Below are positions 1 through 64,000 of a DNA stretch of 64,000 nucleotides, piece after piece. The notes under the pieces were generated by a model. The model was given only the letters and a program-made list of their open reading frames with translations. It did no database searches and was not told the DNA's origin. Position 1 is the first letter of the stretch; each line of letters starts with the position of its first letter. Both the position numbers and the translations under genes were made by a program. This stretch comes from a virus, in IMG/VR virus record IMGVR_UViG_3300020204_003072, positions 1-64,000 of that record; one strand, 5' to 3'.

Positions 1-138
1 TGGACTACTTTCCCGTTTCATATATAACATACATTATAAGAAAGTATATTGTAAGAGATTTAGATTAAAAATAACACGGACCGACCTTCTCGGACTCCCT
101 TCGGTCGTTGTCAATCCCCCCCGCCCCTTTTTTTCGGA
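1..138. other. Intergenic segment with GC-rich hairpin
   Basis: No gene is seen here. A short inverted repeat (CGACC near position 85 and GGTCG near 107) is followed by C-rich and T-rich runs up to about 135. This resembles a terminator of an upstream gene outside the window, and its GC-rich text recurs in variant form between later genes (near 1530 and 2745). Confidence 0.4.
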
Positions 139-168
139 TTGTTTATATTTATAATTAAACAAAATACT

Positions 169-963
169 ATGAGAACAATTAATGAATATAATAAAAGATT
201 TTATCAATTAATTGAGTCAACAATGGGGAATGTTAAACCCTTAATAACTGAAGAAGAAAATACGATTTATTCTATTCCACCATTTAACAACTTACCAGAT
301 GAAATAAAAACAAACACCAATGATTTGTTTGATGGTAATGTTGTGAACAACATTATAAATTTAAGTGGTTTAACACAACCTATTAAAATATATCAAATAA
401 AAACCAAATTAAATCTTGGGAATTTAAGTGCAATTTATTGTTTTGTTGACAAATCTGATTATGCTAAGAAATTAAAAATAACAGACATTAAAGATGGTAC
501 AAACTGTTTTGTTTGTAGGTCAAATGGAAATGATTTAAATGATACATCAAATTTTGTTTTACATACAAAACAAGATGGTACTGAAACGGTTTCACAATTT
601 ACCCAAGAAACCTTCAATTTAAGAAATGTTGTTACAACGGGAAATAATGAACAGGCAATCCTTTATCAAACTTATGTTAAATTTAAAGAATATGAACCGT
701 TTAAATCAAACCCAAAAAGTATTTCTTTTAACACAAAAGAAAACCAAGTTAATATGAATTTCAAGGATATAAATGGAAAAGATAGGAATATTATTTTGGC
801 TAGTAGGGGAGCTGAAAATGTCGGAGGGGAAAGATTTTTCTATCTAGGAGCATTCGAGTGTAACGAAACATCTTGCCCACTCAATGATAAAATTACCGTT
901 AGTAATAAATCTCCATTAGTTACTGTTGAATCTTTCCAAAGTAATGGATTAATACCTAAATAG
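169..963 (+). CDS. Leader-bearing phage protein of unknown function (type L2)
   Basis: This 264-residue protein starts at the ATG at 169 rather than at the upstream TTG, because the leader begins there and a TATTTATA motif lies just upstream. Its N-terminus carries the L2 leader E-S-T-M-G-N-V-K-P-L-I-T-E ending at about residue 25, a predicted prohead-protease cleavage point. The mature part is rich in Asn, Lys and Thr and has scattered Cys residues, including an F-V-C-R and an E-C-N-E-T-S-C-P motif. I recognise no catalytic motif. The same leader occurs on the proteins at 1071 and 4338, whose mature parts differ, so it is best read as packaged cargo of unknown role. Confidence 0.8.
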   Translation: MRTINEYNKRFYQLIESTMGNVKPLITEEENTIYSIPPFNNLPDEIKTNTNDLFDGNVVNNIINLSGLTQPIKIYQIKTKLNLGNLSAIYCFVDKSDYAKKLKITDIKDGTNCFVCRSNGNDLNDTSNFVLHTKQDGTETVSQFTQETFNLRNVVTTGNNEQAILYQTYVKFKEYEPFKSNPKSISFNTKENQVNMNFKDINGKDRNIILASRGAENVGGERFFYLGAFECNETSCPLNDKITVSNKSPLVTVESFQSNGLIPK

Positions 964-973
964 TTTCCCACAA

Positions 974-1043
974 ACACGACCCCCATTTTAAAATAATCCT
1001 AATATTCGTAAAAAAATTTCTGGAAAAATTTTTTAGAAAATCT
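974..1043 (+). repeat. Intergenic repeat element, copy 1
   Basis: The segment begins ACACGACCCCCATTT, continues with a CTAATATTC-like stretch, then an A-run and T-run around TGGAAAAATT. Near copies occur at 1538-1609 and 3132-3212. All three lie directly before a gene start, and two run straight into a TATTTAT motif. It looks like a dispersed promoter or regulatory unit. Confidence 0.6.
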
Positions 1044-1070
1044 GGGTATTTATTATTAAATAAAATTATT

Positions 1071-1454
1071 ATGGAAAAATATAGATTTAAACAATTATTA
1101 GAATCACAAATGGGGAATGTTAAACCTTTGATAAATGAAGACATAAATGATTTCCCTATTTGTGTTAGGTCTGCGGATGGAGGTAAAGTAACTAGTAATA
1201 AAAACGGAAGTAATTATATATTAGTTAGAAAAGCTCACACAAATGAACATGGTGAAAAACTAGATTATAAATGGTTCAAAGATGGTACTTTAGGTTATGC
1301 TGTGGCTGATGATTACCCCGATAAAGATATGGCCGGTAGAATTGTCGATTCAAAATATTACTATTGTAAATGTGTAAATAAAAAATGTGTTCCTAAAGTT
1401 GTTGATAAACCGAGACAACAACATGAATGTTCCGACCAAAAAAAATGCGATTAA
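1071..1454 (+). CDS. Leader-bearing Cys-rich protein with DFPICVR domain (type L2)
   Basis: The 127-residue product opens with an L2 leader (F-K-Q-L-L-E-S-Q-M-G, then K-P-L-I-N-E ending at residue 23). The mature chain then begins N-D-F-P-I-C-V-R-S-A-D-G-G-K-V, which recurs as Y-D-F-P-I-C-V-R-N-A-N-G-G-K-V in the protein at 11494, where it also begins right after that protein's different leader. The C-terminal half holds a cluster of Cys (C-K-C-V-N-K-K-C-V and a later C-S-D-Q-K-K-C), suggesting disulfides or metal binding. A strong terminator follows. Function is unknown; virion cargo is inferred from the leader. Confidence 0.82.
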   Translation: MEKYRFKQLLESQMGNVKPLINEDINDFPICVRSADGGKVTSNKNGSNYILVRKAHTNEHGEKLDYKWFKDGTLGYAVADDYPDKDMAGRIVDSKYYYCKCVNKKCVPKVVDKPRQQHECSDQKKCD

Positions 1455-1461
1455 CTTTTTA

Positions 1462-1498
1462 CCCCCCCCCCCTTTCTACAACAAATAGGGGGTTTTTT
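1462..1498 (+). terminator. Rho-independent terminator
   Basis: A C-run pairs with GGGGG across a loop of about 15 bases and is followed by TTTTTT. It sits directly after the gene ending at 1454. Confidence 0.8.
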
Positions 1499-1537
1499 AT
1501 TTTCCATAAAACACTCCACTAACGTGTCGGTCTAAAG

Positions 1538-1609
1538 ACACGACCCCCTTCTAGAAAATAACCCCAATATTCAAAAAAAATTTTTTGGAATTTTTTCTGG
1601 AAATTCCTA
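1538..1609 (+). repeat. Intergenic repeat element, copy 2
   Basis: This copy shares ACACGACCCCC, AACCCCAATATTCAAAAA and the T-rich TTTTTGGAATTTTTTCTGGAAA block with the copies at 974 and 3132. It is preceded by a small hairpin, CGTGTC pairing with GACACG at about 1523-1542. Its 3' part contains the -33 element of the HNH gene promoter. Confidence 0.6.
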
Positions 1610-1615
1610 TATTTG
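1584..1615 (+). promoter_or_regulatory. Bacteroidota-type promoter of the HNH gene
   Basis: TTTG at 1584-1587, a 20-base spacer and TATATTTG at 1608-1615 match the known TTTG / TANNTTTG consensus of the Bacteroidota primary sigma factor. The ATG follows 4 bases later, so the transcript would be nearly leaderless. Confidence 0.65.
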
Positions 1616-1619
1616 TTTT

Positions 1620-2108
1620 ATGTCAAAAATATGTAATGTCTGTAATTTACAAAAAGACCAATCTGAATATAGAAATAGAAATACTTGTAAGACCTGTGAA
1701 AATAAGGAACGTTATAAAAGAAAGAAACTTCAAAGGTTAGATCCGGAATATGATAAGAAGTGTAGGGAGTATGATGTTTTAAGAAAACGAAAAAAAGAAC
1801 GTCAGTGTCCCATTACCAATTTCAAACAACTAATAAGACAGTCAGTTAGAAAATCATTCAAACGTAGAGGGTATTCCAAAAAAACAAAAACATATATGAT
1901 ATTGGGGGAAGAGTGGAATGTTGTAAAAACACATTTTGAATCTTTATTTCAACCAGGTATGTCCTGGGATAATTATGGTCTTTGGCATATTGACCATATT
2001 AAACCACTATCCCTTGCCAATACCGAAGATGAGGTTATTGGACTATGTCATTATAAAAACCTTCAACCCCTATGGAAAGAAGATAATCTAAAAAAAGGAA
2101 GTAAGTAA
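1620..2108 (+). CDS. HNH endonuclease
   Basis: The 162-residue protein has an N-terminal zinc-ribbon-like pair of Cys motifs (C-N-V-C at residues 5-8, C-K-T-C at 23-26) and a basic middle. The C-terminal HNH nuclease motif is W-H-I-D-H-I-K-P-L (residues 122-130), followed by C-H-Y-K-N-L-Q-P-L and K-E-D-N-L-K-K-G. This is the usual form of free-standing phage HNH homing endonucleases that cut DNA with a metal ion at the His/Asn/His site. It has no leader and uses a host-type promoter, unlike its leader-bearing neighbours, so it is probably an independently mobile gene inserted between them. Confidence 0.9.
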   Translation: MSKICNVCNLQKDQSEYRNRNTCKTCENKERYKRKKLQRLDPEYDKKCREYDVLRKRKKERQCPITNFKQLIRQSVRKSFKRRGYSKKTKTYMILGEEWNVVKTHFESLFQPGMSWDNYGLWHIDHIKPLSLANTEDEVIGLCHYKNLQPLWKEDNLKKGSK

Positions 2109-2148
2109 TTATATTTCTTTTGTTATATTTATTACTAAAGAATATATT

Positions 2149-2688
2149 ATGAATAGAAGTCAATCAAAAATTAGACACATACAAGAAGCTAATAAAAGAT
2201 TAGAAAATAAACTAATACTTGAAAAAATTGGGGAACCTCTAACCCCAGAAGCGGCTGGTAGTCAAAAAGCACAATTCACCAAAAAGAAAGCACAATTTTT
2301 AAATTCATACTATAATATAAATTTATCCGCAGCACAAACTGGAAACTGGCAAGATAAAGATTTTAATGATACTTTAAAAAAGTATATGGAAGAAAAACAA
2401 ATTCCAGTTTGGGTTTGTAAAAAAGGTGATGGGTATTGTAACGATGATGCTGAAGGTGAGATTACTGCAAAAGGTGATGATTCAACAAAACTTCTTGATA
2501 GTATGAAAAAAATTGAAAAAGGAAAAGTAAATACAACATTTGATAAGGCGTATGATTATAAATTGGAAAATGGTAAATACTATTTTAAGGGAAAAGAAAA
2601 TACCCAGTATGTAAAAAAATATCCTAATTGGGTTGAGGCTACTGGTAAGGGTCTTGAATCAATTAAAAGTAAAGTTTCATTTGCTTAA
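2149..2688 (+). CDS. Leader-bearing phage protein of unknown function (type L5)
   Basis: This is a 179-residue lysine-rich protein. Its start N-R-S-Q-S-K-I-R-H-I-Q-E-A-N and L-E-N-K-L-I-L-E (ending at residue 25) matches the leader of the protein at 8129 (N-R-S-F-T-K-I-N-H-M-Q). The following K-A-Q-F-x-x-K-K-A-Q-F segment is a short repeat. The last third alternates charged and aromatic residues (Y-D-Y-K-L-E-N-G-K-Y-Y-F-K-G-K) as in small beta domains. No known domain is recognised. A TATTTATT motif lies about 20 bases before the ATG. Confidence 0.8.
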   Translation: MNRSQSKIRHIQEANKRLENKLILEKIGEPLTPEAAGSQKAQFTKKKAQFLNSYYNINLSAAQTGNWQDKDFNDTLKKYMEEKQIPVWVCKKGDGYCNDDAEGEITAKGDDSTKLLDSMKKIEKGKVNTTFDKAYDYKLENGKYYFKGKENTQYVKKYPNWVEATGKGLESIKSKVSFA

Positions 2689-2845
2689 ATTATCATAATT
2701 TCAATTTTCTTCCTTTTACAATGGGGGTATAAACCGAACCCGGACTTCGTCCGTGATTTTCTTGGTCTTCGGTCTGGCCGCGTTTTTTGAATTGATTAAT
2801 ATTTATCTCTATATTGAAAAAAGTTTATTATGGTTTGTAAGAAGG

Positions 2846-3118
2846 ATGAATAATCCTGAAATATTGAGTTACATAGATAGAATTGTCCGAGAAGGATTTG
2901 ACTATGAGGACCCATGCAATTTTATTGATGATAGGGAGGGTTTTATAAACGTAATTGTTTATGGGTCTAATATAACATTTATAAATTCATATGACGAACT
3001 AAATAATATAAGTCCCGTTGGTGAAGAATTTATTTTTGATTTTATTAAAAAAAAATTTTTAAAAGTTATAACAAACCATTATGATTTTTGGATTTCTGAC
3101 GGCTACTGTGATGAATAG
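2846..3118 (+). CDS. Small acidic phage protein, unknown
   Basis: I place the start at the ATG at 2846, which is preceded by AAGAAGG at the right distance for a ribosome binding site. An upstream in-frame start would add a hydrophobic stretch translated from a GC-rich intergenic hairpin. The 90-residue product is acidic, without leader, signal or recognised motif. Its style (N-N-P-E-I-L-S-Y-I-D-R-I) resembles the small proteins at 5293-8087. The start choice is less certain than the frame. Confidence 0.65.
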   Translation: MNNPEILSYIDRIVREGFDYEDPCNFIDDREGFINVIVYGSNITFINSYDELNNISPVGEEFIFDFIKKKFLKVITNHYDFWISDGYCDE

Positions 3119-3131
3119 TTTTTCTACAGAA

Positions 3132-3212
3132 ACACGACCCCCATTTATAAATTAACCCCAATATTCAAAAAAAAATTTTTGGAAAATTTTTTCTAAAATT
3201 TTGAGTATTTAT
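3132..3212 (+). repeat. Intergenic repeat element, copy 3
   Basis: This is the third copy of the element at 974 and 1538, with ACACGACCCCCATTT and AACCCCAATATTCAAAAA retained. It ends in a GAGTATTTATAAT sequence upstream of the gene at 3248. Confidence 0.6.
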
Positions 3213-3247
3213 AATTAAAATAAAAATAGAAAAAATGTAATAATAAA

Positions 3248-3844
3248 ATGAAAAGATTTTTAGTGACTGAGGATGAGAAAAAACAAATTATGGATTTGTA
3301 TAAACAAGTGATTACTGAGGAATCTGAAGTTGTTAACTCTGTTAGGGTTGCAATGGATGCTAAAAAAGAAATGGAGACAACAGGTATTAACTATAACGTA
3401 GTTAAACTTGACGATGTTGTCGATTCAAACGAACCCACTTGTATTCCACAAACAGATGATGAGACTAATAATGGTATCATTGCAAGGGTTTGGGATTGGG
3501 CCAATAATCCTGAAAATAGAGGTAATCTTAAACAAACTTTATTTTCATTAAAAAACGCAATTTTTAAAGCTAAAGACCAAGTTAAAGGAGATACGTCAAC
3601 AACCCAAACAACAACAGTCCAAGTTAAAGATGAGACTCAACCAATGAATGAACAAGTTGAAACGGCCTTAATAACAATCGCAGGTGTTTCATTAGGACCA
3701 AGTGTTCTTATCGCGATTGGAGCGATTTTACTTATAATTATTATTGTTGCTATAGTTTCTAAAAGTGGAGGTAAAAGACGTTCTTCTTGTAAGAGAAGAA
3801 GTAAATTATTTAAACGTCACGGAATTGACGGAATGTTTATGTAA
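3248..3844 (+). CDS. Leader-bearing single-pass membrane protein (type L1/L3)
   Basis: The 198-residue protein begins M-K-R-F-L-V-T-E-D-E-K-K-Q-I-M, and the leader would be cut after V-I-T-E (residue 24). The middle is a Thr/Gln-rich linker. Residues 141-170 form a long hydrophobic helix with a run of Ile, followed by a strongly basic tail (K-R-R-S-S-C-K-R-R-S-K-L-F-K-R). The combination of a capsid-type leader and a membrane helix with a cationic end suggests cargo that inserts in the host membrane after injection; this is inference. Confidence 0.8.
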   Translation: MKRFLVTEDEKKQIMDLYKQVITEESEVVNSVRVAMDAKKEMETTGINYNVVKLDDVVDSNEPTCIPQTDDETNNGIIARVWDWANNPENRGNLKQTLFSLKNAIFKAKDQVKGDTSTTQTTTVQVKDETQPMNEQVETALITIAGVSLGPSVLIAIGAILLIIIIVAIVSKSGGKRRSSCKRRSKLFKRHGIDGMFM

Positions 3845-3845
3845 T

Positions 3846-4006
3846 ATGAAATATATTATCACTGAATATAAATTAAGAGATGTTATCTACAACTACATAA
3901 ATAATTATTATGATTAGGTACTATGTCAGGTAGTGAATTGGAAGAAAAAAAGGGTGTTGACGATTGTTATAATGTTGAGTTATTAAACAGAAAATATTAT
4001 AGATAA
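3846..4006 (+). pseudogene. Remnant of a leader gene, or two tiny ORFs
   Basis: An ATG at 3846 encodes 23 residues, starting M-K-Y-I-I-T-E-Y-K-L-R-D-V-I, a perfect L1 leader, and then stops at TAG (3915-3917). A second reading frame at 3923-4006 encodes 27 residues (M-S-G-S-E-L-E-E-K-K-G) and ends before a terminator. The likeliest reading is a leader gene broken by frameshift or truncation. A free-standing leader peptide cannot be excluded. Confidence 0.45.
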
Positions 4007-4024
4007 ATAAAAAGTTAATATTTT

Positions 4025-4054
4025 AAAACCCCATTCTTATCAGTGGGGTTTTTT
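4025..4054 (+). terminator. Rho-independent terminator
   Basis: AACCCCA pairs with TGGGGTT over a short loop and is followed by TTTTTT. Confidence 0.75.
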
Positions 4055-4089
4055 ATTTCCTTTTAAAATATTTCAACTATATATAAATT

Positions 4090-4269
4090 ATGAACAACGA
4101 ACAAAAAGCGCAGAAGTATAATCAACTAATGATTGAATATACAAGAACTCAAAATAAAATCTCTTCAATAAGGGGGGAATCCCTTGAGTTAAACGAAAGA
4201 CAATTAAAAGAAATTCGTGAACTGGAAAATAAGTTAAGATATCTTATGGAAGCGGCATCTCGTTTGTAA
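4090..4269 (+). CDS. Small coiled-coil protein (59 aa)
   Basis: This short gene encodes 59 residues that are almost entirely helical and charged (K-I-S-S-I-R-G-E-S-L-E-L-N-E-R-Q-L-K-E and I-R-E-L-E-N-K-L-R-Y-L-M), with a heptad-like spacing of Leu and Ile. It lies between two terminator-like sequences, so it is probably expressed alone. It has no leader. Its role is unknown, perhaps a small oligomeric adaptor. Confidence 0.6.
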   Translation: MNNEQKAQKYNQLMIEYTRTQNKISSIRGESLELNERQLKEIRELENKLRYLMEAASRL

Positions 4270-4337
4270 TTCAATTCCCCATCTAATAAAGAGTGGAGTT
4301 TTTTGTTTTATGATATATTTATATATAAAATTATATT

Positions 4338-4736
4338 ATGGAACTAAATAGATTTAAACAATTATTGGAATCAACAATGGGGGAAGTTAAACCATTAACT
4401 GAACAACCAAAACCAATATCAATACCAAAAGAACCAATAACAATACCAAAAACAGTATCAATACCTCCATCTGATGTTGTCAAGTCAGGACAAACTCCGT
4501 CAGGAAATATAGATTATAAGTCATTCGAAAATCCCAATTTACCTGAATGTATTGACTTCCTTGAAGGTGGTGCTAGTCCTGAACTAACAATTCCACTTAA
4601 ACCCGGTGAAATGCCACGGATTATTCCTTTGATGGACGACGTTTCAATTGGACTAAATGCTCCTCACATTGAAAGATTTATTTTTATGTCAAAAAATGGT
4701 AAGGCGTTTTGTAGAACTCAAATGGAGAAATATTAA
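4338..4736 (+). CDS. Leader-bearing Pro/Ile-rich protein (type L2)
   Basis: The 132-residue protein starts with an L2 leader (F-K-Q-L-L-E-S-T-M-G-E-V-K-P-L-T-E, cut predicted after residue 21). A spacer of repeated I-P-K-x-P-I-x-I-P units follows, then a compact domain containing C-I-D-F-L-E-G-G and F-I-F-M-S-K-N-G-K-A-F-C-R. The proline spacer may be extended. Function is unknown. It ends 4 bases before the next gene, so the two are probably cotranscribed. Confidence 0.8.
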   Translation: MELNRFKQLLESTMGEVKPLTEQPKPISIPKEPITIPKTVSIPPSDVVKSGQTPSGNIDYKSFENPNLPECIDFLEGGASPELTIPLKPGEMPRIIPLMDDVSIGLNAPHIERFIFMSKNGKAFCRTQMEKY

Positions 4737-4740
4737 AATT

Positions 4741-5235
4741 ATGAAAAAAATTATAAGACTTACAGAATCAGATCTTGCAAGAATTGTTAAAAGAACAATT
4801 ATGGAACTTGATAGGTCCACATATGAAAGAGCCGCAGATAATGCAAATCAAAGAGGTTATTCAAAATTAGGTAATAGATTTCGTGAACACGGAAAAGAAT
4901 TTGGTTTAAACCAAGAAACAGGTAATGTTACAATGGTTGTAAAATATAAAGATGAAGAACAAACTTTAAACGTAAGAATTAATAGTGTTGAAGGGGAACC
5001 TAGTTATTCTATGAGTTATGCGATGAAAACAGAAGACCTTGAAACTGGAAATAAAAAAACATTTATGATAAACAAATATCTAGGTGAAATGGAGTTTTAT
5101 TTAAGTGGTGATTATCCATCTTTACCAAAAACAAGAACGGATGCTAAAAAGGTCTTAAAAGCTTTTGAAAGTAATGGTATTGATGCTAGTGATATTGACC
5201 CAAGGTCAATATCATATGATGATACCGATTTTTAA
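4741..5235 (+). CDS. Leader-bearing phage protein (type L1, two cleavage sites)
   Basis: Translation is taken to start at the ATG at 4741, because the L1 leader M-K-K-I-I-R-L-T-E followed by L-A-R-I-V-K-R-T-I-M-E begins there. An upstream in-frame start would lie inside the previous gene. Two [I/L]-x-E sites, L-T-E at residue 9 and I-M-E at 22, are typical of this leader type here. The mature part of about 140 residues has an acidic C-terminus (S-Y-D-D-T-D-F) and no recognised domain. Confidence 0.82.
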   Translation: MKKIIRLTESDLARIVKRTIMELDRSTYERAADNANQRGYSKLGNRFREHGKEFGLNQETGNVTMVVKYKDEEQTLNVRINSVEGEPSYSMSYAMKTEDLETGNKKTFMINKYLGEMEFYLSGDYPSLPKTRTDAKKVLKAFESNGIDASDIDPRSISYDDTDF

Positions 5236-5241
5236 TTATTT

Positions 5242-5270
5242 AAACCCACCACACAAAGGTGGGTTTTTTA
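5242..5270 (+). terminator. Rho-independent terminator
   Basis: AACCCACC pairs with GGTGGGTT over a six-base loop, followed by TTTTTT. Confidence 0.8.
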
Positions 5271-5292
5271 TTTGTTCTAATATTTATCTTAT

Positions 5293-5577
5293 ATGAAATC
5301 AAAATTATCTAAAGACCAAATATTTTTTATTAGAAGAAAACAAGATATTGAAAGACTTGTTGAGTTGGCTTGTAATTATGGTGCACAAGATGAAGATTTT
5401 TGTAAGTATGATTTTTATGATTACTACGATAATGTTTTAAATGATATTGAAAAAAATTTGGATAGAAATGGTATTATTCCTAATGGATTTCAACAAAAGG
5501 TAATTGAATTTGTTATGACATTTATGTTTGATTATATACATAAACAATACGAATCAAATAAAAGAATGTTGTGTTAA
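5293..5577 (+). CDS. Small acidic helical protein, unknown
   Basis: The 94-residue protein is Asp/Tyr-rich (Y-D-F-Y-D-Y-Y-D-N-V) with a predicted helical C-terminal half. It lacks a leader ending in x-E, although S-K-D-Q-I-F-F-I-R-R resembles the start of L1 leaders. It heads a run of small genes with 1-3 base gaps or overlaps up to 8087, which looks like one operon driven by the TATTTAT sequence just upstream. Confidence 0.75.
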   Translation: MKSKLSKDQIFFIRRKQDIERLVELACNYGAQDEDFCKYDFYDYYDNVLNDIEKNLDRNGIIPNGFQQKVIEFVMTFMFDYIHKQYESNKRMLC

Positions 5578-5578
5578 T

Positions 5579-5932
5579 ATGAAATCCCTAATTAGAAAAA
5601 TCCTTAAAGAAGAATATACACCAACCGAAACTGATTTTTTATATTATGAAGTCCCAAAAAAGTTGGTTGCTCAATTGGGAATTGAATTATTTAAAGAAGA
5701 AGATGTTGTTTACATTACTGAAATTCATTTTGATACGCAAAATGTCCTATTTCAACTTTTTTCTAGATATCCCTTTGTTCATGGTGAAGAAATACATTAT
5801 GATGAAGATAGGAATGTTCCAGGTGACTTTGAATCAAATATATTAATTCCAATTAAAGATTTACCAAAAAGTGTTCTTAATATAATACTAAGAAGATTGG
5901 ACCCAGAATATTTAAAATATATGAATCTATGA
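5579..5932 (+). CDS. Leader-bearing protein with PEYLK tail (type L1, short)
   Basis: The start at 5579 follows the previous stop by one base and gives the leader M-K-S-L-I-R-K-I-L-K-E (cut predicted after residue 11). The 117-residue protein ends in I-L-R-R-L-D-P-E-Y-L-K-Y-M, a motif repeated as L-L-R-R-I-S-P-E-Y-L-K-L-L near the start of the protein at 9910. The body is acidic. Function is unknown. It overlaps the next gene by ATGA. Confidence 0.78.
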   Translation: MKSLIRKILKEEYTPTETDFLYYEVPKKLVAQLGIELFKEEDVVYITEIHFDTQNVLFQLFSRYPFVHGEEIHYDEDRNVPGDFESNILIPIKDLPKSVLNIILRRLDPEYLKYMNL

Positions 5933-6534
5933 AAATCCTTATAACTGAAAATCAAATACATTTACTTAGATTACTTGGGCAATTCATTGAAATTGTTGAA
6001 GATCAGATTGAAGGTTATAAAGCCAATCTTAAATTTGCTTGGTGGTGTAAGGTTTATGATGAAGATAGTTTTACAACAAATCTTATTGATAGATCAATTG
6101 AAGAACTTATTGACCGAAACTGGGATTTTTTTCACGACAACACAGATAAGGGGGGAGCAACTATGGATCTTGAATTGATAGATGATTATGCTAGAGAACA
6201 TTATACCGAGCAAATTATTGATGTATTCAGACGTAAGTGTGGAAGTTCATTAAATGAATCAAAGATTGATTTTGTTAGAAGACTCCCAGCTGTTGAAGAA
6301 GAACTTAATAGACATTTAAAAAGGGTTGACCCCACAAAATTTGATTTCTTTCAACGTTATGTTGAATATCTTGCAAAAGTAACATTAATGTATGTTTCGG
6401 ATAATTTAATAAATCGTGATATTCGTGGAGAAAATTATGATTTATATACCGAATTTAGAAATCACATTATATATGGATTAAGAAATGATATAAGGGACAT
6501 ATATGATAGCCGTAAACCTGGTGGTTTATTTTAA
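5929..6534 (+). CDS. Leader-bearing helical protein (type L1, minimal)
   Basis: The 201-residue protein begins M-K-I-L-I-T-E, the minimal form of the leader, where a single site after residue 7 would free the chain. The rest is mostly helical and charged with W/D-rich spots (F-A-W-W-C-K-V-Y-D-E-D). An internal R-R-L-P-A-V-E-E-E-L-N-R-H-L segment is reminiscent of the L-P-x-x-L-K-R-R motif in the next two proteins. It overlaps the upstream gene by four bases. Confidence 0.78.
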   Translation: MKILITENQIHLLRLLGQFIEIVEDQIEGYKANLKFAWWCKVYDEDSFTTNLIDRSIEELIDRNWDFFHDNTDKGGATMDLELIDDYAREHYTEQIIDVFRRKCGSSLNESKIDFVRRLPAVEEELNRHLKRVDPTKFDFFQRYVEYLAKVTLMYVSDNLINRDIRGENYDLYTEFRNHIIYGLRNDIRDIYDSRKPGGLF

Positions 6535-6546
6535 TATTTATAATAT

Positions 6547-6927
6547 ATGAAAATTATTATCACAGAATCTCAATACGAAAGACTACTTGTTGATTTGTCT
6601 CCAGCTTTAAAAAGACGATTGACAGATGAAGATTTGAATACTATTGAAAGATTGGTATTAAAAAATATTAAACACTGCTCATACCCTTATTATGCTGACC
6701 ATTTTGATTTTTTTGTTGATGATATTATTTATCAGACATTACACGAATTTGTTGCGGAATATAAAAGTGATGAAATTGATACCGAATATGACGAAGAATG
6801 GGGTGAAGTATGGATTGAAGATAGTAAAGAAAAAATATTTGACTTATATTGGCCGTTATTTGCAAACATTAAATCTTTATATACCGATAAATTACACGAT
6901 ATTTGGAAAGACATATTTAAGAAATGA
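6547..6927 (+). CDS. Leader-bearing protein, tandem paralog A
   Basis: This 126-residue protein starts M-K-I-I-I-T-E-S-Q-Y-E-R-L-L and then has L-S-P-A-L-K-R-R-L-T-D-E-D-L. The next protein has L-P-P-F-L-K-R-R-V-T-I-A-D-L at the same place, and both share D-x-F-x-D, D-E-x-I-D-T, a Y-W-x-L step and an L-H-x-x-W end. They are clearly tandem duplicates that have diverged. The fold is probably all helical and the function is unknown. It overlaps the next gene by ATGA. Confidence 0.8.
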   Translation: MKIIITESQYERLLVDLSPALKRRLTDEDLNTIERLVLKNIKHCSYPYYADHFDFFVDDIIYQTLHEFVAEYKSDEIDTEYDEEWGEVWIEDSKEKIFDLYWPLFANIKSLYTDKLHDIWKDIFKK

Positions 6928-7298
6928 AAAAGTTAATAAAAGAATCGGAACATCTCAAAGGACTATTTGCCAGCCTTCCACCATTTTTAAAAAGGAGGGT
7001 TACAATTGCTGATTTAAAATGGATTGATGAAGAATTAACCAATTTTATTATCGCAACACCACCGACAGATAAATTTGATAATTTTTGTGATTATGTTCTT
7101 GGTGATTTGCTTCATAATTTTTTGGTTGATAGAAAAGATGAAGAGATTGATACGGTTGAAGACCCGGAATATGGTTTGATATATGATGATGAAAGTCTTG
7201 GTAAAGTTGCATCAATGTATTGGGAATTAATGCCATATCTTAAAAAAAGATATGAAATTAGACTTCATCAAGCTTGGGAAAGAAAGAAACAACAATAA
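6924..7298 (+). CDS. Leader-bearing protein, tandem paralog B
   Basis: The 124-residue paralog of the protein at 6547 starts M-K-K-L-I-K-E, another minimal leader. Conserved positions with its partner include L-K-R-R, D-N-F-C-D-Y-V, E-E-I-D-T and M-Y-W-E-L-M. Retention of both copies in an overlapping pair suggests that the two products may assemble together. No catalytic residues are recognised. Confidence 0.8.
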   Translation: MKKLIKESEHLKGLFASLPPFLKRRVTIADLKWIDEELTNFIIATPPTDKFDNFCDYVLGDLLHNFLVDRKDEEIDTVEDPEYGLIYDDESLGKVASMYWELMPYLKKRYEIRLHQAWERKKQQ

Positions 7299-7323
7299 TA
7301 ACAATATTTATAAATAAACAATT

Positions 7324-7779
7324 ATGGAACAATCACCCTTTGAAAATTTTTCTGATAAACAAATGATTAAGTATATGCGTTACGCATTACCAATCATTAG
7401 TGAACTTGACACACAAATTGAGTATTTCTTTGATGGAATATATGGCCCAGTCGAAAAACAACTTGCAGCACCAATTGGTGGTTCCTTATCGAGACTTGAT
7501 AAAGAATATCTTTTTTATTTATATGTAAACAATGAAAATTTTGATGGCGAAACTATTAATAGACCAACACTAAATGAAAGAACCATTAATTTTATTGTAA
7601 AGGAAAGACAAATTACATATACAACATATAGTGAAGATTTACCAACATATGTTGATGAGTACATAGATCAAAGTTATTTATATCATCTAAAAGATAATGA
7701 TGAAATTGAACCTTGGGAATGGGATAGTGATATAGATTATGAGGATTCAGATTATATTGATGATGAATTTGATTATTAA
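7324..7779 (+). CDS. Acidic phage protein with Asp/Tyr tail
   Basis: The 151-residue protein lacks the canonical leader. Its last 25 residues are dominated by Asp, Glu and Tyr (D-S-D-I-D-Y-E-D-S-D-Y-I-D-D), so it is strongly acidic. A TATTTATAAATA motif lies directly upstream. It sits inside the operon of leader-bearing small proteins and ends 2 bases before the next start. Function is unknown. Confidence 0.75.
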   Translation: MEQSPFENFSDKQMIKYMRYALPIISELDTQIEYFFDGIYGPVEKQLAAPIGGSLSRLDKEYLFYLYVNNENFDGETINRPTLNERTINFIVKERQITYTTYSEDLPTYVDEYIDQSYLYHLKDNDEIEPWEWDSDIDYEDSDYIDDEFDY

Positions 7780-7781
7780 TT

Positions 7782-8087
7782 ATGAATAAGGTACCCCCAG
7801 TTTTTTTAAGAAGATTTAATTCTCATAAATTTGAAAAAATTATGAGAAAAGGTGCTATTCACGCATATTGGAATACAACAAATAGAGAACAATTTAAAAG
7901 AGAATTGGCTTCATCGGCAGCTGATGCTCTTTTATATACGGTACATAGAATTGATCCAGAAACAGAATTAACAAAAGAAGAAATGGATGACATCACTGAT
8001 TATGTTATTGAAATTTTTAATTCATTAATGGATTTATATTATAACAATTTAAGAAAAGAATATCCAATTAGTGGAAAAAACATATAA
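7782..8087 (+). CDS. Small helical protein with FLRRF motif
   Basis: The 101-residue protein begins N-K-V-P-P-V-F-L-R-R-F-N-S-H-K-F-E-K-I-M, which resembles V-F-L-L-R-R-I-S-P-E-Y-L-K-L at 9910 and the tail of the protein at 5579. These three may share a small helical module. It is the last gene of the run beginning at 5293. Function is unknown. Confidence 0.72.
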   Translation: MNKVPPVFLRRFNSHKFEKIMRKGAIHAYWNTTNREQFKRELASSAADALLYTVHRIDPETELTKEEMDDITDYVIEIFNSLMDLYYNNLRKEYPISGKNI

Positions 8088-8128
8088 GTTTTTAACTTTA
8101 ATATATATTTATTAATAAAATTAATATT

Positions 8129-8422
8129 ATGAATAGAAGTTTTACAAAAATTAATCATATGCAAAAAGTAAATATGTTACTTGAAAATAGAATGTTACAA
8201 TATAAAACATTGATAAAAGAAGATACTTCAATACATATCACAAATGAAGATGAAGATGATATCGTATTTAAAACATCTCCAACATCAACAAAAAAATTTT
8301 ATTACAGTTGTAGTACCAAAAAAGTTCAAAGCGAAGGTGGTGGTACAGAATCACCAGTTTTGACAGATGGCGATAAAAAACTTTTAGACTTAAAGTGTCA
8401 AAGTAATAATAAAGCGGTTTAG
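8129..8422 (+). CDS. Leader-bearing small protein (type L5)
   Basis: The 97-residue protein begins N-R-S-F-T-K-I-N-H-M-Q-K-V-N and L-E-N-R-M-L, then Y-K-T-L-I-K-E (cut predicted after about residue 30). This leader is close to that at 2149 while the mature parts differ. The mature part is about 65 residues with two Cys and a Ser/Gly/Thr patch. A hairpin terminator follows. Function is unknown. Confidence 0.78.
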   Translation: MNRSFTKINHMQKVNMLLENRMLQYKTLIKEDTSIHITNEDEDDIVFKTSPTSTKKFYYSCSTKKVQSEGGGTESPVLTDGDKKLLDLKCQSNNKAV

Positions 8423-8432
8423 TTTAAAATTT

Positions 8433-8463
8433 AAAAAAGGAATCTATAGATTCCCTTTTTTTG
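8433..8463 (+). terminator. Rho-independent terminator
   Basis: GGAATC and GATTCC pair around a TATA loop, flanked by A-run and T-run. Confidence 0.8.
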
Positions 8464-8484
8464 TTTAAACACTATTTATTATAT

Positions 8485-9240
8485 ATGAAAAACTATATTC
8501 TAACAGAAGAACAATTAACAAGGGTAATAACTGAAGAACGACCAATTAAAAAAGGTGTTGCAATCAAGTATTCACCAGGTAAAGGTGAAGACCCAGTTTA
8601 CCAATCTCATATGTTAGAGTTTAAGGATGAACAAGAATGGCAAGACTACAAAAAATCTCTTCCGAAAAAAAAAGAAATAATTGGTGTTATTGATATTAAA
8701 GAATCAATAAGTGAAAAAAAAAATCCGTTAATTTCTGAATCTGAAAACAAACGCATTGATGCTGGAAAAAAAATCTTATTAAGACATCTTAAAGATGAAT
8801 ACCCATTTATTATTAATATTAATATCAGAATAAAAGATGGATTGTTTGGTAATGTTAGTTTCAAGATTGATTTAAATAAATTTTATGATTTTTATAATGT
8901 AACACCACCAAATGATTATAAAGAATTTGATTTTCTATTACCAAACCTTGAAATTAGTAGATTGTATCTACAAAGTTATGTGGACGATAAGTTTAAAAAC
9001 GATTTTGGTTACGAATTTAATAGAAAGTTAGAAAAGTTTATGGATGATATTTACATACATTTACCAGAAAATATGATAAACTATAAGTTTGAAGGATTTT
9101 CAGATGAAGATTTTGAAACTGACGAATTTAGCACTAGAGATGTAAGTTTTTATAAAAGATGGCAAGGTGAAAAAGAACCGATTGAATTAAAAGTTGATGA
9201 TTACTTACCAGTAGTTGATTTAACTAAAATAAAATTTTAA
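8485..9240 (+). CDS. Leader-bearing phage protein (type L1)
   Basis: The start is the ATG at 8485 (an upstream TTG would precede the TATTTAT motif). The 251-residue protein opens M-K-N-Y-I-L-T-E-E-Q-L-T-R-V-I-T-E, with predicted cuts at residues 8 and 17. A region P-L-I-S-E-S-E-N further in (about residue 85) repeats the ending of L-type leaders and may be a second processing point. The rest alternates Lys/Asp/Phe-rich strands and has no recognised domain. Confidence 0.8.
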   Translation: MKNYILTEEQLTRVITEERPIKKGVAIKYSPGKGEDPVYQSHMLEFKDEQEWQDYKKSLPKKKEIIGVIDIKESISEKKNPLISESENKRIDAGKKILLRHLKDEYPFIININIRIKDGLFGNVSFKIDLNKFYDFYNVTPPNDYKEFDFLLPNLEISRLYLQSYVDDKFKNDFGYEFNRKLEKFMDDIYIHLPENMINYKFEGFSDEDFETDEFSTRDVSFYKRWQGEKEPIELKVDDYLPVVDLTKIKF

Positions 9241-9282
9241 ACAAAAATCTTTATAAATTTATATTTTTTTATAATTTTAATT

Positions 9283-9837
9283 ATGGTTAAAGAATATGAT
9301 AATTTTATTTCAGATATTATTTGTGACCGACTTATTAAAATATCCTACAAAAATTTATCTGAAGCAGAAGTTTTAGGTGAAAAGATAGATGGATATAGAA
9401 CAGCAAATAGTTGTTGGTTATACGATGATGATTACGATATTGTAAAAAATTATAGACAGAAAATTTCTGAATTGGTTAATTTACCAATTGAAAATATGGA
9501 ATCATTACATATTGTTTCATATGATGTTGGTGGTGAATATAAAGAACATCACGATTTTTTCCATCCAACTGAAGAATATTTTGAAAATACCATATCTGCT
9601 GGAGGACAAAGAACAAAAACTTGTCTTCTTTATTTAAACGATTCATTTGAAGGTGGTGAAACTGAATTTATAAATTTAGGAATAAAAATAAAACCAAAAA
9701 TTGGTAAACTTATTGTTTGGGATAATTTAAATGAAGATGGGTCTTTAGATTATGATAGTTTACACGCAGGATTACCGGTTATTGAAGGAAAAAAATTTAT
9801 TGCTGTTATATGGATAAGGGAAAATAAATTTATTTAA
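9283..9837 (+). CDS. 2-oxoglutarate/Fe(II) oxygenase (prolyl 4-hydroxylase type)
   Basis: The 184-residue protein has the double-stranded beta-helix signature of 2OG-Fe(II) oxygenases: H89-H-D91 for iron, a G-G-E-T-E-F turn at 124-129, the distal iron ligand H161 in L-H-A-G-L, and Lys170/171 as candidate 2-oxoglutarate ligand. Family members hydroxylate proline or other residues, or modify nucleic acids; small P4H-like copies are common in marine T4-like phages. The substrate here is not evident. It has no leader, so it should act in the infected cell. Confidence 0.88.
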   Translation: MVKEYDNFISDIICDRLIKISYKNLSEAEVLGEKIDGYRTANSCWLYDDDYDIVKNYRQKISELVNLPIENMESLHIVSYDVGGEYKEHHDFFHPTEEYFENTISAGGQRTKTCLLYLNDSFEGGETEFINLGIKIKPKIGKLIVWDNLNEDGSLDYDSLHAGLPVIEGKKFIAVIWIRENKFI

Positions 9838-9857
9838 TATAAAAAAATATAAAATTT

Positions 9858-9886
9858 AACCTCATCTTTACGATGAGGTTTTTTTA
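9858..9886 (+). terminator. Rho-independent terminator
   Basis: AACCTCATC pairs with GATGAGGTT over a short loop and is followed by a T-run. Confidence 0.8.
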
Positions 9887-9909
9887 TTAATATTAGTATT
9901 TATTAAAAT

Positions 9910-10230
9910 ATGGATAAAGGTTTAGTATTTTTACTAAGGAGAATTTCTCCAGAATATTTGAAACTACTGCTTGATGGTGAAATGGAAGATCAGCAACCTT
10001 GTTATTATAGAAATAGATTTGGTGAATATTTTGGAAAAGGTAAATATACAGAAGTTGTTCTTGAAGGTCTTTCTGATAACATATTTTATGTATATACAAA
10101 ACATAATCCAGCAACCGATGGTGATACAGAAAATGAAATTATAAGAGACATAGTTCAAAAAATATTTTTAAAAACTATAAAAAAATACTACGATGATGTT
10201 GATTGTAGTGAAGAAGAAGATGAAGATTAA
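9910..10230 (+). CDS. Small acidic protein with LRRxxPEYLK motif
   Basis: The 106-residue protein starts M-D-K-G-L-V-F-L-L-R-R-I-S-P-E-Y-L-K-L, the motif that ends the protein at 5579. Its C-terminus is highly acidic (S-E-E-E-D-E-D). It lacks a canonical leader. The stop codon is directly followed by the start of the next gene. Function is unknown. Confidence 0.74.
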   Translation: MDKGLVFLLRRISPEYLKLLLDGEMEDQQPCYYRNRFGEYFGKGKYTEVVLEGLSDNIFYVYTKHNPATDGDTENEIIRDIVQKIFLKTIKKYYDDVDCSEEEDED

Positions 10231-10788
10231 ATGAAATATCTAATAACAGAAAAACAAGGATCCAGACTGAAAAGTCAACTTTCACAATCATTTGATGAAA
10301 TTGGTTTTATTAATACAATCGATAGATACAGATTATCAATACCTCAACTTGATAAAATTTATAGAAATTCAAAATTACCAGAATTTAGTTGTGATGATTT
10401 AAATGAAATTTGTTCTAAATTAATTTATGAAAGTGATGTCAAAAAACGGTACATTACAGGAGAATATTTTATTAGTTTAGATATGGACGATTTTGTAGGT
10501 TCAGTATATTTCAAAGTAACAGATAATGAAACAACAAATAGTCTTGATGGTTATGCAACACCTTATTGGGATGGTAAATGTTTTTTACCAATTGATACTG
10601 AATATTACAATTTTACAGATGATGACGGTGAAATAATCGATGAAGAAATAACTGGTCAGTACTATAAACAAATAAAATTACCGACCAAATTTGAAAGTTT
10701 TCAGGCAATAGTAGATTGGATGGAAAATGATTATATACAGTATTTAATTAATTTTTGTAAACAAACCTTTGAAGAATTGGAATCTTAA
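10231..10788 (+). CDS. Leader-bearing phage protein (type L1, minimal)
   Basis: The 185-residue protein begins M-K-Y-L-I-T-E-K-Q-G-S-R-L, with a single predicted cut after residue 7. The body is acidic with a G-Y-A-T-P-Y-W-D-G-K-C-F-L-P segment that looks like a beta hairpin, and a helical end. It abuts the preceding gene with no gap. No function is recognised. Confidence 0.78.
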   Translation: MKYLITEKQGSRLKSQLSQSFDEIGFINTIDRYRLSIPQLDKIYRNSKLPEFSCDDLNEICSKLIYESDVKKRYITGEYFISLDMDDFVGSVYFKVTDNETTNSLDGYATPYWDGKCFLPIDTEYYNFTDDDGEIIDEEITGQYYKQIKLPTKFESFQAIVDWMENDYIQYLINFCKQTFEELES

Positions 10789-10802
10789 TAATATTTATCT
10801 AT

Positions 10803-10916
10803 ATGAAAAAAGAAGAAACAAAGCCAAGGAACAGAAAAAATCTTTCAAAAACACTTAAAAGAATTGAAAAAAATTCTGAAATCCTTAGAAAATATCAACA
10901 AGAACTGAAAAATTAA
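10803..10916 (+). CDS. Very small basic protein (37 aa)
   Basis: A 37-residue ORF follows a TATTTAT motif by a few bases and ends 2 bases before the next start. It is lysine/arginine-rich (K-P-R-N-R-K-N-L-S-K-T-L-K-R-I-E-K) and helical. The tight packing and the upstream motif support it as a real gene. It may be a nucleic-acid-binding peptide; this is a guess. Confidence 0.5.
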   Translation: MKKEETKPRNRKNLSKTLKRIEKNSEILRKYQQELKN

Positions 10917-10918
10917 TT

Positions 10919-11452
10919 ATGACAAAAATATTAGTAACGGAAGACCAATACCAAAGATTAATAAAAAGAATTACAGAAGAAGCTGCCGGTTATGACGACT
11001 ATAATGTTATGGCTCATCACGGCGGTACTTCTATGAAAGTATTGATTGATACTTTTACAGATTTATCACAAGTTCTTAGAAGTATCGGATATATGTTAAA
11101 ATCTGAAAATATTGAATATGTTGATTTAAAAGAAAATTTATATGAAGCAATTGATTTAATTTCAGAAATTAATTCGGCAATGGATATTGTTTTCAAAGAT
11201 TTTACAGAAAAAGAATTAATTAGACTAGGTAAAATTTTACACAGAAAACTAGAATCTTATCAAGAAAAAATTAGAATAATGCTTAATATGGGTAAAGAAT
11301 TAATAACAAAAGAAACAATCATTGATAAACTTTTTGGCTTAACAATGAATGTTTATAGAGCTATGACAGATTATGCAGCCGAATTAAAAGTCACAGACAT
11401 TAAATTTCAAATAAGAATTGATAAAGGAAGCCCAAAAACCGATTTAAACTAA
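10919..11452 (+). CDS. Leader-bearing helical protein (type L1)
   Basis: The 177-residue protein begins M-T-K-I-L-V-T-E-D-Q-Y-Q-R-L-I-K-R-I-T-E, with predicted cuts at residues 8 and 20. The mature chain begins with a Gly/His patch (N-V-M-A-H-H-G-G-T-S-M-K) and continues as long amphipathic helices, consistent with a helical bundle. No enzyme motif is recognised. Confidence 0.8.
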   Translation: MTKILVTEDQYQRLIKRITEEAAGYDDYNVMAHHGGTSMKVLIDTFTDLSQVLRSIGYMLKSENIEYVDLKENLYEAIDLISEINSAMDIVFKDFTEKELIRLGKILHRKLESYQEKIRIMLNMGKELITKETIIDKLFGLTMNVYRAMTDYAAELKVTDIKFQIRIDKGSPKTDLN

Positions 11453-11493
11453 TTTTTTTGGTTTTATAACATATTTATAAATAAATTAAAATT

Positions 11494-12816
11494 ATGAGTT
11501 ATTATAGAAGATTAATCGAAGAATCTGAAAAACAAAGAATTTTGGGTCTACACAATAGAGTTAAAAAAAATCCAACAACACGATTATTGAAAGAAGGTCT
11601 TTATGATTTCCCAATATGTGTTAGAAATGCTAACGGTGGAAAAGTAAATAACATACAATTACCACAAAAGGCTTTAAATTTTTTATATGAAAAAATAGGA
11701 TATAAAGGATCTACAATGTTTGAAGCGGTTGTTGTAAATGACCCAAGTACAAATTACACCTATTATTGGTTACATACACCATCTAAAATGGTTGTTAAAG
11801 TACCCAATGGAGATGGTGAAGTAATAATTCAATCATATAGTTGTAACTGTAAAAAAGTTATAAGTCGAAAATATGATGGTCAAAATAAAGAAGATATCCC
11901 TTGTTCTGGAAATAACCAACAAGGTAATCAACAAGGTGGTGGTAAAGACACTAATTGTAAAAGTAAAACTCCTTACAACGCTATTACCGATATGGGTATG
12001 AACTTTAAAGATGTTCAAGCTAAATGGATTGCGGCAAATTGTAACGGAACCACTCCTTGTATCAAAGGTGACGCAACAACCAATATAAATTTAAGAAACG
12101 CTTTTTGTGACGGAACTTGGAAACCAGATGGTTCTAAAAGTGATTTTCCATTACCAGGTGGTCAAATACCTGGTGGTGATGTTAAACTTCCAGATATAAA
12201 AGAAATACAAGCATGTTTTGGTAAAGTACAACTTGATATGCCATTTGAATGTAAAGGAACTGTAATGTCTACAACAGGAAATGTAGTAGGTGGTGGTTGT
12301 ATTAATGCTTTAATTAAAAGATTTGAAGAAATGCCACAAAAAATGTTAGAAGTAATTCTTTGTATTTTTGCTAAATTACAAATTCCTGAAACACTTTTAA
12401 GAATAGTAATTGACTATGTTACTAAAAATCCACAGATTATTATTGACATTATTAATAAGAATCCACAGATTATTATTGACATTATTACAAACAATCCTCA
12501 ATTAATAATTGATATTATAAGTAAAAACCCTCAATTAATAATTGATATTATTACTAAAAATCCAGATATCATAAAACAAATACCTATCGATAAATTACCA
12601 GATATTTTAAAACAAATACCTATTGAAAAATTACCAGAAATTATTAAAATACCTGGTATTCCAATCCAGTTACCGGGTGATAAAACTATTGAAGATATAT
12701 TAAAAGAATTTCCAGGAATGCCGATAGGTAAAATACCTGGTTTATTACCAGGGGATAAACAATATTCAGAAGAATATATAACACCAACATTTGAACAAAA
12801 ACCTAAAGCTGATTAA
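11494..12816 (+). CDS. Leader-bearing protein with DFPICVR domain and amphipathic repeats (type L3)
   Basis: The 440-residue protein has an L3 leader (S-Y-Y-R-R-L-I-E-E-S-E-K-Q-R-I-L-G-L-H) ending L-L-K-E at residue 34. It is followed at once by Y-D-F-P-I-C-V-R-N-A-N-G-G-K-V, the domain also found after another leader at 1071. A Cys-rich middle (C-N-C-K-K, later C-I-K-G-D) and a Gly/Gln linker follow. The last third contains tandem ten-residue units K-N-P-Q-I-I-I-D-I-I and then proline-rich K-L-P-D-I-L-K-Q-I-P and G-D-K repeats. The repeats alternate hydrophobic and polar faces, which could make a membrane-active or solenoid surface. Function is unknown. Confidence 0.82.
   Translation: MSYYRRLIEESEKQRILGLHNRVKKNPTTRLLKEGLYDFPICVRNANGGKVNNIQLPQKALNFLYEKIGYKGSTMFEAVVVNDPSTNYTYYWLHTPSKMVVKVPNGDGEVIIQSYSCNCKKVISRKYDGQNKEDIPCSGNNQQGNQQGGGKDTNCKSKTPYNAITDMGMNFKDVQAKWIAANCNGTTPCIKGDATTNINLRNAFCDGTWKPDGSKSDFPLPGGQIPGGDVKLPDIKEIQACFGKVQLDMPFECKGTVMSTTGNVVGGGCINALIKRFEEMPQKMLEVILCIFAKLQIPETLLRIVIDYVTKNPQIIIDIINKNPQIIIDIITNNPQLIIDIISKNPQLIIDIITKNPDIIKQIPIDKLPDILKQIPIEKLPEIIKIPGIPIQLPGDKTIEDILKEFPGMPIGKIPGLLPGDKQYSEEYITPTFEQKPKAD
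12421..12570 (+). repeat. Tandem 30-bp coding repeats
   Basis: About five units of 30 bases encode K-N-P-Q-[IL]-I-I-D-I-[IL] repeats within the gene at 11494. Neighbouring units are near identical at the DNA level (AATCCACAGATTATTATTG twice, then CCTCAATTAATAATTGATAT twice), showing stepwise duplication. Confidence 0.8.
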
Positions 12817-12828
12817 AAATTTATAGTT

Positions 12829-13656
12829 ATGAGTTATTATTTGAAAAATTTATTAAGTGAGTCTGAAAAAAGACGAATTTTAAATCTTCACGAAAATCGT
12901 AGAAAATACGAATGGAAAGGTTTGATTATGGAAGCAACTGAAGAAGAGGCTAAAAGTTTTTTTGAAAAAAGAAAAACAAAAATGAAAAATTTTCCACCAG
13001 TTGGAACTGTTATTGATTACGACGGGAAGGGTAATTTTGCATATAAAACAATAGACGCTAATAATAATCCATTATATTTATTTGCAGATGGTACAGCAAA
13101 AAATTCTACTGGTAAAACAGCTACAAATAGATGGTACGGTCAATTAAGTCCAGACGAAGTGGCCCTTGATAAAATGCCCACACTAAAACCAACTCTAATA
13201 GAACCTAAAATAGACTTAAATACATTAAGTTCAACACCTAAAGGTTCTGAACCCCAAGGAATGATGACAGGTAAAGAAATTAATCAAAGTAGAAGAGAGT
13301 TAAAAAGAAAAATAAAATCTGCAAAAAAACAATTTAAAAGTGAAAATAAAAAAAATAAACAAAGTTGTTTAGCCTACTTTAAAAATTGGGTAAACGATTG
13401 GAACCAGAAGGATGAAGCATTACAAGTTATTGTTAAAGAAACATCACCACAATACAATAGTTACGTAAAATTTTTAAGTTCTTGTTGTGATATTTTGAAT
13501 GAAAATGGAAAACAACCAGCTCTTTATGGGCTTTGTTCTACTAAAGGTGTAGAACCAGAAACAATCGTTAAGTCTTATAAAACGAAAACAGGTGGTTCTG
13601 GATTGGGTGCAATGGAAATAGAAAATCAAACCTATGAAAATTTAGGATTACAATAA
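12829..13656 (+). CDS. Leader-bearing protein with central basic region (type L3)
   Basis: The 275-residue protein shares the leader S-Y-Y-L-K-N-L-L-S-E-S-E-K-R-R-I-L-N-L-H with its upstream neighbour, ending G-L-I-M-E at about residue 35, but the mature part is unrelated. A basic helix (R-R-E-L-K-R-K-I-K-S-A-K-K-Q-F-K) lies near residue 160, followed by a domain with S-S-C-C-D-I and L-C-S-T-K-G. It starts 12 bases after the previous stop. Function is unknown. Confidence 0.8.
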   Translation: MSYYLKNLLSESEKRRILNLHENRRKYEWKGLIMEATEEEAKSFFEKRKTKMKNFPPVGTVIDYDGKGNFAYKTIDANNNPLYLFADGTAKNSTGKTATNRWYGQLSPDEVALDKMPTLKPTLIEPKIDLNTLSSTPKGSEPQGMMTGKEINQSRRELKRKIKSAKKQFKSENKKNKQSCLAYFKNWVNDWNQKDEALQVIVKETSPQYNSYVKFLSSCCDILNENGKQPALYGLCSTKGVEPETIVKSYKTKTGGSGLGAMEIENQTYENLGLQ

Positions 13657-13685
13657 AAAAAAGGGACTTAAGTCCCTTTTTTTTT
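13654..13685. terminator. Bidirectional terminator
   Basis: AAAAAAAAGGGACTTAAGTC continuing into CCTTTTTTTT is a symmetric hairpin with A-run and T-run on both sides. It serves the gene ending at 13656 and the convergent FKBP gene. Confidence 0.85.
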
Positions 13686-14109
13686 ACTCAACTCCCAAAA
13701 GTTCTAAATCAAAAAAAAGTTTTTGTCCTGCTAAAGGATGATTTGCATCCAAAACAACAACATTTTCTTTTACTTTAACAACTTTCACAATTACTGGACC
13801 GTTAGGACCAAATGTTTGTAACATAGCACCTTCTTGTACATCTTGTGGTACACGATCTTTAGGTATTTCAGTAATCAATTCATTATTATAATCACCATAC
13901 GCTTCTGTATGTGGTATTTCTACCGTTTTTTTATCACCAACAGTCATATCAATTAACCCAGATTCAAAACCAGGAATTAATTGTCCTTGACCTAACGTTG
14001 CTTTAAGTGGTTCACGACCTTCATTTAATGAAGAATCAAATACAGAACCATCTTCCAATCTACCTGTGTAATTTACAGTCACAGTACTGTTTAGACTTAC
14101 TTTGCTCAT
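13684..14109 (-). CDS. FKBP-type peptidyl-prolyl isomerase, SlyD-like
   Basis: The 141-residue protein has the FKBP N-terminal strand V-N-Y-T-G-R-L-E-D-G-S-V-F-D-S-S (13-27), L-I-P-G-F-E-S-G-L (44-52), an Insert-in-Flap segment (about 72-122) and the closing D-A-N-H-P-L-A-G (121-128) typical of SlyD-type FKBPs. Such proteins isomerise Xaa-Pro bonds and act as folding chaperones in the cytoplasm. The His/Cys-rich metal tail of E. coli SlyD is absent. It lies alone on the minus strand, without leader. It is close in style to bacterial Bacteroidota copies, so capture from a host is likely. Confidence 0.92.
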   Translation of the reverse strand: MSKVSLNSTVTVNYTGRLEDGSVFDSSLNEGREPLKATLGQGQLIPGFESGLIDMTVGDKKTVEIPHTEAYGDYNNELITEIPKDRVPQDVQEGAMLQTFGPNGPVIVKVVKVKENVVVLDANHPLAGQKLFFDLELLGVE

Positions 14110-14187
14110 AATATTTTTTTTATTAAGGATAGTTTATTTTAATTTAAATGTAAAACATTATGGTTAAAATAATATTACAAATAATAT

Positions 14188-14200
14188 TCAATATTTGACA
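14188..14200. promoter_or_regulatory. 13-base motif shared with the clpC-like gene
   Basis: TCAATATTTGACA lies about 80 bases upstream of the FKBP start. The identical 13-mer occurs at 51714-51726, about 45 bases upstream of the clpC-like gene. Both genes are on the minus strand and concern protein folding or turnover, so a common operator is possible. The rest of 14110-14328 holds no gene. Confidence 0.4.
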
Positions 14201-14328
14201 CCAAATTGAAAAAGAAATTGTTTTATACAATAGACCTTTTTTCTTGAAAAGTAAAAAATCTAAAAAAAATTTTTTCATAATAAAAAGTATTTATAATAAT
14301 ATACTTATAAATTTTTAAAAAACCAACT

Positions 14329-14937
14329 TTGAAATCCTTAACTGATAAAATTGTTTCTTATTTAACTTTCGGTATAAATCTGGATATTTTACCAATAGAC
14401 AATAAAAATAAAAAAGAAGAAAAACCAGAAGAAAATTCAAAACTACCATCTAAAATACAGTCGGCAATCGATAAACTTAAAACAGATTGGGGTGTTGAAA
14501 TTACACAAAAACATATAGACAAAGAATTAGAACAAGAAGGTTCTTGGAAAGAAGACGCTGGAAGTGTAAACCAACAAGCACTAACAAATATAAATAAATT
14601 AATAAAAGATTGTAATTCTAAATTTGGGTACCAAGGTGGTATAGCTTCTGGGTATCGAAGTTATAACGACCAAGTTAAAAATTTTGGTAGAAAAGTAAAA
14701 GAAGATGGTCGATCAATTGATAATGTACAAGCTTCTAATACAATCCCAGGATTCAGTGAACATCACACAGGTAAAGCCTTTGATATTTTTAGTACTGAAG
14801 AATCTTGGTGGGATGCAAGACCAAAAGTAAAAAATTGGGTTGCAGATAATGCTAGTAATTATGGTTTTAGAGTTACATATAAAACACCTGGTACATTAAG
14901 GGTTGTGGAACCTTGGCATTTGTATTATACTAAATAA
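14329..14937 (+). CDS. M15 (VanY-type) D,D-carboxypeptidase / endolysin-like peptidase
   Basis: The 202-residue protein has the M15 zinc peptidase motifs: S-G-Y-R at 107-110, S-E-H-H-T-G-K-A-F-D-I at 143-153 (His145 and Asp152 as zinc ligands) and E-P-W-H at 194-197. These enzymes cut the peptide stems of peptidoglycan. The start is probably the TTG at 14329: its first 20 residues (K-I-V-S-Y-L-T-F-G-I-N-L) match K-L-V-S-F-L-T-S-G-L-N-L of the next gene, and a stop codon lies just upstream. The gene downstream is also a wall enzyme. It lacks an obvious [I/L]-x-E end, so its targeting is unclear. Confidence 0.85.
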   Translation: MKSLTDKIVSYLTFGINLDILPIDNKNKKEEKPEENSKLPSKIQSAIDKLKTDWGVEITQKHIDKELEQEGSWKEDAGSVNQQALTNINKLIKDCNSKFGYQGGIASGYRSYNDQVKNFGRKVKEDGRSIDNVQASNTIPGFSEHHTGKAFDIFSTEESWWDARPKVKNWVADNASNYGFRVTYKTPGTLRVVEPWHLYYTK

Positions 14938-14945
14938 TTATAGAT

Positions 14946-15521
14946 ATGAAAAAAATTATAAAAGAATCGGATTCAACATCACTTGTTAATAAGTTAGTAT
15001 CTTTTTTAACTTCTGGGTTAAATTTAACTGATTTAACATTAGGTTCGGAAAAAGATGATACACAAATTTCTAAACCATCTTTATCTGATGATGAAGTGTA
15101 TGAAGCAATACTAACTGGTGTTGGTGCTCCAATAACAAAAGAAAATATGAAATTTATGTATGCTTGGAGACAAGGTGAAGGAGCAAAAGCAGCATTTAAC
15201 CCATTTAACACAACGAAGAAAAAAGAAAAATCAACATTTTATAATTGTCTTAGTAGAAAAGATGGTAAATGTAATGGTGGTGTTAGAAACTATAGTAGTC
15301 AACAAGAAGGTATTGATGCAACAATAGAAACTTTAAAATTAAGTTATTATACTTGTATTACAGATGGTCTTAAAAATGACATTGGTGCTAAAAAAATTGC
15401 AAGACAATGTAAAAGTGCTTTGAAGACTTGGGGTACTGGTGAACTTGTTGCTAAAGTTTTAGACGGTAACAAATTAAGTCCTTCACCAATACCAACATCC
15501 ACAACTAAAACAGTAACATAA
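14946..15521 (+). CDS. Leader-bearing lysozyme-like muralytic enzyme
   Basis: The 191-residue protein begins M-K-K-I-I-K-E-S, a minimal leader. Residues 65-150 read M-Y-A-W-R-Q-G-E-G-A-K-A-A-F-N-P-F-N-T-T and later V-R-N-Y-S-S-Q-Q-E-G-I-D-A-T-I. This is the pattern of small phage lysozyme-fold proteins in which the Glu (E78 here) is catalytic. It follows an M15 peptidase by 8 bases and overlaps a small membrane protein, an arrangement like a lysis or entry cassette. The exact glycan cleavage type cannot be told from sequence. Confidence 0.72.
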   Translation: MKKIIKESDSTSLVNKLVSFLTSGLNLTDLTLGSEKDDTQISKPSLSDDEVYEAILTGVGAPITKENMKFMYAWRQGEGAKAAFNPFNTTKKKEKSTFYNCLSRKDGKCNGGVRNYSSQQEGIDATIETLKLSYYTCITDGLKNDIGAKKIARQCKSALKTWGTGELVAKVLDGNKLSPSPIPTSTTKTVT

Positions 15522-15736
15522 TGTTAAAGTTTTCCAAATACTTAATTATACAATTAATGAACAAGTATGGTTCATTTATGTGGTTTGGAACGCACGTATC
15601 TATGACTCAAACAGATTGGCATTGGTTGTTTGAAACTTTTTTATGTATTTTTGTTAATTTATTAGTTATTTTTTCTTTATATTTGCAATACAAAGAAGAA
15701 GAAAATGAAAAACTACAAAAAACTAACAATACCTAA
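15521..15736 (+). CDS. Small single-pass membrane protein, possible holin or spanin
   Basis: The 71-residue protein overlaps the stop of the lysozyme-like gene by one base. It has one hydrophobic helix (F-L-C-I-F-V-N-L-L-V-I-F-S-L-Y) followed by a charged tail (K-E-E-E-N-E-K-L-Q-K). Position and topology suggest a lysis accessory role. An internal ATG at 15557 is an alternative start. Confidence 0.55.
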   Translation: MLKFSKYLIIQLMNKYGSFMWFGTHVSMTQTDWHWLFETFLCIFVNLLVIFSLYLQYKEEENEKLQKTNNT

Positions 15737-16295
15737 AGATTCTGCTTGGAATAGAAAAGGGGTTTTACCATTCTTGTGGCGAAAAACACATTGGAGAATA
15801 CGATATTTTATTGGCGGAATAAAAAATATCTTTAGATGGATGCCAACTTTATATAAAGATAAAGATTGGGACGATTGGTATATTTTAACAATCTTACAAA
15901 AGAAAATAGAATTTCAGAGAAAAGAAATAATCTATGCAAATCGTCACATTAATGTTGATAGAGATAATCGTGATATGACAATTGTTTTAAACCTCATTGA
16001 AAGAGTTAAAGACGAATTCTATAATACTGAATATCTAAATTACGAAGAATCTAAATTTAGATTTGAACCTGTTGAAGATAATGAAAACTTCCGTTTTTTG
16101 GAAGTTGACGTTTTATCTGAAAGATATGATGATTTTTTAAAAAAATATCAATCAAGCGTTCGTAAAGTATTAAAAGAAAGACCCAATTTAGATAAAAAAG
16201 ATTTATGTTTTTATGTTTCAAAACATAATCAAGAAAAAGCACATAACTTATTGTTTAAAATCTTAAAAGAAAGAATGAAATGGTGGTGGGATTAA
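15705..16295 (+). CDS. Conserved-type phage protein, unknown
   Basis: The 196-residue protein has a Trp-rich N-terminal half (W-R-K-T-H-W-R-I-R, F-R-W-M-P, D-K-D-W-D-D-W-Y-I-L) and a long helical region. This layout resembles uncharacterised proteins widespread in tailed phages, known to me only by their D-x-D-W-D motif. A TATATTTG sequence at 15678-15685 could start its transcript. It has no leader, signal or catalytic motif. Confidence 0.7.
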   Translation: MKNYKKLTIPKDSAWNRKGVLPFLWRKTHWRIRYFIGGIKNIFRWMPTLYKDKDWDDWYILTILQKKIEFQRKEIIYANRHINVDRDNRDMTIVLNLIERVKDEFYNTEYLNYEESKFRFEPVEDNENFRFLEVDVLSERYDDFLKKYQSSVRKVLKERPNLDKKDLCFYVSKHNQEKAHNLLFKILKERMKWWWD

Positions 16296-16477
16296 AAGTA
16301 TATAAAGTAAAAGATAAAGAAACCTATAAAAAATTAAATTCTTTACTTGTTGGTTGGTGTTTTTTTAGACACGAAGGTGATGACTATTACATTAAAGCGC
16401 CTTCTAATAAAACAATAAAAGAATTAATAGAAAATGGTTCAATTACGGAATTAAATCAAACGAAGATTGAAGTATAA
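16280..16477 (+). CDS. Small protein, unknown (65 aa)
   Basis: The gene overlaps the previous one by 16 bases and encodes 65 residues (V-Y-K-V-K-D-K-E-T-Y-K-K-L-N, then a C-F-F-R-H-E-G-D-D-Y-Y-I strand). It may be a small alpha/beta domain. It ends inside the 3' end of the convergent gene. Function is unknown. Confidence 0.6.
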   Translation: MVVGLKVYKVKDKETYKKLNSLLVGWCFFRHEGDDYYIKAPSNKTIKELIENGSITELNQTKIEV

Positions 16478-16721
16478 TTTGTTTTTTATCGCCAACAACA
16501 TTCCAAGCTCTTTGTATTAATAATTCAAGAGCTGATGGAAATAGTAAATCAACCTTTTCTGGTTCATCTAAATATAAGTTTACGCTTATCAAGTAAGAAT
16601 CCTTACTTCTTACATACGTTAAATTACTTATTGTAATATAACTATTTTGTCCAAAAAATTCTTCCAAATCTCTTTTAAATTGTTTGTCTATAATTTTCTG
16701 TAGATATTTTTTATACTTCAT
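16443..16721 (-). CDS. Small protein, unknown (92 aa)
   Basis: The minus-strand 92-residue protein is basic at the start (M-K-Y-K-K-Y-L-Q-K-I-I-D) and has alternating strands (S-Y-L-I-S-V-N-L-Y-L-D). It overlaps the tail of the convergent gene by about 35 bases. The DNA beyond its start (16722-16801) is noncoding. No domain is recognised. Confidence 0.6.
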   Translation of the reverse strand: MKYKKYLQKIIDKQFKRDLEEFFGQNSYITISNLTYVRSKDSYLISVNLYLDEPEKVDLLFPSALELLIQRAWNVVGDKKQIILQSSFDLIP

Positions 16722-16801
16722 TTAATAAATAATAACCTATGAATGTTTATTTGACAAGTAAAAAACAAAACCTCAATTAATTTCTAACGTATTTATTGTA
16801 T

Positions 16802-17395
16802 ATGAAAATATTGTTATCAACATTTTTAATTTTTATAAGTTTAATTGGGTTTACACAATGTAATGGTACACAATCTTTTACTTTAACACCCCCAGCAGTG
16901 GGTGGTACTTATTTACCAGGACAAGTTATTACAATGTGTTATACAATGAACGGATATACTCAGGCTGGTATTAACTGGATTGAAGGTTTTGATTTAACTT
17001 TAGGTTCTGGTTGGTCATCTGTTGTACCACAATCAGCACCTTTAAACTGTGGTGGTAACGCAACCGGCGGACAATGGACTTGGATGACTTCTGTAACATC
17101 AACAACAACACCAATACAAACCGTGGGTCCTGGTTATTTCTTCGATTTAACAATAGATGGAAACCCAGGTAATGATTTTGGTGACGCAGGAAGTTGTGTA
17201 TGGACATTCTGTGTCACTTTGACTGTTGCAAATGTATGTACACCCCAAAATTTATTAATTCAAGTCACACCAGGGTCTGATGGTCTATGGGGAAGCTATA
17301 TTAGTTCTTCTTGTGATTTGGCAACACCATTTAATGTCTTTAACGGAACAATAAACACAGTTCCAATAGTATTGGGACCAATAAACCATAATTAA
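16802..17395 (+). CDS. Secreted surface-type protein A
   Basis: The ATG at 16802 gives a clear Sec signal peptide (M-K-I-L-L-S-T-F-L-I-F-I-S-L-I-G-F) followed by a Gly/Thr/Ser-rich beta protein with paired Cys, 197 residues in all. It resembles secreted adhesins of Bacteroidota. It ends P-I-N-H-N, close to the P-I-Q-H-N end of the next protein. The three genes to 18549 are adjacent or overlapping and form a cassette whose last member carries a type IX secretion sorting domain. Confidence 0.75.
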   Translation: MKILLSTFLIFISLIGFTQCNGTQSFTLTPPAVGGTYLPGQVITMCYTMNGYTQAGINWIEGFDLTLGSGWSSVVPQSAPLNCGGNATGGQWTWMTSVTSTTTPIQTVGPGYFFDLTIDGNPGNDFGDAGSCVWTFCVTLTVANVCTPQNLLIQVTPGSDGLWGSYISSSCDLATPFNVFNGTINTVPIVLGPINHN

Positions 17396-17401
17396 TCTAT
17401 C

Positions 17402-17983
17402 ATGAAAAAACTTTTATTTATTTTAATGATGATGATTTCGGGGATTTCATTGTCACAACTATCAACAACAAACCCAGATACGGTTTGTTATCAATCAACA
17501 ACTCTTTCTACTTATACTGTACCATCTGTTGGATTAGGAACATATACTTGGACTGTTACAGCACCTGGTGTTATCACAGCAGGTCAAGGTACTAACTCAA
17601 TTTCTGTTAACTGGTCGGCAGCAGCCCCTGGACTAATCACAAATGGTGTATCTGTAACTTATTCTTCACCTCCACCAGCTAACTGTCCTGCAACACCGGT
17701 TAATTTAAATGTATTAATATACCAAGTTATACCAACAATTACTGCTTTAGGGCCATTTTGTGAATCAGATCCTTGTGTAACTTTAGTTGGAACACCGGTA
17801 GGAAGTACTTGGTCTGGTACTGGGGTAGTTGGTAACCAATTTTGCCCAGATAACGTAACAAATGGAACAAATGCAACCTCAACAGTGACATATACTGTAA
17901 GTTCTGGTGGTTGTACATTCTCAACATCAGTTGTTGTACCAGTATATGGAACACCAACATTATCGCCTATACAACATAATTAA
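17402..17983 (+). CDS. Secreted Ig-like/PKD-like protein B
   Basis: The 193-residue protein has a signal peptide (M-K-K-L-L-F-I-L-M-M-M-I-S-G-I-S-L-S) and two beta-sandwich-like stretches (T-Y-T-W-T-V-T-A-P-G-V-I-T and C-V-T-L-V-G-T-P-V-G-S-T-W-S-G) of the kind in Bacteroidota PKD/Ig-like surface proteins. It lies 6 bases after protein A and overlaps protein C by one base. No sorting domain is visible in it, so secretion may depend on protein C or stop in the periplasm. Confidence 0.75.
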   Translation: MKKLLFILMMMISGISLSQLSTTNPDTVCYQSTTLSTYTVPSVGLGTYTWTVTAPGVITAGQGTNSISVNWSAAAPGLITNGVSVTYSSPPPANCPATPVNLNVLIYQVIPTITALGPFCESDPCVTLVGTPVGSTWSGTGVVGNQFCPDNVTNGTNATSTVTYTVSSGGCTFSTSVVVPVYGTPTLSPIQHN

Positions 17984-18549
17984 TGAGATTATTGTTATTT
18001 GTATCTTTTTTATGTCTTTCTTTGACCACATATTGTCAACATATGTTTGAATTGTGTGATGGTGAAAGTAAAACAGTCACTTATACGTCAAATTATGGTG
18101 GTTTCGGTACAAATACGTGGACAGTTAATGGAATTGTGTATAATAGTGAAGACTTAACATACACATTTACACAAACTGGAACATATAATATAGTATTGAG
18201 GCGTGAAAATGTTATTTGTTATGTTGAAGAATCAATACAAGTTGAAGTAACAGACTGTCCAAGAGTAGTTTATTGGGTACCTAACTGTTTTACTCCAGAT
18301 GGAAATGAAAATAATCAATTATATGGTCCAGTTATGATTAGTGGATTTGATATAAATGGGTTTGAATTTACCATTTTTAATCGTTGGGGTAACATTGTGT
18401 GGAAATCTAATGACCCAAATGGTCGTTGGAACGGTACATTCAACAATAAAATGTGCACAGATGGTGTTTATATATGGAAATTAGTGTTTAATATCTTTGG
18501 AAACGACAAAAAAATACAAAATCACGGTCATTTGACGTTAATTAGGTAA
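17983..18549 (+). CDS. Secreted protein with T9SS type B (gliding-motility CTD) sorting domain
   Basis: The 188-residue protein has a signal peptide, one PKD-like domain (about 21-92) and a C-terminal domain at about 98-188 that reads V-P-N-C-F-T-P-D-G-N-E-N-N, F-T-I-F-N-R-W-G-N-I-V-W, W-N-G-T-F-N, G-V-Y-I-W-K-L and G-H-L-T-L-I-R. This matches the gliding motility-associated C-terminal (CHU_C, type B) domain that directs cargo through the type IX secretion system of Bacteroidota. The phage product should therefore reach the host cell surface through the host T9SS. Possible roles are receptor masking, superinfection exclusion or cell aggregation. Confidence 0.88.
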   Translation: MRLLLFVSFLCLSLTTYCQHMFELCDGESKTVTYTSNYGGFGTNTWTVNGIVYNSEDLTYTFTQTGTYNIVLRRENVICYVEESIQVEVTDCPRVVYWVPNCFTPDGNENNQLYGPVMISGFDINGFEFTIFNRWGNIVWKSNDPNGRWNGTFNNKMCTDGVYIWKLVFNIFGNDKKIQNHGHLTLIR

Positions 18550-18597
18550 AAATAAGGTTATAGACTGTTTTTTTTGCTAAATTTTAAGTTTTCAACC

Positions 18598-19038
18598 TTA
18601 AAACTCGTCATTTTTAATGTTTATTTCTTGAATTTTCAGTATTTTGACGTTTTTTCCCTTATTTTTAACCGTAATTTCCATTTCATTAGGGTAAAGTATG
18701 TTATTTTCGATAGTTTCTTCAATATCTACTTCTTTTTTGGGTATTTTTGTTGTAATTAGGTAGTATTTTTCCCCACATCTAGTACAAAATGAGTGATTTG
18801 ACAGTAATTCTGTCCTATTTTTGCTTAAATGTGACCCAATTTCGTCTAAATTAATGTCTTTTTTGTCATCTACGACTAAAATTCGGTATCCTTTTTGTGT
18901 TTTTGGTAGGTTTTAAGCCCATTTTAGGTAGTATTTTACCTCATTTTCGGCCTCTTTTTGGTTGAAATCCATTGATTTTAGGGTAGAAATTAGGGTTTTT
19001 TTACTAATTATTTCACTTAAAACAGGTAAAATCTTCAT
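18598..19038 (-). pseudogene. Gene interrupted by an in-frame TAA
   Basis: Read on the minus strand from the ATG at 19036-19038, one frame is open for 147 codons except for a single TAA at 18913-18915 (codon 42). The first part reads M-K-I-L-P-V-L-S-E-I-I-S-K-K. The larger downstream part has K-G-Y-R-I-L-V-V-D-D-K-K-D, one C-T-R-C pair and a Lys-rich end. The continuous frame on both sides of the stop argues for a nonsense mutation rather than chance, or less likely programmed readthrough. It sits 17 bases after the minus-strand gene at 19056. Confidence 0.6.
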
Positions 19039-19055
19039 ATATATAAATAATTTAT

Positions 19056-19211
19056 TTATCCCTTTTTCTTATTGTATTTGATTTCCACTTCATATGGACC
19101 AGAATTTGACTTATAATTGTCATATTTCCAGATTAAAGTACAATCTTCGTGGGTAATAACACGTTCAAATACCTTACGTTCTATTTGTTTTTTAACTTTC
19201 TTATCACTCAT
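19056..19211 (-). CDS. Small basic protein (51 aa)
   Basis: A 51-residue minus-strand ORF starts 6 bases downstream of a TATATTTG box. It reads M-S-D-K-K-V-K-K-Q-I-E-R-K-V-F-E and ends in a Lys-rich tail. It appears to head a short minus-strand transcript that includes the broken gene at 18598. Function is unknown. Confidence 0.6.
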   Translation of the reverse strand: MSDKKVKKQIERKVFERVITHEDCTLIWKYDNYKSNSGPYEVEIKYNKKKG

Positions 19212-19217
19212 AAAGTA

Positions 19218-19225
19218 CAAATATA
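19218..19225 (-). promoter_or_regulatory. TATATTTG -7 box
   Basis: CAAATATA on the plus strand is TATATTTG on the minus strand, six bases before the start of the 51-residue gene, the same layout as other host-type promoters here. No clear -33 TTTG is seen because a terminator occupies the region. Confidence 0.45.
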
Positions 19226-19239
19226 GTAATTTTTCTTTA

Positions 19240-19270
19240 AAAAAAGAAACCCCTCTTTTGGAGGGGAGTT
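19240..19270 (-). terminator. Terminator of the holin-like gene
   Basis: On the minus strand CCCCTC pairs with GAGGGG around a short loop, followed by TTTC and a T-run. It lies just downstream of the gene ending at 19287. Confidence 0.8.
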
Positions 19271-19286
19271 AAAAACTGATAAAATG

Positions 19287-19520
19287 TTATTCTTGGGACT
19301 CTTTATCGTCTTCTTTAAAGAAATTTGTAAGAAACTTACCAACAACACCGAATACAATCGATGATACAATCATAATTTTGATTTCTTGTGTTGTAAAAAT
19401 TTCTTTTAACGTGTCATACTGCCAAACACCACCAACCGCAACAATTGCAGCGGCAGCCAGTAATCCGTCCCCTAATTTTCTCCACTTTTTTGGTGTGGGT
19501 TTCCAATAATGTTTCATCAT
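19287..19520 (-). CDS. Holin-like small membrane protein
   Basis: The 77-residue protein has a basic N-terminus (W-K-P-T-P-K-K-W-R-K-L-G-D), then two hydrophobic segments (L-L-A-A-A-A-I-V-A-V-G-G-V-W and I-M-I-V-S-S-I-V-F-G-V-V-G-K-F-L-T-N-F-F) and an acidic tail. Small two-helix proteins with this P-T-P-K-K-W-R start are commonly annotated as holins in Bacteroidota phages. Topology fits a lysis pore, but the function is inferred. Confidence 0.65.
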   Translation of the reverse strand: MMKHYWKPTPKKWRKLGDGLLAAAAIVAVGGVWQYDTLKEIFTTQEIKIMIVSSIVFGVVGKFLTNFFKEDDKESQE

Positions 19521-19546
19521 AGTTCTTTTTATATAAATATCATATA

Positions 19547-19580
19547 ATAAAAAAAGGGACAGTAGCGAATTGTCCCTTTA
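19547..19580 (-). terminator. Terminator of the gene at 19618
   Basis: AAAGGGACA and TGTCCCTTT flank a short loop, and on the minus strand a long T-run follows. A second small hairpin (CATTAC/GTAATG) lies at about 19580-19600. Confidence 0.75.
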
Positions 19581-19617
19581 ACATTACCATAACCAGTAAT
19601 GGTCCTAAGCAAAGTTT

Positions 19618-20169
19618 TTATTGTCCTTTTACAAGATTAACACACTGTTTAAGATACTCTTTAGCTCTTGGTGATGGTGTGTATTCATCATCTTTTGTTT
19701 GTAGGTTTAAAATACGTTCAATATCCTTAACAAGTTCTGTACCGTGTTCATTTTCTTTATATAGTTCAATGATTTTATCCATAGCCTTATGACACTCACC
19801 AGTTGTTTCATCGTGATAGTTTTTATTTCTAAAACGATTTAGATTATTCATCATATCATAAGCTAAATGAGCACCACCATCTTTAACGTCTTTAAATAGT
19901 CTTATGTTATTTAAGATTCCTAGAGTATCGACCATTGAATTCACACCCATTCTTCTTTTATTAACACCAGGGGCATATTTAACGTATTCATCGGCTTGAC
20001 CAACAATTTCGTCAAGAAGAATCATATTTTCTGGAACACATCTAGGTTTAGGTGGTTCTTTCTTTTTATTTTCTCTTTGTTCACCACCCATCGGAACATC
20101 GCCATTTTCTTTAATTACCTTTTCAATTAAAGCAACAAGCTCACTTTCTGTTAATTTTATTTTTTTCAT
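19618..20169 (-). CDS. Leader-bearing phage protein (type L1), minus strand
   Basis: The 183-residue protein begins M-K-K-I-K-L-T-E-S-E-L-V-A-L-I-E-K-V-I-K-E, with predicted cuts at residues 8 and 21. A Pro/Lys linker follows (K-K-K-E-P-P-K-P-R), then a helical domain with N-K-N-Y-H-D-E-T-T-G-E-C-H. That the leader also occurs on minus-strand genes shows it is tied to the product, not to one operon. Function is unknown. Confidence 0.8.
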   Translation of the reverse strand: MKKIKLTESELVALIEKVIKENGDVPMGGEQRENKKKEPPKPRCVPENMILLDEIVGQADEYVKYAPGVNKRRMGVNSMVDTLGILNNIRLFKDVKDGGAHLAYDMMNNLNRFRNKNYHDETTGECHKAMDKIIELYKENEHGTELVKDIERILNLQTKDDEYTPSPRAKEYLKQCVNLVKGQ

Positions 20170-20247
20170 ATGATGATTTTAAAATAAATATGTTTTATTT
20201 AATCAATTTTAATGTATTTATATTAATAAATATCTAAATAGTTGATT

Positions 20248-20856
20248 ATGTTAGACAATATAATAAAAAGAGTTATAAATGAAGAAATAAACCACCCAAT
20301 GATTCTTACAGAATCGGTAAGAATTTCAGAAAATCTGAAATACCACTTGGATAATCAAATACCATTATCTGAAACTGTTTTTAGGATTTTTTCACCCGCA
20401 TATTTTGAATTAATTAATGAAGTGAGAAAACTTTATAATAATGGTTTAATGGATATTAACGAAGAAGATTTGTGGTTAGTTGAAAGTAACTTAGGTGAAA
20501 GTGTTACATTAGATAATGGAAAAAAAGTTTGGTTAGATGTTCCATTTGAAGTAAAGGAATCAATTAATGAGGCCGAACATAGAGGTAAAAAAGTAAAGCT
20601 TGGAAGTCCTTTTAGAACACCAGGTGGGCCAAAGAAATTTGCGGTATATGTTAAAACTCCAGGTGGCGGTGTGAAAAAAGTAACATTTGGAGATCCGAAT
20701 TTAAGAATTAAAAACGCAAATAAAGGAAGAGCAAAATCATTTAGAGCAAGACACAATTGTGACCAGAAAAAAGATAGAACCACAGCTGGGTATTGGTCTT
20801 GTAATGTTGGTAGATATGCCAAAAAATTAGGTCTTAAATCATCCAGAAATTGGTAA
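20248..20856 (+). CDS. Leader-bearing protein with RARHNC...YWSC C-terminal motif
   Basis: Taking the ATG at 20248, the leader is M-L-D-N-I-I-K-R-V-I-N-E (cut after residue 12). A second leader-like end, P-M-I-L-T-E, follows at about residue 21. The basic C-terminal domain (F-R-A-R-H-N-C-D-Q-K-K-D-R-T-T and G-Y-W-S-C) matches a motif that recurs at the ends of structural proteins in marine T4-like phages (DUF5872-like by recollection). The Cys/His spacing suggests a small zinc-binding or DNA-contacting unit. It is followed after 6 bases by the next gene. Confidence 0.75.
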   Translation: MLDNIIKRVINEEINHPMILTESVRISENLKYHLDNQIPLSETVFRIFSPAYFELINEVRKLYNNGLMDINEEDLWLVESNLGESVTLDNGKKVWLDVPFEVKESINEAEHRGKKVKLGSPFRTPGGPKKFAVYVKTPGGGVKKVTFGDPNLRIKNANKGRAKSFRARHNCDQKKDRTTAGYWSCNVGRYAKKLGLKSSRNW

Positions 20857-20862
20857 TATTTT

Positions 20863-22095
20863 ATGGGACCATACGAAAGATTTATTAACCCAAGATATGT
20901 AAAAATATTCAATCATTTCTTAAAAGAAGTATGTGAAGCGGCTATTGAAAACAAATATCACACGAAGGTAAAGCTTAAATTATATGGTATTGGTGTAAGA
21001 CCAAAAAGTTCTGTTTATGAAGAAATACCAAAAGAAGAATTATTAGATTCACAGACAAAAGTTGATTTTTTTATTGATTCTGAACCTAGTAGATTTAGTA
21101 GATTTAATGTTGTTGAAGATTTAATACTTCTTGAAGGTAAATCTTTCCTACAATTACAAAATGCCGACTATATGGGTTATATACCAGAATATTTTCGTAT
21201 TAGAATACATTTCAATAACAGACCATTATTTCCTTTAGATTATGTTAGTGAAGATAGTTTAAATGAAGAAGTTGAGCCTTCTGAAAGGGCAGTTAAAAAC
21301 ATTTGTGATGCAAAAAAATTCTGTGAAGCACAAGGAAAAATTACATTTGGACAATTAAAAGAAATTGTAACAAACGCAAAAGCAAAAAGACTATATCAAC
21401 ATATTGGTGAAGGTGGCTTTAAAGCAACACTGAGATTACTTCCTTGGTTTTTTCCACAATTAGCAATTGCTGGTTTTACTGGATCAATACTAAGAGCTTT
21501 TAATAAAATATTCAGACCTGGGATTGAAGAAACAACTGGATATAAAACTTGGTGGGGTAAAACTATAATGAAATTGTTTGACTTGGTTGAAGGGGAATTG
21601 GGAATAGGTGACCCGTTATCAAAAATATTTTTTATTTCAGATGGATTAATGACAATGCTTGACGATAAATTAAAAGTTAAGTTTGCCAGACATATTGCTG
21701 AAATTGCTAGTGAAAAACCAGACGATGAAGAAGTTCCAGAATACTTTGTTGAAAATGAATTAAGGAAATATCTAAATGAAAAGTTTTTATTAGACCCACC
21801 ATTAAGTCCAAAAGAAATTAAAAAGAATGACGACTTACCTTTCAAAGAAGTTAAAGAAAATGGAATTAAAACAAGACTTTTCAAAGAAAATGTAAGTAAT
21901 GGGGAATTAAAATGGCACTTTGATAAACAAGATAGAAAAGTTAAAGTTGTTAAATCAAATAACTGGATGTTACAGATGGATAATGATATCCCAAAACCAT
22001 TAAAGGAAGGACAAACAATATTTATTCCAAAAGGTGTTTATCATAGAGTGATAAAAGGTCAAGGTGATTTAATTGTAAAAATAAAAGAATTGTAA
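20863..22095 (+). CDS. Large phage structural-type protein with C-terminal IPxxxxHRxIKG domain
   Basis: The 410-residue protein has an alpha/beta N-terminal part (1-130), a central helical part with a hydrophobic stretch (L-P-W-F-F-P-Q-L-A-I-A-G-F-T-G-S), and a C-terminal domain of about 65 residues: L-K-W-H-F-D-K-Q-D-R-K-V-K-V, W-M-L-Q-M-D-N, I-F-I-P-K-G-V-Y-H-R-V-I-K-G. This last domain is cupin-like and familiar from marine T4-like phage proteins. The start is without a canonical leader. It overlaps the next gene by one base. Confidence 0.72.
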   Translation: MGPYERFINPRYVKIFNHFLKEVCEAAIENKYHTKVKLKLYGIGVRPKSSVYEEIPKEELLDSQTKVDFFIDSEPSRFSRFNVVEDLILLEGKSFLQLQNADYMGYIPEYFRIRIHFNNRPLFPLDYVSEDSLNEEVEPSERAVKNICDAKKFCEAQGKITFGQLKEIVTNAKAKRLYQHIGEGGFKATLRLLPWFFPQLAIAGFTGSILRAFNKIFRPGIEETTGYKTWWGKTIMKLFDLVEGELGIGDPLSKIFFISDGLMTMLDDKLKVKFARHIAEIASEKPDDEEVPEYFVENELRKYLNEKFLLDPPLSPKEIKKNDDLPFKEVKENGIKTRLFKENVSNGELKWHFDKQDRKVKVVKSNNWMLQMDNDIPKPLKEGQTIFIPKGVYHRVIKGQGDLIVKIKEL

Positions 22096-22964
22096 TGTAT
22101 AGAAAAAGATTTATAATAACTGAAAGTGAAAAAAAACATATAAAAAATTTATATGGTTTGTTAGTTGAACAAAGGGGTAATGTAACTGGTTGTACTTTTA
22201 GTGATGTGTATAAAAACACGTTAAGTGATTATAATGAAATTATGACTAAATATGGTAATGACTTTAATAAAATTTCTGATATTTTAACAACTAAAGCAAA
22301 AGAAATAATACAGAATGTAAAAAATAAAAATCAAAATGAAAATATTGAATTTGAGTCTGCCTGTCAAGTAGCTTTAAACACTATAAGAACAAATTATCAA
22401 AATAAACCTTGGTTAATAATAGATCAGGTTAAAAATACAGTTTATTTTTTTACTAATGGTGGGACATATTTAACTGGGACTTTAGCAATTATGGGAAAAG
22501 ATAAACCAACTGATGAATTTAAAGCTTGGTCTTTAATGGATGATGATGAAAGAAACAATTCTGGTTTTGACCCAATATCTAGAATTGGCGGTAGATTTGC
22601 ACCAACTGGTGTGTTTAATGCTGGACCAGGACAAACTTATACACAATATACAGGTGCCGGAACAAAAGAAACCCCAAAAAATAATCTTTGGTCTTTTTTT
22701 GATGAGTCTGGTAAAGAATTGGTAACAGCAATACACGGTGTTAAAAATACCACAGAAAGAAATGAAGCGTTTAAATGTGTAAATGGTACAAAACTAACTA
22801 AAGAAACAAATTTAGATTTATCTAGTGGTTGTATAAATTTACCAACAAGTTTTTTGGATAAATTAACCAATTTAAATATCGATATATCTAAGTATAAAAT
22901 TTTTAGCTTAGGTGATGAAAACTATTTAGTTAAAAATTCATCAAACATTGATAACATCACTTAA
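22095..22964 (+). CDS. Leader-bearing L,D-transpeptidase-like (YkuD-type) protein
   Basis: The 289-residue protein starts R-K-R-F-I-I-T-E-S-E-K-K-H-I-K-N-L-Y-G and L-L-V-E (predicted cut at 25), mixing L1 and L3 leader features. Residues 105-250 look like a YkuD fold: W-L-I-I-D-Q-V-K-N-T-V-Y-F-F, P-T-G-V-F, A-I-H-G-V (His214) and S-S-G-C-I-N-L (Cys246 as nucleophile). Such enzymes form or cut 3-3 links in peptidoglycan through an acyl-enzyme. In a virion it could open or reseal the wall during injection. The His to Cys distance is longer than usual, so an atypical member is likely. Confidence 0.78.
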   Translation: MYRKRFIITESEKKHIKNLYGLLVEQRGNVTGCTFSDVYKNTLSDYNEIMTKYGNDFNKISDILTTKAKEIIQNVKNKNQNENIEFESACQVALNTIRTNYQNKPWLIIDQVKNTVYFFTNGGTYLTGTLAIMGKDKPTDEFKAWSLMDDDERNNSGFDPISRIGGRFAPTGVFNAGPGQTYTQYTGAGTKETPKNNLWSFFDESGKELVTAIHGVKNTTERNEAFKCVNGTKLTKETNLDLSSGCINLPTSFLDKLTNLNIDISKYKIFSLGDENYLVKNSSNIDNIT

Positions 22965-23937
22965 CAACATATTTCACAGTATTTAAACAGCCTATTGTAT
23001 TTGGATTCCCGCCAGCATAAGAAATCGCACTTTGTAATGATTCTTCAATATCCTTTAACTTATCAAAAATAGAAACTTCTTTATATGGTACAAGTTTTCT
23101 AATCCCTTCTATTCTATTTGTTTTTCCAGATTGTGAAGATGATGCACTACCCCAAAATTCTTTGTACCAATGACCATCTAATTCATTTTTAATTTTTTCA
23201 CCTGGAGATTCGTTAAATCCGGCCAACATACCACCAATCATAACCATTGATGCTCCCAATACAAGACTTTTTACAATATCACAATGTTCTTTTATTGAAC
23301 CGTCAGCAACAATTGGTTTTTTTGCAACTTTAACACATTTTTTAATCATAGATGCTTGCCAACCACGGTTACCAAATCCGGTTGAATGGTACGTTGTACA
23401 AGCTGATCCTCCACCAATACCGCATTTTACCGCGTCACAACCCCAAGACTCCAAATCCGTTACAGCTTCTGGTGTACAAACATTACCACCAATTAAAAAT
23501 ACATTCGACATTTTATTTTTAATGTATTTAACCATTTTTTTCATTTTAATTGAATAACCGTGTGCAATATCAACTGTAATAAAATGCGGTATTAAATTTT
23601 TTGATACAAGTTTGTCAATTAAGTAATAAGAATCTTCATTTACACCAACAGAAATTGATGCAATTAAATTATGGTCTTTCATTTCTTTAACAAAAGAAAA
23701 TTCATCAATATTAAATCTATGTAATATATAGAAATAACCTTTTTTTGATAGTTCTTTAGCTAAATTAATATCAATTATACTTTCCATATTAGCAGGTACA
23801 ATCGGAAGTTTAAATCTATGACCACCAAACATACAAGTTGTATCACAATCACTTCTACTTTCAATACTACTAAAATTTGGTAGCAGAGTCATATTATCAA
23901 AATCAAATACTTTTTTCATTTTCATTATTTTCTTCAA
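22957..23937 (-). CDS. guaC: GMP reductase
   Basis: The protein belongs to the IMP dehydrogenase/GMP reductase barrel family. Motifs include P-A-N-M-E-S-I (48-54), V-D-I-A-H-G (122-127), G-G-N-V-C-T-P-E-A-V (150-159), the catalytic loop G-I-G-G-G-S-A-C-T-T with Cys180, and A-D-G-S-I (211-215). The lack of CBS domains and the S-A-C-T-T loop favour GMP reductase (GMP + NADPH to IMP + NH3 + NADP+) over IMP dehydrogenase. It would feed purine salvage from host RNA toward IMP. Any of three close Met codons may be the start. It overlaps the thioesterase gene, so both are probably one transcript. Confidence 0.88.
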   Translation of the reverse strand: MKKIMKMKKVFDFDNMTLLPNFSSIESRSDCDTTCMFGGHRFKLPIVPANMESIIDINLAKELSKKGYFYILHRFNIDEFSFVKEMKDHNLIASISVGVNEDSYYLIDKLVSKNLIPHFITVDIAHGYSIKMKKMVKYIKNKMSNVFLIGGNVCTPEAVTDLESWGCDAVKCGIGGGSACTTYHSTGFGNRGWQASMIKKCVKVAKKPIVADGSIKEHCDIVKSLVLGASMVMIGGMLAGFNESPGEKIKNELDGHWYKEFWGSASSSQSGKTNRIEGIRKLVPYKEVSIFDKLKDIEESLQSAISYAGGNPNTIGCLNTVKYVVK

Positions 23938-24325
23938 TTAAATTTGTAATTCTATTTTTACCCTTTTCACCAATTGGAATTGGGTTTCCTTCTTCATCGA
24001 TTCTAACAAATCTAATATTTGTTTTAAGAACAACAGCTTGATTACCAGTATAAACATTGTGTGCTCTTGCTTCCATATATAATGTTAAAGAACTATTACC
24101 AAGTTTTGCTGGTTTACCATAAATTTTTATTAACTGACCTTCTTTTGCTGGTTTTTCAAAATTACATTTATCTATTGACACCGTAACAATTCTTGGTGTG
24201 TCACATAATTGCATTGCATATCCTGCAGCCGAAGCATCAATCCAAGCAAGAAGTTTACCACCAAACAAATTTCCGTGGAAACCTAAGTCAGATTTTTTTA
24301 TTGGGTGTGAATTTAATAACTCCAT
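23903..24325 (-). CDS. Acyl-CoA thioesterase, hotdog fold (YciA/BFIT type)
   Basis: The 140-residue protein reads L-G-F-H-G-N-L-F-G-G-K-L-L-A-W-I-D-A-S-A-A-G-Y near the N-terminus, then V-S-I-D-K-C-N-F-E-K-P, and L-Y-M-E-A-R-A-H-N-V. This is the pattern of cytosolic acyl-CoA hydrolases, where the G-G-x-x-L-x-W-x-D helix holds the active-site Asp. It would hydrolyse fatty acyl-CoA to free acid and CoA. Such a gene is unusual in a phage and suggests manipulation of host lipid metabolism. It precedes guaC in a two-gene minus-strand unit. Confidence 0.82.
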   Translation of the reverse strand: MELLNSHPIKKSDLGFHGNLFGGKLLAWIDASAAGYAMQLCDTPRIVTVSIDKCNFEKPAKEGQLIKIYGKPAKLGNSSLTLYMEARAHNVYTGNQAVVLKTNIRFVRIDEEGNPIPIGEKGKNRITNLIEENNENEKSI

Positions 24326-24392
24326 TTCTTTATTTTATTTTTTAAAAAAATAGATATATTTTAATTTATAGTCAAATAAAGTATTTATTATT

Positions 24393-24989
24393 ATGAAGTT
24401 CAGAAATTTAATTTTGGAAGATGGTAGAAGAAGGGATGTTATTCGAGTTGTTGTCAAAGATATTATAAAATTATTTAAAGAAGAAGATGAAGGTGAATTT
24501 CATTTACCAAATTATTATGATGAAGAAAATGATTACTATGAATTTCCAAATTTAGGAGAAGTTTTTCTTATTGAAGTTATTTTACAACAAAATGAAGACC
24601 TAGAAAGTTTCAAGGTTAATGCCGATTACTACCATAATGATGATATAATTGAAGTTACAATTGAATATAACCCAAATAATAAGACAAGAATAACTTATGA
24701 TTTGGTTGGTGAACTAAATGAAGTTATTGCACACGAAATTAGACATATTGAACAAAAAGTTAAGGGAACGTTTGATTTAGGTGGGGATGATGTTGAAGAT
24801 CCTTATGAATATTATACACAACCACACGAACTTGACGCTCAAGTTTTTGGTTTTAAAAGATTATCAAAAATAACAAAAACACCAATGGATGTTGTTGTTA
24901 AAAGATGGTTTAAAACACATAAAGATGTTCATAGGTTAACCGATGAACAAGCAACAGATGTTATAAGTAAAATATTAAATTATAAGTAA
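24393..24989 (+). CDS. Leader-bearing zincin-like metallopeptidase
   Basis: The 198-residue protein starts M-K-F-R-N-L-I-L-E-D, giving a short leader cut after residue 9. Residues 112-121 read I-A-H-E-I-R-H-I-E-Q, a HExxH zinc motif (His114, Glu115, His118). Downstream T-Q-P-H-E-L-D-A-Q (142-150) may supply the third ligand (Glu146). The N-terminal half is acidic. It is probably a small protease carried in the head or acting during assembly. The substrate is unknown. Confidence 0.78.
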   Translation: MKFRNLILEDGRRRDVIRVVVKDIIKLFKEEDEGEFHLPNYYDEENDYYEFPNLGEVFLIEVILQQNEDLESFKVNADYYHNDDIIEVTIEYNPNNKTRITYDLVGELNEVIAHEIRHIEQKVKGTFDLGGDDVEDPYEYYTQPHELDAQVFGFKRLSKITKTPMDVVVKRWFKTHKDVHRLTDEQATDVISKILNYK

Positions 24990-24994
24990 TTGTT

Positions 24995-25405
24995 ATGAAG
25001 GTACCACAAGAATATACAGCTAAAGTTGAAAAAATAAAAAATGTTATTTTATCAAGGTCTGGTTTAATATCGGAATATGGTCTTAACAATATTAAAATGG
25101 AAGTTGACGAATTTGATACTTTTGCTGATAATACTGTTTCTGAAATTGTATTTAGTCTTAGATTGAGTAATGTTGAATGTGATGAATGTGATCATCAACC
25201 GGAGTTAATTAGTGAAACAATTATAAACTTAAAATATAAAATAGAAAGTGCTGCCAATTTTTATATTTCACCAACATTAGAATTAAAAAGTAGTGGAGAT
25301 TCTCTTAGAGGTGTACTATTTTATGATTGTAAAATTTGGAGAAGTGAATTTGAATATCTTACATTTGGAATTTTCTATGATGTTGGTGAAGACTTTAAGA
25401 TTTAA
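24995..25405 (+). CDS. Phage protein, unknown (136 aa)
   Basis: The gene follows the zincin gene by five bases. The product is beta-rich and acidic with a C-D-E-C-D-H-Q-P segment that could bind a metal. No leader is apparent. It overlaps the 3' end of the convergent gene at 25395. It may be a partner of the upstream peptidase, from context only. Confidence 0.7.
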   Translation: MKVPQEYTAKVEKIKNVILSRSGLISEYGLNNIKMEVDEFDTFADNTVSEIVFSLRLSNVECDECDHQPELISETIINLKYKIESAANFYISPTLELKSSGDSLRGVLFYDCKIWRSEFEYLTFGIFYDVGEDFKI

Positions 25406-26012
25406 ATCTTTTTACAATTTCTAACATTAATCTTTTTGCAAAATTACCACCAAAACTAACAACTAAAAAAGCAAGACTTCGACCAACAATTTCTTTTGTA
25501 TCAACAGAACTTCCAGTTTGTGCAACTTCATATAACTCTGGTAATATTGGTATTAAAAAAGTATATGCAAGCATATTTGATATTTTAGCCGTAGGTACTG
25601 CCAAACTTTCAATAAAAGATAAAAAAACACTTTTTAATTTACCTGCAACATCCAAAGCACTATCAAATTCAAAAACCAATTCTTTTTCTTTTATTTTTTC
25701 TAATACTTTTCCTAACATTTCTTTATTTGAATGATAGTACGTTAATATTATTCCAGTTGAAATTAATGCTAATTCAGTTGATGATATTTCAGGAAATTTA
25801 CCTTCAATAAAATCTGATACTGGCATAACAAAACCAGCAATTGTTGCACCCCAAGTTGTTAAAAAATTTAAGTCAAGACCGATTTGGTTTTTTGTTTCTT
25901 TAACGACTTTTTTGAAAAAAGATTCTAACTCTTTCAATTTATCCACTATGTTTATTTGTCTTTCCTCAAGTAAAATTTTTTTATATTGAGACTCTGATAT
26001 TATTATCTTCAT
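25395..26012 (-). CDS. Leader-bearing membrane-type protein (type L1), minus strand
   Basis: The 205-residue protein begins M-K-I-I-I-S-E-S-Q-Y-K-K-I-L-L-E, with predicted cuts at residues 7 and 16. The mature part has several hydrophobic stretches (F-L-T-T-W-G-A-T-I-A-G-F-V-M-P-V, L-A-L-I-S-T-G-I-I-L-T-Y-Y, S-N-M-L-A-Y-T-F-L-I-P-I-L-P) and a basic end. Proteins with this L-T-T-W-G-x-x-I-x-G-F-x-x-P-V start are familiar from marine T4-like phages without assigned function. A membrane-inserting cargo is possible. Confidence 0.78.
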   Translation of the reverse strand: MKIIISESQYKKILLEERQINIVDKLKELESFFKKVVKETKNQIGLDLNFLTTWGATIAGFVMPVSDFIEGKFPEISSTELALISTGIILTYYHSNKEMLGKVLEKIKEKELVFEFDSALDVAGKLKSVFLSFIESLAVPTAKISNMLAYTFLIPILPELYEVAQTGSSVDTKEIVGRSLAFLVVSFGGNFAKRLMLEIVKRFKS

Positions 26013-26045
26013 AACAAATAAATATTTCGCTATATTTATATTTGT

Positions 26046-26360
26046 ATGGCAAGTAGAATTAAATATTTAAAAAATGCACCACTTGAAGTCGGAGATGAAG
26101 TTGTGTGTGTGATAATGGATGATAATTTTTCACCCGTTAAGTCTGGAACTCCAGGAGTTGTTAAGTCTGTGAGTAATGTACAAGGAAGTAATGTATATTA
26201 TGTAAATTGGGCTAGTGGGTCCAAACTTGCATTACTTCAAGGTGTTGATCAATGGAGAAAAGTTGTTAGTGAAGACGATGAAGAAGAAGACAGACAATTA
26301 AGTGAAGGTTTTATGTTTTTTACCACAAAAAGAGCATTAATAAAAGAAATAAAAAAATAA
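26046..26360 (+). CDS. Small SH3-like barrel protein (DUF4314-like)
   Basis: The 104-residue protein contains G-D-E-V-V-C-V-I-M-D-D-N-F-S-P-V-K-S-G-T-P-G-V-V, then N-W-A-S-G-S-K-L-A-L-L-Q-G-V-D. This fits the small DUF4314 barrel found in phage and plasmid proteins. The C-terminus F-F-T-T-K-R-A-L-I-K-E-I-K-K ends in an I-K-E-like segment. A TATATTTG sequence before the start could be its promoter. The biochemical role is unknown. Confidence 0.7.
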   Translation: MASRIKYLKNAPLEVGDEVVCVIMDDNFSPVKSGTPGVVKSVSNVQGSNVYYVNWASGSKLALLQGVDQWRKVVSEDDEEEDRQLSEGFMFFTTKRALIKEIKK

Positions 26361-26363
26361 ATT

Positions 26364-26990
26364 ATGGCACAATACTTTTTCAAAATGTCACAAGCTGAAA
26401 AAAATGACATTTTAGATAAACATAAAACAATTTATGATGGTTATGTAACACAATATGGTCAACAACCAAATATACAACCATTATATGTACAAGACTTTGC
26501 AAACGATAAAGGTGGTCTTACCGTATCAAATAAAGGTGTAGTAAAACCATACACAAATATGAATATCAATGAAGATATTGATAGAAGAGATAGAATTGGT
26601 GATGGTCCACACGATTTACAAAATGGTACAGTTGATTTAAGAGGTGTTCCAGATATGTCAGATGTTGATAGAGAATATTTTCACGATTTATACCCATCTC
26701 CAAATGAAGATGAAACAGAATATGTTTCACTTGGAATGAAAAATGATGATGAAGAATGTACACATTGTGATGGAAATTCATTAGATATTGTTATTGATTT
26801 TGATGAATTGGGTGAAGACTTTGAATACGATATTGATAGGGATTTTTCTGAAGATTTAGCCGGGCCAATGAATTATGAAGTTACCGGAGATAGTTTTAGA
26901 GATGAAGTTGATCATGAAGAAATTCCTAACTTTATGGAAAAACTAAACGAATCACTTGATATGTTTAGAAGATTTAAAAAATATAATTAA
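26364..26990 (+). CDS. Phage protein with L3-like start, acidic tail
   Basis: The 208-residue protein begins Y-F-F-K-M-S-Q-A-E-K-N-D-I-L-D-K-H, an L3-like motif. A further segment P-Y-T-N-M-N-I-N-E-D around residue 70 has an I-N-E end where processing could occur. The section P-L-Y-V-Q-D-F-A-N-D-K-G-G-L-T-V is familiar from T4-like marine phages. The C-terminal half is very acidic. It may be a head core or cargo protein; this is an inference. Confidence 0.72.
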   Translation: MAQYFFKMSQAEKNDILDKHKTIYDGYVTQYGQQPNIQPLYVQDFANDKGGLTVSNKGVVKPYTNMNINEDIDRRDRIGDGPHDLQNGTVDLRGVPDMSDVDREYFHDLYPSPNEDETEYVSLGMKNDDEECTHCDGNSLDIVIDFDELGEDFEYDIDRDFSEDLAGPMNYEVTGDSFRDEVDHEEIPNFMEKLNESLDMFRRFKKYN

Positions 26991-26991
26991 A

Positions 26992-27294
26992 ATGGAAATA
27001 CAAGAAATTGTTTCTTACTACTTATACGAAGACACAAAAAGAGTTGAAGTTTCTTTTAGACTTACAACCGATTCTGAAGATGAAATAAGAAATGATGTTA
27101 TTAACTTGGATGATTCAAAAGAGTTTGGATATAATCTAATCCAGGAAAGTACAGATTTTTTTAATTTTGATGATGATGAATTGGATGAAGATGATTCAGA
27201 TTTTCAAACAATAGATGAAGATTTATTACTTTCTTTTTTAAATGAATATTACATTGTACATTCGGACAAATTACCTAAAGTTGAAATAATATAA
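26992..27294 (+). CDS. Small acidic protein, unknown (100 aa)
   Basis: The start is placed at 26992, one base after the previous stop. The protein is acidic with an F-D-D-D-E-L-D-E-D-D-S-D-F run. It ends right before a hairpin terminator. No leader or domain is recognised. Confidence 0.7.
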   Translation: MEIQEIVSYYLYEDTKRVEVSFRLTTDSEDEIRNDVINLDDSKEFGYNLIQESTDFFNFDDDELDEDDSDFQTIDEDLLLSFLNEYYIVHSDKLPKVEII

Positions 27295-27295
27295 A

Positions 27296-27320
27296 AAAGT
27301 CCGTATTTTCTTACGGACCT
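27296..27320. terminator. Terminator between convergent genes
   Basis: GTCCGTA pairs with TACGGAC over a short loop, with an A-run on the left that becomes a T-run for the minus strand. It mainly serves the lipoprotein gene at 27311. Confidence 0.7.
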
Positions 27321-27814
27321 ACTCTTGTCAAAAAGAGTGTGATAGATTCATTTGGTCCAGATGAACCGTAAGCCCACTGTCCTGTTGAACGTAATACTAA
27401 TGTTTCAGCACCATCTTCAATAATATTAAAAACCTTTCTTGTTCCTTCAAATTCTATAATTAAGTTACCCAAAGCTGTATTTGTTTCACCAACAACATTA
27501 TAAAAGTAAGCTTTATTCCAAACTGTTGAACCATCTGGTTGTGGACTTGGTGAAAATCTAATTTGTACATAATCCATATGTAATTTAAAAAAACCAACTG
27601 GTATTGAATCAAAAGGTGATACATCGTTTGGATTCACGTATAAATCACCTGGATAGAAAACCATTGATTGTGGTGATGGACTATTATCAGTTTGTTCATA
27701 TGTTATTTTATCAACACGATATTCACCACTTAAAGATAAAAGTTTTGGTTGTGTATATTTAACACAAGAACTTAATGAAATTAAAAGAATAAAAAGTTTA
27801 AAAATGGTTTTCAT
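27311..27814 (-). CDS. Phage-encoded lipoprotein
   Basis: The 167-residue protein has a lipoprotein signal (M-K-T-I-F-K-L-F-I-L-L-I-S-L-S-S-C) with Cys17 as the lipidation site. The mature domain is beta-rich (S-G-E-Y-R-V-D-K-I-T-Y, V-L-R-S-T-G-Q-W-A-Y-G). It should sit in the outer or inner membrane of the infected cell. Phage lipoproteins often block receptors or DNA entry of competing phages, which is a reasonable guess here. It stands alone on the minus strand. Confidence 0.8.
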   Translation of the reverse strand: MKTIFKLFILLISLSSCVKYTQPKLLSLSGEYRVDKITYEQTDNSPSPQSMVFYPGDLYVNPNDVSPFDSIPVGFFKLHMDYVQIRFSPSPQPDGSTVWNKAYFYNVVGETNTALGNLIIEFEGTRKVFNIIEDGAETLVLRSTGQWAYGSSGPNESITLFLTRVGP

Positions 27815-27886
27815 ATTGTATTATTTATATAACTACAAAATTAATACTTTTTTTTAAATATACAACTATTTATAAAGAAATATTTT

Positions 27887-28132
27887 ATGCAACTTGAAGA
27901 ATTAATTGGTTTAATGGAAAAATATACCTTTAATAATGATTTTGATGGTGAATTAGGCGAACAAGACGCACCTGCCGCTGGAGGTGGTGGTGCAACAGCT
28001 GGAGCTGCATACCCAACTGTCACAAAATGGGAAACCGGTTTAACAAGAAGTGTTGCAAACACAATTGATGATAAAGTTACTTGGTCGTCATTATATAAAA
28101 TTACAAGAGGAAAAGCAAATACATTATTATGA
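27887..28132 (+). CDS. Small Gly/Ala-linker protein with RGKAN end
   Basis: The 81-residue protein has a short acidic start (Q-L-E-E-L-I-G-L-M-E-K-Y), a Gly/Ala linker (A-P-A-A-G-G-G-G-A-T-A-G-A-A) and a C-terminal part W-E-T-G-L-T-R-S-V-A-N-T and K-I-T-R-G-K-A-N-T-L-L. Two x-R-x-x-A-N units in tandem suggest a small repeated binding element. It overlaps the next gene by ATGA. Confidence 0.7.
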   Translation: MQLEELIGLMEKYTFNNDFDGELGEQDAPAAGGGGATAGAAYPTVTKWETGLTRSVANTIDDKVTWSSLYKITRGKANTLL

Positions 28133-29148
28133 ATAACAAGAGCCTTTTATTGGAAAGAATTTTATTGAATATGATATATGATTCTAAAAAAACTTTGTCT
28201 GAAAATAAAATCATTCTTAATGAAAGTAAACCAAAAATAATAACATTTTATGGTCCTAAATCCCATAACCCAAATAAAAAAGTTCAATATATAATATATG
28301 GTACAATTATGAGTAATGTGTCTGCAAATTTAGAGAAGTTTGGATATAAACTAAGTAGTTCGAGTTGGGAATATACAGAAGGTTATAAACTTTCGAAATT
28401 TAAAACTGAAAATTCCATAGCAGATTGTTGCCTCGAAAGATACCCATGGTTGGGTCATAAAGATTACAAAAGCTACAGAAAAAAAAAGTGTGAGGAATTC
28501 GGAGGTAGTTTTCACTGGGACGAAGATAGATGTTCAAAAAATATGGGTGAGTGTAAGAAGTGGGATGATGAATGTGAAAAAAATTACCACACAAATTTGG
28601 AAATTTTAGAGAAAGAACGAGCCAGTCATTGTAAAGGAAAAATACAGGATAATCCACTAATAATGAACTTGCCATTTCAAATTGATTTACAAGGTTATCC
28701 AATAAAATATTACTACGTAGAAGGTTTTATTGAACCTTTCAAAACAGAGAACTACAATGGTACATATCAAATTTATATGGAATTGGAAGGTAATGATTGT
28801 ACATTTGGCGACTTTACTTACTACCCTGTTGTGGATGGAAAGATTTGGAGGGGGCACGTTAGCCTACCCCCTTATGAAATACCACCAAAAAAACCAGAAC
28901 CAGTTATAAAAAAGGTGGATAGAGTTGTTGATTCTGGAAAAACATTGGAAGAAAAAAAACAATGGTGTAAATTAAAGGGTAATGTTTGGGATGAAGTACT
29001 TGGTGTGTGTACCAATGCTAAAGTTAGTTTAAAAGCTAAACAATCAAGCGGTTCAAAAAGTAAAAGTGTTGGAATAATCAAAAACAATATTAATAGTGAA
29101 TTTAAAGCAAAAGAAATAACATTTCAGTTAAGTGGAGGAGGATTATAA
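28129..29148 (+). CDS. Leader-bearing protein with shared C-terminal tag (type L5)
   Basis: The 339-residue protein begins N-N-K-S-L-L-L-E-R-I-L-L-N-M and ends its leader with I-I-L-N-E (residue 32). The next protein carries nearly the same leader. The mature part has several Cys (A-D-C-C-L-E-R, K-K-C-E-E-F, C-S-K-N-M-G-E-C-K-K-W). Its last eleven residues E-I-T-F-Q-L-S-G-G-G-L are identical to those of the next protein. Everything in between is unrelated, so both ends look like functional tags. Confidence 0.82.
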   Translation: MNNKSLLLERILLNMIYDSKKTLSENKIILNESKPKIITFYGPKSHNPNKKVQYIIYGTIMSNVSANLEKFGYKLSSSSWEYTEGYKLSKFKTENSIADCCLERYPWLGHKDYKSYRKKKCEEFGGSFHWDEDRCSKNMGECKKWDDECEKNYHTNLEILEKERASHCKGKIQDNPLIMNLPFQIDLQGYPIKYYYVEGFIEPFKTENYNGTYQIYMELEGNDCTFGDFTYYPVVDGKIWRGHVSLPPYEIPPKKPEPVIKKVDRVVDSGKTLEEKKQWCKLKGNVWDEVLGVCTNAKVSLKAKQSSGSKSKSVGIIKNNINSEFKAKEITFQLSGGGL

Positions 29149-29149
29149 T

Positions 29150-30097
29150 ATGAATAACAAGAGCCTTTTATTAGAAAAAATTTTATTGAATATGAAATAT
29201 GATTCTAAAAAAACTTCGTCTGAAAATAGAAAAATTATTTTGGAACAAGATCGAGACGGTGATGGTGTTCTTGACAAAAATGATTATTGTCCAGATGTTC
29301 CTGGTAAAAAAGAACTTAATGGTTGTCAACCACTTACAAAAACATTTGATATAAAAGGATCACCATTATACTTTTATGGCGAAGTTAAACAAACATTTGG
29401 TGATGCCTTAACAAAGGTTTTTTTAAATGAAAACGACCCCAATGCAACTGTAAAATATTATTATGGTTCCCATAGTAGGACATTAGGTCATATCCTATAT
29501 GGCATGTGTCGTGCGTCGTTATCGAAGTACGCAAGGTCAAACGAAAACACATATTTCCAAAATGAAGAAATAACAAATTGTATTTCAGATAGTAAAAAAA
29601 ATTTAAGTTCTTTAAATAAAGCAGCCCCATTTTTAGTTTCACAAGGACCAAAAAATTTATTTTATTTAAGTTTCTATTGCGGTTACTGGGGACCAGAACG
29701 ACAAGGTTGGGGGCGTGATGGGTGGCAAACAATTTATGAAGACGGTTGTAATACAAATAATATTATTGGAGAACGTGGATATATTAACTATTCAACAGAT
29801 AAGTGGTTACCTGTTAGAACATATATAAAACAACAACAACCAAAAAAACAAACACCAAAACCAAAAGAAAAAGTATTAAATCTGGATTTGAAGGACTTTG
29901 AAATTATCGGAACAAAGGGGTCTACAAATAAACCAATTGATGCAAAAACAACAGAAAATCAAGTTACAGATTTAGGTGTTGATAACGGTGAAAAAAGTAA
30001 CTTTAATAGGTCTAACATCTTACCAACCCCAAACACTACTGATGCTGAATCTAAATCACAAGAAATAACATTTCAGTTAAGTGGAGGAGGGTTATAA
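29150..30097 (+). CDS. Leader-bearing protein with TSP3-like calcium repeat and shared C-terminal tag
   Basis: The start at 29150 follows GGAGGAGG by eight bases, a rare strong ribosome-binding sequence here. After the L5 leader (N-N-K-S-L-L-L-E-K-I-L, ending K-I-I-L-E at about residue 31) comes D-R-D-G-D-G-V-L-D-K-N-D-Y-C-P-D-V-P-G, a thrombospondin type 3-like calcium-binding repeat as found next to OmpA domains. A domain of about 150 residues and a Lys/Pro linker follow. The end is E-I-T-F-Q-L-S-G-G-G-L, identical to its neighbour. Function is unknown. Confidence 0.8.
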   Translation: MNNKSLLLEKILLNMKYDSKKTSSENRKIILEQDRDGDGVLDKNDYCPDVPGKKELNGCQPLTKTFDIKGSPLYFYGEVKQTFGDALTKVFLNENDPNATVKYYYGSHSRTLGHILYGMCRASLSKYARSNENTYFQNEEITNCISDSKKNLSSLNKAAPFLVSQGPKNLFYLSFYCGYWGPERQGWGRDGWQTIYEDGCNTNNIIGERGYINYSTDKWLPVRTYIKQQQPKKQTPKPKEKVLNLDLKDFEIIGTKGSTNKPIDAKTTENQVTDLGVDNGEKSNFNRSNILPTPNTTDAESKSQEITFQLSGGGL

Positions 30098-30113
30098 TAA
30101 ATATTTATAAAAA

Positions 30114-31703
30114 ATGAATAAAAAATTAATTTCAGAAGAAATCCTAAGAATCCGTGAAATGATGGGTTTTAGTAGTTATAACAAAAGATTTCTGACAGAA
30201 GGTGTAGGAAAGTTGTTAGCAGATGAGTCAATGCCTGGTGGTATTGTGGATGATTTGGCATCAATGGGTAAAACAGTTGATGATATATTTTCATACTCAA
30301 CAAAACTTGCAAATGACTTCCCAACAAAAACATTTGATTCAATTATTGATAGAGTTGCAAAAGAAAACACTATTGATAGTGCTTCTGTTACCAATGAAAT
30401 GATGAGAAAATTCATAGCAACACAACCAGGGCTTATGGATGAAATTATGACTGTTGCAGCAAAAATTGCAGATGAAAGTACAACATTAAAAATTAGTGAC
30501 GTTTCTTTTCAAGATGTTTTTACAAAAGCAGGTTTAGAAGAATTTCCAGAAAATTTAAAAAATACTTTAGCAACAAAAATAACTGATATAAATAAAGATA
30601 CGACAAAAAAAATTTTAGACCAATTTGAAAAATTACTTGATGGAAATATAAAAATAAAAAATACACCAGAAGCAAAAGAATTATCAAATAAAATAAGAAA
30701 TAAAAGAGCCGAAATTCTTGATTATGAAGATTATAAAACTAAGAAAAGCTCAAATGTTGACGTTGCAAAAAATGTTACAGAAAAAGAAGATGGTTTTGGT
30801 GAAGGTGATTTCCAAGACTTCAAAAAAAATTGGACAAGAGAAGATGTTGGTGGTGTTACTGACCCAAATCAATACTCTGTAGTTAAAAATAGTGCTGAAG
30901 AAACATTCAAAAATTTACCAGAAACATTTAACCCTTCAGAAATAAAAAGGGGTAGAGTAAATTCATATAAATTTATACAAAACGACGAAAGTACAAATTT
31001 CCAAGATGTTTTAAGATCTAGAACACAGATGGAAGTTACGTTACCAAACGGTAAAAAAACATTAATGTATTCTTCATCTGGCTCAAATGTTGGAACAACA
31101 GGAAAAGAAGCTGGAGAATGGTTTTGGATTCCTGGTTTTGCAAGAAGTGGTTGGTATATAAAAACAACCGAAAGTGTTGCATACACTAAAGGTGGTAATC
31201 AATATATGACAGACTTTGCAAAATATTTAGAAAATAATGGATATAATGGTTTATCTAAAGAAGGTACCACACCAAGTTCAGTTTCTAAAATAGCTTCAAA
31301 TGTAACACCAACATCAACAAATAGATTACAATCAATAGTTGGTGATACAAGTAAAATAAATTGGTCAGTTATTAATAATGCTAAAAATGTAGAAGATTAT
31401 AATAAATTTATTGATGACGCAATAGCAACAAATAATTATATGAAAATATCAAGAGCTGGTTTTGAAGAATATGGAATTCCTAATTTTAGAAAACATTTAA
31501 TGGATTTAGATTTAAAAGCCGGCGATAACTCAATTGCTAGACAAAATGGTTCACAAAATGAATTATATAAAATGAATAGAGAAATTTTTGATTTATATCA
31601 AGCCGAAGGTGGAACATCTGATACTTTTATGGATTGGTTAACAAAATTACCAGAAGATCAACTGGAAGATATATATAACTATATAAACTCAAAAAAACAA
31701 TAA
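30114..31703 (+). CDS. Leader-bearing large protein, paralog of 33966 (type L4)
   Basis: The 529-residue protein begins with I-S-E-E-I-L-R-I-R-E-M-M-G-F-S-S-Y-N-K and K-R-F-L-T-E (cut after 29). The next ~180 residues parallel the protein at 33966, including M-P-G-G-I-V-D-D-L-A and F-S-Y-S-T-K-L-A-N-D-F-P-T. The C-terminal half differs and has W-F-W-I-P-G-F-A-R-S-G-W-Y-I. The shared part is helical and may be a coiled assembly domain. Function is unknown. Confidence 0.8.
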   Translation: MNKKLISEEILRIREMMGFSSYNKRFLTEGVGKLLADESMPGGIVDDLASMGKTVDDIFSYSTKLANDFPTKTFDSIIDRVAKENTIDSASVTNEMMRKFIATQPGLMDEIMTVAAKIADESTTLKISDVSFQDVFTKAGLEEFPENLKNTLATKITDINKDTTKKILDQFEKLLDGNIKIKNTPEAKELSNKIRNKRAEILDYEDYKTKKSSNVDVAKNVTEKEDGFGEGDFQDFKKNWTREDVGGVTDPNQYSVVKNSAEETFKNLPETFNPSEIKRGRVNSYKFIQNDESTNFQDVLRSRTQMEVTLPNGKKTLMYSSSGSNVGTTGKEAGEWFWIPGFARSGWYIKTTESVAYTKGGNQYMTDFAKYLENNGYNGLSKEGTTPSSVSKIASNVTPTSTNRLQSIVGDTSKINWSVINNAKNVEDYNKFIDDAIATNNYMKISRAGFEEYGIPNFRKHLMDLDLKAGDNSIARQNGSQNELYKMNREIFDLYQAEGGTSDTFMDWLTKLPEDQLEDIYNYINSKKQ

Positions 31704-31712
31704 TTTTATCAT

Positions 31713-33914
31713 ATGATGGAAAAACAAATATTATTAGAACTTAGAAGAATTCAAGAACTAATGGGTGTTAAAAAAATAATTAATGAATTTATTATAGACA
31801 CTGGAACTGGTGCAGTACCAAAAGCTAGTCCTGGTACTGGTATTTACGATGAAAAAGGAAACGAAGTTGAAGGAACTGACCCCGATGATGTTAGGTACCC
31901 AACGTATGATTTGGGTCTTCCTCAATTTATGGAACCAACTGAAGCTGGTAGATTTATTAACGGTTTTAATTCACCACCAACTTTAATTATGGGGCCAAAG
32001 GACGGTTCAGGCCCAAAGGTTTGGTATATTACATCATCAACAAAAATTGAAGATATCTTACCACCGGACGTAAAAAGTAAAATACAAATTGGTACTGTCA
32101 CAAATAAAGATGGTCAAGCCATTGAAAATCAAAAATATATTGAAATTGATGCTACATCCGATGAAGAAAAAACCGATAACACTACAGTAGTAAGTAATAA
32201 AAAAATCAAACTATGTTTACCAACACAAGAATGGTTTGATTCTTATGCTAACTTAGGTTTAGCCTATATGTTTGAAAATCCAAAAACAAGTAAAAAATAC
32301 GCACTATTATTTGGAACTTGGGGAATAATGAGACAAACTGGACCTAAAAAAGAAGCGATGACTGGTTATGAAGCGGCTAAAGCTTGTTATGGTGCAGACA
32401 ATGGTTGGGAATTCAAAGTAACAAATGTATTAGGACCAACTGGTAAAGCTTTGGCCCCTTATCAAGAAGTTGGTGGAACAAAATTTTGGGATCCATCAGA
32501 TAAAGAAATGTTTGATACAAGGTCTGTTAATGATACATTCTGGGATAAATGGGGTATTTTCATTGAAATTGCTGTTGGTGTAGCTGTTGCTATTGTCGCA
32601 CCTTGGGTTGCTACCTTTTTAATTAGTCTAGCACCTATGGTTGGTGGTGCTTTTGCTGCAATTGTTGGTGGTTTACAGGGGGTAGCATATGGTGGAACAC
32701 GACTTCTAGTAGTACTTGTTGAAATTATAGCGGAAGGGACACTTCTGGCCCCATTAATTAAAAACCAATTAAGTCGAGGAGATGAAGTTGGTGCTGGAAT
32801 CACGGTAATATTTTGTTTTATACCTTTTTTAACAGAATTAAAACCAATTCATAATTGGTTAAAAAATGGTATTAGCGGTAGCTTTGGTAAAGCTGAAATA
32901 AAAGGTTTATTAGATGAAGTTGCAAAGGTAGATGGTGGATGGAACACAATTATGAATGTTTGGTCTGATTCACAAAGAAATTTATGGGAAGCTACCTTAT
33001 CTCAACAAAATAAAGAAATATTTCAAGTTGGGATGACTGTGGTTAAAAACATAAGTGAAAAAGGAGCCGATGGTTCTAAAGACTTTGGGAAAGCTGTTGC
33101 TGATTACATGAATCAAAACGCTGACAAGGTTTTAAAAAATGCTAGACAGTTAGGATATACACCAATTGAAAAGGCAGTTGAAGATATTACAACGACTATA
33201 GTAACTATGCCTTTTTCTTTTACATCATTATTTACACAAACAGGATTAAAAGCAAGTCTAGCTAGGGGAATTATGACTTTTGCACCTGTTGCAATTGCCC
33301 TACAACAAATAGGTAAAAAAATAAAAGAACAATTTCCAAACGAACAAGAGCAAAAACTTAAAGAAATGGAAGAAAAAGTTACAAAAGCTTTTGAAGACTT
33401 GGGAAATAATCCTGGTCAAGCTTATCAATTTGAATTGATGGCTACTTTATATCAAAAATTAGGTTGGTTAGATAAAGTTGGTGAAGTGACAAATTTAACA
33501 ATAGACAAAATTCTTGATAACCCAGAATTAAAAACGATGTACGATAATGAAGTTAAAACAACAATTGCTGAGCTTTTAAATAAAGAAGCAATAAAGCGAG
33601 CAAAAGAAGAAGAAAAAAAAGCTGCGGAATATTTATTATCAACTAGTGCCCAACAACAAATTGCAACTATTCAAACACTAATTATAATTAATCAATTACA
33701 AACTAATATATTACCATCATTACTTGAAGGTCTTGGATATAAAAATCTTAAATTTGTTGACCCTTGTTGTGCAAGTTATTCCCAAACAGAAGACGCTCAG
33801 GAATTTATAGGAGAAAACGATGTTAAAGGTTTTATCGTATTTCCTAAAACAATGAAAGAAAATGATCCGTTTAAAATTGTTGTAAATGGTCAACAAGTTT
33901 GGCCAAAAGTCTAA
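31713..33914 (+). CDS. Leader-bearing large membrane-active protein candidate
   Basis: The 733-residue protein starts with L-L-E-L-R-R-I-Q-E-L-M-G-V-K-K-I-I-N-E (cut predicted after 25), close to type L4. Residues about 282-373 hold four to five hydrophobic segments rich in Ala, Val and Gly (I-A-V-G-V-A-V-A-I-V-A-P-W-V and onward). A long helical, Lys/Glu-rich region (540-640) and a small C-terminal domain with D-P-C-C-A-S-Y follow. A packaged protein with a multi-helix membrane segment could form an injection channel, as internal head proteins of other phages do; this is inference. Confidence 0.75.
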   Translation: MMEKQILLELRRIQELMGVKKIINEFIIDTGTGAVPKASPGTGIYDEKGNEVEGTDPDDVRYPTYDLGLPQFMEPTEAGRFINGFNSPPTLIMGPKDGSGPKVWYITSSTKIEDILPPDVKSKIQIGTVTNKDGQAIENQKYIEIDATSDEEKTDNTTVVSNKKIKLCLPTQEWFDSYANLGLAYMFENPKTSKKYALLFGTWGIMRQTGPKKEAMTGYEAAKACYGADNGWEFKVTNVLGPTGKALAPYQEVGGTKFWDPSDKEMFDTRSVNDTFWDKWGIFIEIAVGVAVAIVAPWVATFLISLAPMVGGAFAAIVGGLQGVAYGGTRLLVVLVEIIAEGTLLAPLIKNQLSRGDEVGAGITVIFCFIPFLTELKPIHNWLKNGISGSFGKAEIKGLLDEVAKVDGGWNTIMNVWSDSQRNLWEATLSQQNKEIFQVGMTVVKNISEKGADGSKDFGKAVADYMNQNADKVLKNARQLGYTPIEKAVEDITTTIVTMPFSFTSLFTQTGLKASLARGIMTFAPVAIALQQIGKKIKEQFPNEQEQKLKEMEEKVTKAFEDLGNNPGQAYQFELMATLYQKLGWLDKVGEVTNLTIDKILDNPELKTMYDNEVKTTIAELLNKEAIKRAKEEEKKAAEYLLSTSAQQQIATIQTLIIINQLQTNILPSLLEGLGYKNLKFVDPCCASYSQTEDAQEFIGENDVKGFIVFPKTMKENDPFKIVVNGQQVWPKV

Positions 33915-33965
33915 TAATTTTTTCATTTATTAGATTATTAACATATTTATTATAAAATTATAGTT

Positions 33966-35447
33966 ATGAAAGAACGTTTACTTATAGAAGAATTAGTTAG
34001 AATCAGAGAAATGATGGGTTTTAGTGGTTATAATAAAAAATTATTATTGGAATTTGGTCGTCAATTAGCAGATGAGGCAATGCCTGGTGGTATTATGGAT
34101 GATTTGGCAGCTTTAGGAAAAACAGTTGATGATATATTTTCATACTCAACAAAACTTGCAAATGACTTCCCAACAAGAACATTTGATTCAATTGTAGAAA
34201 AAGTTGCTGACGAAAATGGTGGAATTTCACCAGGTTCTGTTACTAAAGAAATGATGCAAGAATTTTTTGCTAAATCAGGTGTCTTTGATGATTTGACAGA
34301 AGTTGCAACAAAACTTGCAGATGAAAAAGTTGGTGGTTATATGACAGATGTAAATTTTACAAACGCGTTTAACAATGCTGGTCAAGGTGGATTACCAGGT
34401 AGTGTACAAGTTGTTGTAAAACAAAAAATTACCGCTCAGAATAAAAGTACAACAGAATCAATTTTAGAACAATTCAGAAGACTTATTGAAAGTGACACAA
34501 CTTTAAAAAATTCTGACGCTGGTAAAAAAATGTTGGATACAATTAATAATAAAAAGAAAGAAATTGCAGATTTTGATGCAAATGAAGTAAGAAAATCAAC
34601 AAGTACTGGTGGAGTTGGTGGAAGAGCAGGTACCGGACCAACGCAGGCGGAAATTGATGCCGCGATGGACGCATTAACAAATAGAATTAGTAATATTGAT
34701 ACAACATCTGAAAGTACAATTATGAGTAGTTTGAATTCAATTTTAGACGAGCTTGAAACAAATGGTTTAATTAAATACCCAAAAGGTGTTACTAAAGAAA
34801 TGGTTGTAAAAGATTTAACAGCAGCAATTCAAAGACTTTCAAACAACGCACAAGCCGCTGAAGCGGCATTTAATAAACTGACAACAGCTGAACAAGCAGA
34901 ATGGGCACAAAAAGTAATAAAAGATTTAGAAAATGCTAGAGCTAAAGTTGAAGGTGACCCTAATAAACCTGGTTGGTTTAAAAGAACGTTTTTTAGTTGG
35001 TTAAATGAAACAGCTGAAGTTGGTAAAAAAGGAAATAAAATTGAACCAATAAAAATTGTAAAAGGATTTTTTAAAATTTATTTTTTGATAGGGGGGATTT
35101 CTTTTGCTGTTTGTGCTATTAAAAATATATGGGACTTTAAACAAGAAGGTGTTGAAGGTATTAATAGTGGAAAAGATTTTGCAGATTGTTTATTCACCAT
35201 TGCAACTTGGGCTCCAGATGGGATAGTTTACCTATTAAATTTAGGTGAGGAAGTTTTAGATACCGATTATGAAAATACCCCCGAATCTTTTAGAAAATGG
35301 GCTGACACTAAAGAAGTAAAAGATAAATATAAGTATATTGATTCTGGATATGACGCAGATGGAAAAACATACTATTTTAAATTTAATGATGGTACTGTTA
35401 AAGATGTTAAATTTGACGCTGATAATCAAACTTGGGTAGTTGAATAA
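33966..35447 (+). CDS. Leader-bearing large protein with membrane segment, paralog of 30114
   Basis: The 493-residue protein has an L4 leader (L-I-E-E-L-V-R-I-R-E-M-M-G-F-S-G-Y-N-K, ending L-L-L-E at 28). Its first 200 residues resemble the protein at 30114, and a 58-base stretch at 34119 is identical to one at 30270. A helical linker follows, then a hydrophobic segment (F-F-K-I-Y-F-L-I-G-G-I-S-F-A-V-C-A-I) near residue 365 and an acidic C-terminal domain. It is probably a cargo or structural protein. No enzymatic motif is seen. Confidence 0.8.
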   Translation: MKERLLIEELVRIREMMGFSGYNKKLLLEFGRQLADEAMPGGIMDDLAALGKTVDDIFSYSTKLANDFPTRTFDSIVEKVADENGGISPGSVTKEMMQEFFAKSGVFDDLTEVATKLADEKVGGYMTDVNFTNAFNNAGQGGLPGSVQVVVKQKITAQNKSTTESILEQFRRLIESDTTLKNSDAGKKMLDTINNKKKEIADFDANEVRKSTSTGGVGGRAGTGPTQAEIDAAMDALTNRISNIDTTSESTIMSSLNSILDELETNGLIKYPKGVTKEMVVKDLTAAIQRLSNNAQAAEAAFNKLTTAEQAEWAQKVIKDLENARAKVEGDPNKPGWFKRTFFSWLNETAEVGKKGNKIEPIKIVKGFFKIYFLIGGISFAVCAIKNIWDFKQEGVEGINSGKDFADCLFTIATWAPDGIVYLLNLGEEVLDTDYENTPESFRKWADTKEVKDKYKYIDSGYDADGKTYYFKFNDGTVKDVKFDADNQTWVVE

Positions 35448-35471
35448 AATAATCAATAAAAAATGTAAAAA

Positions 35472-37892
35472 ATGATTTTAGGTAATTTTAGATATTGTAT
35501 TAAATCTGGTGGGTCTTGGCGAGACGCAAAAGATAAGTCAGAATATGACACAGTAAAGGCTGCAAATTCAAATAACGCAAAAAAATATTCAAAAGAATAT
35601 AATTGTGATGGAAAAATAGCACCAAGTCCTCCAAGTCCTCCAAGTCCTCCAAGTCCTCCAAGTCCTCCAAGTCCTCCAAGTCCTCCAAGTCCTCCAAGTC
35701 CTCCAAGTCCTCCAAGTCCTCCAAGTCCAAGTACTAGTTATAGTGTTTGTCCTGGACCAACATATTCAAGAGGTTGTAAAGATAGCGGAGCGCCAAATCC
35801 GAATGGTATAATATATAAGGTACAAGGATGTATTGGAGCAAAACAAGATAGTTTATTTGGTCCAAAAACAGAAACAGCTCTTAAACTAAAAACTGGAAAA
35901 ACAACATTTACTGATGATGATTTTTCTACAATATGTAAAACAAGTGGTGGTGATAACACTGGTGGTGATAACACTAGTGGTGGACAAGGAATGAAACCAG
36001 AAGATCAAAAGAAATTTTTTGAAAAACTAGAAAGAACAGGTAGAATTTATGATGGGTATATACAATATTTATCACAAGAAACCGACATTTCAAGTAAAGA
36101 CGGAAAATCAATTTATAGTTGTTGTTATATTAAAAAATTTGAATGTTCAAGAAATCAAGAAGGAAAAATAATATCAATTGGAAATGGCGTACCAATTTCA
36201 AGTAAAAGCGACGTTAAATTTTCTGAAGATTATATTTATATTATTTTATTTCCAGATTTAATTTATGGTTATATGACAAAAAGAGGTTCTATTGCACTTA
36301 ATGGTTATAAATTAACTTGGACACCAGATGATCCTAACTCTCAAAATATTTTCTTAGAATCAAAAAGAAGAAATATTAAAGAACAAAACATTGATTTTTC
36401 TGGTCTTCTTGGTAGTAATTGGAATTTTAATGCTGGTGGTGGAAATCGAGGTTCTGGAACTAATCAACAACAAGGAAATCAATCTGGAAGTGGTAATCAA
36501 CAACAAGGAAATCAATCTGGAAGTGGTAATCAAATTCAAGGAAAAAAATATGAAATTGACTATGACAAACTATGTGCTTACGTAAACCCAAAAAGAGACG
36601 AGGCCATACAAATCATTGAAGGAATGAGGGATATGAAGATTCCAGTTTTCAATATTCCATTAGTTAACGCAGAAGGTAAGAAAGAACTACAACAGACAAT
36701 TGATGAATTAAAAAAAGTAGATTGTAAAACAGTTTGTGAACCAGGGAATTTAAAAATTTTAGCAGATGGAAAAGCTATGATTTTAGATAAACAAAAAAAT
36801 GACCCAAATGCTAAATATGTTGAAAACAAGTTAGCAAGATTATTGGTTTTAATTGAAGAAATTGAAAGTGAATGTAAAAGAATAGATAGGGAAAAAAGAA
36901 ACTTTGAATCACAAAATCAAGGTGGTAGTCAAGGTTCTGGAACTCAAGGGTCTGGTAGTAGTCAAGGTACTGGTAGTAGTCAAGGATCTGGTGGTACAAC
37001 TGTTGTTACTGGAAGTAGAAAAGACGAATTAAGAAAAATGTTTGGTTTTGTCGATGAAAATGGTGATATTATACCACCAAAATCAAGAATTAGTAGAATG
37101 AATAAAATACCAGAAAAAGGTGTTGCTGGTTTTGGAAGTTTACAATATGCAATTGATAACTATAATGCAAGATCTGAATGGTTTGAAGATTATAACGAAC
37201 TAATGGATACTGAAGGGTTATCACAGTTTAAATTGAAATTCCCAGAAGATTTTGAAGATGAAGATTATGCGGGAATGATAATTAATAAGGAAAACTATTC
37301 TGAATTAACCCCATTGAAAGCAGGTTCAAAAACCCAATATAAAAGATTTACTTTTGGTGACTTTTTGGAAACTAGCTCAACCTTACCAATTTTCCAGACA
37401 CAAGCGGGTACTGGTGAATATAATGTTGAAAAAACAAAATGTATTGGTAACCCAAGAGAAAAATTAATTAACTATCTTACAGCAGCATTTTCAGCGTCAA
37501 GAAAGTTTAGAGGTAGTAATGAATTAGATTATTTTGAAAGGTGTCTTGCGACCAAAAAATTACAAAATGCTTTTGACGATGAAGGTCCGCTAAGAAAAAG
37601 TGATTTTGAAGAAGTTGATACAGATAGGTTACCTTTTGGTGTTTTTAATAACAAACTTAATCTAAAAGAAATTATTAAATTGTTAAGAGGTGAAGAAGTT
37701 AACGGTGTTAGAATTAATAATTCAAGTTTGATAGACAAAAACTTTTATAGAGAAGGTTTTGCGGTTTACGAATCAGTAAGAAAAACAGTTAAGAAAAATT
37801 TAAGTGAAGCAATTACTAAAAAGAAAAATTTAAAACTTACAGAATCTACTTTAACTAAAATTTTAACAAATATAAAAAGAAAAGGATACTAA
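35472..37892 (+). CDS. Mosaic protein: (PSP)n stalk, peptidoglycan-binding-like domain, C-terminal leader-like motif
   Basis: The 806-residue protein opens with a short Cys-containing region, followed by an extended Pro-Ser-Pro stalk (about 51-86). Next is a domain at about 110-145 with Y-K-V-Q-G-C-I-G-A-K-Q-D-S-L-F-G-P-K-T-E, resembling the PG_binding_1 fold. Gly/Ser/Gln linkers (N-Q-Q-Q-G-N-Q-S-G-S-G repeated) separate several further regions. There is no N-terminal leader. The very C-terminus reads N-L-K-L-T-E-S-T-L-T-K-I-L-T-N-I, the L1 leader motif placed at the other end. It may be a wall-binding structural or cargo protein. Confidence 0.78.
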   Translation: MILGNFRYCIKSGGSWRDAKDKSEYDTVKAANSNNAKKYSKEYNCDGKIAPSPPSPPSPPSPPSPPSPPSPPSPPSPPSPPSPPSPSTSYSVCPGPTYSRGCKDSGAPNPNGIIYKVQGCIGAKQDSLFGPKTETALKLKTGKTTFTDDDFSTICKTSGGDNTGGDNTSGGQGMKPEDQKKFFEKLERTGRIYDGYIQYLSQETDISSKDGKSIYSCCYIKKFECSRNQEGKIISIGNGVPISSKSDVKFSEDYIYIILFPDLIYGYMTKRGSIALNGYKLTWTPDDPNSQNIFLESKRRNIKEQNIDFSGLLGSNWNFNAGGGNRGSGTNQQQGNQSGSGNQQQGNQSGSGNQIQGKKYEIDYDKLCAYVNPKRDEAIQIIEGMRDMKIPVFNIPLVNAEGKKELQQTIDELKKVDCKTVCEPGNLKILADGKAMILDKQKNDPNAKYVENKLARLLVLIEEIESECKRIDREKRNFESQNQGGSQGSGTQGSGSSQGTGSSQGSGGTTVVTGSRKDELRKMFGFVDENGDIIPPKSRISRMNKIPEKGVAGFGSLQYAIDNYNARSEWFEDYNELMDTEGLSQFKLKFPEDFEDEDYAGMIINKENYSELTPLKAGSKTQYKRFTFGDFLETSSTLPIFQTQAGTGEYNVEKTKCIGNPREKLINYLTAAFSASRKFRGSNELDYFERCLATKKLQNAFDDEGPLRKSDFEEVDTDRLPFGVFNNKLNLKEIIKLLRGEEVNGVRINNSSLIDKNFYREGFAVYESVRKTVKKNLSEAITKKKNLKLTESTLTKILTNIKRKGY
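35622..35729 (+). repeat. 9-bp tandem repeat (PSP stalk)
   Basis: The unit CCAAGTCCT is repeated eleven times without change and is followed by a partial variant unit. It encodes a Pro-Ser-Pro stalk. The perfect identity suggests recent slippage expansion and probable length variation among relatives. Confidence 0.9.
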
Positions 37893-37961
37893 AGATACTT
37901 GTTTGGTGTAGTTACCGAATAAGAATAAACCATCTAAAAGAAGGAGGTGTTTAAGTATCTG
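37893..37961 (+). ncRNA. Possible structured RNA or leader with a perfect Shine-Dalgarno sequence
   Basis: AGATACTT near 37893 pairs with AAGTATCT near 37951 to close an RNA of about 65 bases. Inside lies GAAGGAGGTG, complementary to the 3' end of bacterial 16S rRNA. No start codon follows at a usable distance: the first ATG is about 50 bases away, after a terminator. This could be a riboregulator or chance. Confidence 0.35.
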
Positions 37962-37966
37962 ACAAG

Positions 37967-37995
37967 ATAGGAACTTCGGTTCCTATTTTGTTTTT
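37967..37995 (+). terminator. Rho-independent terminator with TTCG loop
   Basis: TAGGAAC pairs with GTTCCTA around a TTCG loop, followed by TTTTGTTTTT. Confidence 0.8.
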
Positions 37996-38013
37996 ATGTT
38001 GTATTTATTTATT

Positions 38014-38763
38014 ATGGGAAGATTTATTCAAGCAAGGGTTAGTGCCTCTGTAAAAAATTTTGAAAATCAATTGATGGAAAAATATAATTTGATACCATAT
38101 ACCAATAATGAAACTCCAACCGTTTTTTTTGGTTTATACCGTAAAGAAGATTATGAAGACTTTGATTTACATAGGAGCAATTCGATAATTGTTTGGTGTG
38201 GAAGTGATTCACATAAAATTGATAAATTTATAGATTTTGTACCTAAAATTAGAACTGTTAAAAATATTGCAAAGTCCAGTTTTATTTCAGAAGACTTAAA
38301 TACGTTTAATATTGCAAATGAAATTTTACCTATAACACCAACGTTAAATATTAAAAATCAAAAACCTAGAGGTGAAAATGTATATTTTTATGGTAGTGTA
38401 GAAAATAATTTTTATGGTATTGATATTTTGAACCGAATTAAAAATAAATTACCATATAAAATATATATAACACAAAAAGACACTTACAATAAGGAAGAAC
38501 TACAAAAAATATATGAGTCGTGTTTTATTGGACTTAGGTTGACAAAACACGATGGTTTACCAAACACAGTATGTGAATTAGGTCTTATGGGTAGGAAATG
38601 TATCTACAATGGAAACTTACCAAATGCAATACCATTTTTGGATGATGAAGATATTATTAATATAATAAATAAAGAATATGAAAATAGAATGGAAGATAAT
38701 TCACAAATTGTTGATGATTTTTATCATTATCTTAATATAAACGATAATTGGCTTTATTATTAA
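38014..38763 (+). CDS. Glycosyltransferase, GT-B-like
   Basis: The start is set at the ATG at 38014, after a TATTTATT motif. The 249-residue protein has a Rossmann-like half (V-F-F-G-L-Y-R, I-I-V-W-C-G-S-D) and a C-terminal nucleotide-sugar-binding pattern I-G-L-R-L-T-K-H-D-G-L-P-N-T-V-C-E-L-G-L-M-G. It would transfer sugar from an activated donor. Phage targets can be DNA bases, virion proteins or host glycans; which applies is unknown. It precedes a GT2-type gene by 17 bases. Confidence 0.75.
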   Translation: MGRFIQARVSASVKNFENQLMEKYNLIPYTNNETPTVFFGLYRKEDYEDFDLHRSNSIIVWCGSDSHKIDKFIDFVPKIRTVKNIAKSSFISEDLNTFNIANEILPITPTLNIKNQKPRGENVYFYGSVENNFYGIDILNRIKNKLPYKIYITQKDTYNKEELQKIYESCFIGLRLTKHDGLPNTVCELGLMGRKCIYNGNLPNAIPFLDDEDIINIINKEYENRMEDNSQIVDDFYHYLNINDNWLYY

Positions 38764-38780
38764 AAATCATAATATAAAAC

Positions 38781-40601
38781 ATGGGTAAAATAATTTTAGA
38801 AAATATTTTTGAAAACGAAAAAGAACCAATACTAACTGTTGCACTCCCGGTCTACAATAGTAAAAAAATAGCATGGGTGTGTCTTGAAAGTTTAGTAAAA
38901 CAAGAAAATATAAATTTTAATTGGGAACTTATCATATATGAAGAAGAACACGAACAATCAATATTCCCAAATGTTTTATATGATTATATAGAAGAATTAA
39001 AATCTGTTGGATGTTCTAAAATATTATTTATAAGTGGAAAAGAAAAAGTATCTCTTGTTGAAAAATGGATTGAAATTGGAAAAAATGTTAGCCCAACATC
39101 TCAGTGTTTTATGCTCCAAGCCGCCGATTGTTATTCACCAAAATCAAGACTTAAAATAAGTTATGAAAAAATAGTAAATGAAGATTATGACTGGTATGAT
39201 CAAACTAAAGGTTATTTTTATTCTTTTATAAGTGATAGAGTAATTCTATATGAATTCAAAGGATTAACAAATTTAAATATGTCCCTTAAAACGGAATATA
39301 TGAAAAATTTACCATTTTCTAAACTTAAAAGTGGTATTGATGGTTACATATATAACCATTGTGTTATTTCTTGTAAACAAGTTTCTAGAAATTTTAGAAG
39401 ATATTTTGACGATAAACTATATAATGATAGTATTGACACACAGGGACATAATAACATAAGCCATTCCAGAGAATCATATTTTGATACAAAACCAAATATT
39501 TTTACAAAAACAAATTTAAGTGTTAACGATTTAGGTTGGCCATACAATATAAAAAATTCAATAAATTCGACATCCATATATGAACTTACAATAATAATAT
39601 CAACATATTTAAACACAAAATATTTAGAAGATTGTTTTAATTCAATTATAAATTCAATTGGTGAAAAGAAAGTACAAGTTTTGGTTGGTATTGATTCTTG
39701 CCTTGAATCCAAAGAACATATCGAATCACATAGTTATCCAGGTTATTTTGAATTTTTCTTTTTTGGAAAGAACAACGGACCTTATATTGTATTTAACACT
39801 TTATCAAAATTAGCAAAATCAAAAAACATTTTATTCTTTGGTTCCGATGATATTATGGATTTAAATATGGTTGAAGATTCAATTAAGGGTCTTACGACAC
39901 ACGATTGTGTAAAACCATATTATACAAATTTTGTCGATGGTAAACCATATAATTCACAAACAAAAAAACACGTTGGTGAAGGTGTGTTCGCAATTAGAAA
40001 AGACATATTTGATTATATGAACGGGTTTGAACCCTGGATGTGTGCCGCAGATTCTGATTTTATGGGTAGATTATATGGAACAAAACAATATAAATTTAAG
40101 TTCACAAATAAAATTAATTTTTATAGAAGAATACATAAAAATGGTTTAACAAGTAGACCAGATACCGGAATGGGTTCAAAATTAAGAGCACATTATGGAA
40201 AATTAGCAAGACAACGAAATTCTGTCGGACCAATAATTAAAATGGTCACAGAACCATATATTATGCTTAACACACAAACAGTAACAACATTAAGAAAAGA
40301 CATTACAAGTCCAAACATACCAAAGGTTGAAAAAAACATATCACCTTTAAGTTTATTACAGAATAAATCTGTTGAACCACAACCTTTTAGGAATTATATA
40401 ATAGAAGAAGTTAAACACAAACCAAAATCACAAATAAAAGAAAGACCACCAATTAGTCAAGTAAAACAAAACCACAAACCAGAAAAACAATTAGACAAAA
40501 ATTCATTAGCGAATAAATCAAAGAGTGTTTCAGTAAATAAAAAACCACAAATTTCAGAAACCAAAGATTTTAATATTGGTAAAGATTCATTAAGAGTTTG
40601 A
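38781..40601 (+). CDS. Two-domain GT2-type glycosyltransferase
   Basis: The 606-residue protein has two GT-A-like domains. The first begins I-L-T-V-A-L-P-V-Y-N-S-K-K (about 17-30). The second begins L-T-I-I-I-S-T-Y-L-N-T-K-Y-L-E-D-C (about 270) and contains F-F-G-S-D-D-I-M-D, a metal-binding acidic motif, and G-F-E-P-W-M-C-A-A-D-S-D-F. The C-terminal 100 residues are a Lys/Pro-rich tail without clear fold. Both domains should bind nucleotide sugars. With the preceding GT it could decorate virion or surface structures. Confidence 0.8.
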   Translation: MGKIILENIFENEKEPILTVALPVYNSKKIAWVCLESLVKQENINFNWELIIYEEEHEQSIFPNVLYDYIEELKSVGCSKILFISGKEKVSLVEKWIEIGKNVSPTSQCFMLQAADCYSPKSRLKISYEKIVNEDYDWYDQTKGYFYSFISDRVILYEFKGLTNLNMSLKTEYMKNLPFSKLKSGIDGYIYNHCVISCKQVSRNFRRYFDDKLYNDSIDTQGHNNISHSRESYFDTKPNIFTKTNLSVNDLGWPYNIKNSINSTSIYELTIIISTYLNTKYLEDCFNSIINSIGEKKVQVLVGIDSCLESKEHIESHSYPGYFEFFFFGKNNGPYIVFNTLSKLAKSKNILFFGSDDIMDLNMVEDSIKGLTTHDCVKPYYTNFVDGKPYNSQTKKHVGEGVFAIRKDIFDYMNGFEPWMCAADSDFMGRLYGTKQYKFKFTNKINFYRRIHKNGLTSRPDTGMGSKLRAHYGKLARQRNSVGPIIKMVTEPYIMLNTQTVTTLRKDITSPNIPKVEKNISPLSLLQNKSVEPQPFRNYIIEEVKHKPKSQIKERPPISQVKQNHKPEKQLDKNSLANKSKSVSVNKKPQISETKDFNIGKDSLRV

Positions 40602-40641
40602 TTTATTATGTTTTAATTTTTATGTTTTATAGAAAAATCAT

Positions 40642-40821
40642 ATGTACGTAATTGTAAAACACATCAAATTAGACGAAAACAAAAAAAGAGTTCCAGTTAT
40701 ACTACTTAACAGCGAAAGTGAAATTTGGGAATTTGATACCGAAAAAGAAGCAGAAAAAATGAGAGAGATTTTTGAATTAAATTCAGATTCTGGTCATAAA
40801 TATCAAGTTAAAAAGATTTAA
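40642..40821 (+). CDS. Small protein, unknown (59 aa)
   Basis: A 59-residue ORF (M-Y-V-I-V-K-H-I-K-L-D-E-N-K-K, later E-I-W-E-F-D-T-E-K-E-A-E-K-M) has a compact beta-beta-alpha pattern typical of small phage proteins. It ends five bases before tRNA-Arg. No leader is present. Function is unknown. Confidence 0.6.
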   Translation: MYVIVKHIKLDENKKRVPVILLNSESEIWEFDTEKEAEKMREIFELNSDSGHKYQVKKI

Positions 40822-40826
40822 TATGC

Positions 40827-40900
40827 GGTCCCGTAGCATAATTGAATAATGCAACTCACTTCTAATGAGTAGATTCCAGGTTTGAATCCTGGCGGGACTA
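40827..40900 (+). tRNA. tRNA-Arg (anticodon TCT)
   Basis: A seven-pair acceptor stem (GGTCCCG with CGGGACT), D-stem GCAT/ATGC, anticodon stem ACTCA/TGAGT with loop CTTCTAA, and T-arm CCAGG-TTTGAAT-CCTGG form a complete cloverleaf. The anticodon TCT reads AGA and AGG, the dominant Arg codons in this AT-rich genome. The 3' CCA is not encoded. Confidence 0.9.
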
Positions 40901-40915
40901 CACAAAAAAAATATT

Positions 40916-41023
40916 ATGGAAGATATATTTGAACAAATACATAATGAATTTATAAATTCTGAAGATTATTTTTCATATCTTCAAGATATTTATTCTTATG
41001 AAGAAAAGAATACGACTAACTGA
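40916..41023 (+). CDS. Tiny acidic ORF (35 aa)
   Basis: A 35-residue ORF rich in Asp, Glu and aromatic residues (F-E-Q-I-H-N-E-F-I-N-S-E-D-Y-F) lies between tRNA-Arg and the next gene, overlapping its first 26 bases. It could be a translation-coupling leader ORF or a small protein. Confidence 0.4.
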   Translation: MEDIFEQIHNEFINSEDYFSYLQDIYSYEEKNTTN

Positions 41024-41435
41024 AACTGAATTAATAAGTCTAATTAAAAGAATTCTTAAAGAAGAAAAGTATTCCGAAGAAGATATTAAGTACACCCACC
41101 CAATAACAGGTGAAGCCTGTAAAATCAAAGTAGCTAGAAATAAAGTAACTGATATGGAAAATAGACAATATGGATCAATCCTTGTCTGTATTGATGAAGA
41201 ATATGGTGATGAAAGAATTAAAGCCGAACTTCCAGTAGATGGTCCTACACCAGAAGAAGTTAGTGATTTTATATGTGAAAATATAGAAAGAACATTTGAA
41301 ATTCTGGATGATATGTTAACACACGAAGAAGAAGAGCCAATATCAGAAGAAGTTTATAGCCGAAGGTGGGACATTGTAGACCAGCCAATTGTTTGTTCAG
41401 ACAAACCAAAAAAGAAAAAAAGTTGGGAATACTAA
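40998..41435 (+). CDS. Leader-bearing phage protein (type L1)
   Basis: The 145-residue protein begins M-K-K-R-I-R-L-T-E-T-E-L-I-S-L-I-K-R-I-L followed by K-E, a textbook L1 leader with predicted cuts at 9 and 22. The mature part contains H-P-I-T-G-E-A-C-K-I-K-V and is acidic, with a Lys-rich end. Function is unknown. Confidence 0.8.
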   Translation: MKKRIRLTETELISLIKRILKEEKYSEEDIKYTHPITGEACKIKVARNKVTDMENRQYGSILVCIDEEYGDERIKAELPVDGPTPEEVSDFICENIERTFEILDDMLTHEEEEPISEEVYSRRWDIVDQPIVCSDKPKKKKSWEY

Positions 41436-41463
41436 ATAATATAATATTTATAAATAAAAAATT

Positions 41464-41826
41464 ATGAAAAAAGTAATTAAACTAACAGAAAGAGACCTTA
41501 CAAGACTTATTAAAAGAATTGTAAAAGAAAGTGAAGAAGAAGTCAAACAAGAGTTAGATATGAAAAATAAATTGGATGATATCTTCTTTGGTTATGATAG
41601 TGCAAATATTTTTACACCATCTGGTGAATTTGGATACCTTTCACAAGAAAAAAGATTAAAAAAAGAAATAACACCAAAAGGAAGAAAAGAAAGAATCCAA
41701 CAAGTAATTGATGGTTTGGAAGAATACATTGAATACTTACGAAATGAAAAATTGGGTGAAGAAGATACCTGGATTGAAAATCCAAAATACGATGAAGTTT
41801 GGGGTGGAAAAAATGATGAATATTAA
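41464..41826 (+). CDS. Leader-bearing phage protein (type L1)
   Basis: The 120-residue protein begins M-K-K-V-I-K-L-T-E-R-D-L-T-R-L-I-K-R-I-V followed by K-E, nearly the same leader as the previous gene. The mature part is helical and charged (E-E-E-V-K-Q-E-L-D-M-K-N-K-L). Proximity and matching leaders suggest a pair with a common promoter (ATATTTATAAATA before the ATG). Confidence 0.8.
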   Translation: MKKVIKLTERDLTRLIKRIVKESEEEVKQELDMKNKLDDIFFGYDSANIFTPSGEFGYLSQEKRLKKEITPKGRKERIQQVIDGLEEYIEYLRNEKLGEEDTWIENPKYDEVWGGKNDEY

Positions 41827-41893
41827 TTTTTTTTCAAAAACACTTTGGGTGGGTACAACCCGAAGTCGGTCCCGAGCTAGGTCGGGCACTACT

Positions 41894-41966
41894 ATGTCTC
41901 TGGTGTAATGGTTTAGCATAAACGGCTTCAACCCGTTCGGTTAGGGGTTAAATCCTTGTGTACGTG
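41894..41966 (+). tRNA. Degenerate tRNA-like element, anticodon position TCA
   Basis: A D-arm (GTGT/GCAT), a perfect anticodon stem (AACGG/CCGTT) with loop CTTCAAC and a weak T-arm are recognisable. The acceptor stem has at least two mismatches and the T-loop lacks the TTC motif. The loop would place TCA as anticodon, which reads UGA. TGA is a working stop in this genome (for example in ATGA overlaps), so this is probably a decayed tRNA. The preceding segment 41840-41890 also has a small hairpin (CCCGA/TCGGG). Confidence 0.4.
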
Positions 41967-41978
41967 TTAATTTTTAAT

Positions 41979-42009
41979 TTTGTCAATCAAAAAACTTTTT
42001 GTATATTTG
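41979..42009 (+). promoter_or_regulatory. Bacteroidota-type promoter
   Basis: TTTG at 41979-41982, a 19-base spacer and TATATTTG at 42002-42009 precede the ATG at 42014 by four bases. Confidence 0.65.
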
Positions 42010-42013
42010 TATT

Positions 42014-42514
42014 ATGAAAAACCAATTACCATACGAATCTACAGGAAGTGCGATTAAAGGTTATAGTGATTCTTTAACCGCAAGAAAAGAAACAAATGAT
42101 TGTGTTGTTAGGGCATTTGCTTCGGCGTTTGATGTTACTTATGATTATGCACATAAGTATGTTGCAGAGGAGTTTAAAAGAGAACCAAGAAAGGGAACCT
42201 ACTTTACGGCATCTAAGATGAGTAAATTATCTGAAGGTGTGATCAAAGTTAATAATAAAAAAATTATCCCTATTGGTACAAAAAGTAATAGTGTAATTTA
42301 TCCATATTCACTTTCATATGAAATAAAAGTTAAAGGTGAAAAAGTTAAAAGACAAATGACTGTTGGTACGTTTGTAAAGAAAAACCCAAAAGGAACTTTC
42401 TTTGTATTGGTCAGAGGACATGCGTTTACAATCAAAGACGGTGTTGTTATTGGTAACCCTGAAGATGCAGTCAAAACAAAACGTCATATGAAATCGGCAT
42501 TTGAAATTAAATAG
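42014..42514 (+). CDS. Papain/C39-like cysteine peptidase-type protein
   Basis: The 166-residue protein has N-D-C-V-V-R-A-F-A-S-A-F (Cys30 as candidate nucleophile), then F-V-L-V-R-G-H-A-F-T-I-K-D-G-V-V (His136) and a following Asn/Asp (148-151). This is the small cysteine-peptidase-like pattern common in phages. I start at the ATG at 42014 because the upstream TTG lies within the promoter. It has no leader. The substrate is unknown, and a non-enzymatic role is possible. Confidence 0.65.
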   Translation: MKNQLPYESTGSAIKGYSDSLTARKETNDCVVRAFASAFDVTYDYAHKYVAEEFKREPRKGTYFTASKMSKLSEGVIKVNNKKIIPIGTKSNSVIYPYSLSYEIKVKGEKVKRQMTVGTFVKKNPKGTFFVLVRGHAFTIKDGVVIGNPEDAVKTKRHMKSAFEIK

Positions 42515-42543
42515 GGAATCCTACTTAAGATACAAAAAATAAA

Positions 42544-42575
42544 TTTGGTAGATTAAAAAATTATTTATACTTTTG
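42544..42575 (+). promoter_or_regulatory. Bacteroidota-type promoter
   Basis: TTTG at 42544-42547, a 20-base spacer and TACTTTTG at 42568-42575 precede the ATG at 42580. Confidence 0.65.
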
Positions 42576-42579
42576 TTTT

Positions 42580-42885
42580 ATGGTAACATTTGATGATATA
42601 AAGTTTGGACCACATAAAGTTGGTGATGGATTACACGGATTGATTTTCTTTCCTGGTGGATATGGACTTTCGATTGCTAGGTTTAAATTTCCGGGGCATT
42701 TTCGTTATTCATCATATACAGATGATGATACTTTTGAAGTTGCAATTTTAAAGGGGACAAAAGATCAGTGGGAAATTTGTTATGATACAGAATTAACAAA
42801 TGATGTACTAGGTTACCAAACAAAAGAAGATATAAATAGAATAATTAAACACGTTCAAAGATTATATAACGATGAAAACAATTGA
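42580..42885 (+). CDS. Conserved-type small phage protein with GYGLSI motif
   Basis: The 101-residue protein reads F-F-P-G-G-Y-G-L-S-I-A-R-F, later F-E-V-A-I-L-K-G and L-T-N-D-V-L-G-Y-Q-T-K-E-D-I-N. I recognise this arrangement from small uncharacterised proteins of many phages. It is probably expressed early from the host-type promoter. Function is unknown. Confidence 0.72.
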   Translation: MVTFDDIKFGPHKVGDGLHGLIFFPGGYGLSIARFKFPGHFRYSSYTDDDTFEVAILKGTKDQWEICYDTELTNDVLGYQTKEDINRIIKHVQRLYNDENN

Positions 42886-42988
42886 GATTACATATGAGGA
42901 AATTAAGATGGCAACAAGGCCAAATGTGTATCGTAATAAAAAAAAATACACAAGAAAAGAAAAGTTTAAAAAAGATTTGGTAGATTAA
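42872..42988 (+). CDS. Tiny basic ORF (38 aa)
   Basis: The ORF overlaps the previous gene by 14 bases and encodes 38 residues with a very basic second half (R-N-K-K-K-Y-T-R-K-E-K-F-K-K-D). It could be a nucleic-acid-binding peptide. Its 3' end carries the -33 element of the RNA promoter at 42976. Confidence 0.45.
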   Translation: MKTIEITYEEIKMATRPNVYRNKKKYTRKEKFKKDLVD

Positions 42989-43007
42989 AAAATTCTACAT
43001 ATCTTTG
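42976..43007 (+). promoter_or_regulatory. Bacteroidota-type promoter of the RNA region
   Basis: TTTG at 42976-42979, a 20-base spacer and TATCTTTG at 43000-43007 precede noncoding, structured sequence with no start codon. A boxA-like element follows at 43029. Confidence 0.7.
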
Positions 43008-43150
43008 TAAGACAAATAAGGAATAAAGGTTCTTTGAAATATTGAAAAACATTGTGGTTGTAAGAAACGGGAAACTCGTAAAGTGTATCAACCTGTTAAA
43101 TCAAGATAGTGAAACGAGAGTTTGATTTAACTACTAAACTACAAAAAAAC
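43008..43150 (+). ncRNA. Structured RNA leader
   Basis: Downstream of the promoter there is no ORF. The segment contains the boxA-like element and a strong stem in which TTAAATCAA at about 43097 pairs with TTGATTTAA at about 43123. It appears to be the 5' part of a long untranslated transcript that continues through tRNA-like elements to about 43420. Confidence 0.55.
43029..43040 (+). promoter_or_regulatory. boxA-like antitermination element
   Basis: GTTCTTTGAAAT lies about 25 bases after the predicted RNA start. It resembles the boxA element that precedes rRNA genes in many bacteria (TGYTCTTTGAAAA form) and binds NusB/S10. The same text occurs at 46051 and, on the minus strand, at 47681-47693. 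Confidence 0.6.
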
Positions 43151-43255
43151 AGTCAAGTGGCGGAATTGGTAGACGCTGGGAGAGATACCCAAGACTCCTT
43201 GGAATAAGGTAAATATTACACTTATTCCGTGCAGGTTCGAATCCTGTCCTGACAA
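43151..43255 (+). tRNA. tRNA-Leu-like element with abnormal anticodon arm
   Basis: The D-arm region GCGGAATTGGTAGACGC is nearly the tRNA-Leu consensus, and the T-arm GCAGG-TTCGAAT-CCTGT is intact. The acceptor strands AGTCAAG and CCTGACA mismatch at two positions. The part where an anticodon arm should lie gives TGGG/CCCA with loop AGAGATA, without the universal T33. A long variable stem (GGAATAAG/CTTATTCC) follows. It may be a decayed, highly edited or repurposed tRNA. Confidence 0.5.
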
Positions 43256-43420
43256 CAGTGGTTACCTGACTCCGATAGGACGGTAAAACCCATTGGGAAA
43301 TCGGAAGTCCGTGAATGGGGGCGCAAGCAAAGAAGAACTTACAATGGTGGAGTGCCTAAGACAAAAGAAACGAAGCGTATGGGTGATCATGCGTTGGATT
43401 CAAATCTCCACCTTTTTTAA
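43256..43420 (+). ncRNA. Pseudoknotted RNA segment and terminal GGTGGAG/CTCCACC stem
   Basis: GACTCCGAT at 43268-43276 pairs with ATCGG-A-AGTC at 43300-43309. CCCATT in its loop (43289) pairs with AATGGG at 43314-43319, forming an H-type pseudoknot. Further on, GGTGGAG (43346) and CTCCACC (43406) close a 67-base domain containing a CGTATG/CATGCG hairpin and a TTCAAAT T-loop-like sequence, followed by TTTTTT. The last stem may serve as terminator. No ORF fits this segment. Confidence 0.55.
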
Positions 43421-43432
43421 ATTAAAAAAATT

Positions 43433-43495
43433 ATGACACCACTATTGTTAATATCATTTATATTGTTTATGTTTGTCATAAGAAAAAGACATTAG
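43433..43495 (+). CDS. Possible 20-residue membrane peptide
   Basis: A 20-codon ORF (M-T-P-L-L-L-I-S-F-I-L-F-M-F-V-I-R-K-R-H) encodes a single hydrophobic helix with a basic end. Very small membrane peptides exist in phages, but evidence here is limited to composition. Confidence 0.3.
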   Translation: MTPLLLISFILFMFVIRKRH

Positions 43496-43499
43496 TAAA

Positions 43500-43583
43500 C
43501 TTCAGTTCCCACACAGCGGTGAGATGGGCTAAGTTATATACAATTCCTCGGGGCTGGGAGTAGAAAGCTGAAGAGTCGTTGTT
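43500..43583 (+). ncRNA. Structured segment 5' of the second tRNA-like element
   Basis: CTTCAG at 43500 pairs with CTGAAG at 43568, and the adjacent CCCA and TGGG extend the helix. The interior is relatively G+C-rich and noncoding. It forms the 5' flank of the tRNA-like element at 43584. Confidence 0.45.
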
Positions 43584-43699
43584 TGTCAGGAGTGTAATGA
43601 GGCATGGTGCCGAGTCCGAAAAACACCACGGTCCAAGAGCAATTTGGACGCGAAAAGTTATAAGGTTGCTCATTGTGGGTTCGAATCCCACCCTGACAT
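43584..43699 (+). tRNA. tRNA-like element with pseudoknot insertion
   Basis: TGTCAGG and CCTGACA form a perfect seven-pair acceptor, and GTGGG-TTCGAAT-CCCAC is a perfect T-arm. The next helix (TGGTG/CACCA) has a 14-base loop instead of seven. The variable region holds a pseudoknot: GTCCAA (43631) with TTGGAC (43644), and GAGCAA (43637) with TTGCTC (43666). The 3' strand CCTGACA is the same as in the element at 43151. It resembles a tRNA with an enlarged interior, not a normal decoder. Confidence 0.5.
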
Positions 43700-43806
43700 C
43701 TAAAAAAGTTAATTTGAAATTTGTGGATAATATTTTATAATATAGTTCTATTCATCTATTACATTGTAACGTATTTTGTGTTCGTATTTATTAAAAAACA
43801 AATATC

Positions 43807-43890
43807 ATGGAAGTAATTATTGCTTGTTTAGTACCCATTTCTCTTATTGGAATTCTTTTAGTTTCTTATTTAAGATATAAGGGAAAATAA
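43807..43890 (+). CDS. Possible 27-residue membrane peptide
   Basis: The ORF encodes M-E-V-I-I-A-C-L-V-P-I-S-L-I-G-I-L-L-V and a short basic tail, a single helix. It is preceded by noncoding sequence (43700-43806) with a TATTTATT motif shortly before the ATG, which supports expression. Confidence 0.45.
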   Translation: MEVIIACLVPISLIGILLVSYLRYKGK

Positions 43891-43961
43891 AATATAATTT
43901 GATTTTTTTTCATTTCTTTTTGTATTTATATAAAAACAAATAAACGTTAAATCAAATTAAA

Positions 43962-44129
43962 ATGAAATTAACAAAAGAACAAGTTTTAGGAATTGTTAGA
44001 CATGCTTTGACATTTGTTGGTGGTATCGTTGTAATGAAAGGATGGGCTGATGAAAGTGTTGTTGTTGAAATTACTGGTGGTGTTATGACACTAGTTGGTG
44101 CAATCTGGTCAATCATTGCAAAAAAATAA
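43962..44129 (+). CDS. Pam3-gp28-like putative holin
   Basis: The 55-residue protein reads M-K-L-T-K-E-Q-V-L-G-I-V-R-H-A-L-T-F-V-G-G and G-G-V-M-T-L-V-G-A-I-W-S-I. This matches the small two-helix family known as Pam3-gp28-like holins in many phages (R-H-x-L-T-F-x-G-G motif). It probably acts in the inner membrane at lysis. A terminator follows. There are thus at least two holin candidates in this window. Confidence 0.75.
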   Translation: MKLTKEQVLGIVRHALTFVGGIVVMKGWADESVVVEITGGVMTLVGAIWSIIAKK

Positions 44130-44149
44130 GTTTCTTATAACTTTTTGTG

Positions 44150-44177
44150 AACCCCATCTTTTAGGTGGGGTTTTTTG
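44150..44177 (+). terminator. Rho-independent terminator
   Basis: AACCCCA pairs with TGGGGTT and is followed by TTTTTG. Its T-run overlaps the -33 TTTG of the next promoter. Confidence 0.75.
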
Positions 44178-44204
44178 TTGATTAAAAAAAAAGTTATATC
44201 TTTG
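44174..44204 (+). promoter_or_regulatory. Bacteroidota-type promoter
   Basis: TTTG at 44174-44177, a 19-base spacer and TATCTTTG at 44197-44204 precede the ATG at 44209. Confidence 0.65.
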
Positions 44205-44208
44205 TTAT

Positions 44209-44676
44209 ATGAATATATTTTTTTTAGATTTTGATACTAAAAAATGTGCACAGTATCATTGTGATAAACACGTTGTTAAAATGATTTTAGAAACAGCTCA
44301 ACTTTTATGTGGTGTTCATTGGGTTATTGGTTCAGAAGCTCCTTATAAGTTATCACATAAAAATCACCCTTGTGCCATATGGACCCGTGAAAGTCTTTCG
44401 AATTACCTTTATTTATGTGACCTTGGTTTAGAATTGTGTAAGGAATATACATATCGTTACGGTAAAAGACATAAATCACAGGATATTATAGAATGGTGTT
44501 TGGACAACAAACCAAGTATTCCAGATAAAGATTTTACACAACCACCAAAAGCAATGCCAGACGAATTTAAAGTAGATTCTGTTATCGAATCTTATAGAAA
44601 TTATTATATGATTGCAAAAAAATCTTTTGTAAATTGGAAAAATAGAAATATTCCAGAATGGTTTTTAATTCATTGA
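44209..44676 (+). CDS. Conserved phage protein with YHCDKHVVKM motif
   Basis: The 155-residue protein begins N-I-F-F-L-D-F-D-T-K-K-C-A-Q-Y-H-C-D-K-H-V and continues with E-T-A-Q-L-L-C-G, H-P-C-A-I-W-T-R-E-S and an E-S-Y-R-N-Y-Y end. I recognise it as a protein common in tailed phages, sometimes annotated as pyrimidine dimer DNA glycosylase. The His/Cys-rich start suggests metal binding. It has no leader and is driven by a host-type promoter, so expression is probably early. The repair role is unproven. Confidence 0.65.
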   Translation: MNIFFLDFDTKKCAQYHCDKHVVKMILETAQLLCGVHWVIGSEAPYKLSHKNHPCAIWTRESLSNYLYLCDLGLELCKEYTYRYGKRHKSQDIIEWCLDNKPSIPDKDFTQPPKAMPDEFKVDSVIESYRNYYMIAKKSFVNWKNRNIPEWFLIH

Positions 44677-44691
44677 TGTATTTATATACAT

Positions 44692-45771
44692 ATGAATTTA
44701 CTAGTAGAAACAAATACATATGGTTTTGCGACTGGTTCTAAATATCCTGGATGTCTTGATCAAGGTAAAGTTTGTCTTGGTGGTGGAATAAATGGTGATT
44801 GGGCCGGTTCTGCAGAAAGAGCACTACAGATGGCATCTTGGTTAAAAGATTTAGGATTTAACCCTGGTTCACAAAAAAGAAGTAATAAATTAACAGCATC
44901 TGGAAATAGGTCAGACCACTGGGATGGTTCAAAAGATTCTTATGGTATTGATTTACCTTGTCGTGGTGAAAAAGGTGATAAAGGTTGGAAAAAACTAAGA
45001 GAAGAATTTGTAAAACGTGGGTGGATATCAGAAGATAAAATGCCAGATAAATTACTACAAAAAGGTAACGGTAAGTGGATTAATTTTAATGTTGGAACCT
45101 ACAGATATCAAGTTGGTTGGAATGTTAAAGACCACTATGACCATATTCACGTAGGTGTTAGAAACAAAAAACCAGATGAAAAATATTCATCAACTGATGA
45201 TAGTGAAAGTCAAGATTCAAAAGAAGTATCTAATGAAGTTGTACCAAAAATAAAAAAAATATTTTATACCGCTTTTTCTTTTAAAGAACAATCTATAATT
45301 GAAGGTGTTTTAGAAAAACTAGATTCTTTGAATGTTAAAGACAATTTTTCAAAAATTGTTTTAGCATCACTTGTAATATATAAAAAAGATTCAATTATAA
45401 AAGATGATAAAACCTCAAATTCAGACGCTGAAACATTTATAAATGATTTGAAAGATAAAACATTCAATTCTTTAGATGAATGTTTGGACTACTTTGAAAA
45501 AGAATTGGGTAAAAGGGAATTTAATAGAAGTGAAATAAAAACAATTGCTGAAAAATTTGAAGTTAAAGTTTCCGATGATACTGGCGCTGAAATAAAAATT
45601 GATTTGGAAAAAATCAGAGCCTTCATGAAAAAATTTAAGGAAATATTTAGTAGTGGTGAAGAAGTTTCAGAAGTTGAACTACCTAAAGTCAATTTAAAAA
45701 AAGAAGAAGAAAGTTTAAAATTAAATGAAGAATTAAATAGAATTAAAGATTTGATGAAAAAAATTCTTTAA
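44692..45771 (+). CDS. Leader-bearing LAS/M15-like peptidase with C-terminal helical domain
   Basis: The 359-residue protein starts M-N-L-L-V-E-T, the shortest leader seen (cut after residue 6). Residues about 68-155 carry A-S-G-N-R-S-D-H-W-D-G-S-K-D-S-Y-G-I-D-L and H-Y-D-H-I-H-V-G-V, the zinc H-x(n)-D and D-H-I-H-V motifs of LAS peptidases that cut peptidoglycan peptides. The C-terminal 170 residues are charged helices, ending L-K-L-N-E-E-L-N-R-I-K-D-L-M-K-K-I, which echoes leader motifs. It is probably carried in the virion. Confidence 0.75.
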   Translation: MNLLVETNTYGFATGSKYPGCLDQGKVCLGGGINGDWAGSAERALQMASWLKDLGFNPGSQKRSNKLTASGNRSDHWDGSKDSYGIDLPCRGEKGDKGWKKLREEFVKRGWISEDKMPDKLLQKGNGKWINFNVGTYRYQVGWNVKDHYDHIHVGVRNKKPDEKYSSTDDSESQDSKEVSNEVVPKIKKIFYTAFSFKEQSIIEGVLEKLDSLNVKDNFSKIVLASLVIYKKDSIIKDDKTSNSDAETFINDLKDKTFNSLDECLDYFEKELGKREFNRSEIKTIAEKFEVKVSDDTGAEIKIDLEKIRAFMKKFKEIFSSGEEVSEVELPKVNLKKEEESLKLNEELNRIKDLMKKIL

Positions 45772-45776
45772 CCTTA

Positions 45777-45807
45777 TTGACACACCAAAATATTTATTCT
45801 ATGTTTG
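45777..45807 (+). promoter_or_regulatory. Bacteroidota-type promoter
   Basis: TTG at 45777-45779, a 20-base spacer and TATGTTTG at 45800-45807 lie 18 bases before the small gene at 45826. Confidence 0.55.
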
Positions 45808-45825
45808 AACTATAAAACAAACAAA

Positions 45826-45975
45826 ATGGCAGAACAAGAAACACAAGTAATTGAAATTGAAATCTTTGGATACATCAATGATAAAGGACAAAGAGTTTTT
45901 ACACCAAATTTGGAGTTTGCCCACATTATGGCAACAAAATACGGTACAAACCACGTCTTTATAGAAAAAAAATAA
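45826..45975 (+). CDS. Small acidic protein, unknown (49 aa)
   Basis: The 49-residue ORF (Q-V-I-E-I-E-I-F-G-Y-I-N-D-K-G-Q-R-V-F-T) has a compact beta-like pattern and its own host-type promoter. It ends just before the promoter of the large structured RNA. No motif is recognised. Confidence 0.6.
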   Translation: MAEQETQVIEIEIFGYINDKGQRVFTPNLEFAHIMATKYGTNHVFIEKK

Positions 45976-45992
45976 AAAAGTTCACAAAGTAC

Positions 45993-46023
45993 TTGACAAA
46001 TCAAAATAAATGTCTTAACTTTG
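45993..46023 (+). promoter_or_regulatory. Bacteroidota-type promoter of the large structured RNA
   Basis: TTG at 45993-45995 (within CTTGACA), a 20-base spacer and TAACTTTG at 46016-46023. No start codon follows; a G+C-richer noncoding region and a boxA-like element do. Confidence 0.7.
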
Positions 46024-46029
46024 TAAAAC

Positions 46030-46565
46030 AATTCGGGAATGACCGAAAACGTTCTTTGAAAATAGAATTATCCGTTCAGGAGTAAGTAATGAAACTGATA
46101 AAGATATTGGGCCGTGTATAGTCCATAAAATAAACTGGGAAACCAGGATAAAGTGAATCATTCGTGTAAATGGTTTGCGGTTTGGGAAACTGAACGTGAG
46201 TACACAAGCGGGATACCGTTTAACCTTTAATACCGAGGGCAACGCTGTAGGGAAAGTGGTTAGATGATTGGGCGATGTGGGTCGTCTGATTGAAGTGGGA
46301 ACACTAATAGGAATAACCCGTAGGAATATTGCAAAAAATAGAATTATCCAATTTTATCATTGCGTGTTCCAATATTAGAGATTGTTTAAAACCGAAAGGT
46401 ATGTTAATGTACGGGTGGTGCCGTTATTCACCTTGTCAAACTTGAACCAAGAAGTTAGACACGAAGTAGTCTTGAAGTATGGAAACTGGGAAGTTTCACG
46501 AAGTTGTTTAGTATTTCATAATCCAAAAGATAATGAAACTTTAGGTGGACCACAACTTCGATAAT
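46030..46565 (+). ncRNA. Large structured noncoding RNA
   Basis: About 535 bases downstream of a strong promoter have no convincing ORF in any frame and are visibly richer in G than the surrounding genes. Local stems are frequent: CTGG-GAAA-CCAG with a GNRA loop near 46136, CCGAAAGG near 46392, GGAACAC (46300) pairing with GTGTTCC (46366), and AGTTGT/ACAACT toward the end. TAGAATTATCC occurs twice (46063 and 46339). Size, ornate structure, phage context and neighbouring tRNA-like genes recall the GOLLD and ROOL classes, but I cannot assign it. Confidence 0.65.
46051..46062 (+). promoter_or_regulatory. boxA-like antitermination element
   Basis: GTTCTTTGAAAA about 28 bases after the predicted promoter box, the same element as at 43029. 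It is expected where a long untranslated RNA must escape Rho. Confidence 0.6.
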
Positions 46566-46619
46566 CCACAACACAAAAACATTTTTTTATAATTGGATAT
46601 AAAAATCATAAAAGTAATA

Positions 46620-46915
46620 ATGGAAAAGTGTCCATCACGGTATAACGGAAGTTGCCCACTTAGTCGTGAGATGTTCACGGCACATAAGGTTCCCAAGACC
46701 GAATGTATTTCTACCAAAAACCTCTAATCTCGCAAGGATTTACTGGGAAGGCATTCTCGGAGAGAGTTAAGTAATAGGAGAGTAGTTATATCGTTAAGGA
46801 GTGATTCACCTAAATAATCGGCAATGAGAAATACCATTCAAAAGATGGTGGATAAGAGTAGAAACAATAATGACTCTAAAGGTTCTCAATAAAACGTGTA
46901 ATCTCAACGTTCTTT
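46620..46915 (+). ncRNA. Second structured segment, possibly part of the same RNA
   Basis: After an AT-rich gap (46566-46619), another G+C-richer noncoding segment has small stems, such as ACCAT/ATGGT near 46831 and GAGT/ACTC near 46856, and purine-rich joining regions. It has no ORF and no promoter of its own, so it may be a 3' domain of the RNA starting at 46030. The segment 46916-47062 is AT-rich with a weak GGG/CCC hairpin and T-run at about 46980-47010, a possible terminator. Confidence 0.5.
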
Positions 46916-47062
46916 TTAAAATATTTTATAATAAAAAAATCAGTAAAAAAAGTAAAATACCGATTTTTAAAAAAATTATGGGGCAACAATTAGTTACCCT
47001 TTTCTTTTTATAAAAACTTTGATATATATTATTATAATAAACCTTTAATTACCTTATTCAAA

Positions 47063-47233
47063 ATGAAAAAATTAGTTTTACTTTCTGCTGCTTTTTTTAC
47101 GACAATTTCTCTTTTGACGGCTTGTGGTGAAAAAGGAACTGGAAACGCAACTTCAGATGCAACACCAGAAGCTACTGTTGAGGCAACTACTGAAGCTACG
47201 ACTGTTGTAAAAGATACTGCTGTTGTTAAGTAA
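47063..47233 (+). CDS. Small phage lipoprotein (56 aa)
   Basis: The ORF encodes M-K-K-L-V-L-L-S-A-A-F-F-T-T-I-S-L-L-T-A and then C-G-E-K, a perfect lipobox with Cys21 as lipidation site. A 35-residue Thr/Ala/Glu-rich mature part (A-T-P-E-A-T-V-E-A-T-T-E-A-T-T) is extended and probably unstructured. It could be an entry-exclusion lipoprotein or lysis (spanin-type) component. A strong terminator follows. Confidence 0.72.
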   Translation: MKKLVLLSAAFFTTISLLTACGEKGTGNATSDATPEATVEATTEATTVVKDTAVVK

Positions 47234-47257
47234 TTAGGAAATATCCTAAAAAAAGAA

Positions 47258-47286
47258 AACCCACTTCAAAAGAGTGGGTTTTTTAA
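47258..47286 (+). terminator. Rho-independent terminator
   Basis: AACCCACT pairs with AGTGGGTT over a seven-base loop, followed by TTTTTT. Confidence 0.8.
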
Positions 47287-47287
47287 T

Positions 47288-47678
47288 TGGTGGATCCGGA
47301 GGGACTCGAACCCTCGTCCGGTTCATCTTGTTTAAGAGACGACTACATGTTTAGGTTGGTATTTTCTAATACCCCAAAATATTTGATTTGTTCTTCAACA
47401 TCGTAAATCAACAACCAATGGTCCCGAATCGGATTTAGAGAGCCATCCGGTGTGCTCTATCAAACTACGACTTCTGTTGCTAGGTTATATGTCTGCCGAC
47501 CCCCCGTTTCCGTATCTAATTAAGCTACAGTAACTTCAGAACCTCTTACTAATCCAAGAGTTTCCATTTTGTTTAGCACATTGCCAGTTGTTTTGTGAAT
47601 CAGTTTTTAACGAGATTAATTCAGTCCCGACATGCTTCTATTATTCAACCAACGCCCGTCAAATCCAAAAACGGACCC
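47288..47678 (-). ncRNA. ssrA: Transfer-messenger RNA (tmRNA)
   Basis: On the minus strand the RNA begins GGGTCCG followed by GGATTTGACGGG, the tmRNA 5' signature. It ends with T-arm GAGGG-TTCGAGT-CCCTC, acceptor strand CGGATCC and an encoded ACCA. The acceptor pairs perfectly, including a G3-T70 wobble, the identity element for alanyl-tRNA synthetase. The length of 391 bases is normal for a one-piece tmRNA. tmRNA with SmpB rescues stalled ribosomes and adds a degradation tag. It has a host-type promoter and a boxA-like leader. Confidence 0.93.
47520..47585 (-). other. tmRNA tag reading frame (unusual tag)
   Basis: By position, the resume codon is GGC in AACTGGC, as in Bacteroidota tmRNAs whose tag starts G-E-N/G-E-T. 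The frame is open for 21 codons to TAA: G-N-V-L-N-K-M-E-T-L, then G-L-V-R-G-S-E-V-T-V-A. Host tags usually have about nine to ten residues ending Y-A-L-A-A. Here the end is V-T-V-A. Even if the resume point were later, the last residues would stay the same, because the stop is shared. Confidence 0.7.
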
Positions 47679-47680
47679 AT

Positions 47681-47693
47681 AATATCAAAGAAC
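47681..47693 (-). promoter_or_regulatory. boxA-like element of the tmRNA leader
   Basis: On the minus strand the sequence reads GTTCTTTGATATT and ends just before the tmRNA 5' end. It matches the elements at 43029 and 46051 over GTTCTTTGA. Confidence 0.55.
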
Positions 47694-47705
47694 TATATAT
47701 AAATA

Positions 47706-47736
47706 CAAATATAATTATATTTATCTAATATGGCAA
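47706..47736 (-). promoter_or_regulatory. Bacteroidota-type promoter of the tmRNA
   Basis: On the minus strand TTG (47736-47734), a 20-base spacer and TATATTTG (47713-47706). The -33 part overlaps the start of the divergent gene at 47730. Confidence 0.65.
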
Positions 47737-48779
47737 GTGAAACCTATGAATTTTTACAAAAAGTTGCTAAAGGAAAAGAAACCAGTAGATGGTCTTACCC
47801 TGATGATTTAATTAATTACATTTCTTATTCAAAAGGTAAATCACCAAAAGTTGAAATTACTTTTGATGATGACGATGATTTTTTGGAAGTTTTAAATGTA
47901 ACAGATGATGATGATAAGTATATGTGGCGTAGATTTACTGGTAGAGGTTACTATGATTATGATTTTGATATGTGGAGATATGAAGAAGATTTTAGAGAAG
48001 GATATATTGTTGGAGCTTTTAAAGGTGAAAACATTGTACTTACAAATAAAATTTTAAGTCTTACCGATCCAACCTTACAACTTAATGCCGATATAGTAGA
48101 TTACACACCTATTTCAAAATTTTTAGATGCAAAATTCCCAGATGAAATGTCTGATATTACATATGAATATGGGAGATATAATGAAGAATGTGTTTCAAGA
48201 GAAGTACAAAAAATACTAAGAAATGAAACAAATAATCCATTTAGAAACTTTGGTATTGTACAAAAACAACATTCTTATAAATTTGTAACATCTGTAAACA
48301 TTTTATTAAATCTATATAAAATGTTAAATGCTGAAGATGAAGATTTAAAAGGAATGTTAACATTATTATATAAAACTTATGGTGATAAAGATCCTGGTGG
48401 TTGGTACGATTTGGAATATAATGTTTTTTGTGATGATTATGATGAAGAAGGGTTCCAAAAAGAAGTTACTCGAAATCTTGAAAAGATTTTAGAAAGAGTT
48501 GAGGAAGATTTTGAAGGTGTTGACCAAGAAGAATATAATAAAATGCTTGATGTTATTTTAAAAATTGGTGGGTTTAATACTATTATTGAATTACCAGGTA
48601 AGAATATGCAAGTATTTTTCCATAGATTTGAACCCAGAACAAACAAATTATATTTTGATGTTTGGAAAGGAAATAAAAAAGAACAAAGGTCTATTACTAA
48701 TCTTGAAGATTTAAATTTAGCTCTATATCATCCTGAATTACTTGAAAATATAAAAAAAGTATTAAAAAAACTTTTGTAA
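47730..48779 (+). CDS. Phage protein, unknown (349 aa)
   Basis: The protein has a W/Y/D-rich N-terminal part (F-D-D-D-D-D-F-L-E-V, G-R-G-Y-Y-D-Y-D-F-D-M-W-R-Y) and helical charged remainder, with no leader or known motif. It is preceded by a TATTTAT motif (about 47718) directly upstream of the ATG. It diverges from the tmRNA. Function is unknown. Confidence 0.75.
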   Translation: MASETYEFLQKVAKGKETSRWSYPDDLINYISYSKGKSPKVEITFDDDDDFLEVLNVTDDDDKYMWRRFTGRGYYDYDFDMWRYEEDFREGYIVGAFKGENIVLTNKILSLTDPTLQLNADIVDYTPISKFLDAKFPDEMSDITYEYGRYNEECVSREVQKILRNETNNPFRNFGIVQKQHSYKFVTSVNILLNLYKMLNAEDEDLKGMLTLLYKTYGDKDPGGWYDLEYNVFCDDYDEEGFQKEVTRNLEKILERVEEDFEGVDQEEYNKMLDVILKIGGFNTIIELPGKNMQVFFHRFEPRTNKLYFDVWKGNKKEQRSITNLEDLNLALYHPELLENIKKVLKKLL

Positions 48780-48803
48780 ATCAAAATAATATTTCTATAT
48801 TTG
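48773..48803 (+). promoter_or_regulatory. Bacteroidota-type promoter
   Basis: TTTG at 48773-48776 (end of the previous gene), a 19-base spacer and TATATTTG at 48796-48803 precede the ATG at 48808. Confidence 0.65.
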
Positions 48804-48807
48804 TCGT

Positions 48808-49593
48808 ATGGAAAGAAATTTTGAACTATTAAAACAAGTACTATCGGTACCAACCAAAACTTATCAAGAAGATTTGATGATTGATTTTATAACAGAATGG
48901 TTGGATGAAAATAAAATCCCCTATTATGTTGATAACTTCTACAACATATATGCAACAAAACAAACTGATGAAAATATTAAATACTTTCCTTGTGTGGTTG
49001 CACATACAGATACGGTACATACAATCGATTCTATCAATGTTGTTGAAGTACAACTACCAAACGCTCAAAAAGAAATTAAATTAGCCCTTAAAGCTTATAA
49101 CGATAAAGGAGAACCAATCGGTATTGGTGGTGATGATAAGTGTGGTGTTTATGCTTGTCTTGAATTACTAAAAGAATTACCAAATCTAAAAGCAGCCTTT
49201 TTTGTTGCCGAAGAAACCGGTTGTAAGGGATCATTTAATGCTGACCCCAAGTTTTTTAAAAATATTGGGTACGTAATTCAATTTGATGCACCAGAAAACA
49301 ATATGATTTCAGAATTCTTAATGAATAAACCAATGTTTAAAAGAGATTCAGATTTCTTTAATGTTGGGGGTCGTTTAATCACAGAACACTTTCCAGGCGA
49401 TACCAAATACCACAGACACCCTTATACGGACATCTTTCCGTTAAATCAAAATTTTGGACTATCTTGTTTTAATATATCAATTGGTTATTACAACTATCAC
49501 ACAAGAAATGAATATGTTGTTGTGGAAGATACCTACAACGGTATTAAGGTTGGTAAACTAATGATTGAAGAATTAGGTTACACTAAACATTAA
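48808..49593 (+). CDS. M20/M28-type zinc aminopeptidase-like protein
   Basis: The 261-residue protein has A-H-T-D-T-V-H (65-71), G-I-G-G-D-D-K-C-G-V-Y-A (105-116) and A-E-E-T-G-C-K-G-S (134-142), then a later Asp160 and a His-rich end. These are the metal-binding and catalytic residues of co-catalytic zinc peptidases such as peptidase T. The dimerisation domain of larger M20 enzymes is missing, so it is a short form. It may hydrolyse small peptides in the infected cell; no leader is present. It shares a terminator with the clpC-like gene. Confidence 0.8.
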   Translation: MERNFELLKQVLSVPTKTYQEDLMIDFITEWLDENKIPYYVDNFYNIYATKQTDENIKYFPCVVAHTDTVHTIDSINVVEVQLPNAQKEIKLALKAYNDKGEPIGIGGDDKCGVYACLELLKELPNLKAAFFVAEETGCKGSFNADPKFFKNIGYVIQFDAPENNMISEFLMNKPMFKRDSDFFNVGGRLITEHFPGDTKYHRHPYTDIFPLNQNFGLSCFNISIGYYNYHTRNEYVVVEDTYNGIKVGKLMIEELGYTKH

Positions 49594-49594
49594 C

Positions 49595-49625
49595 AAAAAA
49601 GGAGGGTTTTTAATCCTCCTTTTTC
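49595..49625. terminator. Bidirectional terminator
   Basis: AAAAAGGAGG pairs with CCTCCTTTTT around a short loop between the convergent genes ending at 49593 and 49610. Confidence 0.8.
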
Positions 49626-51670
49626 TTTCTACCTCTTTTCTTTGGTTCTGGTTTTGTCCTGTCTTCAATTTCTATTGTTTGGTCTTCACCTTCTCCTTTA
49701 ACAAATAACATATATTCTTTTTCTTCCAGAACTTCATTTAATAATATTTTTTCTGAAATAAGGTCTTCTATTTTATCTTGAATGGCGCGTTTGATTGGTC
49801 TAGCACCATATTGTTCGTCAAAACCAACTTTTGCAATTAATTCAATTACAGATTGTTCATATGAAACTCTATATTTCATAGATGATAATCTATCAATAAG
49901 TTTGTCAATTTCTAATTTTACAATCTTATCAATATGTTCTTTTTTAAGTGAATTGAATATTACAACATCATCGATTCTATTTAAAAATTCTGGAGCAAAA
50001 AACTTACTTAATTCTTTTTTCAAAACATCCCTTTTATATTCTTCCTGGACCGCATCACTATTATTGTTTGTTTTGAATCCAACGCCACTTCCAAAGTCTT
50101 GGACTTTTTTAACACCAATGTTTGATGTCATAATAATTAAACAGTTTTTGAAGTTGATTTTTCTACCCAAACCATCTGTCATATGACCGTCATCCAACAT
50201 TTGAAGAAGTGTTGCAAAAATGTCTTTGTTTGCCTTTTCGATTTCATCAAATAAAATAACAGAGTATGGTTTGTTTTTAACTTGTTCTGTTAATTGTCCA
50301 CCTTCTTCGTGACCAACATATCCCGGAGGGGAACCAATAAGTCTTGATATGGTGTGTTTTTCTTGATATTCGGACATATCAACACGAATCAAACTATCTT
50401 CACTACCAAAAATTTCTTTTGCTAATTTTTTTGCAAGGAATGTTTTACCAACACCGGTTGACCCAAGGAATATGAATGAACCAATTGGTCTATTTGGGTC
50501 CTTAATCCCAACCCTATTTCTTCTAATGGCTTTTGATATTTTTTTAACAGCTTCATCTTGACCAATTACAGAACCATTAAGTGAATCTTCCAAATTAACA
50601 AGTGAATTTTTTTCATCAATATTAATTTTACTTACTGGGATTTTTGTCATATTTGATACGACTTCATAAATCAAGTCTTCTGGGATACCACGTTTGCTAG
50701 TTCTTAATTTTTCTTCAAATTTCTTTTTTTCTTCGTCGAGTTTTGTTAAGATACTTTTTTCACGGTCACGAAGTTCTGCCGCCATTTCGTATTTTTGTTT
50801 TTTAATAACGTCAGCTTTTTCTTGTTTTACGTCCGCAGCTTCTTGCTTCAACTTTTCAATATGATCTGGAAGTTTTATATCAATTTGCATACGGGAACCA
50901 ACCTCATCTAAAATATCAAAAGCTTTATCTGGAAATTCCCTATCTGTAATATATCTATCTGCCAATTCTACACACAACCAAAGAGCTTCATCTGTATAAT
51001 TAACTTTATGGTGTTCTTCATATTTTTCCTTACTTTGTTTTAAAATTTCAAAAGTTTCTTCTTTTGTTGAAGGATCAACGATTATTTTTTGAAATCTTCG
51101 TTCTAAAGCACCATCTTTTTCAAAATTTTTTCTATATTCATCAAGTGTTGTTGCACCAATACATTGTATTTCACCTCTTGATAATGCTGGTTTAAAAATG
51201 TTTGAGGCGTCCAATGAACCAGAACTATTACCAGCACCAACAATTGTATGAATTTCATCAATAAAAATTATAATATTTGGGCTTGATTGTAATTCTTCAA
51301 TTATAACCTTCATTCTTTCTTCAAATTGCCCACGATATTTTGTTCCGGCAACAATTGAATTAATGTCCAGTGAAACAATTCTTTTATCGGCTAAATTTTT
51401 TGGACATTCACCAGCGTGAATCATCATAGCTAAACCTTCTACAATTGCTGTTTTTCCAGCACCAGGTTCACCAATGATTATTGGATTATTTTTTTTTCTT
51501 CTGGATAATACTTGTGCTATTCTAAGTATTTCTTTTTGTCTTCCAATAACCGGATCTAATTTTCCTTGTTCTGCTAACTTAATCAAATCCTTACTGAAAT
51601 TATCTAAAACTGGGGTACCACCATCTTTCTTTTTACCCTTATCACCATCATCTACAAATTCTATTGCCAT
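49610..51670 (-). CDS. ClpC/ClpA-type AAA+ unfoldase lacking the Clp-N domain
   Basis: The 686-residue protein has two AAA+ modules. D1 has G-E-P-G-A-G-K-T at 67-74 and F-I-D-E-I-H at 136-141. A middle region includes a UVR-like helix (K-Q-K-Y-E-M-A-A-E-L-R-D-R, 291-303). D2 has G-S-T-G-V-G-K-T at 403-410 and L-F-D-E-I-E-K at 473-479. A V-G-F loop at 530-532 corresponds to the ClpP-docking loop, so it may feed the host ClpP. The N-terminal substrate/adaptor domain is replaced by a short Lys/Gly tail, and the C-terminus is basic. Loss of the N-domain suggests altered substrate choice. Confidence 0.92.
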   Translation of the reverse strand: MAIEFVDDGDKGKKKDGGTPVLDNFSKDLIKLAEQGKLDPVIGRQKEILRIAQVLSRRKKNNPIIIGEPGAGKTAIVEGLAMMIHAGECPKNLADKRIVSLDINSIVAGTKYRGQFEERMKVIIEELQSSPNIIIFIDEIHTIVGAGNSSGSLDASNIFKPALSRGEIQCIGATTLDEYRKNFEKDGALERRFQKIIVDPSTKEETFEILKQSKEKYEEHHKVNYTDEALWLCVELADRYITDREFPDKAFDILDEVGSRMQIDIKLPDHIEKLKQEAADVKQEKADVIKKQKYEMAAELRDREKSILTKLDEEKKKFEEKLRTSKRGIPEDLIYEVVSNMTKIPVSKINIDEKNSLVNLEDSLNGSVIGQDEAVKKISKAIRRNRVGIKDPNRPIGSFIFLGSTGVGKTFLAKKLAKEIFGSEDSLIRVDMSEYQEKHTISRLIGSPPGYVGHEEGGQLTEQVKNKPYSVILFDEIEKANKDIFATLLQMLDDGHMTDGLGRKINFKNCLIIMTSNIGVKKVQDFGSGVGFKTNNNSDAVQEEYKRDVLKKELSKFFAPEFLNRIDDVVIFNSLKKEHIDKIVKLEIDKLIDRLSSMKYRVSYEQSVIELIAKVGFDEQYGARPIKRAIQDKIEDLISEKILLNEVLEEKEYMLFVKGEGEDQTIEIEDRTKPEPKKRGRKKKED

Positions 51671-51712
51671 ATTAAAAAGTTTTATTTAATTTTAATTATA
51701 AACTAACTAGTA

Positions 51713-51766
51713 GTCAATATTTGACATTCTGACATATGTTGTTAGAATATACTGACAAAATGTCAG
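51713..51766. promoter_or_regulatory. TGACA-rich operator region between clpC-like gene and UVR gene
   Basis: The intergenic region carries GTCAATATTTGAC (inverted repeat), TGACATTCTGACA (direct repeat) and CTGACAAAATGTCAG (inverted repeat). Four TGACA half-sites in about 50 bases between divergent proteolysis genes look like an operator. The 13-mer TCAATATTTGACA also occurs upstream of the FKBP gene. Confidence 0.5.
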
Positions 51767-51830
51767 TTTTATCATTTTGGTATGGATTTGGTCAAATCAG
51801 AATCAAAATAAACTTATAAAAAAATAAATT

Positions 51831-52202
51831 ATGTTTGGAAGAAATTTTGACAAACTTTTTAATGAATTATTTAATTTCGAAAATCCATTTTTTAATGGAT
51901 TAAACAACTTTGAAAAAAGAACTTATAAATCTGAAGATGGTTCTATTTCATTTACTTACATTACAAATGTCAAAGGTGACCTAAATAAATCAGATGAGGT
52001 TGACCTTTTAAAACAAAGACTTGAAATTGCAGTTGAAGAACAAAATTTTGAAGAAGCTGTGGAGTTGAGAGATAAGATTAAAAATCTGGAACAAAACAAA
52101 GAAAAAATAAGTAAGCTAAATAAAGAACTGGATGAATGTATTAAAAATCAGAACTTTGAAAAAGCGATAGAACTACGAGACAAAATCAACTCCCTAAAAT
52201 AA
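51831..52202 (+). CDS. Double UVR-motif protein, McsA-like adaptor candidate
   Basis: The 123-residue protein contains two UVR motifs: residues 60-86 (K-Q-R-L-E-I-A-V-E-E-Q-N-F-E-E-A-V-E-L-R) and 97-123 (L-N-K-E-L-D-E-C-I-K-N-Q-N-F-E-K-A-I-E-L). UVR motifs occur in UvrB/UvrC, in ClpC middle domains and in the ClpC partner McsA. Next to a divergent clpC-like gene, an adaptor or regulator of that unfoldase is the most economical idea. The N-terminal 50 residues (F-N-E-L-F-N-F-E-N-P-F-F) lack McsA zinc fingers. Confidence 0.8.
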   Translation: MFGRNFDKLFNELFNFENPFFNGLNNFEKRTYKSEDGSISFTYITNVKGDLNKSDEVDLLKQRLEIAVEEQNFEEAVELRDKIKNLEQNKEKISKLNKELDECIKNQNFEKAIELRDKINSLK

Positions 52203-52205
52203 CAA

Positions 52206-52234
52206 GGTCCACCCCAAAAGGGTGGATTTTTGTT
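52206..52234 (+). terminator. Rho-independent terminator
   Basis: TCCACCC pairs with GGGTGGA over CAAAA-like loop, followed by a T-run. Confidence 0.8.
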
Positions 52235-52266
52235 TTAAGTAAAATATATTTAAAATAAAAAAAGTT

Positions 52267-52512
52267 ATGGCAATTACAAAAGAAGAAATCAAAGGAACAA
52301 AAATTATAAATGAAGTTGAATCTTCAAATATAGTTAGAACTGAATATGATACCGAAACAAAAAAAATGATTGCAGAATTTAAAAATGGTATGAAATACGA
52401 ATATGATGATGTTCCACATCAAACTTACACATCATTTAGATCTGCAAAATCACAAGGGTCTTTCTTTAATACAAACATTTCTAAAACTTTTAAATATAAG
52501 AAATTAAGTTAA
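52267..52512 (+). CDS. KTSC-domain small protein
   Basis: The 81-residue protein reads V-E-S-S-N-I-V-R-T-E-Y-D-T, then F-K-N-G-M-K-Y-E-Y-D-D-V-P and S-A-K-S-Q-G-S-F-F-N. This is the KTSC domain, a small beta-rich unit found alone in phages and at the end of some larger proteins. Its biochemical role is not firmly known. It precedes the head-gene region. Confidence 0.82.
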   Translation: MAITKEEIKGTKIINEVESSNIVRTEYDTETKKMIAEFKNGMKYEYDDVPHQTYTSFRSAKSQGSFFNTNISKTFKYKKLS

Positions 52513-52537
52513 TTCATTTTCTTAATATTTATATTTA

Positions 52538-53269
52538 ATGGATACCGAATTATTAAAAAGTTTTGAACCCCAAAAAGCATTAAATCCAAAAGTTTGGGTA
52601 GGCGATAAAAAAGAACCTAAATTAAAACCTGAAATAAGGGAAAGGTTGTTAGAAATTGCTTACGAATTTATTGACTTTTTGGATGTCGAAATTGTTGTTA
52701 CCGATATAATACTTACCGGTTCACTTTCTAATTATAATTGGTCTAAATATTCAGACTTTGACTTACATATTGTTGCGAATTTCCAACAGTATAAAGAAAA
52801 TCAAATTGAATTATACGAAAAACTTTTCACTTTGAAAAAAATGTTATTTAATCAAAAACACGATATAACAATAAAGGGGTATGAAGTTGAATTGTATGTT
52901 CAGAACGAAACAGAATCACACTTTTCAAGTGGTGTTTATTCAATATTATTTGATGAATGGGCAAATGTTCCAAAAAAAGAAGATGTTACAATAGATAAAG
53001 AACTAATTAAAGAAAAGGCAAAACAATGGATGAATATCATTGACAATCTTTTAGATACGATAGAAGATGATGACGCAACAACAGCAAAAGAAACTGTTCA
53101 AAAATATAAAGATAAATTAAAAAAATATAGAACTTGTGGGTTAGAAAAAGACGGTGAATATTCAACAGAAAACCTTGTCTTTAAAATATTAAGAAGAAAC
53201 GGATATATTGAAAAATTACACGATTCTACAACTGAATTGATAGATAAGAAATTATCTATGAACCAATAA
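52538..53269 (+). CDS. Nucleotidyltransferase-fold protein
   Basis: The 243-residue protein has I-L-T-G-S-L-S-N-Y-N-W-S-K-Y-S-D-F-D-L-H, the G-S-x(n)-D-x-D signature of polymerase-beta-type nucleotidyltransferases (residues about 58-76). Further acidic positions are in V-E-L-Y-V-Q. The C-terminal half is helical. Such proteins occur near packaging genes of marine T4-like phages. The target of nucleotide transfer is unknown. Confidence 0.78.
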   Translation: MDTELLKSFEPQKALNPKVWVGDKKEPKLKPEIRERLLEIAYEFIDFLDVEIVVTDIILTGSLSNYNWSKYSDFDLHIVANFQQYKENQIELYEKLFTLKKMLFNQKHDITIKGYEVELYVQNETESHFSSGVYSILFDEWANVPKKEDVTIDKELIKEKAKQWMNIIDNLLDTIEDDDATTAKETVQKYKDKLKKYRTCGLEKDGEYSTENLVFKILRRNGYIEKLHDSTTELIDKKLSMNQ

Positions 53270-53343
53270 TTTATTAAAAAATAAAATAATCTTAATAATC
53301 GATATATTTATTAAGAAAAATAATTAATTCAAAAAAATATACT

Positions 53344-54879
53344 ATGGGAGGATTAAGACCTATCGGAAGTGAAAAATTGGAAGGAATGGATAAAATCCGT
53401 AGAATTATGGAAATTGCCAGATATAATGAATCAATTCCACAACCAGTAAATGAAGATAAAAAAACAGAATATACTGCAGAACTTGCAGACGGAAAAACTT
53501 ATACAATTGTAAGAGAAAGATTAGGATATATAATCAAGGAAAGCTATGATGATATTAATTCTGATTACATCGAACCAATTCAAAATAGAAAGTATTTTTC
53601 TTCGTATTCACAGGCATTGAAAAAGTTAAACCTTATGGCTAAAGACTTTAATCAAATGTACGGAAATGAAGAAGGTATGTCTTTATTTACCGAGCAAAAA
53701 AAAAAGTTCAAACTAAAACTTCCTGGTAAAAAAAAAGCTGAACCAACTGGAGATGTAGGAGCATTACCTCCACCAGAACCAGTAGCAGCTTCGGCACCAA
53801 TGCCGGCAGCACCACCTATGGATAATATGGGGGGTGCGGGTATGGCGCCACCAGAAACAGGGACTGTAGAAGGTGAAGGGGCTTTACCTCCACCACCAGA
53901 TATGGGTGCAACTGGAAGTGATGAAGGACTACCTCCACCACCAGATATGGGTACGGAAGGAAGTGATGAAGGACTACCTCCACCACCAGAAGATGATATG
54001 GGTGATGAAGAAGAATTGCCTCCGCCACCAGAAGATGATATGGAAGATGAAGGTAAATCAAAGAAAGAAGGTGGAACTACATTTAAAGTAATACAAAAAC
54101 TTACCGGCAAATTAGCACAAAGAATTAGAAAATTTAATAGTGAAGATGATATGGATCCAAATGATGTTAAATACATTATTAATTCAATTTTATCAGCACT
54201 TGATGTTGATTTGTTAGATGATGACGATCTTGAAGAAATTATATCGAGATTAGAAGGTGATTTAGACGAAGAAGGTGATGAAGAAGATGAAGACTTAGAA
54301 GATGAAGAAATGAGTGACGAAGAAATACCAGAACCAACATCTGATGAAGAAGAAGAGACATTACCACCACCACCTCCTATTGGTGGTGAAACAACAGAAT
54401 ATCGTGAAATTGGTGAAATTGCAAGTTTATCTGATGCAATTAAAAACAGTGTATCAAAACAATACGCTGGTAGAATGTTTGATAAAATGAAAGAAATGCC
54501 GGTTACAGGTGAACTTGAAGAATATGGAAGACATGGTGCTAGACAACCAAGACACACATATAACCATTTTTCACACGGAACATTTGGCGAATCAAAAGTT
54601 GATAAAATTATTTCACAATATTTTACAACACAGAAAAAAGAAATTATTTCTGAAGAAAAGAAAAAAATACAAAAAATAGAAAAATACGAAAAAATCAAAG
54701 AAACAAATTACAGTAATGTTAAAAATCTTTCTGAAAATATTAAACAAGAAAGAATGGCATTAAAATATATGGAAAAAAATCCAGTTTCAGTTCTTATTGG
54801 AAAAACTAATAAGGGAAGTTTGGTATTTAAAGAAGGTGTTGTCAATACAAAAATTACAACAAACGGAATGGAAATATGA
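53344..54879 (+). CDS. Large acidic, proline-rich head-region protein
   Basis: The 511-residue protein starts G-G-L-R-P-I-G-S-E-K-L-E-G-M-D-K-I-R-R-I and continues to P-Q-P-V-N-E, where a V-N-E site at about residue 37 could be processed. The centre repeats L-P-P-P-P-D-M-G and E-D-D-M-G-D-E-E segments. A long acidic stretch (D-E-E-G-D-E-E-D-E-D-L-E-D) follows, and the end is basic helices. The composition resembles scaffold or core proteins, and the start is familiar from marine T4-like phages. It overlaps the next gene by ATGA. A scaffold or core role is inferred. Confidence 0.78.
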   Translation: MGGLRPIGSEKLEGMDKIRRIMEIARYNESIPQPVNEDKKTEYTAELADGKTYTIVRERLGYIIKESYDDINSDYIEPIQNRKYFSSYSQALKKLNLMAKDFNQMYGNEEGMSLFTEQKKKFKLKLPGKKKAEPTGDVGALPPPEPVAASAPMPAAPPMDNMGGAGMAPPETGTVEGEGALPPPPDMGATGSDEGLPPPPDMGTEGSDEGLPPPPEDDMGDEEELPPPPEDDMEDEGKSKKEGGTTFKVIQKLTGKLAQRIRKFNSEDDMDPNDVKYIINSILSALDVDLLDDDDLEEIISRLEGDLDEEGDEEDEDLEDEEMSDEEIPEPTSDEEEETLPPPPPIGGETTEYREIGEIASLSDAIKNSVSKQYAGRMFDKMKEMPVTGELEEYGRHGARQPRHTYNHFSHGTFGESKVDKIISQYFTTQKKEIISEEKKKIQKIEKYEKIKETNYSNVKNLSENIKQERMALKYMEKNPVSVLIGKTNKGSLVFKEGVVNTKITTNGMEI

Positions 54880-55283
54880 GTTACTTATTATACATAAATG
54901 GTTTGGGTCCTAATTATAGGGGTGAAAACATTTATGAATTTATTTTTGGTGATTCTTTGGAAGATGTTTGGGGTGAAAATTGGGAAGCAAGACCTGCAAA
55001 CGGTTATCCAAGTCCTCCGGATGTTGAACACGTAAAAAAAGTTGGGTCGTTAACACACAATGAAATTACATTGGAATTGGTACAAAATTCTGATGTTTTT
55101 TCTGTTCAAGATTCAATTGATGGTGTTATTGCCCTTGGTTGGGAAAAAGAAGATGAAATTGATTTTTCGTTGATTAAAAGATTGGTTTTTAAATATGGGG
55201 ACCAAGAACAGGATGTAAAAGATAAATTATACGAGAGAGACCTCGTGTTGCAATTTGAAAAAAAAGTTGTTTATGAAAACTAA
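54876..55283 (+). CDS. Conserved-type phage protein (YxxFIFGDxxEDVWGENW)
   Basis: The 135-residue protein begins S-Y-L-L-Y-I-N-G-L-G-P-N-Y-R-G-E-N-I-Y-E and has D-V-W-G-E-N-W-E-A-R-P-A-N-G-Y-P. I recognise this arrangement from T4-like marine phages. It overlaps both neighbours, so it is translated as part of the 53.3-57.6 kb head operon. Function is unknown. Confidence 0.75.
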   Translation: MSYLLYINGLGPNYRGENIYEFIFGDSLEDVWGENWEARPANGYPSPPDVEHVKKVGSLTHNEITLELVQNSDVFSVQDSIDGVIALGWEKEDEIDFSLIKRLVFKYGDQEQDVKDKLYERDLVLQFEKKVVYEN

Positions 55284-56199
55284 AAAATACATTGAAATTC
55301 TTTTGGAAAATGGTATTCATTTTACCACGGTTTCAAGAATGAAACCAAATCAAATAAGAATTCTTGCTGAAAAATTTGAAACTAAAGAAGCTATCCAAAC
55401 AACACGAAAAACCCTTGAAATCCAAAATGTTGATTCTTCAACGGTTAATCAAATGAAACAAAATAAGGAAGGTTTAAATGTTAAAGATGGTGAAGTAACC
55501 CCAAATCCAGATGGAAGTCTTACTGTTACTCGTGAAATAGGTGAAAAATTTGAATCAAAAGCACAACAAGGATTCTTTTGGGCCAAGTGTAATACAAGTA
55601 AGGGTGTTAAAAAGAAAAAATGGTGTGAAATGGCTAGAGAATTTTCAGATAGTACGTCAAAAAAACAATACAAAGATATGCCAGAAAAAAAACATCCAGA
55701 AAAAACTGTTAAAAGAAAAACAAGAAAAAATACCGATGAAAATTATGAAAAGTATTTGGAAGAACAAATATTCAATATGATTGAAAAACATATTGAACCT
55801 AGTATGACAAAAGGAGAATTGTTAAAAACAATTCAAGAAAAAGTTGATAAGTCAGAAAAGTTTATGTTGAACAACCCAAAGAAAAATACTATGTTTCAAG
55901 AAAAAGAGATGATAGAAAATACAAAAGAAAAAGAACGAACTAAAACAAAACCTGGAACTAAAACACCAACAAGAAGAAAAGGAAATCCATTCAAGGATCC
56001 GAATCCTGGTGTTGAAGAACAACCAAAAGCAAATACAAAAGAAAAAGAAAGAACTAAAGAAAGGGAAAAAACTAAAACACCGACAAGAAGAAAGGGAAAT
56101 CCATTTAAGGACCCAAATCCTAGTGTTGAAGAACAACCAAAAGCAGAAGAACAAAAAAATGATTTTATGGTAGCAATAACTTCAATTTTAAGAAACTAA
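55273..56199 (+). CDS. Leader-bearing basic protein with duplicated 25-residue module
   Basis: I take the ATG at 55273, giving M-K-T-K-K-Y-I-E-I-L-L-E as a leader with an L-L-E end at residue 12. The 308-residue protein is very basic. Near the C-terminus a module T-P-T-R-R-K-G-N-P-F-K-D-P-N-P followed by V-E-E-Q-P-K-A occurs twice, separated by Lys/Glu/Arg repeats. The cationic composition suggests DNA contact inside the head, inferred only. Confidence 0.75.
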   Translation: MKTKKYIEILLENGIHFTTVSRMKPNQIRILAEKFETKEAIQTTRKTLEIQNVDSSTVNQMKQNKEGLNVKDGEVTPNPDGSLTVTREIGEKFESKAQQGFFWAKCNTSKGVKKKKWCEMAREFSDSTSKKQYKDMPEKKHPEKTVKRKTRKNTDENYEKYLEEQIFNMIEKHIEPSMTKGELLKTIQEKVDKSEKFMLNNPKKNTMFQEKEMIENTKEKERTKTKPGTKTPTRRKGNPFKDPNPGVEEQPKANTKEKERTKEREKTKTPTRRKGNPFKDPNPSVEEQPKAEEQKNDFMVAITSILRN

Positions 56200-56202
56200 A
56201 AA

Positions 56203-57579
56203 ATGGGAAATAGAGAATTAGAAAGACTTGTAAGAAAAATAATTAAGGAAGCACCAATTGATTATGGTGATTATCCTGAAAGAATGCACCCTAGAACACA
56301 ACAAAGAATTGAGGACCCAGAAGGTATCTACGCAAAGAATAGAGCTTTTAGGGGTGGTGCTTCTGATGTTGAAAAAATTGCTGGTAAAAGATTTAAAGAA
56401 ATTGTCGACTATGTAAAAAGATATTTTGGTACAGAACAAAATATTACAAACCCACAAGTTAAAATGTCAATACAAATGGCACAGATGCAAGCAGTTAGAC
56501 AAGCTATGCAACTTGAACCAAGATATAGAGAACAACTTAGAGATTTGGCGGTTGAAATTGCGGCTAAAGAAGAAGGTTGGTTACCTTATTCTGATAATAT
56601 GGAACAAGCAATTGAAAAAGGTTTGGTAATTAAAAAAAGAAAAGATGGTGGTGTTGTTTATGAATTTGATTTTGTTAATATGTTAACATTTTTAGGGGAA
56701 CAAGCAATCGACCCAAGTATTTTTAAAATGAAACCACAAAAAGAACAAAAACTTCCATTACCTCCAAATTTTTCTTTTGATATCGACGAACTAACACCAG
56801 AAGAACAAAAACAATTGGAAATTGAAAAAAGAAATGTTATCAATGCTATTATAATGGGTAAAGGAAAACGTGGTCAATTTGCTTACCAAATGTATAAGGA
56901 TAGATTAGACGCGATTGATCCAGGACTATACGCACTTTATAATAAAATTATGGGTGCTAATGACCTTATGTATTTTACAGATGAAGATTTGATTGAAGCT
57001 CTTGGTGGTAATGCCGCCGGTGCTGCAGGTAAAAAACAAGAAAGTAATGATGACGATGAAGACGAAGATGAAGGTGGTGAAGAAGGAGATGGAAATGATA
57101 CATATTATGCTAATGGCTTAATATTTCCAATTTTACTTCACGAACTATTCAAATCATTTTCAATGATTCAGTCAAGAGCACAATGGAAAGATATGGACCC
57201 AGAAATCGCAACACAAGTTATTGGTCAAACAGATACAATGCAAAACGAACCAATGAATTTCCGTGTTGGTGGTGAGCTTGTAAGAAAATTAAGAACCTTA
57301 CTTCCAGATGAATTAACATTGGATAATGAAGGTAAAAAATATATTCCTTTCTTTGAACAATTGTTATATAGTATTCCAGCTGAAGAATTTTTAAAAAATG
57401 TAATTGCAAATGTTATTTCAGATAGTCCATCTGATAATGAAAAAGCTAAGAAAAAATTCAACGAATTATTACAACAAGCAAAAGCTAACTATAAAAAATA
57501 TAAAGAAGGTGATGACGATGATGATGACTACGATGACGATGAAGAAGATGATGATATCTTAACAAGACTAGGTTTATAA
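56203..57579 (+). CDS. Leader-bearing structural-type protein (type L1-like)
   Basis: The 458-residue protein begins G-N-R-E-L-E-R-L-V-R-K-I-I-K-E, cut predicted after residue 16. The body includes V-I-N-A-I-I-M-G-K-G-K-R-G-Q-F-A-Y-Q-M and an acidic linker (N-D-D-D-E-D-E-D-E-G-G-E-E), and a very acidic C-terminus (D-D-D-D-D-Y-D-D-D-E-E-D-D-D). Similar proteins occur next to the terminase in marine T4-like phages. It is probably a head or neck component. A terminator follows. Confidence 0.78.
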   Translation: MGNRELERLVRKIIKEAPIDYGDYPERMHPRTQQRIEDPEGIYAKNRAFRGGASDVEKIAGKRFKEIVDYVKRYFGTEQNITNPQVKMSIQMAQMQAVRQAMQLEPRYREQLRDLAVEIAAKEEGWLPYSDNMEQAIEKGLVIKKRKDGGVVYEFDFVNMLTFLGEQAIDPSIFKMKPQKEQKLPLPPNFSFDIDELTPEEQKQLEIEKRNVINAIIMGKGKRGQFAYQMYKDRLDAIDPGLYALYNKIMGANDLMYFTDEDLIEALGGNAAGAAGKKQESNDDDEDEDEGGEEGDGNDTYYANGLIFPILLHELFKSFSMIQSRAQWKDMDPEIATQVIGQTDTMQNEPMNFRVGGELVRKLRTLLPDELTLDNEGKKYIPFFEQLLYSIPAEEFLKNVIANVISDSPSDNEKAKKKFNELLQQAKANYKKYKEGDDDDDDYDDDEEDDDILTRLGL

Positions 57580-57601
57580 ATTAAATAATATATTGTCCTA
57601 C

Positions 57602-57636
57602 AAAACCCCCTTTTATGAAAATAACTGGGGGTTTTG
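57602..57636 (+). terminator. Rho-independent terminator
   Basis: AAAACCCCC pairs with GGGGGTTTT around a 16-base loop, directly upstream of the terminase gene. Confidence 0.75.
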
Positions 57637-57658
57637 ATATTTATATTAAAATATCTTT

Positions 57659-59431
57659 ATGAGTCTATCAAAAGAACAAATAATGCTAGAGTATGTAAAA
57701 TGTATGAAAGATACACCATACGCATTAAGAACATACTTACAGACATACGATAATACGGTTTCACAATTTGTACCTTTGGAATTATTTCCAGATCAGGTTT
57801 CATTACTGAAGGACTATGAAGAACACGAAGAAAATATTGCATTAAAGTATCGTCAGGCTGGTGTGTCAACAGTGACTGCCGCTTGGATATCAAAAAAACT
57901 TGTGTTTGCAAAAAAAGAACGTCCAGAAAAAATATTGATTATTGCAAACAAACTTGATACGTCAATGGAAATGGCAAATAAAATTAGAGCATTTGTTGAC
58001 CAATGGCCTAAATGGGTTGGCGCTTCTTTTTCTGCAGATAAAAATTCACAAAGACATTACAAACTAACAAATGGTTGTGAAGTAAAAGCAGTTGCAACAT
58101 CACGAGATGCCTTGAGGGGTTATACACCTACGGTACTTGTATTTGATGAGGCCGCGTTTATCGAAGCTGATGGTGATTTTTGGGCAGCTTGTATGGCATC
58201 ACTTTCTACCGGTGGTAAAGTAATTGTTGTATCAACACCAAACGGTTATGACCCAATTTATTATGATGTATATAATCAGGCGGTTAAAGGTGTTAACAAC
58301 TTTAAAATTTCTGAAATGTTTTGGTGGAAAGACCCTAGATACTCAAAAGATTTATATCTGGTACCAACTGATGATATGGTTGATTATCTATTAAATAAAG
58401 ATGAAAAAGACCATTCTAAAAATATTTCATTTACTGATACTGACCCTTATGAAAGGGATTATGATAAAATAAAAGAATATTTTAATCAAGGATATAAACC
58501 CTGTTCTCCTTGGTATGAAAAAATGGTTAAAAAGTTAAAATACGATAAACGAAAAATTAACCAAGAGCTTAACTGTGAATTTCTGGGGTCTGGAGATAAC
58601 GTATTTGATGCTAAAGAATTAGATTATATAAAAACAAGTACAATACAAGACGCACCATCTAAATTAATGGGAAATTCGCTTTGGATGTGGAAAGAACCAG
58701 AACAAGGACATAAATACATTATGGGTGTTGACGTATCTCGTGGTGATAGTGAAGATTTTTCATCGATTCAAATTATTGATTTTGATGAGCGAGAACAAGT
58801 ATTTGAATATGTTGGAAAAATTCCACCAGACGCTTTAGCCGAAATTGCTTATAAATGGGGTATTATGTATAACGCATTTTGTGTTGTCGATATTACCGGT
58901 GGTATGGGTATTACGACAGTAAGAAAAATGCAAGAACTTGGTTATCGTAATTTATATATTGATGGTGTCGATTCAACAAACATTTGGTCATATAATCCAA
59001 AAGCACAAGATAAAATACCAGGAATAAATTTTAATAACAAACGTGTACAAATAATTGCGGCATTTGAAGAATATGTCAGACATAAATTTAAAATTAAAAG
59101 TACAAGATTATACAACGAAATGAATACTTTTGTTTATGTTAATGGAAGACCTGACCACCAAAAAGGACAACACGATGACCTTATAATGGCAATTTCTATG
59201 GCAATTTATGTTGGGGAATCTTCATTTTCAAAGTTGGAAAAAGTCGTTGAAAAAACTAAAGTAATGATTGAATCTTGGACTGTTTCAAATAACGATTCAG
59301 TAGGAAAACAAATTCATTTTGACCCAGTAATTCCAAATGGACATATGTTAAATGAAAGAATGAAAATGAATTCTGGACCGGCAAAAGAAGATTATATTAA
59401 ATACGGGTGGTTATTTGGTGGTAGAAAATAA
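57659..59431 (+). CDS. Terminase large subunit (T4 gp17-like)
   Basis: The 590-residue protein has the packaging ATPase motifs: Walker A-type R-Q-A-G-V-S-T at 65-71, Walker B V-L-V-F-D-E-A-A-F at 159-167 and the coupling motif V-S-T-P-N-G at 191-196. The RNase H-like nuclease follows with Asp358 (G-V-D-V-S-R-G-D), Asp411 (V-V-D-I-T-G-G) and Asp506/507 (H-D-D-L-I-M-A). It pumps DNA into the prohead through the portal and cuts concatemers. Length and gene order match T4-like phages. Confidence 0.96.
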   Translation: MSLSKEQIMLEYVKCMKDTPYALRTYLQTYDNTVSQFVPLELFPDQVSLLKDYEEHEENIALKYRQAGVSTVTAAWISKKLVFAKKERPEKILIIANKLDTSMEMANKIRAFVDQWPKWVGASFSADKNSQRHYKLTNGCEVKAVATSRDALRGYTPTVLVFDEAAFIEADGDFWAACMASLSTGGKVIVVSTPNGYDPIYYDVYNQAVKGVNNFKISEMFWWKDPRYSKDLYLVPTDDMVDYLLNKDEKDHSKNISFTDTDPYERDYDKIKEYFNQGYKPCSPWYEKMVKKLKYDKRKINQELNCEFLGSGDNVFDAKELDYIKTSTIQDAPSKLMGNSLWMWKEPEQGHKYIMGVDVSRGDSEDFSSIQIIDFDEREQVFEYVGKIPPDALAEIAYKWGIMYNAFCVVDITGGMGITTVRKMQELGYRNLYIDGVDSTNIWSYNPKAQDKIPGINFNNKRVQIIAAFEEYVRHKFKIKSTRLYNEMNTFVYVNGRPDHQKGQHDDLIMAISMAIYVGESSFSKLEKVVEKTKVMIESWTVSNNDSVGKQIHFDPVIPNGHMLNERMKMNSGPAKEDYIKYGWLFGGRK

Positions 59432-59439
59432 TTATAAAA

Positions 59440-59733
59440 ATGGGATTAGATAGAAGAAAAACTTCAGGAAGAATATTTGGTGGTTCTAATTTAATAGTAC
59501 CAGATCAGCCTATATATTCAGTTAAAAATTTTCCACCATCTTTTAAATATAAAAGAGGAACGCCAAAAGATACTTTCAGAGAATTACCACCACCTAAACC
59601 AAATCCAACACCACCTACACCAAGTCCGACACCACCTACACCAAGTCCGACACCAATTGTTGAAACTTTCTATATTTTGACGGAATTACAAAAAGCAATC
59701 TTAACAGAAAGTGGTGAAAACATTATATACTAA
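59440..59733 (+). CDS. Small protein with PTPPTPSP stalk and C-terminal leader motif
   Basis: The 97-residue protein has a basic N-terminus, a proline-rich stalk (P-K-P-N-P-T-P-P-T-P-S-P repeated) and ends Y-I-L-T-E-L-Q-K-A-I-L-T-E-S-G-E-N-I-I-Y. The last segment copies the L1 leader (I-L-T-E-x-Q-x-x-x-I-L-T-E) but lies at the C-terminus. Position between terminase and portal suggests a head-vertex or capsid-targeting role. Cleavage here would release the stalk domain from the tail. Confidence 0.72.
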   Translation: MGLDRRKTSGRIFGGSNLIVPDQPIYSVKNFPPSFKYKRGTPKDTFRELPPPKPNPTPPTPSPTPPTPSPTPIVETFYILTELQKAILTESGENIIY

Positions 59734-59773
59734 TGAATATTTATATTTGACAATTATAAATTAAATTTCTATT

Positions 59774-61555
59774 ATGGAACAAAATACAAATCAACTTACA
59801 GTTTGGCAAAGACTTAATAAAGCATTTGGACCAAATTCTTTATTGGGTCAAGATATCCCAACACACAAGTTTAGTAAACAAGAATTACTTAAAACTAGGG
59901 ATAAATCCGAATTTGAAAAAGAAAAACTTCAAGCACAACAAACTTTATATTTATCAAACCAATGGCAAAAAATAGAAAGTAATTTATATACCCAAGCAAT
60001 ATATTACGAACCAACAAGACTTGCCGCGTTTTATGATTACGAATCTATGGAATTTACACCAGAAATTTCAACGGCTTTAGATATATATGCTGAAGAATCA
60101 ACAACCCCAAATGAAGACGGTTATATCTTACAAATATATTCCGAATCAAAAAGAATAAAAGGAATACTTGCGGATTTATTTAACAATACTTTAGATATTA
60201 ATACAAACTTACAAATGTGGATTAGAAACACTTGTAAATATGGTGATAACTTTGTTTATTTAAAATTAGACCCTGAAAAAGGAATTATTGGTGGTGTTCA
60301 ACTACCTAATATTGAAATTGAAAGATTCGAACGAGGTATGACACCTAAATCACCAAACACCGAAGTAAAAGTTAATGAAAGAGGTTTGAGATTTAATTGG
60401 AAAGAAAAAAATATGGAATTTAACACTTTTGAAGTGGCACATTTCAGATTACTTGGTGATGATAGAAAATTACCCTACGGTACTTCGATGTTAGAAAAAG
60501 CAAGGAGAATCTGGAAACAGTTAGTTTTGGCCGAAGATGCAATGTTGATATATAGAACATCAAGAGCACCAGAAAGAAGGGTGTTCAAGGTATTTGTTGG
60601 GAATATGGATGATAAGGATGTAGAACCTTACGTACAACGTGTTGCAAATAAATTTAAAAGAGATCAGGTTGTTGATAATAAAACCGGTAATGTAGATTTA
60701 AGATTTAATCAAATGGCAGTAGATCAGGATTATTTTATTCCGGTTAGAGATGCTACACAAACAATGCCAATTGAAACTCTACCTGGTGGTACAAACCTTT
60801 CAGAAATTGCTGATATTGAATATATCCAAAAGAAACTTGTTACAGCTTTAAGAATACCAAAAGCTTACCTTGGTTTTGAAGAACCGGTTGGTGATGGAAA
60901 AAATTTATCACTACTTGATATTCGTTTTGCAAGAACAATTAATAGAATACAAAAAAATATTTTATCAGAATTAAACAAAATTGCAATTATACATTTATTT
61001 CTTTTGGGGTTTGAAGATGAATTACAAAATTTTACATTAGGTTTAAATAATCCATCAAAACAAGCGGATCTTTTGATGGTTGATGTGTGGAAAGAAAAGG
61101 TAACACTATACAAAGATATGGTTACAGAAATTCCAAATACATTAGCACCAACATCAGCTACTTGGGCTAAAAAACATATTTTTGGATTTTCTGATGAAGA
61201 TATCAAACTTGATACTCAAAGACAAAGAATGGAAAGGGCTGTTGCCGCAGAACTTGCAAATACTGCAACAATTATAACACATACTGGATTATTTGATAAC
61301 ATTGATAGATTATATAAAACAATAAGTGGAACAACTGAAGGTGGAGAAGCAGGTGCTGCACCACCACCGGGAGGAGGACCACCACCAGCAGGAGGAGGAC
61401 CGCCGCCACCACCAGCAGGAGGTCTTGAAGGGTTACCTGAAAACAGAGAAAAATTAGAAAATTTATTACTAGAATCTAATGATGATGATTTTATAATAAA
61501 AAATAGTTCACTTGGTGATATTGAAAACGAATTATTAAAAATACTTAAAGATTGA
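59774..61555 (+). CDS. Portal protein (T4 gp20-like)
   Basis: The 593-residue protein follows the terminase and has the T4-type portal layout: A-I-Y-Y-E-P-T-R-L-A-A-F-Y-D-Y-E-S-M-E and T-P-E-I-S-T-A-L-D-I-Y-A-E-E-S (wing), an R-I-P-K-A-Y-L-G-F region, and a conserved stem/crown part. The C-terminus has a Gly/Pro-rich linker (P-P-P-G-G-G-P-P-P-A-G-G-G) and a short helical end. Portals form the dodecameric DNA channel and nucleate head assembly. Confidence 0.93.
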   Translation: MEQNTNQLTVWQRLNKAFGPNSLLGQDIPTHKFSKQELLKTRDKSEFEKEKLQAQQTLYLSNQWQKIESNLYTQAIYYEPTRLAAFYDYESMEFTPEISTALDIYAEESTTPNEDGYILQIYSESKRIKGILADLFNNTLDINTNLQMWIRNTCKYGDNFVYLKLDPEKGIIGGVQLPNIEIERFERGMTPKSPNTEVKVNERGLRFNWKEKNMEFNTFEVAHFRLLGDDRKLPYGTSMLEKARRIWKQLVLAEDAMLIYRTSRAPERRVFKVFVGNMDDKDVEPYVQRVANKFKRDQVVDNKTGNVDLRFNQMAVDQDYFIPVRDATQTMPIETLPGGTNLSEIADIEYIQKKLVTALRIPKAYLGFEEPVGDGKNLSLLDIRFARTINRIQKNILSELNKIAIIHLFLLGFEDELQNFTLGLNNPSKQADLLMVDVWKEKVTLYKDMVTEIPNTLAPTSATWAKKHIFGFSDEDIKLDTQRQRMERAVAAELANTATIITHTGLFDNIDRLYKTISGTTEGGEAGAAPPPGGGPPPAGGGPPPPPAGGLEGLPENREKLENLLLESNDDDFIIKNSSLGDIENELLKILKD

Positions 61556-61578
61556 TATATTTATAATTAAAAATAATT

Positions 61579-62295
61579 ATGAAATTTGGTTTAATAAAAA
61601 GTAAGATAGAAAAATTACTTACAGAGTCATACAAAAGAAATTCTTTTAAAAATACATTATTTGTATTCAAAGAATTGGTATTGGAAAATAAAAATATTAG
61701 TAAACTTTATTACTTGTATGATGAATTATCAAGTAGTAAGGGGTTAACTGAATCTACAGCTTCTGAATTAATAAACCAATCAACAATATTATATGAAAAT
61801 ACAATTAATAAAATTCCTAAAAAAAATCTAGAAGAAATTAATCTTTGGGTTGGGCATATCAAAACAAAAAATAATTACGAAGATATTGATAATCTGTTTT
61901 CAAGTAGTGTTTTAACATTAGAAAACAAAATTAAAAGTAAAAAGGTTATTTTAGAAAATTTAAAGAAAACTTCAGAAGATTTTGAAGTTATTGGTAATGT
62001 ACCTGTAAATAAATTAGTAAATGTTGCAAATAAAACTGTTGATAAATTTATTAATTCGTTAAACGAAGAAAGTAAAAAAATTTTAAATAAAATTTTATCT
62101 GAAGATGAAAATAAATTGAAACTTAAATATGAACTTCTAAAAGAAGATGTTATTGATAAGTTAGAAACTATGAAAACTTCTGAAACAGATTCAGAAGTTG
62201 TTAAGACAATTTATGAAACTATAAACAAGGTCGAAAAAGAAAATTTTGATAGAATTTCCTTTTTTAAATTACAAGAATTAAATAGAAGTCTTTAA
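61579..62295 (+). CDS. Leader-bearing helical protein, prohead core candidate
   Basis: The 238-residue protein begins M-K-F-G-L-I-K-S-K-I-E-K-L-L-T-E (cut after residue 16). The remainder is nearly all helix, rich in Lys, Glu, Leu and Asn, with internal S-E-x and L-S-E-D sites. In T4 the genes between portal and protease (67, 68) encode small core proteins that are cleaved by gp21; position and composition fit that role. Confidence 0.72.
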   Translation: MKFGLIKSKIEKLLTESYKRNSFKNTLFVFKELVLENKNISKLYYLYDELSSSKGLTESTASELINQSTILYENTINKIPKKNLEEINLWVGHIKTKNNYEDIDNLFSSSVLTLENKIKSKKVILENLKKTSEDFEVIGNVPVNKLVNVANKTVDKFINSLNEESKKILNKILSEDENKLKLKYELLKEDVIDKLETMKTSETDSEVVKTIYETINKVEKENFDRISFFKLQELNRSL

Positions 62296-62477
62296 TTCTG
62301 GTTCATAAATTTTTGTCGGTGAATTGCTTTTTGTAGAACTTGTCTTCTTTCTACTGATTTTTTTGTAAATTCTTTTCTATAATTAAGATTGGAATTTTGT
62401 CTGGTTTTTATAACCTTACCTTTTAATTCTTTAAGTGCTTTTTCGATGTCGTTTTTTTTTACTTGTATTATTAACAT
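62292..62477 (-). CDS. rpsU: Ribosomal protein bS21
   Basis: The 61-residue protein reads M-L-I-I-Q-V-K-K-N-D-I-E-K-A-L-K-E-L-K-G-K, then R-K-E-F-T-K-K-S-V-E-R-R and L-Q-K-A-I-H-R-Q. It matches bacterial bS21, especially the Bacteroidota form starting M-L-I-I-x-V. bS21 sits near the 16S rRNA 3' end on the small subunit. In Bacteroidota it helps hide the anti-Shine-Dalgarno sequence, where a conserved Tyr (position 54 by recollection) is important; the aligned residue here is His53. It is the only minus-strand gene in the head region and overlaps the end of its neighbour. Confidence 0.88.
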   Translation of the reverse strand: MLIIQVKKNDIEKALKELKGKVIKTRQNSNLNYRKEFTKKSVERRQVLQKAIHRQKFMNQN

Positions 62478-62559
62478 ATATGATTTTATTTTATTTGATA
62501 TATATTACAAAATTATGTAAATTTAAATAAAATAAACATCGAGACTATGAAAAATTTTT

Positions 62560-63027
62560 ATGAAAAAGGGAAAAACCTCAAAAATTAATGGATTTCGTAC
62601 ATCCAAAGTAACTTATGGAACTGTAGATTCCAAAAATTTTAAATCACTTTATTTAAACATCCAAACTTGGGTGGAGCCAAAAAAAGAATCCGAAAACTGG
62701 AATAGGGTTGTTCTCAATATGAATAGAAGTGTTAAACATTCCGTTCATAATCACATAAGTAAAGAAATTTTTGATGTAAAATTTATTGTAGATTTAGACC
62801 TTAGAACAAGTGGTTTACAGATAAAGAAAAAATCTTTTATGAATTTAGAAATAACTTTATTTTTAAATCAAGAAATAGACTTTAAATCAACGAAATTAAA
62901 AAAATATCTTAAAAATCTAACAAAAGAAATTTATTCAGATGTATTTCTTGGCAATGAGTATTTCAAATTTTATTTCACAAAAAATGGAAATACTAAACCT
63001 TTAAAAGTAAAAACCGAAAAAGTTTAA
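62560..63027 (+). CDS. Phage protein, unknown (155 aa)
   Basis: The protein is basic and beta-rich (S-L-Y-L-N-I-Q-T-W-V-E-P, F-I-V-D-L-D-L-R-T-S-G-L-Q-I-K-K-K-S) with a Lys-rich end. It lies between the core candidate and the protease. No leader or catalytic motif is recognised. The start follows a long AT-rich stretch. A role in head assembly is suggested only by position. Confidence 0.68.
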   Translation: MKKGKTSKINGFRTSKVTYGTVDSKNFKSLYLNIQTWVEPKKESENWNRVVLNMNRSVKHSVHNHISKEIFDVKFIVDLDLRTSGLQIKKKSFMNLEITLFLNQEIDFKSTKLKKYLKNLTKEIYSDVFLGNEYFKFYFTKNGNTKPLKVKTEKV

Positions 63028-63048
63028 TATTTATAATAAAATTTAAAT

Positions 63049-63765
63049 ATGAAAATTTTAGGACCAAACGAAACTGGAAAAGGAATCCTTATCGAATATG
63101 ACGCTGGGTATATAAACCCAAGAAGTCAAAATAATCATTACATAATGGAATCCCAAAATTTTTTGGACCATTCAAAACCATTTGAATTTTACGCTGTTCT
63201 ACAAAAGTACGATACCCCGAATAGAAACGGTAGAGTGTATCCAGAAAAGATATTAAAAAGGGAAGTAGAAAATTATAAAAAAATAATTGAAAAGGGAACT
63301 TCACTTTCTGAACTTAATCACCCAGAATCTTCATTAATTGATCTTGATAGGGTATCACACATTATTACTGATGTGTGGTGGGATGGTCCGATATTACTTG
63401 GTAAATTGAAACTATTAACATCACCTGGTTTTCACGAAAGAGGAGTTTGTTCAACAAAGGGAGACTTAGCTGCAAACTATTTAAGACAGGGAGTCACACT
63501 TGGTATTTCTTCTCGTGGTGTTGGTTCGTTAAAAAAGGTTGGTGAACAAAACGAAGTACAAGATGATTTTGAATTAATTTGTTTTGACCTTGTATCTTCA
63601 CCGTCAACACCAGGTGCTTATCTTTTCTTAGATAAAAATGATAGAATAAAATTTGATGAAAACTTGGAAGAAGAAAAAAGAATGAACGTGGAAAGAAATG
63701 TTGGTGAAAGTGGTAACAAATCTCTTGACTTAATGAAAAGATTATCCGATTATTTGGGTAAATAA
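63049..63765 (+). CDS. Prohead core protease (T4 gp21-like, family S80 type)
   Basis: The 238-residue protein has Y-D-T-P-N-R-N-G-R-V-Y-P (54-65), L-S-E-L-N-H-P-E-S-S with candidate catalytic His91, and T-L-G-I-S-S-R-G-V-G-S with candidate Ser154/155, then F-D-L-V-S-S-P-S-T-P-G-A. These are the signature blocks of T4 gp21-like prohead proteases. In T4 the enzyme cleaves core and internal proteins after [I/L]-x-E and then itself. Its presence gives a direct explanation for the leaders ending in [I/L/V]-x-E throughout the window. Confidence 0.92.
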   Translation: MKILGPNETGKGILIEYDAGYINPRSQNNHYIMESQNFLDHSKPFEFYAVLQKYDTPNRNGRVYPEKILKREVENYKKIIEKGTSLSELNHPESSLIDLDRVSHIITDVWWDGPILLGKLKLLTSPGFHERGVCSTKGDLAANYLRQGVTLGISSRGVGSLKKVGEQNEVQDDFELICFDLVSSPSTPGAYLFLDKNDRIKFDENLEEEKRMNVERNVGESGNKSLDLMKRLSDYLGK

Positions 63766-63773
63766 AAAAAATT

Positions 63774-63989
63774 ATGGAACAAGGAGAAAAATATTTTGTA
63801 GCAAAGATTACATCAGATTTGTTAGATTCGGAATCTGGAAGAGTAAAAAAACAAAAAGAAGAAAAATTAGTTTTGGGTTACACGCCGACGGATGTTGAAG
63901 CTAAAGTAACTAAAATCTATGAAAATTACACAATGGATTGGAGAATTACGTCAATCACAGAAAGTAAAATTGATGAAGTTATAGAATAA
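63774..63989 (+). CDS. Small protein, DUF4494-like
   Basis: The 71-residue protein reads K-Y-F-V-A-K-I-T-S-D-L, G-R-V-K-K-Q-K-E-E-K-L-V-L-G-Y-T and D-V-E-A-K-V-T-K, ending I-T-S-I-T-E-S-K-I-D-E-V-I. The layout fits the small DUF4494 family of Bacteroidota and their phages. It follows the protease gene by 8 bases. Function is unknown. Confidence 0.6.
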   Translation: MEQGEKYFVAKITSDLLDSESGRVKKQKEEKLVLGYTPTDVEAKVTKIYENYTMDWRITSITESKIDEVIE

Positions 63990-64000
63990 AACCCAAAATA

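Follow-up and report, generated by a model that had tools for sequence, protein, structure and literature searches.

Phages of several groups are known to carry tmRNA genes, as follows: the mycobacteriophage Bxz1 group and Bacillus phage G (PMC4131195), methylophage Melnitz (PMC9004378), Maribacter phage Panino (PMC11590407), and huge phages (PMC7162821). No description of the tag family presented here, or of its linkage to ClpC, was found in these four papers. An ARAGORN survey counted 402 tmRNAs in 18,146 phage genomes, and ribosome maintenance or the recycling of host proteins was suggested as their role (PMC9004378). Among bacteria, Mesoplasma florum has a 27-residue tmRNA tag that is read by its own Lon (PMC9097571). 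The locus described here belongs to a phage lineage in which the tag is long and fixed in length throughout, differs from the tag of the likely host phylum, and is retained beside an unfoldase apparently acquired from that phylum. We propose, tentatively and with somewhat less confidence than a coin toss would warrant, that the phage tmRNA writes a phage-specific degron, most probably read by the phage ClpC.

The window analyzed is a stretch of 64,000 nucleotides from an IMG/VR viral contig of 127,688 bases, itself a fragment. The tmRNA (ssrA) gene occupies 391 nt on the minus strand (47288..47678), from the acceptor to the encoded CCA. The Rfam model RF00023 matches it from the first to the last model position (103.6 bits, E 2e-39, gathering score 47), with low posterior probability in the middle of the alignment, where a pseudoknot-rich core would be expected. 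The 5′ strand of the acceptor stem, GGGUCCG (47672..47678, minus), pairs with CGGAUCC (47292-47298) and contains G3-U70, as in an alanine-type acceptor. Among relatives, 10 sets of acceptor pairs are found, nearly all fully paired and all with G3-U70; that is, the stem covaries. The helix 5 hairpin (47506..47534, minus), with the stop codon of the tag in its loop, folds in most relatives; L335, L359, and L385 have other pairs in place of the usual ones, so helix 5 also covaries. An earlier note, made from the letters of the window alone, had described a complete tmRNA with a tRNA-Ala-type acceptor and G3-T70 and had named the Rfam model as a check of the resume codon; the end-to-end match and the acceptor stem agree with that description, and the relatives confirm the GGC frame, as discussed below.

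Directly upstream of the gene lies a probable promoter (47685..47711, minus), consisting of TTTG at 47708-47711 and AGTTCTTTGA at 47685-47694. An AGTT[CA]TTTGA-like element directly precedes the tmRNAs of most relatives, with TTTG about 18 nt farther upstream; we take this arrangement to be the Bacteroidota promoter type. Directly past the tmRNA 3′ end, inspection of the sequence finds an inverted repeat with T/A runs (47256..47286) that is likely a terminator. Several phage tmRNAs (L211-L219, L224) have a variant T-loop, GAGGGAGTCGGAGCCCTC, and their acceptor stems mostly still pair. In three others, a group I intron (RF00028, 95-96 bits, about 225 nt) lies within the T-loop on the minus strand, at L086:1490-1712, L164:5745-5966, and L168:5173-5397. 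The boundaries of these introns fit loop subsite 2, and introns at that subsite have been reported almost only from Anaerolineae (PMC11915505).

The tag frame runs from a GGC resume codon at 47585 to a UAA stop at 47520-47522 (47520..47585, minus), with the stop inside helix 5, and encodes the 21 residues GNVLNKMETLGLVRGSEVTVA. Its assignment rests on alignment and translation of relatives, which were collected in two ways. A search through the neighboring peptidase gene gave 50 related records, of which 45 have a tmRNA match, 44 of them above the cut-off; four ClpC-bearing records without a tmRNA appear to be cut at the contig end, judging from the spacing in near relatives. In this first set, each of the 38 distinct sequences encodes 21 tag residues, and all of them do so in one common frame. 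A second, independent scan, in which viral contigs were searched for any tmRNA 3′ half, yielded more divergent members. The combined set has 74 tmRNA locus entries, some of them the same contig entered twice, and 31 distinct peptides. The resume codon is GGC at 73 of the 74 loci and GGA at one, the stop is TAA at every one, and the tag is 21 residues long throughout except for one class of 22. Every tag begins with Gly and ends with Ala. The end is VA in 27 of the distinct peptides, AA in three, and LA in one, and VTVA closes the tag in 62 locus entries. Alternative frames are ruled out by stops in nearly all relatives: among the 35 distinct 21-codon tag sequences, the other two frames are closed in 33 and 30, respectively.

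Length, frame, and residues of the tag are thus conserved among relatives while the RNA body varies, and dN/dS of the tag is 0.42, a rough estimate from short sequences. The conserved body reads G[ND]VLxKMxxxGLxR; the best conserved positions are the AAA+-degron-like end, G1, G11, and L12. The frame of 21 residues ending in VTVA had been predicted from the window, and the relatives uphold it; that conservation spans the entire tag, beyond its end, is the most telling point and is absent from the earlier note. Judged by this comparison, the long tag is a real, clade-wide, and phage-specific tmRNA tag. A tblastn search of an isolate-phage collection for the tag gave no match. ARAGORN made no call at 47678..47288 in the window and found 43 tmRNAs in 80 scanned loci, several of them misphased; short tags in its output, such as ATEEVTVA, are misphased copies of the 21-residue tag. 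It follows that phage annotation relying on ARAGORN overlooks many tmRNAs of this kind or puts them in the wrong phase, and that surveys based on it undercount them.

The host is likely a member of the Bacteroidota, as suggested by the promoter-like element, by the placement of the phage ClpC (see below), and by the rarity of Shine-Dalgarno-like motifs, which precede just one of the 86 ORFs that start with ATG and have at least 150 aa. In 16 sampled Bacteroidota genomes, the tmRNA tag has nine residues, GENNYALAA or a close variant, and none ends in VTVA; a Balneolota genome has DNNYSYSLAA. The phage tag therefore differs from the tags of the likely host phylum in length, body, and end, as had been claimed for the end. 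The earlier note also suggested that the changed end protects tagged products from host proteases. The absence of VTVA from the sampled host-phylum tags favors this suggestion, weakly. The end is still Ala, and its Val-Ala resembles a degradable ssrA variant: LVA is about as destabilizing as LAA in E. coli, where GFP tagged with either is about equally unstable (PMC9097571), so a VA end alone does not imply protection. An unfoldase gene is, moreover, always close by. We consider it very unlikely that the tag serves to shield rescued phage proteins.

The degron reading draws on the neighborhood of the tmRNA, a conserved cassette comprising the tmRNA, a divergent gene for a 349-aa protein, an M20-like peptidase gene, a gene for a ClpC without its N-domain, and often a gene for a protein with two UVR motifs. 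The 349-aa protein (47730..48779, plus) is of unassigned function, is transcribed divergently from the tmRNA, and is conserved, 36 relatives having been aligned. Its AlphaFold model has a pLDDT of 88. Comparison with PDB and with viral structures gave no significant match and no recognizable adaptor fold, so its identification as a known adaptor was dropped. Because this family is found with the tmRNA even in divergent relatives, and because the tag body is long and conserved, the tag might be a docking or localization peptide rather than a degron, or might first be bound by a phage adaptor such as this neighbor. The lack of an adaptor fold, and a degron-like end that is best conserved together with G1, G11, and L12, make this improbable. 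The M20-like peptidase (48808..49593, plus) matches PF01546 at E 8e-5, which is below the curated cut-off, and the PHROG 4191 peptidase at E 1e-34, and it is conserved within the cassette of relatives. The 123-aa protein with two UVR motifs (51831..52202, plus; PF02151, E 4e-19; 26 relatives aligned) adjoins clpC.

Two kinds of RNA element lie on the other side of the tmRNA. A GOLLD RNA (the Rfam-modeled 416-nt part at 46499..46910, plus; RF02032, 302 bits) adjoins the tmRNA here and in all 10 relatives with a visible match (8/8 plus two). At 43150-43700 there is an odd cluster of tRNA-like elements with good T-arms, e.g., UGUCAGG...CCUGACA at about 43589-43698; neither ARAGORN nor Rfam calls them.

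The phage ClpC gene encodes a 686-aa Hsp100 unfoldase (49610..51670, minus), identified by Pfam, PHROG 4871, its position in a tree, and intact motifs. It lies 1.9 kb from the tmRNA, matching the ClpC-like unfoldase proposed at about 2 kb. Comparison of relatives makes it a conserved neighbor: it is present in 48 of the 50 related records, at 2-4 kb in nearly every one. The protein has two AAA+ modules with Walker A and B motifs, pore loops, and Arg fingers. In 63 phage ClpCs compared, pore loop 1 and the D1 Arg motif show no variation, nearly all retain intact Walker motifs, and the ClpP-binding GF loop is present in every one (VGF-type in 60, MGF in three). All 63 have short N-termini: Walker A typically follows after 66-73 residues, whereas most bacterial ClpCs have about 203-246 there. 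The ClpC of the window has 66 and lacks the N-terminal Clp repeat domain, hence the label ClpC-derived. In the tree, the phage proteins form a single clade (100/100) within Bacteroidota ClpC, where the surrounding forks have moderate bootstrap values of 82-85%.

Some phage ClpC genes are interrupted. In L121 and L139 (records G013 and G022), and also in G037 and G042, the gene is split into two ORFs at D1 Walker A, whose edges resemble those of inteins (GEPG/C... and ...SHN/CGKT). In two of the aligned copies, Walker A carries an intein junction, and the split forms are probably split inteins with an insert between the halves. The ClpC of G027 is interrupted near D2 Walker A.

How closely are tag and ClpC associated? 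Among 50 records from the independent tmRNA scan, ClpC is present in 26 of 26 long-tag phages and in 0 of 24 with other tags. The terminases of 23 of 24 tested long-tag phages match at 44-82% identity, the remaining record being without the terminase region, and the other-tag phages give one weak match only, at 31%. The long-tag phages are thus one terminase lineage, so the 26/26 versus 0/24 counts are not independent and may reflect shared descent. When the M20 peptidase serves as control, the tag diverges along with ClpC (partial 0.60); with terminase as control, the link vanishes (partial r 0.11, 206/1000 permutations), and co-evolution was dropped. What we claim is long-term joint retention of tag and ClpC, not co-evolution; routing of tagged chains to the phage ClpC, as suggested in the earlier note, is plausible. 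Huge phages with ClpC and other long tags were considered as an independent test; in LR756508 and LR756504, however, a long distance separates ClpC and tmRNA, and too few cases are available. Their tags, at LR756504.1:280507-280863 and LR756508.1:92434-92880, are probably DNVNSFEQSILNELFAPVEMAVAA and GVNNADYESAGFTAEDFAQMDGESLYHGSERKPAAV, with frames read by eye. Mini tmRNAs with a tRNA-like domain only are also found in huge phages (LR756508.1:414804-414915 and LR756511.1:2250-2386) and resemble the one known in phage DS6A.

The absence of tag–ClpC co-divergence beyond the lineage is what would be expected if the tmRNA were an ordinary back-up for rescue, keeping ribosomes free late in infection, with a tag that is still a host ClpXP/ClpAP degron and a ClpC that has another task. 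This role has been proposed for phage tmRNAs with phage Melnitz (PMC9004378), all tags close with Ala preceded by a small hydrophobic residue, and the instability of LVA-tagged GFP fits as well. Host ClpXP may be able to read the VA end, and ClpC may serve another purpose. We regard ordinary rescue as a substantial possibility, if one we would not favor. It leaves the conserved, fixed-length body of 21 residues unexplained, since the nine residues of the host phylum would do.

In the degron reading, which we prefer, the tmRNA would be expressed in a Bacteroidota host, with transcription driven by a promoter of its own that is of the Bacteroidota type. Once charged, it would work with host ribosomes and, mostly, host SmpB, entering the stalled ribosome, accepting the nascent chain, and appending the 21-residue tag. 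Phage SmpB and ClpP are not general parts of the system, as their genes occur in only 3 of 30 and 1 of 30 phage records searched, respectively; the host proteins are presumably used. The source record being a 127.7-kb fragment, a lack of either gene there proves nothing. The tag is envisaged as a long two-part degron, the conserved body followed by the small hydrophobic residue and Ala. Its most probable reader would be the N-domain-less ClpC, which is the best candidate because it is the constant neighbor and because the fully conserved body suggests a dedicated partner. Host ClpP would then receive the tagged chain, threaded in by ClpC, and the M20-type peptidase next door would trim the products. 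A stricter version, in which the tag is a private code read by the phage ClpC only and the chains pass to host ClpP and the phage peptidase, seems doubtful to us.

Whether a phage redirects protein quality control can be put to a clear test at this locus, and its tag and unfoldase are a candidate pair for controlled protein degradation. Compared with known systems, the RNA resembles the bacterial one-piece tmRNA (RF00023) in its tRNA-Ala-like domain with G3-U70, its Gly resume codon, and its helix-5 stop. It differs from the Bacteroidota tmRNA in being phage-encoded and in specifying 21 rather than nine residues, with a conserved body and a VA end. Like the phage tmRNAs introduced at the outset, it is carried by the phage and would mostly rely on host factors. 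The unfoldase shares about 59% core identity, the ATPase and pore motifs, and the ClpP loop with Bacteroidota ClpC, whereas the N-terminal substrate and adaptor domain is missing from the phage form. The nearest precedent is the Mesoplasma florum tag and Lon, in which a long tag is read by a dedicated cognate protease. There, the protease is a bacterial Lon and its specificity is demonstrated; here, it would be a phage-borne ClpC, with a specificity proposed from linkage.
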